This document shows positions 1-64,000 of a stretch of DNA of 64,000 nucleotides, one piece after another. Source of the stretch: Polychytrium aggregatum (taxonomy: Eukaryota > Chytridiomycota > Chytridiomycetes > Polychytriales); contig NW_026516257.1 in the NCBI RefSeq assembly GCF_025602895.1, positions 62,001 through 126,000 of the forward strand, read 5' to 3'. The notes under the pieces were generated by a model. It was not told the origin of the DNA and did not search any database. It was given only the letters and a program-made list of their open reading frames with translations. A program made the translations under genes and the position numbers. Numbering within the stretch: the stretch's first letter is position 1; each line of letters begins with the position of its first letter.

Positions 1-30
1 GATGGCGATACGGGTGAGTTGGTCAGACAT
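1..30 (-). CDS. RLI1: ABCE1/Rli1 ribosome-recycling ATPase, first 10 codons only (partial)
   Basis: A minus-strand ATG at 30..28 opens a frame reading MSDQLTRIAI up to the window edge. That string closely matches the strongly conserved start of ABCE1/Rli1 (MSDxLTRIAI), the iron-sulfur ABC ATPase that splits ribosomes after termination and supports translation initiation. Only 10 residues are visible, so none of the cysteine clusters or nucleotide-binding domains can be checked. The gene would be divergent from the cytochrome b5 gene to its right. The call rests entirely on this N-terminal signature. Confidence 0.6.
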   Translation of the reverse strand, partial: MSDQLTRIAI

Positions 31-528
31 GATGGCGGTGCGGTTTTGCTCTTGAAATCAAGGCCGTGGGAGGGGCAGATCCAAGTGGGAGGACGGAGTC
101 GGATAGAGCCGAGGGTGCGTCCAAGGGGATTCTAATCGCTTTGGCTGCGGGATTCTCCAGCAAAACGAGGCGGTCTGGGCCACAGAGATGGACAATGATC
201 GCTTCTGCCACGGTGCTGCTCTCTGGGCCGCGCCCGCCTGTCGATTTCAAGAAAAAAACGGAAGAAAAAATGCACGTGACGTAATCCGGGAGTGACGGGC
301 ACGGGATCTCGGCACTGCCCCACTCTGGCCGGCCGCCCTCTGGCTGGATGCGGTGCGGGACTTTTGCGCTTTCGTCCAGGGCACAGCGCCGACCCCGAAA
401 GCTCCCACCATCGCCCCTGTCGCTTGCGATCGACAGCGCCTGGGCCCAAGCTTGCCACCCGCCGGCCTCGATCCAGACCCAGATCCAGAGTCCGACAGCA
501 CACCGCGCCACGCATCGCACATCTTGCC
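31..528. other. Divergent intergenic/5' region between RLI1-like and cytochrome b5 genes
   Basis: About 500 bp separate the two divergent start codons. I see no convincing TATA box or conserved site. The open frames on both strands here are GC-driven shadows. Confidence 0.5.
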
Positions 529-1203
529 ATGAGCAGCAGCAACTCGGGCTCTTCGTCGTTTCTGTCGCCCTTTGCGGCCCTGCTGCGAGGCCCAGCAAAA
601 CCCTTGGCGCCACCACCACCGGTCGAGAACCCGGCCTTGGATGCCGAGGATGCGTTGGATGCCGAGGAAGACCATGAAGAAAAAGATCGTGGCGATGGAG
701 GAGAAGATAACGACGACGACGATGATGAAGAAGGCGCCGCCATTGACGCCGCCGTGTTCCCCCTTCCAAATGGCCCCCAACGGGTCTCGGCCGTGCGATT
801 TTCATCCAATGTCTCCACCGATCCCTCGAGAAGCACCAGCGCCCGACGCAAGGTGCGGCTGGAGCCTGGGCACTCAGCTATGGACTGGGCACGGCTGACC
901 CGGTCAGGTCAGAACCTTCGTGGCGGGATCACACAGCTGTCTCGATTCACTCCTTCGCAAATTGCAGCACACAACAAGCGAGATGATCTGTGGATGGCTA
1001 TCCAAGGCAAGGTGTACGATGTCACTGCCTACAGCAAATTCCACCCCGGTGGGGTGACGCAGCTCATGCGGGGCGCCGGAAAGGATGCCACCGAGCTGTT
1101 CTTCAAGGTGCATCCGTGGGTGAACCTGGATATGCTGCTGAGCCAGTGCATGGTTGGGTTTCTTGTACCAGAGCCGTCGGGCTCGCAGCTCAAGGCATCA
1201 TGA
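529..1203 (+). CDS. Cytochrome b5 heme-binding domain protein (Irc21/CYB5R4 N-terminal type)
   Basis: Single-exon frame of 224 aa starting MSSSNSGSSS. The frame is open upstream to 292, but the 529 ATG begins the plausible Ser- and acid-rich N-terminus. Residues of roughly 60-75 form an Asp/Glu-rich run. The C-terminal ~100 residues hold a cytochrome b5 fold with the axial heme motif HPGG (in KFHPGGVTQLM), the preceding HNKRDDLWMAIQGKVYDV, and a second heme-ligand region around LFFKVHPWVN. A short segment before the domain (MDWARLTRSGQNLRG) resembles the segment before the b5 domain of CYB5R4 and yeast Irc21. No reductase domain follows, so it is a stand-alone electron carrier of the Irc21 kind. 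The exact role is unknown. It is convergent with TFIIB. Confidence 0.85.
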   Translation: MSSSNSGSSSFLSPFAALLRGPAKPLAPPPPVENPALDAEDALDAEEDHEEKDRGDGGEDNDDDDDEEGAAIDAAVFPLPNGPQRVSAVRFSSNVSTDPSRSTSARRKVRLEPGHSAMDWARLTRSGQNLRGGITQLSRFTPSQIAAHNKRDDLWMAIQGKVYDVTAYSKFHPGGVTQLMRGAGKDATELFFKVHPWVNLDMLLSQCMVGFLVPEPSGSQLKAS

Positions 1204-1577
1204 ATATAGCAGCAGAGCAGGCCCATCTGGAGGCGTGGAACCCCAGGAGACCCCCGACTCTATTGATAGTGTTCGGACAAGACGCACCCAAGCCATACGC
1301 CCCGACCCCAAAAGCAAGCACACCGGTTGTGTTTGGGAGCCGATGGGCCACCGCACACCGAATCACTTCCGCAAAGGATTCGTATGCAAGCGAGACGCTC
1401 TGGCTTTGGACGAGACAAGTACGACACACTGATGAGTGTATTTCATCTAGCAATTATAGTGGGGGGGGGGAGGCCATGAATCCGCTTGGGCGGCGGTGGC
1501 CGTCAGAGGATATGGCCAGGAGGATGTGGCTGTCATTCGCTGTCGATCCATCCGGGCTGGTGCGTCCTGTGACCGGC
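1204..1577. other. Convergent 3' intergenic region
   Basis: 374 bp between the stop codons of the b5 gene and TFIIB. It contains a run of ten G at about 1461-1470. No gene is seen. Confidence 0.5.
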
Positions 1578-3527
1578 TTAGGGCGTGGGCAGCTCGGCGA
1601 CTGGCTTGGTTGATTTGAATTCGGGGATGATGAGCTGATTGCGATCCTCGTACAGAACCTTGTAGGCGTTCTTCAGGGTGGCTTCGGTGCAGCCGGCAAT
1701 CTCGGCAATCTCCTTGGCCGTCTTGGGGGAGGCCGAAAGCGACGATGTAAAATAGAGTGCCGCAGCAACGAGCGAGATGGGGCTCTTGCCAGCGAGGACA
1801 CCTCTCTCGTTTGCTCGGTCAACAATCTGGGCCAACCGAAATGTGAACGGTTAGCAGAGCCACGGGAGCCATGGGAGCCATGGAGCTACGGGAGCGACAT
1901 CTGACATAACAGGAACAGGGCAGCACTAGTCCACATCGATCGCCAGCAGGCACCGCCCCGGATGGCACTGGGGTTCCAAAGAGACAGGCCCGATCCTGAA
2001 GCGACAAGCCAGATCCTGAAGACAGGTCCTTACCAAGTGCGTATTCTTGACGGCCTCGGGCCCCATCCCCAAAAACGACGAGAAACGGATGATCATGGGA
2101 CTGTGGTCGATCTCGGAAGGTCGATCAAACAGCGGATGCATCGCCTTGTAGCAGCGGCCAATCTCCTTCTTGGAGACCTTGGTGAGGGCACAGATCTCAC
2201 GGAAGGTTCGGTTGACCTTGTGCTCGCGGCAGGCAATGTAGATACAGGAGGCCATGATTGCCTCCTGGGTCTTGCCGCGGAGAAGCTTCTCGTCCTCAAC
2301 CCGCTTGTAGAACTGCTTTGCAGAATCCACAGCAATCTTGGAGAGGCCGATGCCTTCGCACATGGACTGAATCTCCCGAAAGGCCTGCAGCATCTGCTGC
2401 TCCCCTCGGAGGTTGGTTACTTTGCCATGGGCACGGCTGAGATCTCTGGCCGAGCCCGTTCCACCGTCTCGTCTGTCGATGGTGGTGGCATCGAGCTGGT
2501 TTGGCCTTCCAAAGATCGGATCGCCCGCCGAGCCGACACGAGACGGGTCGTCACCCCCATCGTCACCGTTGGCAAACGTGCGCCATTCGGATCTGGTGTC
2601 GATGATTCGATTGCCAAGAACCAAGCCTGCGGGGAGAGAAATGGGTCAAGACGAGCAGCAGAGAAGCGAGGCAGTACATCAGGAACAACTCGGCAGTAGT
2701 AAGCAGCGAGCCCGACGAGGACCGAAGCGCCGAGCACGGCCAAAAAACGAACAATCCAAAAGCCAGAATCGCAACTTCAGGGCAGTCCGTCGCAAAGTGT
2801 CGCAGAGTGCGCCGGGGTGCAAGCGCTCATCCTCCACCCGCTTGCGGCCCCTCTCTGATCCTCCGAGCCTCGTCAGCAGCCTGGCTGTCGACGCCGATTG
2901 TTTTTTCTTTCCGATTGATGTGCACTGCCAAAGCGATGTTGGCTGCAACACCGTCGACAGCGATCCCATATTTCAGCCAAACGAGCAAGCAGCGGCGCCC
3001 AGAACGAACCGAGGAAACTCGGACCCCAGTCGCCTCGTTGCATGAATTGCTGGCATTCCTTGCGGGGCCGGCTTGGTTCGCTGACTGGCTCCTCCCAGCG
3101 TGTCCCAAGAGCGATCCTGGTCCGTCACTCTCTCTGTTTCTCTGCCATACTTGGCATCGCTGGGATGCATCTCCCGGATGGAGGGGGGGGGGATTTCTCG
3201 TGCAGATGGCCCTCGACAACCAAGTCACCCAAACGAACCCAAATCCAAGCTGCATGTGGCAAGACAGAAAGGCGCGCAAATGCAGGCAAAAGTCAAAGAC
3301 GAGACTGCACTTCACGGATAAGGCAAAGGACAGTTACCACAGCTTCCGCAGATCAGATCACCCGCAGCGAAGTCCTCGACAATGTTGGGGACCGGGTCCC
3401 GACAGTTCTGGCATATCAGGCGCAGATTCAGGTCCACCTGGATGCGCCGAGGCGGAGCCGCTGCTGCTGCCGTTGATGCTGGGGCTGTCGGAGCCAGCTG
3501 GGGCGGAAACAGGTGCGAGGTAAGCAT
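1578..3527 (-). CDS. SUA7: Transcription initiation factor TFIIB
   Basis: Three exons, 3527..3338, 2626..2034 and 1826..1578, give a 343-aa protein, close to yeast TFIIB (345 aa). Exon 1 carries an N-terminal extension and a zinc ribbon with cysteines at about residues 39, 42, 60 and 63. The first intron splits the glycine after the last cysteine (GSCG|LVLGNRIID). Exon 2 holds the B-reader/linker (RSEWRTF) and the first cyclin repeat (REHKVNRTFREIC). Exon 3 supplies most of the second repeat, including AGKSPISLVAAALY. TFIIB recruits Pol II to TBP-bound promoters and helps choose the start site. Intron 1 is long for this window (711 bp) and contains a G run; intron 2 is 207 bp. The N-terminal start is the least certain point. 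Confidence 0.93.
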
Positions 3528-4026
3528 AGCGAGCTGCTGTTGTTCTGTGGCTGTGGCTGTGGCTGTGGAGACGGGCCGAGCGGGCAGGCGAGAGACTGGT
3601 ATCGTCGAATTCGACCCGGGCAGGCAGACGTCGACAAGTCAATCCTTCGGCAACAGAGGCAGATTTGGCCTGGGGTCGGGCAGAGGTCCGGATGATGGGC
3701 AGACCTTGCGCGGGGCGCTCGCCGTGCGGCACAGTCCTTTATACGGCCAGAGTGCTGCGCCACACACACACGTGACAAATGAATTTCATTTGTCAGCGGG
3801 CGTGGGAACCGATTCTGGAAGTGCTCCGGCGGGGCTGACTGCAGCTGTTCTCGAACGAACAACACTCCAATCGGGTCATCGATGCTGTGGCGAGCAGAGC
3901 CATCGATGCGGCAGTGAATCGCAACGGCACAACGACGTCGATGCAGCGCAAAGGACTGGTTTCATTGCAGGTGGTATCGATCGATCGATCGATCAATGTT
4001 GTATTCAGGCAGCAGGAACGGGTTCG
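3528..4026. other. Intergenic: TFIIB upstream / CAF-1 p60 downstream
   Basis: About 500 bp between two minus-strand genes, holding the TFIIB promoter. It has a (GATC)n stretch near 3978-3992 (ATCGATCGATCGATCGATCA). No gene is seen. Confidence 0.5.
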
Positions 4027-7000
4027 TTACAGAGCCACATCGCTGATCAAGGTCGGTGCAATTCTCCGCTTTTTCTTGACACCGCCAGTGTTTCCGTCTG
4101 CATCGGGAAGCGCCGTCAGATCGATTATTGGCGTGGCATTGTCCTGCAGCGGTTGACTCTGGGTCGGCGGATCTGTGGCGGGTGATTGCAGTAAGGTTTT
4201 GGCAAGCGGCGGGCTTGGTGGCTTGTCGGGGTTGCTTGAGACTGCTGCAGGCTGAATATGTGCCGACTCGGAAAATGGTGCACTGGCAGGTGGAACCATC
4301 TCCGGGCACGGCGCAGACATCTCTACGTCGACAGCACAAGGTACATTCGGCAGCGCTGGAGTCTGCGACGCCGTTCCACAGGGCGATCGAGAGTCGAGGA
4401 AGCGAGTCAGGCTGAGAGCACATACCAACAGCTTGGCAGCCCACGGGCTCGTAAACCTCAGTCCCACACCGCAGTGCATCCGTGTGCCCAGAAACGACAG
4501 CGGCAAGCAGCGGGAGCAGGCCACCAACCTGTTTCGTATCTGCCGACGCCATCTCGGCCGATTCGCCATCAGCCTCCGGTGCCATGCCGACAGGAACTTC
4601 GTCCGCTGGTAGCGGGATTCCCAGCTCGTTCTCACCAAACGTGACAATCGAAGCGTAGCCATCTGTCGATGCTGCGATGAGAGTGCGCCCGTCTGGAGAC
4701 CTGCCGACCAAATTGGAGCCGCATACATGTCAAGAGGCGGCTGAGGCTGCTGGTAGGCTCAGTGACCGCAAAGCTGCATGACACCGGAGGGACTGCTTGG
4801 GCTTGCTTACCATGATAGATCCGTGAATGTCGAGTAGTGAAGGTTCGACAGCATGGCCAACGGACTGCTTTGCTGAGTGTCATACACAACGATCGAGTCT
4901 TGAGTTACAATCGCATAGACGAGTCGGTACGGCAGTCGAATGAGAGACGGAGGCTTTTGTGACTCTGGATCGGAAGCTTCGATCTCGCGAAGCCGAAAGG
5001 CAACTGGGCAGCACCGAATGGCGATGACGGGTTTTCGGTGGCCCCCAAAATAGAGCAGCGGCTCGTCGCTGTCGGGTTCACAGCAAAATGCGGATCATAT
5101 GGTGAGCAAACCAAGGACTTTGGAGGGCCAAATGACGGCCAAGCCCAGCCGTACCAGCACGCTCGACAGCCGATGTGTGTTCGAAGCAACAGCTACGGTT
5201 GTGGCTTCATGGTGCGAGGGAGCCAACACCAAGATCGGCTGATAAGGAGCTCGCAGCGACAAGTGCCTGGCCGTCATCGCTGTCTCAAGCTGCATGTGAA
5301 TCTTACCCCTCCAGCTTCCCACGGCCATAGGCATAAAACACATTTTTGAATTCACTTGTGTCGCTGGAAGACGCTGGCGCTGGCGCTGAGGGATTCGAGG
5401 GACCCTCATACTGGGGGTTGCGGTAGAGGCCCGCGGGGGTCAACAGCATCGATCCGTCCGGAGTAAAAGTCAGGCGACGGAAGAATGAGGTCAAGGTTTC
5501 ATCGTGGAACATCCGGAACGCTTTTGGTGCAGACTTTGATGCAGCTGGGGTCGGCGCATCCGATGTCGCTGCATTTGCGTCAGTAACTTCCGAGCCGTGA
5601 TTTTGATGCTCGGAAATCTGCCCTTCATGCTTCGTCCTGACGTTCTCAGAGCTGTCCTTGGAGCTAGCCCTTTCTGCTATCTTGGACATTGCGCCCACTC
5701 GCTTGATGGAGATGGATGAGTCTTTGTTGCCTCTAGAAGCAAAGCTGTACTGGTAGACAAACACAGATCTTGAAAAAGTGCACACATAGAGTGGTGCCTG
5801 TGAGTAGACCGTACAATCACTAACGTCGACGACTTTGTGGAGCGGTGGACTGGGATCCTTACCGATCGCTGCTTTGTGTGGCAATGTACTTGCCAAGAGG
5901 ATCCCATGCTACGCCTTGGACGAAATGGGTATGATCCGAAAGGATATGGATGCACCGATCTAGGGCAACGTGTGATAAATGCGTGGTGGAGTGAGGCAGA
6001 GCGACACCGATGTAACTGTCCTGGCAGGGCCGGAGTTGGGTCATCTGCATATTCGATCCATCTGGGTGTGGGCAAACGTACTTTCTTTGACATCCCACAG
6101 ACGGGCAGTGTTATCGATCGATCCCGACAGGATATATGCACCGTTCCGCGACCATGTCAGGTCATAGATTTCGGATCCCAGAGCTCTGTCCGGCGAATAG
6201 AGGTTAGACCAAGGAGTGGGAAGAGTTGGACGGACTGCACCTCCGTCACCTTGGGTTCGCCGCCAAGTCCACCTACCTCATGATTGTTGCCACCTTCCAG
6301 GTCTCCATACTTTCGATCTCGTCATCATCCTGAAGTGCATTTTGCGCTTCGGAAGCACCTTCAACTCGCCTCCAGAGTATGATCGTTCCATCTAACGTTG
6401 GGGTTGAAAAATCGAAGGACAAGCGATCCCATGGGGTGTCGGGAGGCGAATGGCATTTGGGAAAGGACAGCATTTCGGAACGGGTCAATGTGCAGATACG
6501 ATCCGACTTGTACGGCAACTACTTCAGGATTGATGCCGAAATCCAATCGCGGGCTGGGCTGGGCTGGATCCAGGCCACAAGCGTTCGGCCATGAACGAAT
6601 CTGCATGATCGTATCCGTCGACCTACCGTCGCCGGCTGACGCCAGCGTTTCCCCTGTGGATACGAACAGGTGCCCAACGTTTGGCGAGATGAGATGTCAG
6701 AGCAATCGGCAAACGAGGACAACAGGAGTGACAGCGGCAGTGACAACTAAGTTGATGTCGCAGACTGAGTGCGTCGAGCGAGTCGGATTGAAAGTACGCC
6801 GGTCCAGCGGCCAGAGCGAAAGGTGGAACTGGCTGTGCGAGCCACGGCTCCAGAAACCCACCAGTTGGAGACCATCGAACAATGTTGACAGGTCCGCTAT
6901 GGCGACTCAGATTCGATAAAAACTCGACCTTGGGGAGCTCATGGTCGGCACCGACGATTCTCCAGATCTGTTGGATATGGACAGTTAGGTGGGGGAGGGC

Positions 7001-7390
7001 AGCACCGATCGTCGAGAGGCTGTCCTGCTGACGAGAAGCCAAGATCAAAGCTGCACCGGAAATGCCGACTCGGATTCGCATGTCCGGAGTGCCTTGGTGG
7101 TAGATCGGACGCATCCCAAGTGTTCCTCAGCACTGGAAGGCACAAGAGAGAGCCATTCGCATCGGCATCACCATCGTCCTTGGCGCTGACAAAAGTTTGC
7201 GAGAATCTTGGAGGAGCAGGAGGATGGCGATGCCAGATCTGACCAGCCAGTTGCTCACCCGAACGTTTCCGTCGGCACCGGCTGTCGCAAGCCGGGCGTG
7301 CTGGCTGGGAGGCTTTGGAGACGGCTCAAAGTCAACGGCGAATATCGGCATGATGTCGTGCCATCGGATCTGAAGCGTCTTGCACTTCAT
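4027..7390 (-). CDS. CAC2: Chromatin assembly factor 1 subunit B (p60/Cac2), WD40 protein
   Basis: Ten exons: 7390..7259, 6967..6862, 6653..6627, 6391..6277, 6185..6082, 5959..5863, 5768..5307, 5068..4811, 4700..4529 and 4362..4027. They sum to 1809 nt, 602 aa. The start [12 protein letters not shown] and the blocks [68 protein letters not shown] and [11 protein letters not shown] match CHAF1B/Cac2. The family forms a seven-bladed WD40 propeller and, with p150 and p48, deposits H3-H4 behind replication forks. The tail ends in a basic [11 protein letters not shown] segment, which may serve as the histone/Asf1-binding B-domain-like region. Exon 3 is a 27-nt microexon (ETLASAGD between two split codons). 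Every junction has GT-AG ends. Confidence 0.92.
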
Positions 7391-7930
7391 GGTGGCAGCT
7401 GGGCGGCTGGGCAGAGTGGTGTCGCTGACAGATTCCGGAGAGAACCCCCGCTTTGCGTTTTGGACGGCGCGAGTGCGATGACCACGAGGCTTCCGCTCTC
7501 AGCCGTGGCTGGCTGGCTGGCTGACTGGCTGGGGGCTCTCGACGATCACCCCTCCTTCCTCTCGGAGCGATTGTCTTTGGGGCTGGACGCTGGTGGAGAC
7601 TGCATTCTGCGAAATTAGGATATCATAGGATACACGGTGCGGTCGCTATCTTCCAGGGATAATGGAGCCTCTGCAGGAGCCAGAGACGGATACCCGGCTC
7701 TTGCATGCGAGCACACAATTCCTTCGTCGTTGGGTGGTCGCTCGAACGCTGACCGCCAAAGAGACCCTGCTGAGGCTTGGTATCCAGTCTATAGCACCCT
7801 ACAGCGATTGGACATGCATATATTCGGCATCGCCGGTGGAGGGAGGCAACCAATGCCATCAAAAACATGGCGTCCTGGTTCACTTTGCGATCGCTGGATT
7901 TGAGTAAGCCGGAGGGCTGAAGGAAGGCAT
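7391..7930. other. Intergenic: CAF-1 p60 promoter side and BAP31 3' side
   Basis: 540 bp containing CT/GGCT-rich sequence (a short TGGCTGGCTGGCTGACTGGC run near 7510-7530). No coding sequence is supported. Confidence 0.45.
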
Positions 7931-9395
7931 TCACTTGTCTTTTCTGCTCTCTTGTCGCTGGTCCAGTTGCTTCTCCAGACTGGCGCAGTGGTCCGTGAGC
8001 CGCATGTACTCTACGGCGGCGCAGCGAGATCGATCCGATGGAGGGCAGAGGGACAGTCAGACGGAGGAAAGTCGCCAGCAAGCAGCAAGTAGACGCATCC
8101 ACTGAACGTCAGAGAGGACAAGTGTGCAATGCAGGGATGCGAGGATTGCCAGACCCATCGGCAGATTCAGGAAGTGGTCCAGAGACACGCACCATCGTTA
8201 AGGGACTTTGCCTGCTTCTTCAGGGTTTCAATGTCCGTGGACGATTTCTTGGCCGTTTCGAGCTCCTTTTTCAGGTCGGCTGGGGGTGACATGGGCAGAG
8301 ATACAAGGATGAGTGGGCAGTCAATTCAGCGTCGAGCGCCTGATGGTACTGCCGGTGATCGCATGCCGATCCGAACAACAGCCGCAGCGGACGAGTACCT
8401 ATGGTCTTGTCCTTGGTTTCGGACTCCTCAACCAAGGTCTGTCGAGGAGATGGGTTGTTAGCATGGTCGAAAGACGGAAGGCAACAGGAAGGAAGAATAT
8501 ATAGCTGGATGCGACATCCATGGACTGCCTCGCCAAGATCTCACCAGGTAGGCCGTCTGCGATCCTTGGGCTTGCTTCATGGCGGCCTTGGTTTTCTCTT
8601 CAAAGGTAACTTGCTCGATCATGATGTAAAAAACACGAGCGATGGTGAGGGCCAGGAAGAGAACGGACCCGGTCAAGTACAGGTTGCGCTGGCCATAGAT
8701 CTTCTTGTTGAAGGCATATTGCAGGTTGATGGCATCGACCGTATGGACATGGTCATGATCATCGCCGTGGTGGTGGTGGTGCGGTTTCTCGTCCGGGAAG
8801 GCATCGGACCAGGCCTGGAAGAATGCCAAGGCGACGATGCTGGACAAGAGAGGCGAGAGATCGAGAGAAAATGTAGCCGGATGAGCGCTCGTGCCATGTG
8901 TGTTTGAGCTGCGGCTGATAGACTCGACGAGACCGCTGAGATGGAGATGGTTCAGACGGCTGCACCAGAGGAGAGGTAAGGCAGCAGGACCAGACGGAAT
9001 GAACGGCTGGAACATACGCAAGCACGATGCTGACGGCCGGCTGGGCTTTCTTGAGCAGCTGGCTCTTCGAGATCGACAGGAGGACTGGGCGACGCCAGGC
9101 AGCCGGGAGCGGCACTGGCAGGGATAGTTGCAGCAAGATAGTCAGAACGATGCGCCGATGTCAGCGACGACGGTGGTGGGGCCGATCGGTTCAGAGGGCC
9201 AGAGGACATTCGGCGCAGCCAGAACACTCACGAAGCAGGGCCAGGAAGAGAACGATCTGCCAGGGTGCGAGAGAAGCAGGGAAAGGCAGGCGCCCAGTCA
9301 GCTTTGATCAGCAATGCAGCGGGGAGCGATGCAGCGGACAGCAACCGCACCTCGACGCAGAGCGTCAAAAAGACAGCGTAGTTGATGATGGACAT
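7931..9395 (-). CDS. BAP31-like ER membrane protein (Yet1/Yet3 family)
   Basis: Seven exons: 9395..9351, 9256..9232, 9114..9018, 8839..8545, 8438..8399, 8279..8193 and 8010..7931 (669 nt, 222 aa). The start MSIINYAVFLTLCVE matches the first BAP31 membrane segment, and exon 2 (IVLFLALL) is only 25 nt. A second hydrophobic stretch follows WRRPVLLSISKSQLLKKAQPA. The hallmark QRNLYLTGSVLFLALTIARV forms the third membrane segment, and a charged coiled coil ends in RKDK, a dilysine-like ER-retrieval tail comparable with KKxx. Family members escort membrane proteins out of the ER. The loop before the third segment is unusually histidine-rich (HHHHHGDDHDHVH). It lies 435 bp downstream of HSP90 on the same strand. 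Confidence 0.88.
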
Positions 9396-9830
9396 GGTGT
9401 GCAGATGGCGGCGACGATGCACGATGCACGATGCGATCTGGCGGAGGAGGAACAGCAGGGGGGAAGACGGGCAAGCACACGCTCTGCCAAAGCGGGCTTG
9501 GCGCGGGCGCAGACTTTCTCCTCTTTCAGGCGGGAAATCGCCCAGCAAGCCATAGCCAACAGGAATCCATCCATCCAAGGCATCAGGCCCCGCGCTGTGG
9601 ATAGGACGGGACAACCAGCGTTTGCAGAGAATCGCAATTTATTGTGCAGATCGCAAGCGCGGCACATGGGCGTGATGAAACATATACATGCAGACAGAAA
9701 GCGGGGATCGGGAGGGAATGAATTACAAGGTCAGCAATGGGTAAAGATCAAAGGAATCTACGGGCTCGTCAGCGAGGCGAACCACCCATCCATCCGGCAG
9801 CGCGGCCGAGCAGCGGGGAGCGCCAGGCGT
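9396..9830. other. Intergenic: HSP90 3' / BAP31 5' region
   Basis: 435 bp with a GACGATGCACGATGCACGAT direct repeat near 9411-9430. No gene is seen. Confidence 0.45.
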
Positions 9831-10661
9831 TTAGTCGACCTCCTCCATCTTGGACTCGGCGGTGGCCTCCTCGAGGGTGGGGAGGTCGTCATCGTTGTCG
9901 GCAACGACAACCTCCTCGTCGTCAAGCGAGAGACCGAGCTTGATCATGCGGTGGATGCGGTTGGCAAAGCCCGAAGGGTCCTCGAGAGAGAAGCCCGACG
10001 ACAGCAGGGCAGTCTCGAAGAGGAGGTGAGTGAGGTCCTTGACGGTCTTGTCGTTCTTGTCCGACTCGACCTTGGTCTTGAGGGCCTTGACGATCGAGTG
10101 GTTGGGGTTGATCTCGAGGGTCTTCTTGGAGGCCATGTACGACGACATGGACGAGTCGCGGAGGGCCTGGGCCTTCATGATGCGCTCCATGTTGGCGGAC
10201 CAGCCGAACTGGCCGGTGACGAGGACGCAGGGCGAGCTGGTGATGCGGTTGGAGATCACAACCTTCTCGACCTTGGCGCCGAGGATCTCCTTGATCTGCT
10301 CAATGAGACCCTCGTAGGCAGCCTTCTGCTCCTCGGCGGCCTTCTTCTCTTCCTCGGTCTCCTCGAGCTCGAGACCCTCCTTGGTGCAGCTCATGAGCTT
10401 CTTGCCGTCAAACTCCTTGAGCTGCTGGATGCAGTACTCGTCGATGGGGTCAACCATGTAGAGGACCTCGAAGCCCTTCTTCTTGAGGACCTCAAGGAAG
10501 GGAGAGTTCTCGACAGCAGCGCGGCTCTCGCCGGTGATGTAGTAGATGTTCTTCTGGACCTCGGGCATGCGAGTGATGTAGTCCTTGAGCGAGGTCTGCT
10601 CCTCGCCAGACTTGGTCGAGTGGAAGCGCAGCAGCTCGGCGAGCTTGTTGCGGTTGGTCGA

Positions 10662-10692
<31 letters not shown>

Positions 10693-11936
10693 GAGAAGGC
10701 CTCGTAGAACTTGTTGAAGTTCTCCTTGTCCTCGGCAATCTCGGTAAACATCTCAATGCACTTCTTGACGAGGTTCTTGCGGATGACCTTCAGGATCTTG
10801 TTCTGCTGGAGCATCTCACGCGAGATGTTGAGGGGGAGATCCTCAGAGTCGACGATACCCTTGACAAAGCTGAGCCACTCGGGGATAAGCTCCTCGCAGT
10901 CGTCCATGATGAAGACGCGGCGGACGTACAGCTTGATGTTGTTGCGCTTCTTCTTCTGCTCAAAGAGGTCAAAGGGAGCGCGGCGGGGGACGTAGAGGAT
11001 GGCGCGGAACTCGAGCTGGCCCTCAACCGAGAAGTGCTTGACGGCAAGGTGGTCCTCCCAGTCGTTGGTGAGCGACTTGTAGAAGGCGGCGTACTGCTCG
11101 GTGGTGATGTCCTCGGGGTTGCGGGTCCAGAGGGGCTTGGTCTTGTTGAGCTCCTCGGTCTCCTTGGTCTTCTCCTTGATGGTCTTGGTCTTCTTGGCCT
11201 TCTCCTCCTCCTCGTCGATCTCCTCGATCTTGGGCTTGTCAGCATCCTCGTCCTCAGCCTTGGCCTCGGCCTCTTCGTCCTCGACCTCCTTCTCAACCTC
11301 CTTCTCGACGACGAGCTGGATGGGGTAGCCGATGAACTCGGAGTGCTTCTTGACAATCTCCTTGATCTTCTTCTCCTCGAGGTACTCGGTCTGGTCCTCC
11401 TTCATGTACAGGCGGAGGATACTGCCGCGGCCGAGGGGCTCGTTGACAGTGTCGCGGGTGATGGTGAAGGAGCCGCCGGCGGACGAGGCCCAGATGTACT
11501 GCTCGTCGTCGTTGTGCTTGGTGATGACCTCGACGCGATCAGCAACGAGGTAGGCAGAGTAGAAGCCGACACCGAACTGACCAATCATGGAAATGTCGGC
11601 GCCGGACTGCAGAGCCTCCATGAAGGCCTTGGTGCCGGACTTGGCGATGGTGCCGAGGTTGTTGACGAGATCGGCCTTGGTCATACCGATACCGGTATCG
11701 CGGATCTCCAGGACCTTGTTCTCGACATCAGGGGTAATGCGGATGAACAGCTCCTTCTGGGCCTCGAGGACCGAGGGATCGGTCAGGGACTGGTAGCGGA
11801 TCTTGTCGATGGCATCCGAGGCGTTCGAGATCAGCTCACGGAGGAAGATGTCCTTGTTGGAGTAGAAGGTGTTGATGATCAGGGACATCAGCTGAGAGAT
11901 CTCAGCCTGGAAGGCAAAGGTTTCCTGTTCGGCCAT
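9831..11936 (-). CDS. HSP90: Cytosolic HSP90 molecular chaperone
   Basis: Intronless 701-aa frame starting [20 protein letters not shown] longer frame upstream is noncoding leader. Visible features are the GHKL ATPase elements ([11 protein letters not shown] near residue 40, [20 protein letters not shown] near 90, and the [12 protein letters not shown] lid/glycine region), an acidic/Lys-rich charged linker around residues 210-265, the middle-domain WTRNPEDIT start, and the C-terminal TPR-docking peptide MEEVD. It is an ATP-driven dimeric chaperone for kinases, receptors and transcription factors. Heat-shock control is suggested by the upstream TATA box and heat-shock element listed separately. 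Codon use is strongly C-ending, typical of a highly expressed gene. Confidence 0.98.
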
Positions 11937-12022
11937 TTTGGATGGTAGAATAGCGATCAACTGGCAAGTGTGGGAAAGGTCCGAGCGATGGAGGCCGCGA
12001 AGGAGGGGCGGGGCGGGGCCGC

Positions 12023-12030
12023 AATTTATA
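12023..12030 (-). promoter_or_regulatory. TATA box of HSP90
   Basis: On the minus strand the sequence reads CCATATAAATTGC, containing TATAAATT, about 90 bp upstream of the HSP90 ATG. It is the only good TATA match in that interval. Confidence 0.6.
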
Positions 12031-12116
12031 TGGACTCGCGCAAGATCGCCGGCGGAGGCATGAAAAGAAAAAACCGCAGCGGCGGAGCGGGGCTGGGGGG
12101 ACGAAAGGATTGAGCG

Positions 12117-12139
12117 TTCCGCTGCCTTCTGTGGGCTTC
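12117..12139 (-). promoter_or_regulatory. Step-type heat-shock element upstream of HSP90
   Basis: Three TTC triplets start at 12117, 12127 and 12137 on the plus strand, which are GAA units on the minus strand exactly 10 bp apart. This is the known step-type HSE layout, nGAAn(5 bp)nGAAn(5 bp)nGAAn, bound by HSF trimers. It lies about 90 bp upstream of the TATA box and about 180 bp upstream of the ATG. Function is inferred from spacing and context. Confidence 0.55.
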
Positions 12140-12697
12140 CGCCGTCTCCGCCGCGGCCTCGGCACGCTCTCGGCGAGGTGTCCATGCACAGCGAGATGCA
12201 GCTCGCCGCGCCAACCGCGTGGGCGAGAGCGCTCTCGCCACTCTCTCTCCTCGCCGATGCCTCGCTGCTGCCGCCTCGGTCCTCGCTGTCCTCCCGCGCA
12301 GCCGCCTGCCGCTATTTTGGGATACCCCCGTGCGACGACAGCGCGACACCCGTGCTGCGCTCGCCTGTTTGGCGCCCCTGTGGCTTGGCCCCCCCTGACC
12401 CGCCCGCTTGTTTGGCGCGCTCGCCGTGTTTGTTCTGGTGGATTCGATGGCCTTCGCTGGCTGGATCCGCCGCCCTCGACCCGGCTCGATCGCACTCGAT
12501 CCGCCCATGGCGCCCACGTGCCCGCGTCAGCCCGCCTGGTTTATGCGCTGTCGTGCCTGCGAGTTTTTTCTGTGGACGCTGCTTGCTGATCCTGTTGTCT
12601 GATCCTGTTGTCTGATCCAGTCCCCCGACAGCGAGCGCAGACAGCCCCGCATCTGCCCATCTGCCCATCTGCCCATCTGCCCATCTGCCCATCTGCC

Positions 12698-13325
12698 ATG
12701 CCCTGGAGACGAGTCATCCACAACTTTATCGTCGAGACCCTGTCCAACAATCCTACGTTTCAGCGTTTTGCCCACAAGACAACAACCCACATCAACGACC
12801 TCGGGAAGCAGAGTAATGATCGTCTCAGAGTGCTTGCCCCCCCCCACTTGCTACCGCAGGATCGCTGCAACGGATGCTGTCTTGCCGCACCGTTCACTCG
12901 GCATAGATTCTTGCTTCAACGACACCGGCCGCCTCTGGTCTGGACCGCATCTGCTGACAACTGGCGTCGCTCTTGTTTGCAGCCGGCAAGATCGCCGAGT
13001 CAATGAACGACCAACAAGCTAACAACGAAACTGCAGAGAAAATCAAAACGGTGAGCCAAAGCCGTAGAGCCTCGGACATGCATTTATATATCTGGGAGAT
13101 TCACTGAGCCGCACTCGTTCGCTCATGAGTCACGGCGGCCATGAATCCGTCGCCATCAAGTGAAGACGGCGGCCTCGTTTGTGCAAGCTCGATGGGCATT
13201 CCAGGAGCTTTGCTCCGTGCTGCCTCTGACTGACCGTCTCCTCCTGACCACTTTGCCAGTTTGCCGAGGTCTTTGTCTCTGAATTCCAGGATGGGTGGCG
13301 GCGGGTTTTTGGTGGCAAGCGATGA
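12698..13325 (+). CDS. Small conserved-looking 82-aa protein (NCBP2AS2-like)
   Basis: Three exons, 12698..12812, 12983..13050 and 13260..13325, with GT-AG ends, form 249 nt (82 aa). The protein starts MPWRRVIHNFIVETL and ends QDGWRRVFGGKR. The layout is an Arg/hydrophobic N-terminus followed by a polar helix and a FxxxFxxEFxxGxRR-like C-terminus. It resembles the small NCBP2AS2 family of animals and fungi, a group of poorly characterised, possibly mitochondrial proteins. The resemblance is from memory of the layout and is weak. The gene is divergent from HSP90. A chance assembly of three short frames is the alternative, but all joins keep phase and the stop follows a Trp/Arg-rich helix. Confidence 0.5.
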
Positions 13326-13891
13326 GCAACCAACCGACGCCGCCACAACTCCATCCGATCTCTCCCGATACCTCTGGCTCCGCAGCACCCCAAACACAAA
13401 TCATCCCTCTGCAGCCCGTCTGCGCTGGTCTCGCCGAGCCCAACGCCTCCGAGTGTCCCTTCATGCATCGACGCTCATATGTATGCCTTCATGCATCATC
13501 GGCCGACATCTGGGGTTGCCGCTATCACCATAATCATGATTCAGTCCGTCGCCTCCACCGCCTGCAACCACGCCACTGGCGACCATGGCACTGGAGTCGA
13601 TCGGCCATGTGCCAACAATCCGCTGTCTCCAGACACTTCAACACGGCCCGCTCTATCCAGGCGCTCTCAGCACAGTGTATTTTTGGACCAAAAAGAAAAA
13701 GTGCAAACGAGGTGTCTAGCGATCCGATTCCGGGGCTGGGGAGATGGGAGCAATGGCCTGCGCCGGATGCTTCACCGACAAGCAGAAGAAAGGAGGAAAG
13801 GCTTTCGGGCATCGGGCGAGTCGACTGCGACTGGAACCCGATTCCAGAGCTGCAACGATAATATGCATACAATCAGGACCACAGGCCGACT
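13326..13891. other. Convergent intergenic region
   Basis: 566 bp between the small gene and the syntaxin stop. A plus-strand frame (from 13322) crosses it but has no recognisable content or codon bias. Confidence 0.4.
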
Positions 13892-15891
13892 TCAGGAGAA
13901 GATCACGATCGTGAAGATCACAACGATGACGCCCAGCAGGATCATCAAGTAGCATTTGCGGGACTGGGCCCGCAGCTGTGCTTGGCTCGCCGTTCGCAAC
14001 TCGGTCGTTGCATCTTCCATGTTGATGGCGACACTTTCGACGTTGGATTCGATGTTATCTGCATGTGCGAAAGGGAGTGCGACATCGGGACGATACTGAG
14101 GAGGCTGTGCTTTGCTACTGAGCCCGGCAATAGCTGGCCATGTCCGTGCCAAGTCGAAATTGCAGCGCGAATCTACCCTCCCCATCCAAGCCACCTACCC
14201 AGATGGTGCTGCTGATCGTTGACAATCGTTCCCAGATCTCGAAAGATTTCATTGACTTCGACGATGGACTGCTCGATCTGACGAATTGCTCCGTCGCGCT
14301 CGTTGATCAAGGCCTCGTTGAACTGGAGCTCGGACTCGACGGCATGGATCTGCAGCCTGTGAGTTGGGATTCCCAGAGATACAGTGGTGCCATTTGCGGT
14401 TTGAGTTGCAAGTTCCCTCCTTGTGGCAGATATCCATGGAGCGAGTCGCCGCCGCAGTATCTGGATTGGCATGTCGCTCAATCCTGCATGTTCCGTATCC
14501 CAAGCTATACTCCGTCGGAGTCACAGCATAAGGCGCAACCGTGAGGCACCTACCGCTGCTGCTGGCTGATCAGGGGCTGATTCTCTCCGGCGTTTTCGTC
14601 CTCCTCCTCGCTGCATTGTCAGCAAAGTGTCCAAAGAAGATAGTGAGATATTAGCATCCGGAATGCACACCGATCCACAGGTCGTCGAATGTCCCCTGTG
14701 CCCGTCACAGTGTTTTCGAACGTACGCATGTTGGAGGGCCCGAGCACGGATGACGTATTCACGCGACTTGGCTGCCGCGAGCTTGGAGACGCTCTGGAAC
14801 CGGCCCAGCACATCCTCGAAATCCTTCTGGAGCTTCTGATGAGCCATCTTGCGCTGTCGCTGTTGGTACCCCGCCGAGTCGGGGAGCAGGCCAAGAGAGG
14901 GAAGAGAGGGGAAGAGAAGGAAGAGAGGGAAGAGAGGGAAGAGAGGGAAGAGAGGGAAGAGAGGGAAGAGAGTGGAAGAGAGGATGTGTTAGCGACTCAG
15001 TCTCTGTGGTATACTGGCGCCCCCCGCAGATTGCCATCTCCGTGCGTGTCCCGCTTGCAAAGCGGTTGTCGTACGTTATCGTTCTCGAGCTTGGAGAGGT
15101 TTTTGAGATCAATCGTGGTCTGCTTGATCATGTTGCGGGTGGCGTTGGTCAGCTCGGTCCTGCGGGTAGAAAATCGAACATGGCATCAGATGCTGGACGC
15201 CGCCTCTCGTCTGTCGCCCTGCCTCCAGAAGCGACAGGCCAAGACACTACTCAGCAACGACCGCGATTGGTGCCTGCGCCAAGCCCACTTCCGGGAGTAT
15301 ATCCAGCTTTGCAGCTCCAGAAGACACGACTCTGGGTGCGGAGCGGGATGCGCCGGGATACCTACAGCTTCTTGCGAGCGTCTTCTGAGTCCTTGGCCGT
15401 CCCAAAGTTGGAAACATATTTTTGAATGTGGGCGACGTTGTTGGAGATCATGAAAATGGTATGCGAGGATCGATCCATCATCTTGGAATAGGATCGCTCG
15501 CCGTCCGAGTCTGTCGGGCCGTATCGGTGTATTGAAAGCGCAAGGCAAGAAGCCGGCGAGAGACAGGGGCGGTCAGGTCAGCAACGATGGTCCATCGACA
15601 GCGGCGGCAGAGTGGAGGCCACTGCCGATTCCGGCTGCAACGGTCGGGGGAGTCGACGCAGTACCAACAGCCTCGGCTCAGCTATGCAGGTGGAAATGAG
15701 CCGAGAGCGGGAAGCAGGGGACAGCATGGTCGATGGCAGCGACAACAGGTGTTGGTGTTGACGGTCTGCCATCCGCCGGCTGCCGGTGTGCCGGTCTGGG
15801 ACGGACCTGCGAGGCCCGAAGGCGCAGACTGGAGGTTGATGGCATACTGGCGCGGACTCGATGAGGCTCTGTCAAAATCTCCGAACGACAT
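13892..15891 (-). CDS. PEP12: Endosomal/vacuolar syntaxin (Pep12/syntaxin-7 type Qa-SNARE)
   Basis: Seven exons: 15891..15807, 15510..15366, 15159..15075, 14859..14726, 14610..14554, 14356..14199 and 14058..13892 (831 nt, 276 aa). The N-terminal Habc part includes MMDRSSHTIFMISNNVAHIQ and TELTNATRNMIKQTTIDL, followed by RQRKMAHQKLQKDFEDVLGR. The SNARE motif runs from LINERDGAIRQIEQSIVEVN through the zero-layer Gln in VNDQQHHLDNIESNVESV. A 20-residue anchor (MILLGVIVVIFTIVIFS) ends the protein. It should act as target SNARE for fusion at endosome/prevacuole membranes. The first donor is a non-canonical GTCCGT, so exon 1 is less secure than the rest. Confidence 0.87.
14893..14983. repeat. GA-rich tandem repeat in syntaxin intron 4
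   Basis: Imperfect tandem GAAGAGAGG units on the plus strand. On the transcribed strand this is a CT-rich tract inside the 215-bp intron, upstream of the acceptor. Confidence 0.85.
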
Positions 15892-16726
15892 GGCGGCGGG
15901 TGCAGTCGATAGAAGCGAGAGCCAAGGAGATGAGATGGCGCAAGGACAAGCCAGGCGGGGAGGGAACAACCGTTGAAATCCGCCTGTTTGTCTTGGCGGG
16001 GGCGGCCCAGCCCCGGTCCGAACAAGCGACAGAATACTGCCACTGCCACAGCGTGCGGCAAGCAAATCCCACAGGCGACAACACATACCAGCGCTGCAAT
16101 CGACGGCGCATCGGCGAGAGCAATGGCCATGCAGAAGCATGTAATGACCATGCAGAAGTATGCGGTCCGGTGCATGTTGGCTGCCTCATGGACAACTGTG
16201 CATTCCCGCTGATCCTCTCCGCTCATCCCAGCGACAGCGAGCTGGCCTGTGGCCGATTCCAACCGAACATCGCAGACTGATCCGATCTGATCTTCGACGC
16301 AGGCTCTGGGGACTGATTGACGCCTCCCCTTGAGCAATATGTAGGCCCTCTGCGCAAGTGGCTGCGTGCACTCGCAATATGTCGACCGACGAGTGACATC
16401 ATGCGCTGCCAACAATGCTGTTCCTCCCCGACTGCGAATATGTATCTGCAGCCCGCCTGGATGCACTGCTAGAACGCCGGAATCGAGCATATGTGTGCTC
16501 TAGGGTCTGTATAAGTTTGTCGTACTCTGCCTCCTTGCAAACCGACGGCGTGCATTGCTGAGCCAAAGGCAGACCCTCAAGGCTTTTGTGCTGAAACTCA
16601 TTCGTCTGGAAGCCAAAGCGCACTATCTTCCCTTGGCTGTATGTGAGACAACCAACCCCGCTTCTGCTTCAAGCGACTGTACTCCCCCTGCACTGAACAC
16701 AACGCAAGCTATAGGACCTTGTCGAG
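15892..16726. other. Divergent intergenic region, syntaxin / tetraspanin
   Basis: 835 bp between divergent start codons. Overlapping long frames on the minus strand lack family features. No TATA box is convincing. Confidence 0.45.
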
Positions 16727-17973
16727 ATGCCGTTCATGTCCAAGATTTCGACGTTCTCGTTTAGCCAGAACACATTCTGGTCGGCCACGGGCTTTATGCT
16801 GGTCAAAAACATCCTGCTGCTCATCAACTTCCTATCGATGGTATGCAACGGGTGCGGTCGAGCGACGGGCGGGATTCAGGCGTCAGATTTGGCGATGCTG
16901 GCTGTGCTGTTCATGGGTTGGCCTGGGCTCAGTTGTTTGGCACTCATCGCAGCGAGCAACAAGAGTTCCCCTCACAACGCACTAATCGGTGGCCCCATGC
17001 TGTCTACAATTGCCATTCCCCAGCTGGCCGGCATCATCCTCATCTGTGGCGGCTGCTACATCCAGACCCAAGCGCCCTCAGACGATCTGATCGGCATTTC
17101 AAGCGGAATTGCCGTCGCAGCAATCGTCATCGGCCTCATTGTCAGCGTGGTCTCATTTCTGGGATGCTTTGGCGCTGCCAACGAGAAGGGACTTCTCCTC
17201 AAAACCTACTTTGCCATTCTCATTCTACTCATCATCCTGGAGCTTGGCGTGGGAATCGCTGGCTATACCCAGCGCAACGGCGTAGGTTGCATATTCACGC
17301 TGATTTGGCAGCCGCGGTGGAAGCCTGCGCTCATGCCGCAGTGCTTCCTCAGGTGTGGTGGTGTCATGGTGTCGATAGCAGCGACCCATCTCGTGCTTGC
17401 GCATTCCCATTTGCTCATCTCCTGCTTGCGCATTCCCAGGTTGTCCCACTGCTCGAAACAAACTGGTACCAGCAAGTACAAAACAACAACACGCTGATCC
17501 TGACCGTGGAGAAGTCGGTGCGTTTTATCGCTGCCGCTGTGCTTGCGAGGAGATGCTGGCTCGGTCTGCTGTTGATAGCTCTGGATGGCTGATCGACGCT
17601 TTCTTTCCATTACCAGTTTGGGTGCTGCGGATTCCACAACGTCACCGACAGCCCCCTCCCCACCAACTGTGCCGCCGCTTATGGCTACACCCAGGGATGC
17701 TTCTCGAGTCTGCGGGATGCTCTGCAGGGCTCTCTCTCGACCATCGGTGGCGCGGGTATCGTCATTGGAGTCATTGAGCTGGTTGGGCTCGTCTTCTCGG
17801 TGTTCTTGTTTATTCGGATTGCTGCCAAAGAGCAGGCCACCCGAGGCATCATGAACGACGCCTGGCGCATTAACCGCAACAACATCCAATATGGCTTCCA
17901 GAACTACCAGGTAAGGGGTGCTCCGAGAGGCGATAGGATGTTTGTCGAGTTGCCGACAATGGACAGTGCCTGA
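16727..17973 (+). CDS. Tetraspanin-like four-pass membrane protein
   Basis: Exons 16727..16840, 17024..17281, 17440..17517 and 17617..17973 keep one frame. Membrane segment 1 (ILLLINFLSM) is completed across intron 1 by LAGIILICGGCYI. Segments 2 and 3 are ISSGIAVAAIVIGLIVSVVS and TYFAILILLIILELGVGIAG. The large loop carries the diagnostic FGCCGFHNVT (CCG motif), later cysteines, and segment 4 (GIVIGVIELVGLVFSVFLF). Such proteins organise membrane microdomains. The C-terminus is ambiguous. Reading through gives a stop at 17973, but a GTAAGG donor after QYGFQNYQ (exon end 17910) and an acceptor at about 17989 would give a different tail. Confidence 0.8.
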
Positions 17974-18476
17974 TTTGACATCATGCAGGATTCTCACTGT
18001 TGTGTTCGTATTGTGCCCTGTGTCAGCAGTACGTCTAGGTTGCAGAAGAGCCCACCGAATCTCTGGCCCCGTAATTGCCCTGGACTGATCGACATCCGGC
18101 CAGTCCGCCAAGATCGCTGCTCATCACCAGCATTCTGCACTCAGATCTGCACCCAGCCCCCATCTGCATTCGCTTCAGACATCCACTTGATCCCTCTGCA
18201 CTCAATTCTTGCCCCCACATTCTTGATCCCAGCCAGAACCCAGCACGAATACATCAGCGCACTCATTTTCCCGATTCTGGGCTGTCCTCAGCGCCGCACC
18301 CCTCGGTGGCTGTGCGGTCCTGATCTGGCTGGTGCAAGCGCCGTCTGCGATCCGCCTTTGCCCGCGATCTGAGCCTCCATCCCAGCCGGTCGCTCTTGGG
18401 CTCCGATAACCTCTGTCCCAGATCTGCACCGTCGCTCTGACAAAACGCAAGCCCAGCACGGCGGGTCAGATCGGAA

Positions 18477-19079
18477 ATGCACGAGCCCGAGATTGAGCAC
18501 CCGGCTTGCTCTGGCATCGCCGTCCTGTGCTTTCATCCCAGCGACACACCAGCATCTCTTGGCGGTCGGCCGTTCTCCCATTTCAGCGGCCATTTCATTG
18601 CTCTGCCGAGCCGCACGGCCTTCATTCTCCAAGGTCTGCCGTCGGCCGCACCGCCGGCGCTTCATCCCTGCCTGTTTTCCAAGAGCAGCCAGCCGTCGCT
18701 CTTTTGGACGATCTCGATCTCGACCGAGCCGTCGGAGCCGCCGAGAGCCGTGCTCCCAAATGTCATCCAAGACATTGCGAGGGGTGACTTTGTGCGTCTT
18801 ACGACAGCATACGATGAGTGGATCGAGGACGGACCAGGAAGCCATGGAAGCTGCAGGCCCAACTGCCCGGACAACAGCCCATGTGTCGACAATCAAGGCC
18901 GCGACGAGCAACATGCCGACAACGGTAGCCAGATGAGCCTCGACTTTGAGTGCGACTCGATCAAGGTCGACGATGATGCTCGCGGGGTCATGGCTCGCTA
19001 CTTCAAGAGCGAAAAGTTTCATCCGGACTGTCTGGTGTGCATCGGACAGATGACCCTGGGCGGCTTGGCTCTCTCGTGA
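18477..19079 (+). CDS. Unassigned ORF, possible hypothetical protein
   Basis: A 200-codon frame starting MHEPEIEHPACS. I do not recognise it. The last ~110 codons (from about VLPNVIQDIARGDFVRL to MARYFKSEKFHPDCLVC) have a soluble-protein composition and C-ending codons, while the first half is Ser/Pro-rich and could be noncoding. An equally long frame lies opposite on the minus strand (18288..19022). It could be an exon of a larger gene, or nothing. Confidence 0.2.
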   Translation: MHEPEIEHPACSGIAVLCFHPSDTPASLGGRPFSHFSGHFIALPSRTAFILQGLPSAAPPALHPCLFSKSSQPSLFWTISISTEPSEPPRAVLPNVIQDIARGDFVRLTTAYDEWIEDGPGSHGSCRPNCPDNSPCVDNQGRDEQHADNGSQMSLDFECDSIKVDDDARGVMARYFKSEKFHPDCLVCIGQMTLGGLALS

Positions 19080-19557
19080 TCATCGGCATCATGAGGCAAG
19101 CTGTCTCCGTCGAAGCCAAAGTTGCTGCCTGGATCCCGAATACACATTGTACCTGTTCCAACATGCCCGTGCGCCCGTGTATTGTGACCTCCTTCCACCA
19201 GCAAGCTCGCTTCGTGTGCGTGGGTGGCGGCTGCGGCCGTCCAGCCAACACAGTCCAGCGGGTCCCCCTCCCCCCCCCAGCAACCTGGTCCGGTTGAGCC
19301 GGCTGGGCCCACGACGGCTTTTCGCCAAGGCTGTGCATCGCGCTGGTCGTCGTGGGCGCATGATGCGAGGGCGTAGGAGCTTGCCAAAAGAGGCAAGTGG
19401 CACATGGGGGCACATGGCTCTTTCCCGATCGGGGGATGCGGCCGTGCGGATACATCGCATGGCACTTGCCTCTTGCGGCAGCCTCTGCCATGTGGCTCCT
19501 GCCGCATTTGGGCAGCGGTCCCGCCACCGCGACGCCGCCTGTTGGGCCGAGGAGGAC

Positions 19558-19565
19558 ATAAAAAG
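19558..19565 (+). promoter_or_regulatory. TATA-like box of the C2H2 gene at 19694
   Basis: ATAAAAAG in the context GGACATAAAAAGGGGGGCGG, about 130 bp before the ATG and about 40 bp before a CACCC-type tandem repeat. Function is inferred from position only. Confidence 0.45.
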
Positions 19566-19598
19566 GGGGGCGGTCGCCCACACTGCAGACGACATCAG

Positions 19599-19634
19599 CG
19601 CACCCAACGCACCCAACGCACCCAACGCACCCAA
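19599..19634. repeat. Four tandem copies of CGCACCCAA in a 5' leader
   Basis: Four perfect 9-bp units lie 60-95 bp upstream of the ATG at 19694, probably transcribed given the TATA-like box at 19558. Confidence 0.9.
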
Positions 19635-19693
19635 ACTTGGATCATCAGCTCGAGCCAATACACCCGCCAGTCTCCCCACAATTTACCATCGCA

Positions 19694-20671
19694 ATGTCCT
19701 TCCACACCAGCTCCGCTTCCATGCCAAAGTCCTCGCTCTCCTTCCAGAACTACTTCGACTTTGATCTGGCTTCAGCCAGCCTGCCCCGCAACGACTCGTT
19801 CCAGATCGACATGTCGTGCCCCAGCCCTCCGCCTTCTCCCATCTGCAACGCCGACGGCGACTGCCCCATGCCCAGCATCTTCCTGGACGAGTGCATGCGC
19901 ACGCCCGAGGCCCTCTATGCCGCCCCCGAAATCCTGCCCATGTGCGTCGACGGCCTCTTCGGCCCATGCCACGACTCGGCCGCCCCGGATACTCCCGACA
20001 GCGAAATGATGACCGACATGGCTCCCTCGTCTCCGTCGTCTCCCTCGGTCGCTTCGCCTCTGCAGGCTTGCGTCTCGTCGCTCTTTGACTTTTCCGATAT
20101 CCTGGAGCACTCTCCTGAGCCCTCCACGCCCACCACCGATGCCGCCACGGACATGCTGTCGCCGCTCTCGAGCCCGCCTGCCAATCTCTTTGCCGACCAG
20201 GCTGCCTTTGGCTGCCACCCCTCCGGCCTGGACTTTAGCGCTGCTCTTCTGGCACACATGCAGCTCCATCCTGCCAACGCCTTTGCCTTCGCCGGCCTCC
20301 AGCCTGTCCTGCCCCTGCCCGCATCTCCGGCGTCGCCGCTGCCCTCGCTCTTTGGCGGCCTCGTTCTGCCCGACGGGTTCGTCCTGCCCAGGCCCACCGA
20401 GGCTACCTCGATCGAGTCCGATATGATCACCAACCTTGTCCAGCGCGACCCCGTCACCAAAAAGTACAACTGCCCGCATCCCGACTGCCAGAACGGCTTC
20501 ACCCGCCGATACAACCTGAAGGTGCACTACTCGGCAACGCACGTCAAGCTCAAGAACTTCCAGTGCCCTGCGTGCTGCAAGGCCTTTGCCCGCAAGGGTG
20601 ATCTGCAACGACATTGCGCGCTGAAGCACAAGGACTGCGTCGTGGACTTTTCGGCAGAGGAGCTGCACTAA
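19694..20671 (+). CDS. C2H2 zinc-finger transcription factor, two C-terminal fingers
   Basis: Single exon, 325 aa, starting MSFHTSSASMPKSSLSFQNY. The start at 19694 is preferred over 19637, since the latter lies among leader repeats. The body is rich in Ser, Pro and acidic residues with Phe/Leu clusters (DFDLASASLP, FDFSDILEHS), the look of an activation domain. The last ~60 residues hold two C2H2 fingers: CPHPDC...H-x4-H (TRRYNLKVHYSATH) and CPAC...H-x4-H (KAFARKGDLQRHCALKH). Tandem terminal fingers with a disordered acidic N-terminus are common in fungal stress or nutrient regulators. The specific orthologue cannot be named. A mobile-element relic begins about 290 bp downstream. Confidence 0.88.
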   Translation: MSFHTSSASMPKSSLSFQNYFDFDLASASLPRNDSFQIDMSCPSPPPSPICNADGDCPMPSIFLDECMRTPEALYAAPEILPMCVDGLFGPCHDSAAPDTPDSEMMTDMAPSSPSSPSVASPLQACVSSLFDFSDILEHSPEPSTPTTDAATDMLSPLSSPPANLFADQAAFGCHPSGLDFSAALLAHMQLHPANAFAFAGLQPVLPLPASPASPLPSLFGGLVLPDGFVLPRPTEATSIESDMITNLVQRDPVTKKYNCPHPDCQNGFTRRYNLKVHYSATHVKLKNFQCPACCKAFARKGDLQRHCALKHKDCVVDFSAEELH

Positions 20672-20958
20672 GTGTCCCTTTCTTTCCTACCTGGGCCGCT
20701 TTAGTGCTGCTGCTGGCGAGTAGCCACCTGCCCTTGTATTTTTTTTGGAGTTGCTGGTGATGTCGTTTGCCATCTCCACCTGCCTGTCTATCATACCAAG
20801 GCAGCGAGCGCATTGGCTACCTGTGCCCTCCTGCTCTGTGTCCATCCTCACAGCTCCTCCTGTATCATTCCACCTCCCCCTGTCGAGAAAAGCGGCATCA
20901 AAGATGCTCACTCTTGCCTCACAGTCCTGTCCCTTAATGCGGACATGCTATATCAATA
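20672..20958. other. 3' flank of the C2H2 gene
   Basis: About 290 bp of 3' UTR and flank with a T run (TATTTTTTTTGG near 20740). No gene is seen. Confidence 0.5.
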
Positions 20959-21420
20959 TACAGTCTATCCAGAACGAAACGGGACAGTTCCTTCCTGGCT
21001 TCAGAGGCCTGTAGCCTGCCGAACTTACATAGGCCCCGGTGGCAAGCCATGTGATTGTTTCTCGTCCTGGTTGGCAATCTCGTTGTGTGGTGTATCTACT
21101 CGATCCTTTGGACAGCTCCATGGTGGATTGATATCAAGATACTCGACCTTCTCGATTCGCTTGGCTTCCAGGCACTGTGAGCAGACCTGTGATGTGTTGA
21201 ACTCGTTCACCGAGCACACATGGGTGGGTGAATTGCTCGAAATACCGAGCGAACCTGAGTCTCTGGGCTGGATGCATGCCCCTTCCCTTGCTTCCACGAG
21301 GCATTCCCAAAGGCAATCACCACTTCGGTCTCCTTGAACATACTGTTGGCCACGAATGCGATGAGTGGGTGGGTGTATTGAGGATCAGAAATAATTGGCA
21401 ACTATAACTCAACAGGGTGT
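20959..21420 (-). mobile_element. Decayed mobile element with TnpB/Fanzor-like C-terminal coding remnant (copy A)
   Basis: The minus strand encodes pieces resembling the end of OrfB/TnpB/Fanzor proteins. One frame reads VVIAFGNASWKQGKGHASSP (compare the family pattern with FGxA, then KG, then SxP). After a frameshift near 21230 another reads NEFNTSQVCSQC (compare the (D/E)-x-x-TS-x-x-C-x-x-C zinc-ribbon start), then LEAKRIEKVEYLDI. The expected acidic residue before EFNTS is Asn here, and the second CxxC is not clear, so no active nuclease is encoded. The low-coordinate end begins at TACAGTC, a form typical of Tc1/mariner-type ends at TA sites. A second copy lies at 59023. The family assignment is inference from these motifs. 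Confidence 0.5.
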
Positions 21421-21505
21421 CTCATTTCACTTTGAAACACGGTAAACACTACTCAAAATGAACCGTGTCGCACTATTTGACCTTCTTTAGTCTTGACTAT
21501 GGGCA

Positions 21506-21535
21506 TACAGTTTGTTCGGAGCGAAACGGGGCAGT
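21506..21535 (+). repeat. Third copy of the element's terminal sequence
   Basis: A 30-bp stretch beginning TACAGTTTGTTCGGAGCGAA matches the 20959-20988 terminus of copy A in the same orientation. The mismatches are all transitions (C/T or A/G). The sequence beyond it does not match copy A, so only an element end remains. Confidence 0.55.
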
Positions 21536-21910
21536 CTCCATTTGAGTGCTTTCGCACGTCACAACGCTTCCACGACGCACTCCCAAAGCCAGCCTCAATG
21601 CGAGCGAGCGGACGGGCGGGCGTGTACACAGGGCCTCAACGAAAGGCGGCACGCAATGCTCAAAGACGGGAATTCAAACGTGCAACTGAACTCGTATATC
21701 GTGTGCATCAGTGTCGGTGAATGTATGAAGCCAGCTCACGACCCAGGTTGAAGGGAAAGGATGCATGTCATGGAGGAGTAGTTGCAGGAGATCAGCAACC
21801 ACCCTATCCGTGTTCTTGGGCTTGCTGTCGTTCAAGTAGGCACTGGTGCTGACGGCACGGCTGCCGCTGCTGATGCGAATGCTGTTGGTGGTTGGCGCTG
21901 ATCCATGTTG
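21536..21910. other. Spacer between element relic and ORC2 3' end
   Basis: About 375 bp. It may include further unrecognisable element sequence. No gene is supported. Confidence 0.4.
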
Positions 21911-21961
21911 GCCACTACTCCATGTCGGCCACTACTCCATGTTCGCCACTACTCCATGTCC
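21911..21961. repeat. 17-bp tandem repeat spanning the ORC2 stop codon
   Basis: Three units of GCCACTACTCCATGTCG with small changes. On the minus strand each unit contains ATGGAGTAG, and the first supplies the last two codons and stop (Met-Glu-stop) of ORC2. Confidence 0.85.
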
Positions 21962-24381
21962 GCCACAACCGTTTTCAGCAGTTCTACGTTCATGGGAATG
22001 TACACGATATCCCCGACCGCGCCTGTTCCCGAGCCCGTCTCGACAATCAGCTCGTGGTCCAGGAACTCGCGCAGCTGTGTCTTGAAGGTGATGTCGTTGC
22101 TGACTAGGAAGTGTTCCTTGCATTTTTGGTAGAAGGCCTTGCGAGTCATGCCCACCTTCTCTTTCGAACCCACACCGGCGCCGTTCCGGCCGGTATCGTC
22201 ATGGTCGTCAGGATCACCAGCGCCTCGACCGTCGTTGCTGTTTCCATCGGCATCGTCGGGAATGCCGTCGTCGTCGCCGTTTTCGCGGCTGGGTGCTTTG
22301 CGCTTGCCACCCCGGCCGGATGCTTTGGTCCTCTTGTCCGTCTGTGCTTTCTCGGATTTGGAGATGCGGCTTTCCTCAAGCGCAATTTGCGACTGGGCCA
22401 GCAGCTTGAACATCTTGCGGGCATTGACTGTGCAGCTCTTGAGGATGTACTGGCAGCCACGAAGACTCGTGCCTTCGGACTGGCCCATGGTCGTCAGCAT
22501 GCGCAGGCAAGAGCCCTCATAGCTCGTCTCGATCGTCAGAGGCTCGAACGTCGTGGCGTCATGCCAGATCCAGTTGAACCGGCTCAGCTTGTCCGTGTCC
22601 CAGAGCAGTGGGGCGTTGATGTGGTCGATCGAGGCAATCAAATGGATCTGTGGATGGCCTGCCAGCATTGCCAGCACCGTTTGTGCATTGGCGTTCCGCA
22701 GCGAGTCGCCATCGATGTTGTGGACGACAATGCAGATGGACTTGTGCTTGCGCTTGGGATCTGAAAAGTAGCTGAGGATGAGCTGGGCCTGGTCGACCAA
22801 GGTTCCGCAGGGCCCCTTGTGCACCACAATCGAGTCGAGTATCAGGGTCATGATCTCCTTGATGTTGATCGACGGAAAATACCCGTTCACGACGATCTGA
22901 TGCATGTCCGACAAGTACCGGCCCACAAACGCAGTCAGAAGCTTCTTCTTGGACCCGTATCCATAAAACAGCAGGTTGAATCCCGAGGCCAGCTCAAAGT
23001 ACCACTGTGGAAACAGCTCGAAATGGAGCTGTCCGAGTCGCTCGCGCTCGGTTCGCAGGATCTGGTGAGTTTTTGAGGATATTTCCAGGAAGATTTTGTG
23101 GTCCAAGGGCGGCAGCTGCGACAGCGTGTGATCGGATGTGGTATGGCGCTTGTCGTGGACGCTCTGGAAGTAGTTGTTGAAGCTCGAGCCCAGCGTGGCC
23201 AGTAGTCCCACGCCACGGGACTCGCGATCCGCTTCAGATTCTTCGCCATCTGTGGACTCGCCTTCAAGGACGACCTTGAGTCGTTGCTCTCGAAAATGCG
23301 CCATCCCGTCACGACCGGCTTTGGCTGCATGGTTGGTCTCGTCGTCTTCCTCATCGCTACTCGCGGCATTGCCCCTGTCATCGACGTCATCATCGCCGTC
23401 GTTGTCGTCGGCGTTGTCATTGTCGTCGCTGTCGGACTCTGCTTCGTTCTCGATCAAGGACTGGAACTTGCGATCGACCTTGATGCGCTTGCGTGCCTGT
23501 GCTTGCGACCGCGGTGTCATTTCATTTTTGTTGAGGAGCTGCACTCGACGACGTCCGCCACGCTTAGGGGTGGCGGCGCCCTGGAGCTCAACATCGGGCT
23601 CGATGGCAGCAAGCCGACTGGTTGCCGTCGCAGCCAAGGGGCCTCGTCGCCGTGACGGAGTCGAGGGCTCCGGGCGGTCGGCTGGCTGGAGGACCGACGT
23701 TCGATGGGGGCTGCTAGCGATAGTACCCAACGCCAGCCTTGATGGGGTCAATTGGCCCGGAGCCACTCTCGACAGGGCTTTGCTTGGTGTGGCTTTGGCG
23801 GGAGTGTCGCCGGCACGGCGGCCCCGCCGGGTCGGGGTGGATGGGGGCTGTATCTCGGCATCGTTGTCGCTGTTTGGCTGGTCGAGCGACTCCTCGATCG
23901 ATTTCTGGGACTGGACCAACTGCCGAAAGGCTCTCGTGGACTGCGCTTTGTGCTCGAAGCGATGGAGATTCCGACCCAGCACCGACCCTTGGTTCTCCTT
24001 GAGCTCGTTGTCGTTGTCGTCGTTGTCGTTGCCGTCGTCGTTTACCTCGTCTGCGTATGCGGTAGACAGAGTGTCACGCGATTCTGGCCGATCCGACCTT
24101 CGGTTGTGCGTTGGCGTGGATGGACCGGCTCCGGCCGACCGAGTCCGGTTGGCCTTGCGGATGTTGTGTCGGCTCTCCTCGACCGAGAGAAAGTCGTCGA
24201 TGGCCTGCTGGCTCGTGAAGAGCGAGGATTTTTCCAGAAAGATCTGGTGGGTGGAAATCGAAGTGCCGGCATTTTTGCTGGCGAGACTGCTCGAGGGGCT
24301 GCTTGGGCCGTGCTGGTTCTGCAAATCCAGAGTGAGGGCGTGGACCCGACGAGTGGATCTGGATCGGCCGGTGGGATTCAT
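21949..24381 (-). CDS. ORC2: Origin recognition complex subunit 2
   Basis: Intronless 810-aa frame starting MNPTGRSRSTRRV. The N-terminal ~400 residues are disordered, Ser/Thr/Arg- and Asp-rich, with acidic runs. The conserved C-terminal core contains LHFELFPQWYFELASGFNLL, the Walker-A-like FYGYGSKKKLL, INIKEIMTLILDSI, the Walker-B-like ICIVVHNIDGDSLRN, HLIASIDHINAPLLWD and FNWIWHDATTFEPLT, all ORC2 signatures. A low-complexity insert (KRKAPSRENGDDDG...) separates the core from the winged-helix part (MTRKAFYQKCKEHFLVSND). ORC2 is part of the hexamer that binds origins and loads MCM helicase. The length is close to that of other fungal ORC2 proteins with long tails. Confidence 0.95.
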   Translation of the reverse strand: MNPTGRSRSTRRVHALTLDLQNQHGPSSPSSSLASKNAGTSISTHQIFLEKSSLFTSQQAIDDFLSVEESRHNIRKANRTRSAGAGPSTPTHNRRSDRPESRDTLSTAYADEVNDDGNDNDDNDNELKENQGSVLGRNLHRFEHKAQSTRAFRQLVQSQKSIEESLDQPNSDNDAEIQPPSTPTRRGRRAGDTPAKATPSKALSRVAPGQLTPSRLALGTIASSPHRTSVLQPADRPEPSTPSRRRGPLAATATSRLAAIEPDVELQGAATPKRGGRRRVQLLNKNEMTPRSQAQARKRIKVDRKFQSLIENEAESDSDDNDNADDNDGDDDVDDRGNAASSDEEDDETNHAAKAGRDGMAHFREQRLKVVLEGESTDGEESEADRESRGVGLLATLGSSFNNYFQSVHDKRHTTSDHTLSQLPPLDHKIFLEISSKTHQILRTERERLGQLHFELFPQWYFELASGFNLLFYGYGSKKKLLTAFVGRYLSDMHQIVVNGYFPSINIKEIMTLILDSIVVHKGPCGTLVDQAQLILSYFSDPKRKHKSICIVVHNIDGDSLRNANAQTVLAMLAGHPQIHLIASIDHINAPLLWDTDKLSRFNWIWHDATTFEPLTIETSYEGSCLRMLTTMGQSEGTSLRGCQYILKSCTVNARKMFKLLAQSQIALEESRISKSEKAQTDKRTKASGRGGKRKAPSRENGDDDGIPDDADGNSNDGRGAGDPDDHDDTGRNGAGVGSKEKVGMTRKAFYQKCKEHFLVSNDITFKTQLREFLDHELIVETGSGTGAVGDIVYIPMNVELLKTVVADME

Positions 24382-25548
24382 GGGTGCGACCGCTGTGGCG
24401 ACTGGTGAGCTTGAACCGGTTCTGCAGAGAGCTGATCGACCAGGGAGATCAAGTCAGATCAGCAGATACGATCGGGTCGGATCGGATCGGCGCTGGGCAG
24501 ATGCGATGCAGAAACGAGGCGGTGATGATGGTGGCCGAGGCAGAGAGGGCGATGCGAGAGCGGGAGAGACGAGGACGAGATCATTTGTCCAAATTCGGAC
24601 AGGTGGTCCCGTGACATCCAGCTGTTCTCCGACAGGACCAGCACAAGGACGCACTGTACTGTTCGACCATGGAAACCACCACGGAGGCAAAGGACGGAGG
24701 AATGGAGGCAGGTTTGACGGAGTCAAGGGAGTGTATTCATCTGGCGCTGGCACCAGAGAAGACAGCTCCATGGTGACTCTAAAGCAGCTCCGGGGGGTGT
24801 CGAAGCATCAGATGCGTCGAATACATCCGATGGAGTGGACGAGGCGATTCTGGGTTCTGCAGCAAACCGATAGCGGTGTCTGGACACGCTGGCTCTTTCG
24901 CATGCAGTGCGGATGTGGTTATGGTTACAAAGATACATACATTAACCAACTCGGTGGCAGGGAGAGTGACGGAGGACAGCACAGTTGATGGAAACATGGA
25001 CGGATCAAAGGGTGTCGTGGGAATATGGCCAACGGGCCAGACCACGGCAACTCATGAGGGTGACAATAGACGGGACGACTCGAGGTGTCGAAAAGGTAAG
25101 AGGGAGGGAGGAGGATGCGAGGAGGCAGATGCCGAAGCGCACGCATTTCTCTGGATTGGCCCAGGGCGGCCGGGGTGCCGCACAGGAGAAAGTGCACAGA
25201 GGGCCAGCAGAGTATGGATGCCAGTCCAGATCGTGACAGGCATTGATGGCTCGCTGGACAGAGGAAACGGGTGCCTCTGTCGATAGTCATCGGTGTTGTT
25301 CGGGTGTAGCATGAATGGGACAACGAGCGGGGGATGTGGGTGGACAGGGCTATAGAGACTGCCGACTCTGTCCAGAGCGATGTGTTCGTCTCCAAACGTG
25401 GTTCAGGGAGGAGTGAATAAGCGGATAGGGCTGCTGGGTTGCGCTCTCGCGCCAGGGTTTGGAGGATGTTGACCGAGTCGACCGGGTGCACTCTGAGGTG
25501 TTGGTGTGAGACCCAGGAGCCGGGCGTCTGCGGGTATGCTGCAGCGGC
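24382..25548. other. Intergenic: ORC2 upstream region
   Basis: About 1.2 kb. It contains repeated GATCGGATCGGATCGG-type sequence near 24470-24490 and otherwise only GC shadow frames. Confidence 0.45.
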
Positions 25549-26787
25549 TCACATCAGGCTGCAACACAGATGGCTCGCCGGTGGCTCAGGATGAATCTCG
25601 CGATACCGAATGAGGGCGACGCTAGGATCGTTTTCGGACTCTTCCAGACACTTGAGCTGCTCCATGAAGCTGGGATTGGGTCTGAGGGGGGGGGTCAGAA
25701 GCCAATTGGCGTGGTGGTGGTGGTGAGACGACAGGATGGCGACAGGACGGCGACATGCCCGACCCAGCGACGAGCAACTCTGAGTCACGGATAGGGTGCG
25801 TGTGGGTGCCGATGGTGCGGGTGCCAGCGGTGCCACCGCAAGTGGGTGCAGACACGAGGGCAGCTTGCACCGACGATGGCTGCTGATGCCGAACTCTACC
25901 TGACAACACTGCGGACGGCCTTGACCTTTTCCAGGGCGGCTTGGGCTGACAGGCCATCTCTCATCATGAGCCAGGCGACACAAACGGTGGTGGAACGACT
26001 CACGCCGGCGACGCTGTGAGTCGACAAGCCAGGAGCGGATCGCAGCAGGACAGGGCGAGAAGTGCAAGGTCAGACACGAGCAGACGAGCGACCGTCGATG
26101 CTGGTGACGGTATCAGCAATGCGAGGAGCAACGACACCGTCGGCGACATGACGGTGTGTTCGCCGACTCACCAATGCACCAGGACCTTGCCGTCCTTTGC
26201 CTCGACGGCTTTATCGATGATTTCGATGACGTGTGGCAGCTTCTTGAGCATGACTTCGGAGCTGTTGTCCTTCATGGGTATTTGGTGGTATTTGATGAAT
26301 TTCGGAAAGGCCGTGTAGTAGTGGGTGTCGGTCAGGTCGATGATGTAGACGATGCCGAGGTCGCGGATGAGCTCCCAATTGCGGGCGCCTTGCAGCCTGC
26401 ATGGACGGTCCGAGCACAAGTCGCCGCGTCGGGTGTTAGCGGATACAGGCGTGCGATGCCGCTGCCGCCCCGGGTCGGATGGAATGGATGGAATGGTGGC
26501 AGCGGCCAGACGAGCGAATAAAGAGCAAATGGCGAGTGGGAGGCATCGAGTGCCCAAGACCGGCCAGGAGTTCAGACAGGATCCGAAGGGCCCGGTAGCA
26601 GCCGAGGGAGCGCAGGGCTGGCAGCGCAAGACTGCCAGCACAGGCAGCAGGAGCAACGACGGCAATCACACGCTGCAACTGACCCGCTGATGGCCAGCCG
26701 GTCATCGATCAGGTCGATGGAGAGCCAGCTCTCCTCTGGCGGCTTCGAGGACGAGTCGGACGAAACAAGGGGCTTTTCTGAAGTCAT
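25549..26787 (-). CDS. Atypical dual-specificity phosphatase (paralogue A)
   Basis: Four exons, 26787..26684, 26396..26172, 26013..25900 and 25681..25549, give 191 aa. The start is MTSEKPLVSSDSSSK. The fold runs WLSIDLIDDRLAISG, then WELIRDLGIVYIIDLTD, the acid-loop region IPMKDNSSE (Asp as likely general acid), and the P-loop HCVAGVSRSTT, which satisfies HCx5R. The helix RPNPSFMEQL follows. It should dephosphorylate Tyr/Ser/Thr or a non-protein substrate, as small DUSPs do. No docking or membrane motif is visible. All three introns are phase 2, and the second splits the catalytic cysteine codon TG|C. The neighbouring gene at 27487 is a paralogue with the same intron positions. Confidence 0.88.
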
Positions 26788-27486
26788 TGGCGATGAAGAC
26801 GAGATGAGGGGTGCCTGTGGGAAGAGCGAGCGCGAGAGCAGGAACAGGAACAGGAACAGGAACAGGAGCAAGAGCAAGAGGGGGGCTCCAGGACGGGGGC
26901 TGGCGAGGGAAGGGGACTTGCGACGGCAACTTGGGCAGGCGGCTCGGGCGTGGGGTTTTATTCTGGGGCTGGGGGCGCATCGGCAACAAGGGTGTCACCT
27001 GGCGGGCCGGTGCGCGCCCACTGCCCGCCCACTGTCGCACCCGAAGAGCGCAATGCCGGGCCATGTGGCTGTGGCTGTGCCGTTGTGCTGTTGTGCTGTT
27101 GTGCTGTTGTGCTGTTGTGCTGTTGTGCTGTTGTGCTGTTGTGCTGTTGTGCTGTCTGTTCTGCCTCAGACTCGCCCACAGCAACTGCTTCTCTCCAGCT
27201 TGCTCCCATCTGCCACTCACGCAGCTCAGCCCGGCCACACAGACACAGGCGCTCTGCACAGCCACACCGCGATGTCCCACTCCCGTCGCACATCCGTCGC
27301 ACACGCATCCGGCCTGTGTCCCCACGCGGCACCAGGCGGCTCCGGCTCTTTGATGTCCCAGGACCTTTGCTCGCTTGGGTGGTGCCAGGCACCGCCGTCA
27401 TTTCGCCATTGAGCACGCAGATGGTCGCATATCCCAGGCCAGTCGAGAACGCATCGTTTTGTGCAGATGCCGGGTGCAGGTCGCTG
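26788..27486. other. Intergenic region between the two phosphatase paralogues
   Basis: About 700 bp containing the CAACAGCA-type octamer microsatellite (27082-27154), and AGGAAC repeats near 26840-26865 just upstream of the paralogue A start codon. Confidence 0.5.
27082..27154. repeat. Octamer microsatellite (GTGCTGTT)n
   Basis: About nine near-perfect copies of the 8-bp unit GTGCTGTT on the plus strand. The reverse complement of the same unit forms the tract at about 54267. Confidence 0.93.
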
Positions 27487-28574
27487 CTACATGAGCAGAC
27501 AGGAGCTCATCCTGGTCCCCTCGGTCATCGGCAGCCCGCCAAACAGCTGGCCGCTGTTGGCTAGTGCCTCGTACGCCTTGATCGCTGCCTCGACGCTTCG
27601 GTGGGTCTCAAGGAGCCCGAGCTGGAACAGGAATCCTTCGTTGGGCCTGGAGCCAGCGGGGGGTTGGTGCAAACCAGCAAAGCCAGGGCGCATGGGCATC
27701 GCGCACCCAGTTGGCATCAGCACCCGGTCTTGTCAAGCGCCGCTCTCTGCGACCTTCACCAGGCAACCGGGGCAAGCGGGGCAAGCCCGCACATGCGGGA
27801 TCAAAACAAACTCAACTGCACATAGGGCCGAGCCCTCTGCACCGTGTCGAGCGCCTCTTCGACGGTAATGGCTGCTCCGCTGGCAAAGGCTGTCTTCATA
27901 ATCCAGGCCGTCACAAGCGTCGGCGAGCGACTGATACCTGCAACGCTGGAGGCAGTTCACACGCCCGGCGATTGAGCATTTCGTCAGTCAGTCAACCGCA
28001 GCCACCGTCTGCCAGGCCCAGCGTTTCAAATCGGATGTGGATCGCTGCCCACTTGACCCTCGACTGGATGCTTCGAGATACCCATGCCTGGACATCACTC
28101 TCGCTGATGCGGCCCTGAGATTGGCTCTTTGATCAGCACCACCCGCTCACGGCTTGCAGCAGTCGTGCTTGCTCGTACCAGTGGACCAGGACCTTGCCGC
28201 CGCGAGCGAGCGCCGCATCGACAAACGCAAACACCTTGGGCATGTGGATCAGAATGTTTTCTTCGGGCACGTCGCGACAGCCCAGCCGAAGGACGGAGAC
28301 GGACGGCATCGCCGGATTCGGCGGCGCTGGGAAGGTGTTGCTGATATCGACGATATGTGTGATCCCAAGCTCCCGGAGCCTGTTGGGGTCCTGGGCCGGC
28401 CGGATCCTGTGGTTGCGATTAACGGCCGCCCCGACACACCAGTCGGCGAACAGAGTCAGTCGCTGGCTGGCGCTCCAGAGAATCCGTCGCAGCAACGGAT
28501 TGTGCGGCATACCCGCTCAGATAGACCGACGGCACGACTTCGTCGACCATGAACGATATGTCAAGGACTTGCAT
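27487..28574 (-). CDS. Atypical dual-specificity phosphatase (paralogue B)
   Basis: Four exons, 28574..28513, 28379..28179, 27945..27817 and 27646..27487, give 183 aa starting MQVLDISFMVDEVVPSVYLS. Key blocks are LRELGITHIVDISNTFPAPP, LGCRDVPEENI (Asp as likely general acid), the P-loop HCVAGISRSPT and the end helix PNEGFLFQLGLLE. It is the same family as its neighbour at 25549, but longer between the first strand and the acid loop. All three introns are phase 2 at matching places, including the one inside the catalytic cysteine codon, so the pair arose by gene duplication after the introns were present. The last donor is GTTGAG, weaker than the others. Confidence 0.85.
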
Positions 28575-29729
28575 CGCGATAGTCTTTGTGCGCCAGCGGA
28601 AAGTCTTGCAGCAGTGACGGTCCAGCAAGCAGAGCAGTGCGGCTGCAGAAGGGTTGGGTCCAACCTGGATGGGACCGGCGATCCTGCGCTGACCGCCGTG
28701 GGAAAGGCAGATGGGGTCGCAACGCTATGCACCGGGGCTGGATCGCTTTGCTCGCCCAAAGCCACGGCCAACGTCCTCGCCTGGGTGTCGCTTCTGCATC
28801 TGATCTGCATCTGATCTGCCTGACCCAGCGGGATTGGGCGATCGAACAATGGCAAATAGCGGCCGTGCAGAGAGACACAAGTGCCGCGACCCATATGTTA
28901 CCATCTGTCCCGTCCGTGCTGTTCTGATTCCGATTCTGATTCCGATTCCAATTCCGTTGCTACTCAGGACTCATGCGTCTCCGGCTCATTCTGCATCCGT
29001 CTCGCTTGATCCCGGCTCTCCAAAGAAAGCCCTTTGATGCTCGTGCTGCACGCGCTCGCTCGCCCGCACAATCGACCGATCCTGCATCCACAACTCCCGA
29101 CTTGTGGATCGCTGCCTGGGCCTTTCGTCGACTCATCCGGCCTCATTCCTGCGCAATTCCTTGGGCCCATCCCTCCCACTCGATCTCCGTCCTCCGTCTC
29201 CGGTTCTCTGTCGCCGCCAATCTGGTCCCGTTTCGCACAGCCCTTGCCGTCCGCTCGCCCACATTTGCAACCGGACAGCCCTTTGCAGTCCTACGCCGCC
29301 ATTTGTCGCCAGATTCTTCCCATCCCTTGCCTGCGCCGGCCCGTATCTCTGGCTCCGTCTTCTGTCTCTGTCGACGACTTGCTGCCTCATCAGCATAAGC
29401 GCGAGACCATCCTCGCACCTTCCATCCACTTCGCCGTCCTGTCGCGCCAATCCCGGCTCCGCCTTTGGCCTCATTGTCGGCGCCTGAGGTCCCTGGATTC
29501 TGCCCATTGCCTTGCGGGACAGGAGGTCGCCATTTTCTCCCCTTCTTTCCGCCGCCCGTCGCTCATCAGCCATCGCCCATAGACCACCGCCCACCGCTAT
29601 CTGGGCCGTCCATCGTTCGTCGGCGCATCCATCTCATTCATACCTCTAGCTCGAGTGCAATTCTCGCTAATCGGCCCGACCTTCGCCTGCGTCTAGCCTC
29701 TGCCGCTCGCTCGGCCGACTGACCGCATA
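28575..29729. other. Divergent promoter region, phosphatase B / SFP1-like gene
   Basis: About 1.15 kb with short (ATTCCG)n-like repeats near 28925-28955. The long Cys/Pro/Ser-rich frames after 28970 look like the leader of the zinc-finger gene and not like genes. Confidence 0.45.
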
Positions 29730-32700
29730 ATGAGACCCAGCACGTCTGCCTCGGGGCCCTTCCAGGATCCAAGCAAGTCCTCCAACCCAACAACCTCTTC
29801 GTCCACAGCCAACTCCAAACGATCGTCCACAGACCAGCCGCCGGCGACCCTGCTGCAAATGCTGGCCTCCCAGCTCGCCGGTCTTGGGCAGGGCAGCTCC
29901 TCGGCTGCTGCCATCCTAAATCCAACCGTCACCGACCCTCTCGGCTTGCAGTCCTTACCGCAGGCACCGCCGGCTCTCCAGAATCGCTCTCCCACTCCGT
30001 CAGTCTCCACACCCGCCCTTGCCCTGCCCAGCGGTGGCTCCAGTCGCTCGTCGGTCCACCGGACCAGTCCGGCTGTCCCCAACACCAGTTATGCTTCGGG
30101 GCTGCCGCTGCTCCGTACCGACACCGGGTCATCTCGATCAAGTGTTTCGTCCACCGGCACCCAGCCCAGCAATGTTCGGACCCAATCCATGCCATCCGTT
30201 CGCAAGGACGTCTCGTCGGCGGGGCTCAGCGCTGCCAATGCCAACCCATCCGCTGCCATCTCGAACTGGACTCTGCCCCCGCAAGTCTTGCCTCTCGGCG
30301 ATCCCTACATGATCGGCTCGGTCGTGCCCAGCGCCAGCGCCAGCGCCAGCTCCAGCTCCAGCTCCAGCTCGATTCGACCCATCGGCACCCTCGATCCGTC
30401 CAGCTTTGCGTACCTGGCTCCCGAAGCGATGTGGAATCAGATCCTCGATCCATCCGCCACGTCATCCACCTCGTCCATGCGTCATTCAACGTCGTCTGTT
30501 TCGCTTTCCAATGCACCATCCTCAGGCTCCGCGCTGAACGTCTCTGCCATCCAGAGCAGCCAGGGCCTTTCGAGTGCCGCCGCTGAAGCCCCCAGCACAA
30601 CCGATACCTCCAACTTTGACTATCCGATTCCTTCCTGCTGCGAGATGACCTTTTCTAGCTACAACGAGCTCATGCAACACCTGCAGATCAGCCACGCCCA
30701 CGAGTATTTGTCCTTTGACGACCCTGCACAAAATCACTCGATCTTGAGCTATCTTGCTCAGTCTCTCGGCACCTCGGTGGATGACAAGCTGCTTGGCACA
30801 TCCATCAGCGACAAGATGATGTTGGGCACATCCGTCAGCGACAGAATGCTCGGCACGAGTCTCAGCGAGTTTCAGCATCCCGTCGCTCTCGGCGCTACCA
30901 TCCCGATCTACAATCGAGACTCTGCCAATGCCCAGGCTCGTGCTTTTGTCCCTGACGGACTCTACGGGGCACTTGGAGCCAATGCCTTTGATCCAATGGC
31001 CTCCACACCAACATCCCAGGGCCAGGCCAAGCGCTCGCTGACCACCGCCGCCTTCTCGATCGGCTCCTACAATAGCCAGTTTGATCTCAAGCGCTTCCGC
31101 GAGGGAATCCCAAGCCCGATGATGCCTTCCGACTTTGGCGGCATGGTTCCGGGATTCGACCCGCCAGCCATGGCTGATCCCTCGCAGCTGCCTCAGTCTA
31201 ATGCCACTGTTGTGCCCGATCTTCAGTCGCACGATAGCCCGCACACCCGCACCTTTGCCCATCCCATCTCGAGGGCCTCGCATGCCGGCCACCATGTCAA
31301 GCGACACGGGCGCTCCCAGTCCCAAAAATACGAGCATCCAGCTTCCGAGACCCAGCTGGCCAGCAAGCCCAACCGCGCATCGCTATCTCACCCGGATGCA
31401 GCTCGAGAAGCCCTGGCTGCTCAGCTTGCTGCCCAGCCACCGGGCCTTGCACAGACCGCAAGCCTCCCTGGCCAGATCCTGCCATTTTCCCTGTCTACTT
31501 CGACCATCTTTCCACAAGCCTCTCAGACCCAGCACGTTGCTCAGCTGTCGACACCTTCGCCGTTGCTCTCGCAGCAGCGGTCCTTTTCCCAACCAGGAAG
31601 AGATCCCGGCACTATTTATTACAAACCCACCTCGCAACTCACCAAAGGTCTTGCACCCGAGATGATGTCTGCCGCACAGTCTACCCCGCAAGCCATGATA
31701 CCGACGCCAGCTCTCTCTCAGAATCCGATGCCACCTCCGGCCGATGCGTCTATCTTCCGCATGTTCACCGGCGGCATTCCCACCGCCGCGGCTCCATCGA
31801 TGCTGGCCAACAATGCCCAGGGCCCTATGCATCCGGACCCGCTCTTGCAGCTGAACGGCACCCAGATCGACGCCAAATCCGGATCCATTGCTGGCCTGTA
31901 TCCGGGCATTCCTGCCCGAATGGGCCCAGTGAATGGCGCTTCCCAAGCAGACCAGGCCACCCAGGGCGCCCAGATCTTTGACGGCGGATTCGTCAACCCA
32001 AGCGGCCTGCTGCACGCAGCCGGGATCCCAATTCACAGGCCCGTCTCTAGCTCCAGCCATCGCACTGAGCTGGACGACATTATCCAGTCGCTCGAGACAT
32101 CAACTTCGCTCAAGAGCCCGCCGATTCTTCCGATCGTCGCAACCGATGCATACATGGAAAAGTTCTCGCTCCTGGACCCGAGTCTGTCGCAGTCTGCTGC
32201 GATGGACCTGGTTCCGGACTCGCAGAATCTAACCAACGCAACAGGCGGCGCCCATGTTCTCGTGCCGCCCCTTCCAGGTGTTGGTGTCTCGTATCTGGCG
32301 CCCGATATCAATCCGTACTTTACCAGGAGCGGGACGCCCATGTCACAGTTCTCGCCCCAGCCTTCTCCAAAGGCATCTCCCCGGGTATCTCACGCATCGT
32401 CTGTATCCGCGCCGGCCTCAAACTCGCCTTCGTCATCACCAGCCCTCAGCTCGGTCTCGGCCCCGGCGACGCCGCATTCCATCGCTGGCTTGATGTCGGG
32501 TCCGGCAGTTCCCTCTGGACCTAGCGGCGGGTTGGGCTCAGGCTCAGGCACGGGCTCAGGCTCGGGCGCGGGCATGAAAAAGTCCAAAGCCGCGAGCAGC
32601 AGCGCCGACCCGCCCGTGTCCAAGCCGTACAAGTGCTTGTTCCCAAACTGTACGAAATCCTACAAGAACGCCAACGGACTCAAATACCATATCGAGTACG

Positions 32701-33155
32701 GCCACATGGACGAGGATGGCACGCAGTCGGACGGTAGCGAGAAGCGCCAGCGACGCTACAAGTGCCGTTTTGGAGGGATCGAGTGCCACAAGCAGTACAA
32801 GAATCTGGGTGGTCTGCGGTACCACTTTATTCACCATCATCCCGAAGTGGACTGGAAGGAGGAGCTCAAATCGATCAAGGAGGAGCGCGACGGACCAGCA
32901 GCAGCGGTAGCATCAGCAGCATCAGCATCAGCAGCAGCAGCAGCGGGCCATACAATCGACAACAACTTTGACGACCTGAGCGCGGCCCAGCTGGAGCAGC
33001 TGATGTATTCGCTTGAGTCGGCAGATATGTCGAGCATGGGCGTTGGTGGGCTGGACCACTACGGCGACATCGCAAACGACTATCTACAGTATCCACAAAA
33101 TGAAACAGGACACCCTAATGCTGAGGCCGACGGGCGCTTTTTCTCGAGCTCCTGA
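29730..33155 (+). CDS. SFP1-like C2H2 zinc-finger regulator (1141 aa)
   Basis: Single exon starting MRPSTSASGPFQDPSKSSN. Most of the protein is disordered and Ser/Pro/Ala-rich. A first finger lies near residues 300-330 (IPSCCEMTFSSYNELMQHLQ, ending H-x-x-x-H). A paired set lies near residues 965-1050: PYKCLFPNCTKSYKNANGLK with KYHIEYGH, and YKCRFGGIECHKQYKNLGGL with RYHFIHHH. The split arrangement and the YKNxxGLKYH signature are those of the Sfp1/JAZF1 group, which links TOR signalling to ribosome-gene expression in yeast. Residues about 345-382 contain four LGTSxSDxM-type repeats, and a poly-Ala/Ser stretch follows the fingers. Yeast Sfp1 is shorter (683 aa). Orthology is inferred from the finger signature. 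Confidence 0.82.
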   Translation: MRPSTSASGPFQDPSKSSNPTTSSSTANSKRSSTDQPPATLLQMLASQLAGLGQGSSSAAAILNPTVTDPLGLQSLPQAPPALQNRSPTPSVSTPALALPSGGSSRSSVHRTSPAVPNTSYASGLPLLRTDTGSSRSSVSSTGTQPSNVRTQSMPSVRKDVSSAGLSAANANPSAAISNWTLPPQVLPLGDPYMIGSVVPSASASASSSSSSSSIRPIGTLDPSSFAYLAPEAMWNQILDPSATSSTSSMRHSTSSVSLSNAPSSGSALNVSAIQSSQGLSSAAAEAPSTTDTSNFDYPIPSCCEMTFSSYNELMQHLQISHAHEYLSFDDPAQNHSILSYLAQSLGTSVDDKLLGTSISDKMMLGTSVSDRMLGTSLSEFQHPVALGATIPIYNRDSANAQARAFVPDGLYGALGANAFDPMASTPTSQGQAKRSLTTAAFSIGSYNSQFDLKRFREGIPSPMMPSDFGGMVPGFDPPAMADPSQLPQSNATVVPDLQSHDSPHTRTFAHPISRASHAGHHVKRHGRSQSQKYEHPASETQLASKPNRASLSHPDAAREALAAQLAAQPPGLAQTASLPGQILPFSLSTSTIFPQASQTQHVAQLSTPSPLLSQQRSFSQPGRDPGTIYYKPTSQLTKGLAPEMMSAAQSTPQAMIPTPALSQNPMPPPADASIFRMFTGGIPTAAAPSMLANNAQGPMHPDPLLQLNGTQIDAKSGSIAGLYPGIPARMGPVNGASQADQATQGAQIFDGGFVNPSGLLHAAGIPIHRPVSSSSHRTELDDIIQSLETSTSLKSPPILPIVATDAYMEKFSLLDPSLSQSAAMDLVPDSQNLTNATGGAHVLVPPLPGVGVSYLAPDINPYFTRSGTPMSQFSPQPSPKASPRVSHASSVSAPASNSPSSSPALSSVSAPATPHSIAGLMSGPAVPSGPSGGLGSGSGTGSGSGAGMKKSKAASSSADPPVSKPYKCLFPNCTKSYKNANGLKYHIEYGHMDEDGTQSDGSEKRQRRYKCRFGGIECHKQYKNLGGLRYHFIHHHPEVDWKEELKSIKEERDGPAAAVASAASASAAAAAGHTIDNNFDDLSAAQLEQLMYSLESADMSSMGVGGLDHYGDIANDYLQYPQNETGHPNAEADGRFFSSS

Positions 33156-33462
33156 ATACACATGTCCATCCATCTTGGTGAGCATTCGTTGTGCGTTTTT
33201 TGGGTTATGCGTCTCTGCCGTGTGGTGCTACCTGTTGAGAGGAAAATGCGCACATTGGCGTGGTGGAGGATGGAACGGCTTCTCTGCACGCTGTGATGTC
33301 CGGTTGATACAATACAGACATCCTGGGGAGGTTAATAGTGGCGAAGGTTGGGCAAGAAAGCCCTCCCGGTTAGATCCGATGCCCAACGATCCGGCCAGAT
33401 CTTGGCTCCGGCTCTCCACCGATCTCTCCCTCATCTGCCCTTTCCACCGACAAGCCACCAAC
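33156..33462. other. Intergenic, SFP1-like / SPF27
   Basis: 307 bp between a stop and the next start on the same strand. Nothing is recognised. Confidence 0.4.
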
Positions 33463-34875
33463 ATGAGCCTGGACAGGTCCGTAGCTGCTCCGTGATGAAT
33501 CAAAAAGATCGCCACGACTCTTGTGCTGACAATTCACCCATTCGCCTGCCTGCCCTATCACCATCACCATCACCATCACCATCACCATCACCATCACCAT
33601 CACCATCACCATCACCATCACCATCACCATCACCATCACCACCACCATCGCCATCGTTAGCTTGCCCTATGTCGATCGTGAACTCGAAGTCGAAGGTAGA
33701 TCGCTGTGAGATTTGTGGCATCCGCTGAGTTGCTAGATGTTATCGTCTCGGCGAATCATCAGAGGCTGACCGGATCGTTTTCAAACGCTGTTTGCAACGC
33801 TATTGGTGATGTCGGCGCTGATGGTTTCGGCCACTGGATTCAGGCGCTCGGGACTATGTGCAGTCGTTGATTGCCGAGGAGATCAAGAAATCACAGTCGA
33901 GGCCGGAGAATCCGTTCCCGACATACACGAATCTGTTTGAGGTTGGTGGATCGATTTGCTCGCTTGCCCTGGAGTCCGTCGTCGAGGCCGAGCCGAGGCA
34001 TCCAGGCATCTAGCAGGCTCATCTTGTGGGGGCACTGTCGCCCCATTGAGCACCCGGTGATGGACGATTATTGAGCTTTCACTTCAAATGCATACATGCG
34101 CTGCTCGCAACGCAGGACGATCCCCTTCTGAAACAAGAGCTCGCTCGAGTCCGCGCCGGCACTCCGTTAAATGCGATCGACATCAGCAAGTTCCGGCTCG
34201 ATGCCCCCGCCGAGGACCAGGCGGACGATCCCGATGCATGGCTCGCCGCCGTCGAAAACGCCCATGCCCAGCTCGAACACCAGCACAACCGACTGATCAA
34301 CTTGGAGCTGATGAACAAGTTTGGTGCCAATGCCTGGAAGCTCTACAACTTCCAGCTGGAGCATACGGTGCAGGCCTTTGAACGCAAGATTGAGGAGGAG
34401 CGCCAGGCCATTGTCGAGATCAACAAGCAGCGAAAGCTGGATCAGGTCGGTGGAGACTGCCTTTCGACTGAGGCGGGGAGGGAGCTGTATTCTGGGCTGC
34501 TGGCTGCTGAATCTGCACCGGGAGCGGGACATATCCTCGAAACCATCCCGCCGCCTTGTGGCTCATTCTGATCTGCGCTTCTTTTCGTTATCGTCGCCAT
34601 GTTCATCCTGGAACACGGCATGGATGGACCCAAACGACGCTTCAACCCCGCATCCGATCCCATCCGATGTATTCTGATCCGAAATGCCATGGCCTGGCAC
34701 GATCCCCGCCGAACTGCAGCAAGCACACGGTACCAGTCTCTATGACTACCAGCAAAAGTACATGGAGACGCTGAACCAGGTCGTGCAGCTTGATGTGGCG
34801 CTCATGGCTCTGGAAGCCGAGGTGGAGATGCTGCGGGAGTGGAAAGCCAAGAATGTGGATGCAACAAGTGCATGA
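33463..34875 (+). CDS. Pre-mRNA-splicing factor SPF27 (BCAS2/Cwf7)
   Basis: Five exons, 33463..33476, 33661..33695, 33844..33941, 34116..34445 and 34720..34875, give 210 aa (human BCAS2 is 225). Exon 1 is only 14 nt (MSLD plus two bases) and joins exon 2 to give the family's DSLPYVDRELE start. Exon 3 encodes RDYVQSLIAEEIKKSQS. Exon 4 encodes AWLAAVENAHAQLEHQ, the hallmark LINLELMNKFGANAWKLYN and a coiled coil. Exon 5 is the closing coiled coil (YQQKYMETLNQVVQLD). SPF27 is a core member of the Prp19/NineTeen complex that activates the spliceosome. The first donor is GTCCGT, as in the syntaxin gene. Intron 1 holds a CATCAC microsatellite up to its acceptor. Confidence 0.88.
33557..33645. repeat. 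(ATCACC)n microsatellite in SPF27 intron 1
   Basis: About fifteen uninterrupted ATCACC units, ending about 15 bp before the TTAG acceptor at 33659-33660. On the coding strand it is pyrimidine/A sequence lacking AG until the acceptor. Confidence 0.93.
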
Positions 34876-35526
34876 GGCAATTTGTGGGTGTGATCTCGAG
34901 ATTCTGTTGTGCCAGATTCTCGAATATGAACATGCACTTGCGTTCTTCGACACTGCCTTGATGTCCCGAGATGCCGCGAGTATTTCGCATATCCGTGTGT
35001 CGGGTCCCCCAATCCCTTCATCGGCAAGGAGGCGGTTGCTCACATACGTGCAAATGAGGGTCTAGATATGGGCTCAAGCCACCCGAGGGTCGAGGGATCA
35101 ACAACGGCGATGCGGGGAGCGATCGTTTGAGCTCCCCAGATTGCCGGAGAATGAGCTGCAGATCCGAGCCGATATCTGGACCACTGGGTGAGCGCGGATT
35201 CTCGTCGGCTGTGTGTTCTTGCCGATATTGCAGTCTTGCCGATATTGCAGTCTTGCCATCAGTCGTGCGTTCCTGCCGTCTGCAGAAGCATCAGGCACGC
35301 AGCCGAGCAGACCCTGCTGTTGGCTTCCATGTCCCGCGCAGGACCCTGTCGGCCCAAGCAAGAACCTTGGCATGGCGCGCTTGCCTGCGTTTCCTCGAGA
35401 GCCGCCTTCTGGACGGCTTGGGTGCTGTGCCGTCGCTTCGATCTGCATCTTCGTCTCTATTCACCTTTCTGGACTTCAGTCCGACTGCCTCCGCATCGTA
35501 GCCTATTGACCCGCTTGCGTTGCTCC
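34876..35526. other. Intergenic, SPF27 / GH35 gene
   Basis: About 650 bp with a short tandem of CTTGCCGATATTGCAGT near 35217-35255 in the probable leader of the GH35 gene. Otherwise nothing is recognised. Confidence 0.45.
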
Positions 35527-38500
35527 ATGGCCCACCCTCGAAAACAGGCCGCCGCCAAGAGCGGCAGCTGGGGCGACGAACTTGAAAGTCCCCAACCCGA
35601 TGCCGACCTCCAACCTCTCCTCGGGACATCTGCACCCCGGCCTCGACGCAGCGGCAACCGTACCAGCGGCCTCCGATGCATCCTGAATTGCTGTACCATC
35701 ACGGTGCTCCTTGCCGTATTTCTGATCTGCGGACTGATGCTGAACGTCCTCATGACCGAGCATTCAATGATTGTCAATGTGCCCCATGGTAGTGGCGCCG
35801 GCGAGTTGGTTCACGGAGCCGACCAGGTGTGTAGACGAGGCACCATTTGTGTCGGCCAGCGAGGTGGAGGAGGAGGAGGCTTTGGCTGGCGCTGCTCTAT
35901 CCGACTGTGCACTCCGTTGTGCATTGCTTGGAGCTCGGTGCCTCCAATATTGCAAGGATCTCCATCTTGTGCCGCCGCTGGCTCGACTGATTGCGATTGC
36001 TGTCTTTCGGCGCCATATGCTTCCAGACAAACCCACTGCGAGTCAAGCTGAACGAATCGGCGACGCACAGCCACTCCGTCTCATACGACGGCCGAGCCAT
36101 CACCATCGACGACAAGAGGACCTTTTTGATTGTAGGCTCGATCCACTATCCGCGATCGACCCCGTCGATGTGGCCGCAGCTCTTTGCAAAGTCCAAGCAG
36201 GCGGGCATCAACACCATCGACACCTATGTCTTCTGGAACTTGCATGAGCCCGAGGAGGGGCAGTATGACTTTTCCACAGGTTCGTTCTTTCCGGATAGCC
36301 GATAGCAAGCCTCACAACCGGCCTCGCGATGAGAGGGAGAGGTGCGGCCATCGCTGCCAGTGCTTACCCGACCTGCAACGACGAATTTCTGGTCTCGCTG
36401 GGGACTATGCGATCCGCAACTTTGCACACACAGACTATGCAAACCTTCCTCTGTTCCTGAAGCTTGCCGACGATGCTGGGCTCAAGGTCATTCTCCGAAT
36501 CGGACCCTATGTGTGTGCGTATTCACGTTGAGGTGGCAGTCGACGAAGCTGCACCCACAATCACCGCTGTGTAGATAGCTTGTGCTTGATCAGAAAGCGC
36601 CAGTACCCTCCACGGAGTCGTCAGTGAGCTCTGTGTATTGCTCTTGATCCGATTGAGCTGACAGTGTGTCCGGGGTCGCGATTTCTCGATATTACAGGCG
36701 CCGAGTGGAACTATGGCGGCATCCCAGCCTGGCTCTTGAAGAAGGATGGGATCGTCTTCCGCACTTTCAACGAGCCATGGCTCGGCGAAATGGCCAAGTT
36801 TGTCCGCAAGGTCGTCGAGGAGGTTCGGCCCTACTTTGCTTCGTGAGTACTGGTCTGGCATCCTGCCGTGTCCACGCAAAGTCTAGCGCTGCAAAAGGAA
36901 GATTCGGCTTGCATCCGAGGGAGACTCCTTGGCTGATATTGGGCTTGCTGCGGTATATCGCCCGCCAGCAATGGAGGGCCTATCATTCTCGCCCAGATTG
37001 AAAACGAATACGGCAACTTTGAGTGGCGATATGGCCTGGACGGCCATCGTTACGTCCAATGGGCCGAAGATCTTGCTCTGAGGTATGTCGGGGCGGTGAG
37101 GAGCATGCGGATGCCGTCGTTTCTCATCGGGTTGATGCAGTCGTCGCTATGCGCTGCCTGTGGGCTCGTCTCCTGCTTACATCCTCGTTGGGTTCTTTTC
37201 ATCTTCTAGTCTCCACGTCGGCGTTCCCTGGATCATGTGTGTTCAGCCCGATTCGAGCGAAAAAGTCATTAGTACATGTAAGCCTTTGCGAGCGGGCCCT
37301 TGCAGATGAGGAAATCATTGGCAGCAACCAGAGCTCTGACAGAACTCTCACACACCTTTGATCACCACCGCGATCCAGGTAATGGCTTCTACTGTGACAA
37401 CTTTATCCCCTTCCACAAGTTCACTCGCCCCAGGCAGCCGTCCATGTTCACGGAGCTATGGTCAGGCTGGTATCAACACTATGGCCGTCCCCGAGCCATT
37501 CGACCTCCAGAAGACCTTGCATTCTCGACCCTTCGTTGGATTGCGCGAGGCGGCACTTATGTCGGATACTATATGTAAGCGCGACTGGCCTGGGCTGATT
37601 TAGGCGAGCACCACGGATGGGCGACCGATACACGCACATGACTCCAGCTGTGCTCACCGGTTCCGACATGCCTTTCCAGGTGGCATGGCGGCACCAACTT
37701 TGGCCGTTGGTCAGGCTCCTTCAAGACCGCCAGCTACGACTACGACGCACCTCTGAACGAATTCGGTGTCGAGAGTCAGCCGAAATTCAACCACCTCGCC
37801 GAGATGCATGCCGTCCTGATCGAATTTGTGGAAGCCCTCCTGGCGGACGAGCCTAAATATGTCAAGCTGGGCACCTTCATGGTAGGATGCGGCGGTGGAT
37901 TTGATGGTGTAGCGTGGTCAGTGTTGGGGAGTGGACTGGGCTGGCGGTGGCAAACGAGTCGGGCCTGAGCTTGTGTGAAGCTCTAGTACCAGACTCTGAC
38001 GCTGCCGACTGCCGGTCATAGAGCTACCAAGAGGCCCATGTGTACAGCGACGAGCACGGAAACACCATGGCCTTCCTCTCAAACACCGATACCAAGCGGG
38101 AGGCGAGCGTCGAATTTGAAGGCCAGCCATTCCATCTGCCGCCATGGTCCGTGACAGTGGTCACCCGGCGCTCCGGAGAGGCCGATTTTGCAGTTCGATA
38201 CAGCACCGCCAAGCTCTCGTCCGTCTCGCAGAACCTAGCTTGGATCCAAGCACACTCCACTTCAAACACGAGCCAGATAGTCAAGCCGTCTGTTGCCGGA
38301 TACATCGCAGAGCGGATCGGCATCTGGAATACCTCCGAAACAGTCCTGTCGACCAGTGGCCCGCTTGAGCAGATCCGACTGACTTGGGACCAGACTGACC
38401 ATCTGTGGTATGTCGCCAATGTGACGCTGTCGTCTGACGCCCCCGGCGAGCTCAAGATCGACGGCCTGGAGGACCAAGCCTCGGTCTTTCTGGATGGCCG

Positions 38501-39405
38501 CCTGGCTGCTCGCGTGCAAGGCTCGCGACTCTCGGACGATGGCAATCGAGCAGAGTCGCTTGGACCGTTTACGATTCCGCTGGAGCCTGCCGGCGCCGAG
38601 TCCGGTGTTCACTCGTTGGCCATCCTCGCGACAGTGATTGGAATGTACAACTTTGACGCCTTCATGGAGACCCTGCAAAAGGGCGTAAAGGGCCGGGTCT
38701 GGCTCGATGGACAAGAGCTGCAGGTGTGGAACCACCAAGCTGGACTCGAAGGCGAACGCAAACGAGTAAGTGTGGGACAAGTCGGAGAAGGACGCACACG
38801 ACCTCGCCGACGGTGCAACTTATAGTATCACCAACGATACAATTGACAGTATCACTAACGATGCAACTTACAGTATCACTAACGGTATCCCTGACGGTGC
38901 TGCCGCCGTCATCCTCACTCTCGCTCTCCAGTTCCACGACCCTCGCACCGACACAGAGTGGTCCAGTGGCTATCCGAGCGACCAGGACACAGCCTTGACT
39001 TGGTACAAGCTCTCGCTCCCGCTGGCTGACCTTCCGGCCGACGGATCGAGCTGGTACTATGCCATCGATCTCTCGACCATGGGCAGCGGCCAGGTCTGGG
39101 TCAATGGCCATTCGATCGGCCGGTACTGGAGCGTGTCGTCTCCAGCGCCAAGCCAGTTCCGCAAGGATCAGTGCCTCGCAGCAGCCAAGGACTGCGACTA
39201 CCGTGGAGTCTTCAATGGCGACAAGTGCCTGCTCGAGTGCGGCGAGATCAGCCAGAAATGGTACCACATCCCTGCCTCATGGATTCACCAGGAAGCCCAG
39301 GGCGCCACCGCCCAAATCGTTGTCTGGGCCGAGGACGGTGGCGACATCGATGGCGTCCGAATCGCCGTCATGAGCAACCCGACGTATCCCCCCCATGCAA
39401 TCTGA
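35527..39405 (+). CDS. Membrane-anchored GH35 beta-galactosidase
   Basis: Ten exons: 35527..35826, 36027..36279, 36434..36514, 36698..36842, 36969..37082, 37210..37277, 37379..37574, 37680..37881, 38022..38765 and 38932..39405. They give 2577 nt, 858 aa. The N-terminal ~50 residues are cytosolic and an uncleaved-looking signal anchor follows ([20 protein letters not shown]). The catalytic domain has [34 protein letters not shown], the acid/base Glu in [27 protein letters not shown], the nucleophile Glu in [14 protein letters not shown], and [15 protein letters not shown]. These are closest to plant BGAL-type GH35 enzymes. The C-terminal part has jelly-roll features such as [14 protein letters not shown]. 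It should remove terminal beta-galactose from extracellular or secretory-pathway glycans. The exon 3-4 join (VC|AEW) and all others keep frame. Confidence 0.93.
38824..38895. repeat. Three 24-bp tandem units in GH35 intron 9
   Basis: Three diverged 24-bp units, each starting AGTATCAC(C/T)AACG. Each boundary reads YAYAG or GACAG, like a 3' splice site. They lie 37-108 bp before the inferred acceptor at 38930-38931. Confidence 0.85.
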
Positions 39406-40308
39406 TGGCGCTGCTTTTGTTTGCGATGCCGGGCTGCCTGGGCGGGCGGTTGGCGGGTGCCGCGTCCTGTGCTGTCTGTTGTGCTGCAAACAGACTTGCT
39501 GCACGCAGCTGGATGATGCCCCAGCCGATCCACGAGCCCCATTCCGGCAGGGGCCACGGGGTCGATGCGGTTGGTGAATACATGCCTGCTGATTTGCCCG
39601 GGCCTGTGAATTCATGCGCGCCGCGGCCACAGATGATAGATGGCTGACGGGGGGGCCATCTGCTTTGCGAGCGGACTGGTGGTGGAGCCGCAACCATGTG
39701 GCTGGTGCAATATCGCCGGCTGGAGGCACCGGGCTCGCAGGACCACCCTGCAGCCAGATGTATCGAGCGGGCGGGCCAGCCGACGCTGCGCCGCCATTGG
39801 CGACCGGCCTGCATTTGTCGGCGACCTGTTCTTTGCCGGCGGGTCTGTTTGCAGCTCGGCCTCCTCGCAGAACCACTCGAGGTCGTCGCCCACCTGCGAG
39901 ACCCATGGCGGCTCGCCGCCAGCGATGAATTGCTCTGTCACACTCGCCCCCGGAACCCACAAGAACACTGCGCCTGTGTTCCGTCGGATGCAACAGCGGA
40001 CAGGCGACGCTTGCTTCGAACAGGCAATGGCAAGGACGCTGCCCGCTCTGCCTTGCTGTCTGCAACAAGCCTCCCGAGCACCGTCCCTTCAGGCGCCCTC
40101 CCACAAGGGCTGTGCTCGCCGGTGGTGCTGTCTTGCCCTTTTGTTTGCATGGCCATCAAAGGCCGCCCGATGAAGTCGCGGTCTCGTCGCCAAGCAAGGC
40201 CGCCCGCTGAATATTTAGGGCGGTTGATCCCACTATCCCGGCGCTCGCTGCTTTTTCTTCTCGGTCCCGAACTGCTGTCTTCCCAGCCGCCAACGGGCTG
40301 TCTGCTGC
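39406..40308. other. Intergenic, GH35 / type I membrane protein
   Basis: About 900 bp, no gene recognised. Overlapping frames on both strands are low-information. Confidence 0.45.
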
Positions 40309-41839
40309 ATGGTCTGTCTCGGCCCCTCTCTGCTCCCGCTGGCGCTGCTCCCGGCAGCCGCAGCCGCCGGCATCAATGTTGCCATCACCGTAAGTCCAGC
40401 CAGACACCATTCCGCCTGGTGGATGGGCAGAACCAATCCGAGCTCGAGCTCAGGCATCGGAATGCGCCCCCAGTCCAGTGTGCAATTGCATCTCACCATC
40501 GTCTGTCGTCCGCGACTCTGTCTCTCAGTCCCCCACGCCTGGCTCGCAAATCACAAAGTCGGTCGTTCCTGTCTCGGTCTCAATCACTCCCAACGGGCCC
40601 TTCAATCGCGGCGACTGGTTCTCGGTCTATGCCGTGGTGAGTGCCGGAATTCGTGCACCTTCGTCGCCCCTCTGCTGCCAGCGGTCGAATCGCATAGTGT
40701 TGCAGCCCGTTGCATCGCTCTGGAGGTCCATATCTGCTCTTGGGCATCTGTCTTTCACATGGGCCGACCGCGAACACCACCGCCATCGCCGTTCTCACGC
40801 CCGTCCAACTAAATTCTTCCAGGACATCAACACCAACCAGCAAGTCTGGGTCGCCGGCAACTCTTGGGGAACGTCCGGTTCCCAGACCAGCATGACCATC
40901 CAGGCTCAGATGCAGCTCGTCGACCCCGGTGCCATCCAGATCTACATTTGCAGCAGCGAGGACTGCTCCACCGCCGTCGCCGCATCGCCAGTGTTTTACT
41001 TTCAAACCACAGCGCCCGCCCCGTCAACACCACCACCACCACCATCACCATCACCACCATCACCACCACCACCACCACCGCCGCCGCCGCCCCCTCCAAT
41101 GTCGACTGCTCCTCCTCCTTCGGCTTCAACCGTCCCGCCAGAGCCTCTGTCGACCATGTCGGTGGGCGCCCCCTCCCAGAACATTGTCATTCAATCTGAT
41201 TCTGGGCCCGATCCAGTTGCCACCTCAACACCAATCCTGCCTGTTGCGACATCCCGGAACAATCCCGTGGTCCCGACGTCTCTTCCCAACAACCAGCCGC
41301 CGATTCCATCTCGCCCGGATGACCACGGGTCCGGAAGCGACAAGGATTCATCGAACCGAGCATCCCAGCCTGGCTCGAGCATGCTTTCTGTCTTGATCGG
41401 TGTCGGCTGCTCGGCGTTTGTGGCCGTGGGAATCGTGGCTTTCCTGGTGCTTCGCCGGCGACATCAGAAGGCCACCGAGGACGCCCAGATCATCGACCGA
41501 GTCCACTCATGGCGCACCAGCACCAGCAGCGAAGAGGCCTTTGCGGCGCCGTTTGGAATCCGCATCATAGGCTCCCCCGAGGCCTCGCTGCAGGGCCGCG
41601 AGAGCGTTCTGAGCCACCGAACGGACTCGTCCATGGCAACGCTGTGTCGGCCCCAGCCAGGTATTCCCAGCGCCTCCAGAGGGAATCCCGACACCCCAGC
41701 GACCCTGGCGTACTCGCCCGAGATGATCACCTCGCCGCTGCCGTCGCTTCGGCGCTACGACCCCTCGTTCCCCATCCAGACATCGTCGCCGACATCCTCG
41801 TCTCCCGTGGAGCAAAGCTACTCGTACAACCTGTTCTAG
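40309..41839 (+). CDS. Type I membrane protein with signal peptide and Pro-rich stalk
   Basis: Three exons, 40309..40389, 40529..40636 and 40823..41839, give 401 aa. A signal peptide (MVCLGPSLLPLALLPAAAAA) is followed by an ectodomain of about 120 residues with ITPNGPFNRGDWFSVYAV, VWVAGNSWGTSGSQTS and IYICSSEDC, perhaps an Ig-like beta fold such as those of Kre9/Knh1-type wall proteins. A Ser/Thr/Pro stalk with poly-Pro and (PSP) runs follows, then one membrane segment (VLIGVGCSAFVAVGIVAFLV), a basic stop (RRRHQK) and a ~110-residue cytoplasmic tail rich in Ser/Pro. The layout suggests a surface sensor or adhesin. The function is unknown. Confidence 0.75.
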
Positions 41840-42687
41840 TTCCAGCTGCACCGCCTTCGCCTTGGCCTCCAGCCCTGAATCCCGATTTTTTGCCATGTTC
41901 TTCCGTGGCGCGCTCTGCCCCTGCAGTTCTGTCAATCCCGTCTGTGCCTTTGCCGTGCCTGTCGTCTCAGCCATCTCTGTCATCCGCTGTAGTTGCGTTC
42001 TCCCTGTGCCTCTATCCTCCTCTTTGTCTGTTAGAGTCTCACCAGTACTCACTCCCTATCCATTCTGTTTGGAATCAATATCTCATCCAATACATGTGTT
42101 TGTATACCGTTCACCATACCGTTCACCATACCGCTGGCAAGCAGCCAACTGGCCCACGTATTCCTTCACCATTCACTCCAAGCTCGCTCAGCTGTCGGTA
42201 TTGTTCCGGACACGAGGGCACCACAGTCGTACGGGCCCGCTCTCGATGCAAAGGAGATGCCCCCCATTTATCGGGTGGTCCTGGGGTCTGTTTCTTGGAT
42301 GTGCTGTAGGAATGCAAAAAGACGACAATCGAGAGATCGGAGGCGGTGGAGAAAGAACACGGGGCCGTGGCGATGATACAGCGCTGGTGGATGGCGAGGA
42401 TTTGGAATGTGCTTTGTGCGAGCAGAAAGGTATCGCCGGGGCACTTGAGAATGCCATCCATTGCATATCGGGGGGTAGAGGAGGGCGGAAGAAAGTGGGG
42501 GATCCATACAAAAGGAAGAAGGAGCGTGAGACAGAGAGAGATGGCCCAGACTTGATCCACTTGCGGTGCATGCCAGATGGGCTCCATTTGGCTGGCGATG
42601 CCTTGGCTATGGCCAAGGGAAGCGGGTGTGTGCCTAAAGCTGGTGCTTGTCTGGCGACCGGTACGCTTCGCCGGCGCGACTGCCGGA
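41840..42687. other. Convergent 3' region
   Basis: About 850 bp between the stops of the membrane protein and TAF12. Short direct repeats CCATACCGTTCACCATACCG occur near 42113-42132. No gene is seen. Confidence 0.45.
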
Positions 42688-45600
42688 TTACAGTGATGAC
42701 GATCCTGTCGGCGCTGATGACTTGACCATGTCGACCAGACGACTGGATTGGGTCTGTCCCGGTGTTGCTGCAACTGATCCGGGTGTGGGCGGCGGCGCCA
42801 GTCCTGATGTCGCCAGGGTCGAGGAGTTGGCGGCCGCAGCACCGTCTGCACCGGCACTGTGCGTCTGCTCCTGACCCAACACACCCGCGGCCGCGGCCGC
42901 TGTCGAATGGAACTTGTTGATGATGGCTGCGTCTCTTATGCTTTTCTTGATGGTCGAGACCTTGGCCTGGTGCGCAATCGTCGGGATGGACTTGAGACGA
43001 GGACGGAAATCGCTGCTGAATCCTGGTACACGGATATTCCAGTTACGCTCTGCGGGGCGAAACAGAGCGATGAGCCGGATGAAACATGCAAGAGTCAGCA
43101 GCTGCTGATATTCAGCGACGAATGCATCGGCGTGCATCGCAGCGGGTAGCGGCTGATCCAACCGAGCTAATGCGCACGGCCGGCGGAGTGCATCCAAACC
43201 AATGCGCAATCAGAGGTGCCAGAAACCTAGACATATCTGCAGATCCGGGGTATCGAGGGTATCTAGACGAATGTAGCGGCACGGAGATCCTCAGTACAGC
43301 GCCAAAGTAATGACGGTCAAGCAGACGCAGCAAGCGGGCTCCGGCTGGGCATCATGGCTTACGGGAGCCGCGGTGGCGCGCCAGTTTGCAGGCAAACTGC
43401 GTCGTCTCTTCGATGAAATCATCGGCTATCTGTAGCAGAATCTGCCATTGATTGAAGCATTTGTCCGCGTGAGTAACTGCCAGCAATACAGCGGATCACA
43501 GGAACGCATCCAATTCAACGCAATGGAACTCGATCTGGCTATGGGGGGGGGACCGGGGCCGGCAGCGACAGTGCTCACATCTTCGACGTCGGGGTTCAGC
43601 TTGGAGTTTGGGCTGAGCTCGTCGATCAGGGTCTGGAGTCGCTTCTTCTTGAGGACGCCGTGCTGGAGGAGCGATTTGAGCTCCCGCTGGCAGTACTCCG
43701 GAATAGCCCCTGCAACAAAATCGGCCGGACGCGAGCGCTTCCGTATCAGTATCCCCGGTGGAACCTGTGACGCCGGTGACTTTGTCGAGGTTGCCGAGAG
43801 CGGAGTGCCGGCTTCCAGCGGTTTGTCGGCCCCAGACAGGAACGGAATCGCGCCTGTCAGAGCGTCAGGAGTGAAGATCTTGACAGAGTTCAAGGGGTTG
43901 GGCGAATGCAGCACAGCTCCCAGCTGCACAGGATGGGGCTGCGCCTGGCCGTTGACGGTCGTCACGGCACCGGAGGGTGCTGGCGAGGTTTGTTGCGAAG
44001 AGCCCGCTATGTTACTTGCAGCACGAAGCGAAGCCGCGGACGGCGTGCCGGGCGTTCCGGGTGTCGGCGACTGTCCAGCTGTTGCGATTGCAAGCAAGCA
44101 AGCGCGCAGAGGTATATGCGGGTTACTGTTGCGGCTCGCAGGCATAACGCAGGCTCGGGATCGATTCTCGTATTTCCGTCGTCTGGCTGTGGAGGTAGAA
44201 CCTACGCTGTACAAGATTGACCATGGTCCGCTGGTTTGCGCTTGCAGCCACTGCGGCCGCATTGGCAATAGTGGCTGCGGCGTTCTGAATTACAGGTGTC
44301 TGTTTGCTGAGGTTGGCTTGGTTGAATTGATTGGCTGCGCGATGGACGAGATGATGGGTAGATCGACTGTGAGATCACTGCGGCGGTCCCCCAGGCGCAT
44401 TGGAAACCTGATCTGCTATTGCGACCATGGCTCTGTGATTATTGCATCGCTCATGGGCATCGCTTCTTGATGTACATGGACTTGCGAGTGATCATGGATC
44501 TAGGTCGTGTAAGAGCCATAGCACCCACGATAGATTGGCCACAAGGGCAATTGCGCATTGCACAGCGTCGTTGGCACCCGCCACACTGTTCGACAGGGTG
44601 CAACCACAAACACCCACCTGCAAACGATGCCTGGGCCTGGATCTGGGCAGCATTGACTTGAGCCTGTGCCGGTGATGCCTGGAAACAACTCTCGATCTGA
44701 GCTTTCTTGAGCTTGAGCTCTCTCGCTTCGTTCAGATCGGTCGTTGTGCTCAGCGTGCGGTTGATGTTCTGAAGCTCCTGCTGCAGGTTTTGCAGTGTGT
44801 GCATGTTGTACGATTGCGCCGACACTCCGGCCAAGGCAGGATTCATGAGCCCCGAGAGGCTCTTTTGAGCAGCCGGTGGTCTCGCCATGGTGAGCCCCGC
44901 AGCACCGACGTTGGGCGACATGGCGTTGATAACCCGAGCTGCAGGCTGCGACCCGATCGGATACGAGGCAACGCCTCGCAGCTGCGCGAGTCCCGACGCT
45001 GTTGTACTGTTGGGCAGGGACATGCCGAACTGGTTGATCTGGACGTTGCCGACGGGGTTCGCGGCAGAATTGACGGAGACGTCGCCAGCGACGGACTGGC
45101 CAGCAACCCCGTTGGCACGCAGGGCGGCATTCAGAGGCGAGACCGACGTCAACGAGCCTGCATGTGCTGCGTTGGATGTCGCTGTCGCTGTCGAGGTAGC
45201 ATTCCCTGCAGCAACAGGCGTGGGAGCGCTGGATGCGATCGCAGAGGATACACTGACGCCGTTTGATCGAGTTGGAGTCACTTTGGATTGGGGTCGGCCT
45301 TTCAGAGTCGATGCCTTGACTTGGGGCGACGATGTGGCTGCAGCAGGAATATTGCGTCGACCAAGGGTATCCCCATCGATTGCGGTTGGATCGGCCGATA
45401 ATTCAGATCGGAACCAAGAGTAGGACGCAAGGTTAGCATGGAGACATGTCAGGGCTAGGGTCGCGAAACGCAGTTCCGAGCTGGGGGGGGGATGGGAGGA
45501 ATGGCTAGCCGTAGAATGCAACGAAGCGGCAGAGACCAGGCCAAGATGGATCTCGGCGACCCGGAGAGACAGGAACAGACCGCACCATTGCCGCCGCTGT

Positions 45601-45874
45601 TGGATGCTGCATTCTGGAGAGCAGCCGAGGATGGTTTCATGTTGGAGTTGGCCATGGCGGCCAGACCATTCGCAAGTGTCGGGGGAGTCGTTTGGAAGGA
45701 GGCGACGGATCGTGACTTTTGCAGAGCCGATTGCTGGTGGGAGAGGAGGGCGGGGGACGACGACGCTGACGCCGATGTCGACTGCGAGGAGAGGGATTTG
45801 GGGTCTTGAACAGGGTCGAGCTTTGGGTTGGCAGTGGACGGGAGGGATAATTGATCAAAGACACTTTCGCTCAT
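42688..45874 (-). CDS. TAF12: TFIID/SAGA subunit TAF12 (histone-fold)
   Basis: Seven exons, 45874..45586, 45337..44618, 44334..44206, 44078..43579, 43441..43363, 43262..43227 and 43049..42688, give 704 aa. The N-terminal ~450 residues are Ser/Ala/Asn/Gln-rich and disordered, with a predicted helix around LQQELQNINRTLSTTTDLNE. The histone fold is split over four exons: KKKRLQTLIDELSPNSKLNP, then ILLQIADDFIEETTQFACKL, ARHRGSHTLDTPDLQICLER, and NWNIRVPGF, the TAF12 end motif. It pairs with TAF4/Ada1 in TFIID and SAGA. The sixth exon is only 36 nt. The protein continues about 110 residues past the fold, unusual compared with yeast Taf12, where the fold is C-terminal. Confidence 0.9.
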
Positions 45875-47302
45875 GGATGATCAGTCTCGGGAGCTGGGGA
45901 GAGAGAGGGAAACGGTGGTTGACAGTTGGTGGTTGGTAGTTGGTGGTAATTGGTGGCAAGTGAGCGTTACCAGGACTCGGCCAAGGTTGGAGAAAGCAAT
46001 AGCAGCAGTTCGCAAGAGATGGGGGATAGGCTTGGTGGTGGAGCTGCGATGATGGATGGGCGATTTCCGAGCCTGGTTGATGTGGGGCAGCGCAAGTTCA
46101 GGCCGGGGGGCCGAGGAAGCGGCGTCTGTCGGAATCCTGGAGGAGAGGATTGAGGGGAGGTCGCTACGGGATGAACGACGACGGAACGGACAGCCGCAAT
46201 GAAGACGCCGGTGATGACGGACACCTTCTCGGGAGGGGGGGGGGCAGCGACGAGCGACACCAGGCGGTCGAGGCGAGAGGAAGGTAGTGGGGTGGATCGG
46301 GCGATCGACGAGAGGGAAATGGATGGATGGATGGGTGGATGGGCGATGAGCAAGAGACCAGGCAGAAGGGCAGAAGCAGAAGCAAAGCGAATGTGATTGC
46401 CCTGCGACCCTTCGCGCAAAACTGGAGGCAACAACACACATCCAAGATACCAAACACAGGGCCAAGGCCCGGTGCCCAAGCCCGACTTGCAGCACGGATG
46501 TCTCGGACGCACCTGGACGATGGACGGTGTCGGCAGAAACGGACCGGCCCTGGAGAACGGCGATCGAAATGGCTTCGCCAATGGGCGAGAGAAAGCCGAG
46601 ACGGCCCAATATGCAATCGGGGCGACGGATGGATCGGAACGATCAAGGTCTGTCCAGAGAGAAGAGCAAGTTCACGAGCCGGTGGTGAGAGCGACGCTGG
46701 GTGGATGGAAGTTGCTGATCAGAGGACACAGCACGGAATAGAATTTGGAAGAGCTGGATGGAGGACGGATAGAGACAGAGGGGTCTGTTGGGACGACTGG
46801 CGGTGACCCAGACGGGACTCGAATCCAGATAGCAGCGACCGAGCCCGGGCTGTGAGGATGCGCCTGCAGACGACGGCCTGGAGGAAGGAGGTGCACCGAC
46901 CAGCAGAGATCGAGGAGAATAGGTTCCCACGGAGCTCCTTCGGCAATAGGAAGCGGGCAGGGATGTCGGCGATGTTTCAGATTGACGGTGGTTGGGCCTG
47001 GGCCTTTCGCGCTTTCTCGGACCTGCTCGCCGAGACCAGCACGACCGCCCAGCAGCGGCGAGCATGACAGGCAGAGCCGCCAGGAGCGATGCCGGCCAGT
47101 ATGCTTGATCTACCTCTCCCTCCACGGCTCCTGCTCATCGAGGGTGCATGTATTCGTTTATATGGAGCGTGTGCCCAGGCAATCTCATGGGTCGACTGCA
47201 CACAACTCGATCCATGTTCCCCGAATCGAAAACGAGCACCCAAACCACATCAGATGCATAGCTCGTGGCCATCGGGCAGCCACGATCTGTGTCGCAAACG
47301 GC
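45875..47302. other. Intergenic: TAF12 upstream / MED1-like downstream
   Basis: About 1.4 kb. It holds TTGGTGGTTGG-type repeats (45920-45957) and GGATGGATGGATGGGTGGAT (46321-46340), plus G runs at 46236-46245. Frames here are leader or shadow. Confidence 0.45.
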
Positions 47303-50300
47303 TCACAGGCCCAGTTTCTCAATGAGCGCCCACACAAAGACCGGGATGTTTGCCGACCGGTTGATGAGATCGCAGAGTTTGGCGTGGTCGGCCTCGTCAA
47401 AGTTGACTGCAAAGGGCTCCTTGGACTCGGGTGTCTTGGTGTAGATCTCGAACCGGATCCAGTCATCCCGAGGCTGCATCAGGTCGATCTCATCCGAGAT
47501 CTGGAACTTGAGCAGGACCTTTTTGAAGACCGGAACCGACAGCAGCGAGAACGTGATCGAGTCCGGCGGCTGCCAGTGGGTAAGCTGTAGGATGATCTTG
47601 GAGGATATGGTGCCTAGAGCAGCGTGATGGGCGGATACGTCAGAGGAATCATGTACGGAATCGGGTCTTGGGCAGGCGCCACAGGGCCGTCAAGCAGGTC
47701 GCCTCGAGTGTCAAAGGTACGGCGGACCGAGGATGCGCTCGTTTCCACAGCAGAGAGCGTCCGCATCCGTAGTGGGGCATGACCGACGGATGCATACTCG
47801 ACGGAAGGTTGTGTGGCGATTCGAGCGTAAACTCGTTGAAGCAGCTTTGGAAGAGGGCGCTAAAGGCAATGTGTTTTCTCAGGGTCTGCACGTAAACGAG
47901 GGGGAGTGGAATCGGAGCAGCGTTAGTCCACTCAGTGCAATCTCGTGGCAGTGTCGCTGGTGCTTGATTTGGTCTTGATGTTGGCCGAGCACACGTACCT
48001 GGAAGATGGGGAATAGTTGGGCTGGGTTCTGGAAGCGGATGTGTCGAACTTCCACGGCCTCGTGGCGGGATCGGGCTGCAAAGTATATGTTCTGGACGAG
48101 GTTGCCCGTGGTCTGTGGCGACAGGGATCGTGAGTGATCGTTCGGCCATTGATCTGGCAGGCTATAGCTGTTGACCAGAGTCTGTTTCATGCAAAATCTT
48201 CGGGGACGACACTGTTGGCACCCACCGTTCGGAAGCGCATCGATGCAATCCCCATAGGCTCAAGATCTGGCTGCTCACGAGTGAGGCTGCGAGCCTGTTG
48301 TACCAAAACACGCATGTGAGATGGTCAGTGGGATCGCTGTGGGATCGAGTCGACGGACCCGTCATCCAAACGATCGCTCGACAGGCACCGAGCACTTGGT
48401 CGGCGGTATTGCCATCGACCAAGTTATCCGTCAAGCAAGGTCCATGTGCAACGGCTCTCGGCACCAACAAATCGGCGATCTACTGACCAGGACCTCCTCG
48501 AGCGTGGAAGCTACTGTCGGTTCTATCGGCACATGCTCATTCACATTTGGAGGCTGAGTGGATGTTTCGGCTGTGGTCGAAATGCTTGCTGTACACCCAA
48601 ACGCACCAGCGCCGCCGTCAGAGTCATGTTACATTCAGTTTGTACGAAAGGCTCGGTCAAGTGAATCGCTCACTTACCGGGTGTGTGCATGCCGACGCTT
48701 TCTGCCAGCGCTTGTGCAGCATTCCGGGTCAAGAACACTGGTGGGTCCAGTATCAGAGCAAAGGCGGCGTTGGCAACCAGCACGGGGCGTCCCATCATGC
48801 TGATCTGTGTCTCGGGCTTGAAGAACTGGAAGCGAAGCTGGTTTCGCCAGCCGGTCGACTCGACAGTGGGAAGCGAGCTGAGTGGGTCGTCGGGCTGTCA
48901 GTACGCGTGAAGCAAATTGCCAGAGACGCAAACCTCCCTATCAGAAATGAAGCTGCAGCCTAAGAAGTCCAGGGAAGAAAGAAGGGAGGGTGCAAATTGA
49001 GAAAAATGTCGAGGGGCTTACTCGGCAGACAAATCGCCGATCCAGGGCTGGATGTTCTTGCCCTGAGAGGTCAGCAGGTAGTTCTCCAGAGGCTTGCAGC
49101 AAAAGGCTTGCGGCTCTGGCGAGGCTTTGATCGAGATGAAGGCCCTGTATGCACCAGTGATCTCCTTCAAGTCCGGAATATGATCTGATGCAGGGGCGAC
49201 CAAGGGATCGAGCGGAGACAAAGGCCGGGCAGATGGTAAGCAAGCACTTCCTGGGGCGATCCCTCACGCAGGTGAGGCCAGGTCAAGGCTGGTTGAGCCG
49301 ATACGCTGGCTTTGCAGATGGGAGCTGCTGGAACAGAGCAGATCGCCACTGGTACAGGTGCTTGGGACTGTCCTGACTAACCTTTATACTCCTTCATTTC
49401 GATCCAATTCAGATCAAGACAGGACTCTGGCGTGATCCAGTACACGCACGACGGACCGAATCTACCAATGTCGTACTGCGGGATTCCGTGGCCATGTCGG
49501 ATGATGCTGTAGTGATCGCTGAGGCTGTGCTCACTTCTCGACATAATTGAGGGGATGGAGTCGGATGAAATGAAATGAGATAAGATAAGATGGATGCTAT
49601 CGGAAAACCCCGAGCCCCAGGAGCAGGCCACCACAAGTCGACACAAATCGGCACAATATCATCCCGATTGCAAGGCATAACCCACAGTTCCTCTTTGTAG
49701 ATGGCAGCAAGATCGTTTTTGACGGCCCGCAGAACCTGGAACATATCAAAGTTGCGGTCTTTGGGCTCGAACGGGATGTTGTCGATGAATGTAAAGTACT
49801 TGAGGATGTCTTGGAAAGTGTTAAAGTCGCTGTATGGAATCACAGGCAGATGTTCAGGATGACCAACGCGATCTAGTTCATATGGACTCGCATGGAACTT
49901 GCAAGTGATAAGAGCGGCCCTTCCAGAGGGACAGGCATAATGCTCCTAAATGCGCTGGGTGTCCAAATCACACAAATGGCATCCGATGCTCGTCCCGCGG
50001 TCGCTTTCTTGACAATGTCCGGATAGGCTTGGCATTGCCTGGATCGATCAAGGCAGATGGAATGCGATGCTTACCTGGTCGATTCCAAGAGGAACTTGTC
50101 CGAATGGGTGCTCTGTCGGCAGTATCAAGCAAACGGCACACCCCTCCCCGTCAGCGATCCACTGGTAGTCAGCCTCGGTTCCATCAGCACACCGATCTTG
50201 GCTTTGCTTCGAGAAGCCATGTGTGGTAGCTTTACCAAAGTCCCAGATGTGTCGGATTGGGGCAAGTCCTGGTCATTGGTGTACTGAAGATTGATCTTGG

Positions 50301-51478
50301 GTATCGTTCCGTCTGGCATGGTGTGGATCTGCGGCAAAGGGTCGCCCATTGGCCAAGAGAAGCGGGTATTGCCCGAGCAGCGGGCAGAGTGTTATTGGGA
50401 GGAATCATGTCGGGGAACAGCGCATGTCGCAGCATGCTGGATGGCGGCCGAGAGTGATCGTCCGCATGAGGCTTGCCCAAGAAAAGCGACGTTGGTCTGG
50501 GCCGTCCAATGGCTCCACCAGGACCTCTGGGGCAATAGATGGCTCGGCAGCGATCTTCAACATACGTCGACGAGGAAGTAGGAGCCGCAGATGGTGACGG
50601 TCTTGAGGTCGGAATCCTCCTGTGAGTTTGGGAAGATCTGGAGGCTGAAGCCGACGGCGTGCGAGGGCAGACAAGAGTCAGTTGCGAAAGGTGTAGCTGG
50701 AGCAGTAAGTGCAGCGATGCCGATGGGGTGCAAGCCTGCAGAGCCATGGCCGGATGGATCGCTGGGCGAGAGCAGCTCACCCAAGCTGCTTGGACAGCGA
50801 CTCGACTTTGTTCATGGCAAGCGATAGCGGCACAGGACGGGCCGATTGATATTCGCGCAGTGCATTTACGCAGTCTACGACGGCGCTCTGAGTCAGCGAC
50901 AGTGTGCCCTGGGCGTTGGCCCGCTCCTGGTAACGAGATGCGATGGTGTCGGCGATCGTGGACGAGCGTTCAGGAGGACGGCGAGCCCAGCGCAGATTCC
51001 AAGTCACCGACGATAGGGGCGAGTTTGGTGATTAATTCAGAGTGTATGACATCGCCGATATCAGATTCAACATTCGGTGCGGCCAAGGCGGTCGACATGG
51101 TCCCAGCGATGCAGCCAAGACAGCCTCGAAGCCACGGAGTCGAGCAAATCGGGGGCAGCTTACACCCAAAACAACATTGAACGTCTTGATGTCCTGAGGC
51201 GTGGAGATGGCCGGCAGCACATGGTCTCGATACGTGGCCAGGATATCCTCTATCTGGTCGAGGAGGCTGGTCCACTCCTCCCGCAGCTTGGCCGTCTCGA
51301 TCGCAAACGGATGGGCGGTTGCGGTTGTGCCGACAGAGGAGCGTGCAGTTGATGCAGAAGGTTCGGGGTCTCTGGTGTCGGGAGCGACCAGCGATGCTTG
51401 TCGGCAAGCATCGGCAAACAGCGAGTTGAGCTGCCGCAGAAGCTGGTCGATGGTAGGATTGGCCAGGGCAGCAGCCAT
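47303..51478 (-). CDS. MED1: Mediator complex subunit 1-like protein (exon structure partly resolved)
   Basis: The start MAAALANPTIDQLLRQLNSL opens exon 51478..51164. It is followed by 50926..50781 (ending NKVESLSKQLG) and 50644..50566 (LQIFPNSQEDSDLKTVTICG to SYFLVD). The string NKxExLx(K)xLGLxxF...LTIxGxxxxxD is the core signature of the Med1 N-terminal domain. Further exon-like blocks downstream are TIPKINLQYTNDQDLPQSD (about 50300), IGVLMEPRL, EHPFGQVPLGIDQ (about 50075-50115), DILKYFTFIDNIPFEPKDRN (about 49760), FGPSCVYWITPESCLDLNW (about 49440), DLKEITGAYRAFISIKASPE (about 49130), QLRFQFFKPETQISMMGRP (about 48810), and a last exon ending FVWALIEKLGL at the stop 47305..47303. Exon 4 and several later joins could not be fixed. 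MED1 bridges activators to Pol II. Confidence 0.55.
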
Positions 51479-52257
51479 GGCGGATGCAGAGAGGCGATAG
51501 GGCAGCAGGATCGGTTGGCGAGATCGAGGGAGAGTCCTGGCCGGTGCTTGGTTTGGCGCGACCTGGCTCTGGAATGGTGGTGCTTGAATTGCTCAAAGTA
51601 CTTGGCCAAGCGCTGCCTCCGAGGGCTGGATCAATGGCCCTTGCCTTGACGCTGCACTGGTCTCGGTGTGCCAGCGGTGAATAGCAATCTTGGACACACT
51701 GAATATGGAAGCAACGTTTCTCAGGCTATGGATGACGGTATTGCACCGCATCACAGAATAGTCATGGCCAGCGCGCGATGGTATTGGGTGACAATATATG
51801 TGATCAATGGTCAAAGAACCAGGGTGTCCCGTTTTTTATTGGAATGCCAGTAAATCGACACGATCATCACGATCATCGCGATCATCACCGTCGAGACGAC
51901 ACTCGACCCAGTTCCACCGGATCCAGTCGTCGAGGTCGGCGTCGTCCTGGAAGCTCTGGTTGGCTTGGTCCAGGTGCTCCCACCAGGGCTTCTTTGCATC
52001 CCGGAGGGCAGCATTGTGGCATTGCCGGACGAGCAGTCTGTGTCGAGGCTCGATATGCAGCTGGCGGACCGCTTCTGTGGGATCGTCAAGCCAGCCATCC
52101 ACTTCTGGTGGGAGAGGGAGGTGCGAATCGAATGTGAATGTGGCGGCCAGCACCTGGTGGGTCATGCTCCTAACCAAGCGCAGGAGTGAGCAGCGAATCT
52201 GCGGCCATCTCGTCAGTTTGTGGCGATCTCATCCTGAAGGCGGGTGCCAGGCTCTGG
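51479..52257. other. Upstream region of the MED1-like gene
   Basis: About 780 bp including the unexplained minus-strand frame 51836..52177. It contains short CGATCATCACGATCATCG repeats near 51858-51880. Confidence 0.4.
51836..52177 (-). CDS. Unassigned Trp-rich 113-codon ORF, possible exon
   Basis: A frame with composition unlike its surroundings: PPEVDGWLDDPTEAVRQLHI, DAKKPWWEHLDQANQSFQDD, then DDWIRWNWVECRLDGDD and an Asp/Arg repeat tail. It lies just downstream of the IQ-motif frame on the same strand, with an acceptor-like TTGGTTAG before it, so it may be a 3' exon of that gene. I found no donor in matching phase, so it is kept separate. Confidence 0.3.
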   Translation of the reverse strand: MVRSMTHQVLAATFTFDSHLPLPPEVDGWLDDPTEAVRQLHIEPRHRLLVRQCHNAALRDAKKPWWEHLDQANQSFQDDADLDDWIRWNWVECRLDGDDRDDRDDRVDLLAFQ

Positions 52258-53130
52258 CTATGGAACAGGGCAAGCCGGTTCTGTACCTTCCATCCAGTCG
52301 TGCATCCGCTGGATTGTTTTGCGGGAGCTGTAGACTCCATGAGATAGATCGTACATGCCACCGGGTCTCTGAAAGCCTCCTCCGTCTGCAAAGTGAGGCA
52401 GACGTTTTGGGCTGTAGTAGTCGTCGAGCAAGCGGTTGGCGTAGAGCAGACGCTCGTGGATGCCTCGCTCTGTGCCGTGAACGAGCAAGTCGCCTGAGGA
52501 TCGAGCTGTGGCCGATGCGGCCCTGGCCTTGTGGAGCCTGTCGAGGATCAGCTTCTGCACGACTTCAAGCTGGACAGTATGCTCCCACAGCCCAGCGGCC
52601 GGATCCTCATGGTCGCTCAGGCAGTCGGCTGTCAGGGTCGGCGAGGAGCGCATATCGGCCCCGGCCCGCCGGGGATCTCGACCGGCAGGGAAGCGGCGAC
52701 GAAGCTCATGAACCCTGGCACGGGCCCAACAACCACGAAGCCATGACTGGATGCGAATGGCAGCCCGATGACGGAGGCGCTCATCGGCACCCGCGAGCTT
52801 GCCGGGCTCGGTATGCAGGATGCGCTGCAGCTCTTGCTCTCTGCGGCGGGTGCGTTCTCGGGTCTGCAGCAGACGCGAGTGCGATTCGAGAACACATCTC
52901 CGGCGACTCATGAATCTGAGAGTGCTGCGACGCGTGAGAAGCATCCGGACGACGGACTGGATCTTGGTGGCTGCGACGGCCTGCTTCTGCAGCAGGCGCC
53001 GCACACGAAAGCCGCGGAAGCACGCCTGGATCTTGGTGGCAGCGAGGACTGCTGCCGGTGATGGTGCCGTGAAGGATTGGGACCGCGAGCTCATGGCGGC
53101 TGCATGGCCGAGAGGGCGGAATCGGGACAT
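52258..53130 (-). CDS. IQ-motif (calmodulin-binding) protein
   Basis: A 290-aa frame starting MSRFRPLGHAAAMSSRSQS. A start at residue 13 is also possible. Three IQ motifs are visible: ATKIQACFRGFRVRRLLQ (residues ~31-48), ATKIQSVVRMLLTRRS (~54-69) and AIRIQSWLRGCWARARV (~124-140). A basic coiled-coil stretch (RERTRRREQELQRILH) lies between the second and third. The C-terminal ~100 residues include LLYANRLLDDYYSPKRLPHF and SSRKTIQRMHDWMEG. IQ motifs bind calmodulin or myosin light-chain-like proteins. In flagellated fungi such proteins are often axonemal or centriolar, but nothing here proves that. The gene may extend downstream through an intron into the 51836 frame. Confidence 0.65.
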   Translation of the reverse strand: MSRFRPLGHAAAMSSRSQSFTAPSPAAVLAATKIQACFRGFRVRRLLQKQAVAATKIQSVVRMLLTRRSTLRFMSRRRCVLESHSRLLQTRERTRRREQELQRILHTEPGKLAGADERLRHRAAIRIQSWLRGCWARARVHELRRRFPAGRDPRRAGADMRSSPTLTADCLSDHEDPAAGLWEHTVQLEVVQKLILDRLHKARAASATARSSGDLLVHGTERGIHERLLYANRLLDDYYSPKRLPHFADGGGFQRPGGMYDLSHGVYSSRKTIQRMHDWMEGTEPACPVP

Positions 53131-53400
53131 TTGGGTTGCGAGTGGGTTTGTTTAGATGGCGGACGGGTGGGCCACAGGTGGGCCGCAGGTGGCAAGGGCC
53201 GATGAGATTTCGACGCCGGACCGGATGGGGACACTCCTGCAGGAATGGCGGGCTGGTTTAGGAGTGGGGCGGAAATGGCGGCTCTGAGACAGCCTGGAGG
53301 GTGTCGCGTCGGGACCAGGAGGGTGACATGGGAAGATGAGGAAGGAGCAGGCGAGAACACGGCAGTAAGCGTGTTGGTCGAGCCGTTGATGATAGAAATG

Positions 53401-53443
53401 GAGATGGAGATGGAGATGGAGATGGAGATGGAGATGGAGATGG
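53401..53443. repeat. (GAGATG)n microsatellite
   Basis: Seven tandem GAGATG units. Confidence 0.92.
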
Positions 53444-54266
53444 ATCACTTGGCGGTGGATCCATGAATCTGTGCATGAAACGTCAATGCGGCTGCTGTGC
53501 TGTGGCTCGGTCGCAGCCCAACAGCCATGCACAATGACGCCGCACCGATGCAACGACGCCAAGCTCCCGCCAAGACGCGCATAGGACCAGATGACCTGTG
53601 GGAGCATGAATGGGCAAAGCCGAGGGACGGACGGCGATGGTGTGGAACCGGTGCCCTTGCTCCTCGGGCGAGAGAGCGAAGGGCCATTGTTTGTAGGACA
53701 TGCGACTGCAGCGCTTGTCAGCAGCACAGGCATGCGCAAACAATGGGGCGGCCCTGGGCGTGGGCCACCAGGGAATTGGGGCCCCGAAATAGCGCTTGGG
53801 CCGTGGGAAGGTGTTTTGGGCGGTACAACAGCACAGGCGGCACAGCCGCGGCGACAAACGGGCCCGGCAAACTGGTGAGGGCAAGGGCCGGTGGCGGCGC
53901 GTCGGTGGCGGGGAAGGAATTGTTGCCGCAGGGGGGACAAGGGCCGGGGAAGGCAGATGGCGGCAGGATCGGCGAATGGGGACAAACTCTGCTGCGTGGA
54001 GGCACGCGCGCACATGGCCTTGTCGGCAGAATGCAGTGTGGTGTGCTGCTGTTGTTGTGTGGTATTGTTGGTGCTGTTGTGTGGTATTGTTGGTGCTCCT
54101 GTTGGTGCATTGCGTCAGATCTTGTGGTGCCTGTGTTGATGCTGCTCTGCAAAGGCAATGATATGAGTCGGCCTTGCTTGTCGGCATTGCTGTGTGTTCA
54201 TTTGCTTGTCGGCTGCGCAGCACGGATCTGTGTCGGACACATTTGGGACTCGACACGCACAATCGC

Positions 54267-54332
54267 AGCACAACAGCACAACAGCACAACAGCACAGCAC
54301 AACAGCACAACAACACAGCACAACAACAACGC
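54267..54332. repeat. Octamer microsatellite (CAACAGCA)n, imperfect
   Basis: Tandem CAACAGCA units interrupted by CAGCA and CAACA variants. It is the reverse complement of the tract at 27082. Confidence 0.88.
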
Positions 54333-54464
54333 AGCAGCACAACTGGCTGCGCCCGCCGCTCATGCCCCCGCCCCATGGCGCGCACCCATGTCGCACACAA
54401 GCATGAGCTCGACACAAACAAACCCAAAGAGACGGCCGTTGCTGCTCACGTTTGCGCTGTGGCG

Positions 54465-54478
54465 ACGCTATATAGCGT
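54465..54478. promoter_or_regulatory. Perfect 14-bp palindrome ACGCTATATAGCGT
   Basis: A symmetrical site with a TATATA core in the long leader region upstream of the GLI-like gene. It may be a TATA element or dimeric-factor site. The role is unproven. Confidence 0.35.
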
Positions 54479-55595
54479 GCTTCTCCCCATTCCCTTTTTT
54501 TCGACAGCCCGTTTCCAACACCTGCGAACTTTAGACCGCTGCCGCCATAGACTCTGGGGTTGCTTAGAACTTAGATTGCCTTCTTCGCCAGGTAGGATCG
54601 TCCACCGCCAGAGCGTCTTCCCCCCCCCCACGCCAGACGCTTGCCCGGTCTCGCTCTCCCCACACGCCTTCACGACATCCGTCCGCTGTCTGTCCGTCCG
54701 CTGTCCGTGTGCTTCGGCCTCGCACTGTCGGCCTCGCACTGTCGGCTGTATCGCCCCTGCCACCCACCGTTTGTCCTGAGCCCCTCCCACCCCCTATTTT
54801 CCCATCGCAAAGCCCAGCCGGCGGCGCCCTTTCCCTTTCTCGTCTCGTCGACCCCGTCGCTTTCCTGTTCCGGCTTGAGTCTCCATCGTCCGTCGCCATC
54901 CATCCATCTTCGCCTTCCATCGTCCCATCGCCACATCCATCGTCCATCGTCCATCGCCACGCCCATCCTCTTCGGCCAGCGTCGCTTCCGTCCTGCACAT
55001 CTGTCTGCCATCGCTCTCGGCTGTCGCCCCCGTGGTGCGTCTCTGGCGAGCGTGGCCTGCTGTTCTATGCCACGCCCTGCTGCTCCCGCATCGCTCCATC
55101 GCCGTTGCTGGCTCGAGACCCATCGACCCCATGTTGCCTGGGCTCTCTCTCTTTCCCCTGCTCGCCTGCCTGCCTGCCGCCTGCCGCTGCGCTCATATCC
55201 TCGCCTTCCACCACCGCCCTCGTCGCATCTCCCACCGTGGTCTTGGTCGGGGCGGTCTCTCAGCCGCTGTCTCCCTCTCCATCCTCCCGCCTCCATGTCT
55301 CTTTTGTTGTTGCTGTCACTGCTGCCATTGCTGCTGCCATTGCTGCTGCCGCTGCTGTTGTTGTTGTTGCTGTTGGCCCGGGGCCACCAAAGTTCCGCTG
55401 CCTCCGACCTCTCGTCCCCTTCATCTTGGGACGCATCGGCCCAGAGACACCCTGATGGCCACGGTGTTCATCCTGCACATTGCCCCCCCCAATCCATCTT
55501 GCACATCGCCTCAATCTCCCTCGCACTTCTCCCATCCATTCCTGAGACTGCCTCTCTTGCTCGTGTCCTCTGGCTCGGCACCCTTCTAACCCATC

Positions 55596-55600
55596 CGCTG

Positions 55601-55634
<34 letters not shown>
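55596..55634. repeat. (CT)n dinucleotide tract in 5' leader
   Basis: About fifteen TC/CT units at the end of a >900-bp pyrimidine-rich leader, 100 bp before the ATG at 55736. CT-rich leaders are common near fungal transcription start sites. Confidence 0.85.
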
Positions 55635-55636
<2 letters not shown>

Positions 55637-55735
55637 TGTTTCCACAGAGCCCTATTCCCCACACTCTCGCAAACCATCGGTTTCGTTCCTGTGTTTGCTC
55701 AAACATAGATTCCGTCACAACACATTCCAACAGCC

Positions 55736-58708
55736 ATGTCCAATCCACCGCCTTCTCAGCCCATCTCACAACAGCCACAAGTGCTGCCCTTCACAACCGC
55801 CGCATCTAGTACCGTCTTCGCCGCGGGCTCGTTACCTGTGTCGGGCCATCGCCGGACAGCGTCCATCAACTCGGCCATGACAACCCTCACTCTCGATCCG
55901 TCGACACTCGTCGCTCCTGCGGGTATCCAGTCTCCGTTCACACCAACCGCAGACCACTCGCTGCTAGATCCGTCCCTGCCCCATGCCGGCAACCACAAGC
56001 GCACCAACTCCATGGCCAGCTATCCATCTGGCTCGCCGACCTTCCACCATCCCTTGCCGTACGCTACCGCCTCGCCGTCACCTCACCTCACCAGCGACAA
56101 CGGCTCCTTTGGCATCGTTGGCACCCACAGCCAAACCCTGCCCCGCGCCACCCACCACCACGGCCACCGCCCCCATCTTGGCCACCGGAGAGGCGCTTCC
56201 ATGGGCAGCATTGCGTCGGCACAGGGCTTTGGCTCCTCCGGTCCCGTCACCTTCCCGCCCGATCCAACCGTCTATCCCGCACACCTGGACTCGAGCCCCA
56301 TTCGCCATCCCTCACTCGACCGCATCAACCGCAAGAAAACCCCTTACTCTGTAGACCAGTGGAACGGCCCCAACACCCTCCAGACCCTGCGGGTCAAGTA
56401 CTCCCTCCACAACGATGCCAACGCCATGGCCTTCCAGTCCAACTCGGCCTCTTTCGATCCGGCTATGCAGCCCCCCCAGTTGGATTCGATCGACCATGGC
56501 TCTCCCGCCGCCCCGGCCTTTGGCTTCCCGCCTTCCCAGAAGGACCTGGTGCTCTCGCGCGAGGCCAGCTTCTCGTCCGTCGCCAACAGCACCCACACCA
56601 ACAACAGCAACGGCTCGAATTTCGGTCTTGCCGAGCTGCCGGATCCCAACGCCTATCCGCCCTTCCACATGAACCCTCCAATCGACTCGCAGACTCCCGC
56701 CGTTTTCTCCCAGGACCCGGCCGCTGCTGCCCAGGGCTCCTCGGCCGATCCGGCCTCGATGTTTGTCGACATGGCTCCCTCCGTCGGCGCTGGTATCGCC
56801 GGAGCAGAATCGGGCGCCACCGGTGCGCCTGATGTTGCTGCCCCATCTGTCTACCCAGGTGCCATGCCCACAGCCGAGTACCGCGATGGCTACATGCAGG
56901 GTTACGGGCCCGGGGGTGCCCAGCCTGTCCATCCCAGTTACTTGGCAGCCCAGGCCTCGGCCGGCGGCCAGTTGCAAGCCTCATTCACTGCCATGGGCAC
57001 CCCGTTCCTCCACCAAGTCTCTGTCTACGGCCAACACAGCACCTCTTATGATGGCAACGCGCCGTATCCCGGCCCTGGAGCCATCGACCCACAGGCCGCC
57101 CAGTCAGCGTATATGTCGACGCAGGTCCCTCCAGCCCAACAGTCGCAGTACCAGCATCTGCAGCATCTGCAGCATCTCCAGCACCAGCAGCACATTCTTC
57201 ACCAGCACCAGCAACATCTCCAGCAGCTCAAGATGCCGCACCCCGCCGCCGCCGCCGCCGGAGACCATGCTGCCGCATATGCCGCCGCCAAGATGAACCT
57301 CGGTCCCAATGTCCTCGGCGTCCAGTCGAGTGCAGGCGCCTACGGCCCGAGCCCGTCCAACATGTATATTTCGTCCAACGCCAAAGCCGAAATCAATGGC
57401 GTGATCAAGCCCCAGGTTGCTGCCCAGCCCAAGGTCGAGTCCGACCCGAGCCTCGATCGTGATCACGACGGCAAGAACCTCCCCAGGGACGACGATGACG
57501 ATGATGATGAGTACTCTGGCGAGGACGTGGACGATGATCTAGACGACGGCAGCACCGGCGAGAAGCGAAGCCACGAATGCAAGTGGGTGGAGTGCACCTT
57601 GATCTTTACAAGCATGAACGACCTGGTAGCACACATCATGGACAAGCATGTCGGGGTAAGCGCCGCACCGAGGCGTGTGGGTGCAATCGCTGCTCGTCCG
57701 GACCAAAGCACGCCGCAGTGGGATCGATGTCCATGAGCCGGAGCTGTCGAGAGGCGGTACAACGAGTCCGCATCCGAGCACGCTGCTTCGATCGATATGG
57801 GATCGTGACATGTCGGGCAGGATCGCGGCATTGCTGCAGGGTCATGGCACGATATAGGACCCCTTGGCAGCAGAATCATCCTTTGGCAACAGCCTAGCAC
57901 ATGCCACATTGACTCACCCGGCCACTTTCTTGCTTTCAGGGTGGCAAGCCCAACTATATCTGCGACTGGAAAGGATGCGGCCGCGATCGCCGCCCGTTCG
58001 TGAAGCGACACAAGATCCAGAACCACATCCGCATCCACACCGGCGAGCGACCCTTTGCTTGCACCGTTCCCGGATGCGACAAGACCTTTTCGAGACAGGA
58101 CGGACTCAACACACACATCAAGGTAAGGCCACGAGGATGTCCGTTTGGGTCCTGGATGCGAGCCAAATCCGGGTCGGGAGAGGGAGCTGCTGGGTTGGCG
58201 GATCCAATTGAACTCGAGGGCGGAGCGGGGTTTCTGGCTGCAGCGAGAGTTCAAGGATGATATCGTGGTCTTTTGCAGAGCGCTGCTTGTGCGATTCCTG
58301 CTGGCTCGTCTGTGGTTGCTCACACATGTGCTGCGCGATTATCCGTCTTGCCCGATGCAGACCCACTCCAACGTCAAGCCCTTCGTTTGCGCGGTTCCCA
58401 ACTGTGGCAAGGCCTACTACCACTCGCGCTCGCTACGCAAGCACGAAAAGTCCCATCAGTCCGGACAGGGCTACGAAGACTATGACATGTCCGGCCCGGA
58501 CGACAACGGCCACAGCCTGCAGGAATCCGGCCCAGGTTTCGACGGACGCATGGCTCCGGTCGTAGCCCCTATCCCGCCGCCTCACGTCGTCGGCGCCGAC
58601 CCCATGTGTCGACGACTGAACATCCCGATGGAGGATGTGATTGTTCCGAGCCAATTTACGATTGCTCCGCCCGAGCCGACGACCGTTGCCTGGAATGCCT
58701 ATCTCTGA
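55736..58708 (+). CDS. GLI/ZIC-like C2H2 zinc-finger transcription factor (816 aa)
   Basis: Three exons, 55736..57655, 57940..58122 and 58361..58708 (2451 nt). The first ~580 residues are disordered and rich in Ser, Pro, His and Gln, with a Gln/His run (HLQHLQHLQHQQHILHQHQQ), and end in a long Asp/Glu stretch. Four fingers follow across the introns: CKWVECTLIF...HIMDKH, CDWKGCGRDRRPFVKRHKIQ...H, CTVPGCDKTFSRQDGLNTHI, and CAVPNCGKAYYHSRSLRKHE. The wide-spaced CxW(x)C first two fingers, the HTGERPF linker and C-x4-C form are those of GLI/GLIS/ZIC proteins. Introns fall exactly between fingers. It is a sequence-specific DNA-binding regulator. The true fungal orthologue group is uncertain. Confidence 0.85.
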
Positions 58709-59022
58709 GAGACCAGTGGCTGACCCCCCCCTCCCCGGGCTTCTTCTCCCCACTCCCGTTCCCACCTTGCTCTTGCACTGGCTAGTCCACTCCAGGAGCC
58801 CTCCTCCTCCTCCTCCCCTCGTCATTTCCTTCCTTTTTTTCTTCCTCTTCCACAAGTCGTATGTACAACCGAGGGATGTTGATCACAACAGAGCAAACTA
58901 CTCTCTCCCTCTTTTCCTTTTCCTTTTGTTTCGTTTCTCTTCCTTTCGTTTCATTTCTTTTTCTTTGCCCTTGGGTTTCTTCATTTTGGAAGACGCGCAT
59001 GAAGCGTCCCTCATCTATTTAT

Positions 59023-59379
59023 TACAGTCAATCCAAAACGGGACAGTGATCCGTTTTTACTCTGGCATCCAGAGGCTTGCAGCCAGCCTGCTGAACTTCC
59101 GTAGGGACCCCTCCCCCTAGTGGGCAGGGCTGCGCGATTGTTTCCAGTCCTGGTTGGCAATCTCTCTGATTTGGTTGGTTTCAGGAAGCGTGGTCTTGAA
59201 TACACCCGATCGATCTCCTGTGGCGACGATCGACTGGTATTGATGTCTCGATGCGGGAGTGTGGTGGATGCATTCGATGTGTGAGTGTGGTGGATGCATT
59301 CAGCCCTCTGGACAATCCCATGGTGTATCGATATCAAGATGCTCGGCCTTCTCGAGCCGCTTGGCTTCCTGGCATACTG
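59023..59379 (-). mobile_element. Second, more decayed copy of the TnpB/Fanzor-like element (copy B)
   Basis: It shares with copy A the TACAGTC terminus followed by AAACGGGACAGT, the block reading GATTGTTTCCAGTCCTGGTT and GGCAATCTC, and a minus-strand segment translating CQEAKRLEKAEHLDIDTPWD, against CLEAKRIEKVEYLDINPPWS in A. The differences are conservative, so this was once protein-coding. Copy B has extra sequence of about 130 bp in the middle, including a duplicated GAGTGTGGTGGATGCATTC, and an in-frame stop. It lies about 315 bp downstream of the GLI-like gene. Confidence 0.55.
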
Positions 59380-60741
59380 CTTGGTCGTGGTAGGGATAGG
59401 CGATGTGCATTCAGGCCGTAAATCAGCGACGGCCCTGGCTCAAGACAGGGCGATCCGTTTCAAAATGGGATCATGGTCCTCCAGACGAGACTGTGCCAGC
59501 CATCCCATCCACACACCACCGCCATCACGGCAACGCACCAGAGCACCAGCCCACCGGCGGAACCGCACCAGCCCATCCACCCACCCTGGTCATTTCCAGT
59601 CACTGCGATGGATGACGCTTGCTCACAGCCCCGAGAGGACAAACTCTGAATTCAGCCGGAGCTCGCTCCGGCCGCCATCCCGGCGATCGACGCATGCGAT
59701 GGATGCATGGGTACCCTCTCACTTTTTTTTCCCGTCTTTTCTGGTGGATGAGAGCGTCAGCCCGAGTGTGAGGAGGGGGGGGGTCAACATGAGTGAGAAC
59801 AAAGCGAAAGCGTGGGCGACGGATCGGCACCGTTTGCCTCATACTGACGCATGGGGGCGGGAGAGGGCAAACCGGGAGCCAAACATGACGCAGGACAGCA
59901 AACTGCAATAACACGATGACGATGACGACACTTGGCTGATGAGCGGGCGACAGGACCGGGACGGGACGGAAACGGGGCGGGGCGGGGCGGACATGTGCCT
60001 TGCTGGTCAGCCGAGGTTTCCCTTTCCGTCGAGCCATGTTTGGCCAAAGGGTTTTTTTGCTCAGGATCCTGAAGGAACGGCGGCGCTGCTGGTGCGGGGA
60101 AGGTCGATGGGGGAAGACTTGGGCTGACGGACGGACAGCGCATTCCCACGACAAAAGGACATGCGAGTCCTTTGGCCTTGCCCTCGTCCTCTCTTCCCCG
60201 CAAGCCGACAAGAGATGAGCCAAGTACTGCGCTGTCCCCCTCCCTCCCTCTCTCCCTCCCTCCACACCAGCGCGGCGGGAGGGGGTCGGGAAGGCATCTC
60301 CACGAAAATCTCACCCCTCTCCAATGGCCATCGCCGGAGAATGAACTTTTTTTTCCTTGTCGAGAGGGGGGGGCATCGGGACATTGGGATTCCGAAGCCG
60401 GGATGTCCTTCGTCGGGATGGCGACCAGTCTCTGGGAAAGCCAAAGACGGGGGGACCCAGAGCGACCCTCCTTGTGCCGAGACATGCTCACAAGGGCGGC
60501 AGAGCCAGCCCCCCATTCACACGAGCAGGCACGGACTCGCAAAGGCACCGCCTCAGCAGGGACATGTCGCCCCACCGCCCTTCAGCCCTCCACCGTTACA
60601 ACTTCCTGCCACCGCAGGCCACAGCAAGCCACGGGCGCCTCCTGTTTCCTCGGCAGAGTCGGTTGCCCTCTGGCTCAACATCGCAGGACATGCAGTGTTT
60701 GTGTTTGCGTTGTGAATTGTGCTGTGTTGCGTTTTGTGTAT

Positions 60742-60795
60742 GATATGTTTGTGTTTTGTAAGTGATATGTTTGTGTTTTGTAAGTGATATGTTTG
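60742..60795. repeat. 22-bp tandem repeat
   Basis: Two perfect copies and a partial third of a unit starting GATATGTTTGTGTTTTG. Confidence 0.88.
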
Positions 60796-61990
60796 GGTGT
60801 GGAATCACCTCCCTCAATTGCAGCAGCGGATATCAGAGGACGTCGTCACTCGCTTCCCGTGCATGAAGCCAGGGTGATCCGAACCGAGCCGGGCGGCGCG
60901 GCGTGTGCATATCGGGGGTGTTTTTTTTTCTTCTTCGTCTCCTGTTTGCTTGGTGGTGGGCTCGCAGGCGCTTGTTGCTCTGCTGCTCTGTTGCACGCCT
61001 CCGCGGGGACTCTGACTCAAGCCATCTCAAGTCATGACAAAGAGGCATCTCGGGCCATCCCAAGCCATGGCAGTGCCGTGTTGCTGCTGCGGCTGCTGCT
61101 GCTGCTTTTTTCCTTCATCAGTGTTTCCGCAGCAGTGCTTGCTGCGAAGCGGCTTGGCACCGAGAGAGGCTGAGAAAGCAGGAAAGAGAGGAAGCAGCCC
61201 CCAAGTCAACAACCCGCCAAGTCAACAACCAGCCAACAGCCCACCAACTCAACAAGCAAGCGGCATGGTTCATGGCGTCGGCGACAGCGCATGGGCATCC
61301 GGGGGGGAGGAGAGCAAACTGAGGCGTCCCTGGACACATGCACAGTCAGGACAAAGTCACAGCATGCAACCGATGTGCATAGACGTTGGATGGACGACAG
61401 TGGAAGGCCATGCCGTCCGCACGCACACGTCGACAATTGTTCCTCTTGGTCGGTTGAGTGCACTGACTCGGATGCATGCTCCCTTTCCCCTGCTCCTCCT
61501 CCTGCCCGACCACTTGCTCCGGCCTTATATGGCAATGAGGGAAGTGGCGACCCGGGGAGGAATAATGGGGTGGCGGATGCGGGCACGATCTGAATCAGAG
61601 TCAAGCCCAGGGTTTGTTCATGCCTGCTCGCGGCGACCGGGGGAGGTGAGATCGTCGGTCTTGGTCAGGGAGGGCGAGGACAGATAAGCCTGAAGCAGCC
61701 ACAAAATCGAGCGTCCGGCTCATGTGGCAGCGACTGAGCCAGGAGATCTCCAGCCCAGAGTGACCCAGCGGACGGGCTGGTGGTCGATGGCTCGGATTGC
61801 GATTCACACGCTCGCGTGGAGAGTCAAGCGACCAACAACCCGAAGGCGGTGTGGTGCGACAGGAGCGATCGGGCTGGTGCTGGTGCCACGCCAATGGCGG
61901 CACAGCACTGCGACGGTGGCCAAAGAGCAGCGGCATGGGAAACGGGCGTGGGCAGCGGGCGGATGGGAGTATTCGAGGCGATGGACGATG

Positions 61991-62061
61991 CGGTATGGGC
62001 GGTGTGGTATGGGCGGTGTGGTATGGGCAATGTGGTATGAACGGTGTGGCATGGGTGGCAT
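61991..62061. repeat. 14-bp minisatellite (GGTGTGGTATGGGC)n
   Basis: Two perfect and two diverged copies with partial flanking units. G-rich on the plus strand. Confidence 0.85.
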
Positions 62062-62550
62062 GGTTCATGGAGTACTGAATGTGTGATATGGACCATGGGC
62101 TGGTGCATTAGAACCCAGCCCACAGATCGTCGCTACATTCTATATCCACTACTCCAATACTCCAAATCCCCTCCTCGATCCAAAAATCTATATACGCTCT
62201 CTCTGACAAGAGATGGCGCCGTTCGAAATGAACACGGCCGCAGGAGAAGAGAGCAGATGTATGGTTGCATGGTTGCGGGCTGGTGGAAGGAGCAGGCAAC
62301 GATCACACGCGCAGGGCGCACAGAAGCCCCAGCCCAGATGCCAAGGGAGGTCTGGTGCCCAGGGAGGATGCGCATACAGTATCGACCAAGATTGCGCAGA
62401 GGGCCAGGCGGGGAATGCCAAGGATTGGGCTGAGCGTTGTGCAGCTCTGAGGGGGGAAGACAGAGCTCAAGTTCGAGGGCGGGAATACCTCAGTGGGCGA
62501 TATGGACAGAGAGCGGTTGCACTGGCGATCCAGCGTCAGCGACCGAGTAA

Positions 62551-62606
62551 CGACATGGTAACGACATGGTAACGACATGGTAACGACATGGTAGCGACAT
62601 GGTAAC
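62551..62606. repeat. 11-bp tandem repeat (CGACATGGTAA)n
   Basis: Five copies, the fourth with one base change (TAGCG). Confidence 0.92.
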
Positions 62607-63713
62607 GCTCCCTGCACCCTCCCCGGCATCGACACCACCACCATCGACACCACCACCACCACCATCGCCATCGACACCGTGGGCATTGTCGACGCCATCG
62701 GCGGCGCTGGCACCGGCTCCAGTCGTCGCCACCCATGCGCAGCTGGGCTTGCCTCCCCCGCCGCCGCCCCCCCAGCCAGCCGAGGAGGATGGCACCCCGG
62801 CCGCCTTACGTCAGCGCACCGACAAGGCCCACGGCCGGCCAATGGCGACGGCGCCGGGGCGAGGACCCCCGGCCAACCAGAGCGCACGGACGAACAAGCC
62901 CTGAGGGCTGATGCGGACAAGCAACCAACGGGAAGCGCCCGCTGGCTGGCCAGAGGCCGGGATCGACATGGAGAAAAAAAAGCGGGTGGGCGCATGCAGC
63001 TGGACATGGCCTTGCGCTTTGTGTGGCGGTTGTTTGCATTTGCATTTGCATTTGCGTTTGGGAGTGGGATGGGCGATTGTATTGCGATTGTTTTGTTTGG
63101 GGGGCGGAGAGTGGCTGTGATGTGTGTTAATGGCTGCTGATGTTGTTAACGGTGATGGATATTGTTCATAGATCGGTGCTGTTAACACTGTCGGTATTGC
63201 TCGCAGTGCCCGTGTCGTTAACGGCTGTCCATGTTGTTAAGACACCCGTGCTTTAACATTAACGCCATCGCATCCATCGCACCCATCGCATGCATCGCTG
63301 CCCTCCCCCACGCCCGCCAGTGCTGCTGCTGCTGCCGTGGAATGTGCTTCGGCTCGCTGGGCGGGTGCAGCCATGGTCATCCTTGCCGCCCCATCCACGC
63401 CTTTGCCCCCCCGTGCGCACCAGTTCGGGCTTGCTCCTGTCGCCTTGTTGCGCTCTGCGGCGCTGTGCCCTTTACTGCGACAGCGCCGGCCTTGCGTGTG
63501 AGAGTTGCTCAACTCAAAGCTTGGCTCCGTCGTGGGTCCCAGGCAATCCTGACCCGGCTGCCGAAGCCCGGCCCAGCCTATAAAGCCCCATGCCGCGCCC
63601 GTCGCCTCCTGCTGTGCTCCATCTGCTGTGCTCCATCGCCATCCGCGCACACCAAGCACCTATCGCATCCCCCCATTCTCTGTCCGTCCGGGCTATATTA
63701 TCGCCCACTTTTG

Positions 63714-63725
63714 CATATATATATC
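63714..63725 (+). promoter_or_regulatory. TATA-type sequence before the last gene
   Basis: CATATATATATCC about 120 bp before the ATG at 63847, with a CT-rich leader (TCTCTCTCTC near 63752) between. Inferred core promoter. Confidence 0.45.
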
Positions 63726-63846
63726 CACCGTCCGTCGAGCACTCGCCCGCATCTCTCTCTCTCTCCAACCCTCTCGCTCCTCACATTCGCATCCAGCCCC
63801 GATCGCGCCACCCCCACGCTCCTCCTCCCATACGCATCCTTCTATC

Positions 63847-64000
63847 ATGAGCCGAATCCGAATCACCGATCTGGTCAACACCGATGGCTCGCTTGCCCAC
63901 CAGGCCTGCCCTTCTGCCTGCTCGCCCCAGTCGGCCTATGGCCACCCCAGCGACCATTCGCCCGCACACTCGCCCTCGCACTCGCCCTCGCGATCCTATG
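63847..64000 (+). CDS. 5' end of an unidentified protein-coding gene (partial)
   Basis: The ATG at 63847 opens MSRIRITDLVNTDGSLAHQ and stays open to the window edge (51 codons), becoming His/Ser/Pro-rich (SPAHSPSHSPS). An ISDLVN-like N-terminal motif plus a low-complexity Ser/Pro/His stretch is seen in some fungal transcription factors, but this is not enough to name it. The start is supported by a TATA-type sequence and CT-rich leader upstream. Confidence 0.55.
   Translation, partial: MSRIRITDLVNTDGSLAHQACPSACSPQSAYGHPSDHSPAHSPSHSPSRSY

Follow-up and report, generated by a model that had tools for sequence, protein, structure and literature searches.

The window, meaning the whole 64-kb stretch of DNA analysed (part of contig C370 of a 64.7 Mb genome), carries on its minus strand a short sequence, here called copy A, in which the relic of a TnpB/Fanzor-like nuclease with a Tc1/mariner-style end had been predicted. 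To what kind of element does this relic belong, by what means did it reach its site, and which relatives does it have in the genome? Copy A very probably derives by deletion from a Tc1/mariner-type transposon carrying a Fanzor1-type gene (Family II, see below); it is dead and non-autonomous, and its transposase would have been supplied in trans. Coordinates of copy A, of its parts and of related remnants are collected in Table 1, which includes four more remnants of Families I and II in the window.

Motifs predicted on the minus strand are present in copy A in separate frames, FGNASWKQGKGHASSP in one and NEFNTSQVCSQC in another. An open Family II Fanzor frame, compared to the 64-kb window by tblastn, aligns to 21371-21121 as one homologous stretch (E 1.9e-24). 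The 39-aa piece carrying NEFNTSQVCSQC (21121-21237, minus strand) comprises the first half of the zinc ribbon and the alternative RuvC-II glutamate, and matches the PF07282 profile below cut-off (E 0.0012, 19.4 bits, cut-off 26.3 bits). No Pfam family was matched by the piece at 21264-21371 (minus strand). When compared to Family II Fanzors, copy A retains the FGNASW-KG-ASSP stretch and the first half of the zinc ribbon; everything upstream is absent, the RuvC-III aspartate has been lost by internal deletion, and the reading frame is broken between the two motifs. Of the catalytic set the E motif alone is left, RuvC-I being absent and RuvC-III deleted. Copy A is dead, as had been proposed along with the frameshift, because the N-terminal bulk, RuvC-I and RuvC-III are missing. 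It is a relic, with no Fanzor gene in itself, and having two Fanzor-element ends without an intact Fanzor gene it belongs to the elements called ghosts.

Both ends of copy A are marked by TA and by imperfect terminal inverted repeats (TIRs) of about 28 nt, as in Tc1/mariner elements, and the same organization is found in the elements of Family I. The base preceding the left TA of copy A is T. The TACAGTC at 20959, given in the original prediction as the element end, is a true end in short copies, where similarity stops and flanks differ; the upper boundary had been set at 21420, 24 bases short of the actual one (21444). The repeat extends past TACAGTC in 17 of the 40 fetched copies that have an exact right end, because those copies sit in another carrier.

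Table 1. Position of copy A, its components and related sequences
Feature	Position	Strand	Details
Copy A, short non-autonomous "ghost" Fanzor/mariner-type element, both ends present	20959..21444	-	486 bp, TA at each end; boundaries common to related copies with differing flanks
Right TIR of copy A (3' end in gene sense)	20959..20986	-	TACAGTCTATCCAGAACGAAACGGGACA; on the plus strand TACAGTC...GGGACA
Left TIR of copy A (5' end in gene sense), degenerate	21418..21444	-	TACCGTGTTTCAAAGTGAAATGAGACA, TA first
Fanzor remnant 1 of copy A (FGNASWKQGKGHASSP)	21264..21371	-	tblastn
Fanzor remnant 2 of copy A, other frame (VCSVNEFNTSQVCSQC)	21121..21237	-	tblastn; PF07282 E 0.0012, below cut-off
Internal-deletion site of copy A relative to Family II	21091..21120	-	second half of zinc ribbon and RuvC-III aspartate gone
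Right-end segment; branched 76-nt RNA fold in better-kept relatives, closing helix lost in copy A	20959..21034	-	
Copy B, shorter internally deleted remnant: right TIR and FGSASW piece	21505..~21604	-	direct repeats; blastn
Ghost-type left-end fragment	33085..33174	+	
Family I deletion derivative: left TIR, N-terminal transposase codons, Fanzor piece	51575..51853	-	
Family II Fanzor C-terminal remnant reaching decayed right end	59023..59374	-	
Family II Fanzor and mariner right end in CACTA-like element	C402:40028-43489; C378 (L036/L048); C375 (L040)		

A reading frame at 21949-24381 (minus strand), which we take to be ORC4-like, has at its 3' edge a tandem 17-bp repeat, TCCATGTTGGCCACTAC (21885-21969). 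An Hsp90 frame also lies in the window; among PDB chains HSP 90-beta gives its highest score (1095.8 bits, vs 1058.7 for HSC82), which at most suggests an opisthokont host, and a fungus is our guess.

The proposed Tc1/mariner affiliation is borne out by elements with similar ends, which carry a Tc1/mariner-type transposase. The Family I element at C402 measures about 3.7 kb, and is made by a left TIR (TACAGGCAATCC...), the transposase, a 790-aa Fanzor and a right TIR (...AAAGTGTA). Family I ends have 386 left and 278 right matches genome-wide (reversed controls, 0). Three Family I loci were read over their whole length: the transposase frame is intact at C402 and broken at C68 and C223. At C2b, a Family II Fanzor lies beside an open mariner-type transposase (DDE_3, E 2.8e-23), the DNA of which is 95.7% identical to that of the C402 transposase over 1014 bp. 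As counted by eye, 34 residues separate the D of MDN from the E of IEN. A DD34E/D transposase within the same ends is found in relatives only, and copy A has none. Four long Family II loci were read: three reside in a CACTA-like carrier (see below), and only C2b has an open mariner-type transposase alongside. The similarity of C2b to the other Family II loci stops at the Fanzor stop codon, and the right end of copy A is absent there.

A search of the genome with the PF07282 zinc-ribbon profile yielded at least 150 matches, all the scored ones above cut-off (150 of 663 first-look candidates were scored). Many fall within frames that stay open for about 750-970 aa, and further Fanzor or TnpB-like families are among the matches. 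In total, the genome hosts hundreds of copies related to copy A, and dozens have a long open Fanzor gene. The 790-aa frame of Family I is present in all six compared copies; one Family II copy encodes 850 aa. As judged from codon substitutions, the open frames are under purifying selection, with mean dN/dS of 0.28 in Family I (6 copies) and 0.32 in Family II (4 copies), all selected for open frames. The live relative envisaged in the original prediction exists in the sense of long open frames, which may encode active nucleases. Families I and II are 41-44% identical (7 aligned Fanzors). Two further TnpB-type families, L010/L011 (477-aa frame) and L018/L022 (447-aa frame), feature the motif EEYTSKTCTxC, and outscore Families I and II against PF07282.

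The RuvC-I DPG (IDPGVGS), NEFNTSQVC, the zinc-ribbon cysteines and the RuvC-III RD are invariant in the seven aligned open-frame Fanzors. In NEFNTSQVC six residues separate E from the first cysteine, which is the alternative glutamate position. Fanzors have been described as having DPG at RuvC-I and an alternative glutamate six residues before the zinc finger (PMC10711439), and both features are found in 7/7 relatives. Spacings aside, the residues of the C-terminal motif D-X(125,275)-[TS][TS]XX-[C4 zinc finger]-X(5,50)-RD, given for Fanzors in PMC3627910, are also found in 7/7, and PF07282 exceeds its cut-off in both families (E 1.7e-9 and 7.8e-10 for the two Fanzors scanned, one of Family I and one of Family II). 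The lack of an acidic residue before the TS motif had been read as a sign of death. This was rejected, as 7/7 aligned relatives have NEFNTS, with E at the position of the Fanzor catalytic glutamate; the "missing" residue is a feature of the family and not of decay, because DPG, NEFNTSQVC and RD are invariant in intact relatives. NCBIfam TnpB models gave weak matches, below cut-offs. A profile search of the PDB detected weak TnpB/Fanzor relatives (LaTranC, E 0.052; Spizellomyces Fanzor 8gkh, E 0.41, among three matches at E up to 1), and single-sequence phmmer found no TnpB/Fanzor relatives. The TnpB/Fanzor-like origin proposed for copy A, weakly visible in its own PF07282 score, is carried by the above-cut-off scores of its open-frame relatives; checked for an unrelated product, these turned out to encode Fanzor-type proteins.

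Short copies similar to copy A are dispersed in the genome. The region of copy A gave at least 55 matches (40 of 1137 first-look candidates were scored); many stop near 20959, and the longest near 21440. At up to 3 mismatches, the right-end pattern of copy A has 496 genome matches and the left-end pattern 275 (reversed controls, 0 for each). The left TIR, better kept in relatives, reads TACAG[CT]GTTTCCAAAATGAAATGGGACA. For alignment, 26 sequences were cut to 16 (3 had no recognised right end, 7 were near-duplicates or had no left end), namely copy A and 15 others, chosen for likeness to copy A. Short copies measure 484-603 bp (486 bp copy A), and 15 of the 16 aligned lack the stretch deleted at 21091-21120 in copy A, with the rest of the zinc ribbon and the RuvC-III aspartate; the exception is L059. 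RuvC-III is kept in L059 and L101. A search with one short copy had 40 copies scored, of which 24 align in two blocks interrupted by extra sequence; other classes of short copy therefore exist. Elements of about 270 bp with two left-type ends were also observed (e.g. C223:320673-320945, C325:15531-15800), as was a 646-bp short derivative (C68:255316-255961, partly in L101) in which the Fanzor C-terminus is kept open.

A DD34E transposase supplied in trans would have moved copy A into a TA by cut-and-paste, in a MITE-like fashion; the breakage of its reading frame and the loss of the closing helix from its right-end fold would be later events. The right end would have been retained because the end bound by the transposase, and probably the Fanzor guide-RNA scaffold of intact relatives, lie there. 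In such relatives the guide of the Fanzor RNA would probably be the flanking DNA beyond the right end.

Coding remnants of the ghosts were analyzed by codon position. Both motifs lie in one open run (44-159 aa) in 10/16 aligned ghosts, and do not in the other 6, copy A included. The third position is more variable at 21335-21264 (0.132 vs 0.032 and 0.024), and is not at 21237-21121 (0.086 vs 0.087 and 0.066). We take this pattern as inheritance or conversion from coding copies, and not as proof of a selected mini-protein. A 38-bp block (window 21222-21185) is nearly invariant, with 12 minor letters in 608 cells vs 10% overall, and 0 of 5000 column permutations were as low. It spans the NEFNTSQVC codons, and most of the sequences carrying it could not encode a functional nuclease; we guess that gene conversion by coding copies has conserved it.

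Some of these data suit a simpler view, to which we assign slightly less than an even chance: short copies may be plain MITEs, mere substrates of the transposase, the Fanzor codons and the right-end fold being passive leftovers with no role in guide RNA now or recently. The loss of RuvC-III in 15/16 aligned ghosts and the failure of 6/16 to keep both motifs in one open run argue for it; the excess of right over left ends, counted at the same tolerance, argues against it, though 17 of the 40 fetched right ends sit in another carrier.

The right-end fold weighs on both sides. In relatives it is closed by TACAGTC/GACTGTA, and in kept copies it beats shuffles, which plain MITEs would not lead one to expect: z ranges from -3.1 to -3.7 in L008, L050, L079 and L105, and is -2.8 in L101 and -2.1 in a CACTA-embedded right end (83 nt). 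Copy A, at -0.75, does not beat shuffles. A Family I right end scores -0.5 at 76 nt and -2.5 at 96 nt. The alignment was made from 51 distinct right ends, less 6 that were set aside, plus the window copy. Set aside were L103, a near copy of L075, and L061, L065, L067, L078 and L109, in which the segment is partly or mostly gone, a point in favor of plain MITEs. The named structure has 91.2% paired cells, vs 33-47% when slid along the alignment. No covariation was found above shuffles, and RNAalifold, run on 46 right ends, returned 9 pairs, none with changes on both sides; most right ends of this set had been selected by an exact 27-nt end, which itself limits covariation. This result also favors plain MITEs, and because of it the fold is put forward as a candidate, and not as a proven RNA. 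Rfam gave no match in the window at gathering threshold. From the ghosts and the 75-nt guide-RNA scaffold described in Spizellomyces (PMC10432273), we infer by analogy a putative guide-RNA role for the right end; the same paper describes Spizellomyces ghost guide RNAs working in a cell assay, a further point against passive leftovers.

Flanks provide additional evidence. The Family I left TIR, searched with at most 2 substitutions, led to 36 unique left flanks, where T precedes TA in 34 and A in 2, C2b being one of the latter; T precedes 12% of the TA dinucleotides in the window. An earlier subset had T at 28/28 unique sites. Family I right flanks feature no preference at +1, the mirror base A occurring in 3 of 17 unique sequences. 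The signal is weaker at ghost-type left flanks: among 17 unique ones, 10 have T, 6 have A and 1 has C. Short Family I derivatives (L150-L154) have T in all five unique flanks, so that the flank T is independent of a Fanzor gene in cis. The left-only TTA beside Family I is consistent with a target-adjacent motif, comparable to the CATA described for SpuFz1, in which CA precedes the left repeat (PMC10432273). It fits such a motif because a palindromic TA preference combined with random orientation would give no one-sided T; in this respect the flanks are unlike the prediction from mariner target preference that plain MITEs entail. Alternatively, the T may be part of the Family I element itself, since no empty site was found: 10 flank pairs were fetched, one duplicate site was dropped, and 0 of the 9 Family I flank pairs was found joined, 30 matches each spanning one flank only. 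For the same reason, TA duplication is deduced from the ends alone.

Copy A might also be an independently decayed full-length Fanzor element, truncated after insertion and extraneous to the amplified short family. Its broken frame and its divergence from relatives would suit this history, which is already disfavoured and which we regard as improbable: both ends are present, the left junction is the same as in the aligned short copies having a left end, the internal deletion is shared with most of them, and its length falls within their range. Hardly credible is a TnpB-like sequence from a bacterial IS or an integrated giant virus, since mariner-type ends are found on hundreds of copies dispersed through this one eukaryotic genome, and DPG and the alternative E are arranged as in Fanzors; these points outweigh both the below-cut-off matches to TnpB-family profiles and the occurrence of Fanzors in large DNA viruses (PMC3627910).

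The mariner right end also occurs inside a second carrier, at the Family II loci C402b, C378b and C375b, where the repeat runs on past it for about 280 bp. At C402b and C378b the carrier starts with CACTATCAAT...TTTTCCGG and ends with ...TTTTTTCATAGTG. CACTA (EnSpm) transposons feature CACTA ends and a 3-bp target duplication. The carrier is defined as CACTA-like because it has CACTAT ends, and 3-bp duplications, as scored by eye, are exact at 6 of 10 distinct sites and not exact at the other 4. Upstream of the Fanzor frame, the last codons of a mariner transposase are retained (by eye). Among the 17 of 40 fetched right ends inside this carrier, 16 have an unbroken frame over the region of the zinc ribbon and RuvC-III, L089 being the exception. 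The would-be guide sequence is nearly constant (AGTATCT[CT]GCACTG...), and a 34-nt pattern taken from its position has 85 genome matches, counted regardless of an adjoining right end. L110, a copy of 253 bp, seems to have arisen by internal deletion rather than to be the original empty carrier. A literature search pairing Fanzor with CACTA found nothing; most subscription papers lay outside its coverage, and absence in print is not implied.

A broader scheme can be drawn, which we consider possible and rather unlikely. Right ends, those of ghosts included, would make up a dispersed library of guide RNAs for the resident Fanzors, TTA acting as the Family I motif. The CACTA-like carrier would have captured the Family II Fanzor and the mariner right end as a unit; the guide would have become fixed and internal, and the nuclease, freed from the insertion site of its own transposon, would have spread with one nearly constant guide.

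Copy A alone is ordinary debris, and its value is as a pointer to the Fanzor system of this genome. As a ghost-type Fanzor relic within a mariner-type element, it is of a kind known from other genomes; the set of relatives around it is unusually rich. The genome combines transposase and Fanzor in one element, hundreds of ghost ends, a one-sided TTA and a carrier with a nearly constant guide, and would allow testing whether RNA-guided cutting helps a cut-and-paste transposon to copy itself; the role of Fanzors for host or transposon was called unknown in the 2023 Discussion of PMC10432273. The closest known systems are ghost Spu-1 in Spizellomyces and the Fanzor1-mariner elements that Bao and Jurka described. 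Ghost Spu-1 of Spizellomyces punctatus is short, its repeats lying about 550 nt apart (Saito et al. 2023, PMC10432273). As in the elements analyzed here, inverted repeats enclose no usable Fanzor gene, intact Fanzor copies exist alongside, and the right end resembles that of the elements bearing Fanzor. In contrast, the aligned ghosts of the present genome, known from DNA alone, retain Fanzor C-terminal codons; the left flank has CA before the repeat in Spu-1, TTA in Family I; and relatives bearing a transposase are found here, whereas the description of Spu-1 in PMC10432273 reports none within its repeats. SpuFz1 endonuclease (PDB 8gkh) shares with the Fanzors identified here the TnpB-type zinc ribbon, RuvC-III and the D-E-D arrangement, and differs in that sequence similarity is weak (E 0.41). 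Fanzor1 genes in Tc/mariner elements have been described as PGv-1, PUl-1 and SPu-1 (Bao and Jurka 2013, PMC3627910). Likened by their description, those elements resemble ours in having TIRs, TA target sites and a Fanzor1 gene, which a mariner-like transposase may or may not accompany. They differ in protein size, SPu-1-1p measuring 633 aa vs 790 aa in Family I and 850 aa in a Family II copy, and in the present genome ends are counted by the hundreds, with short derivatives and a CACTA-like carrier in addition.
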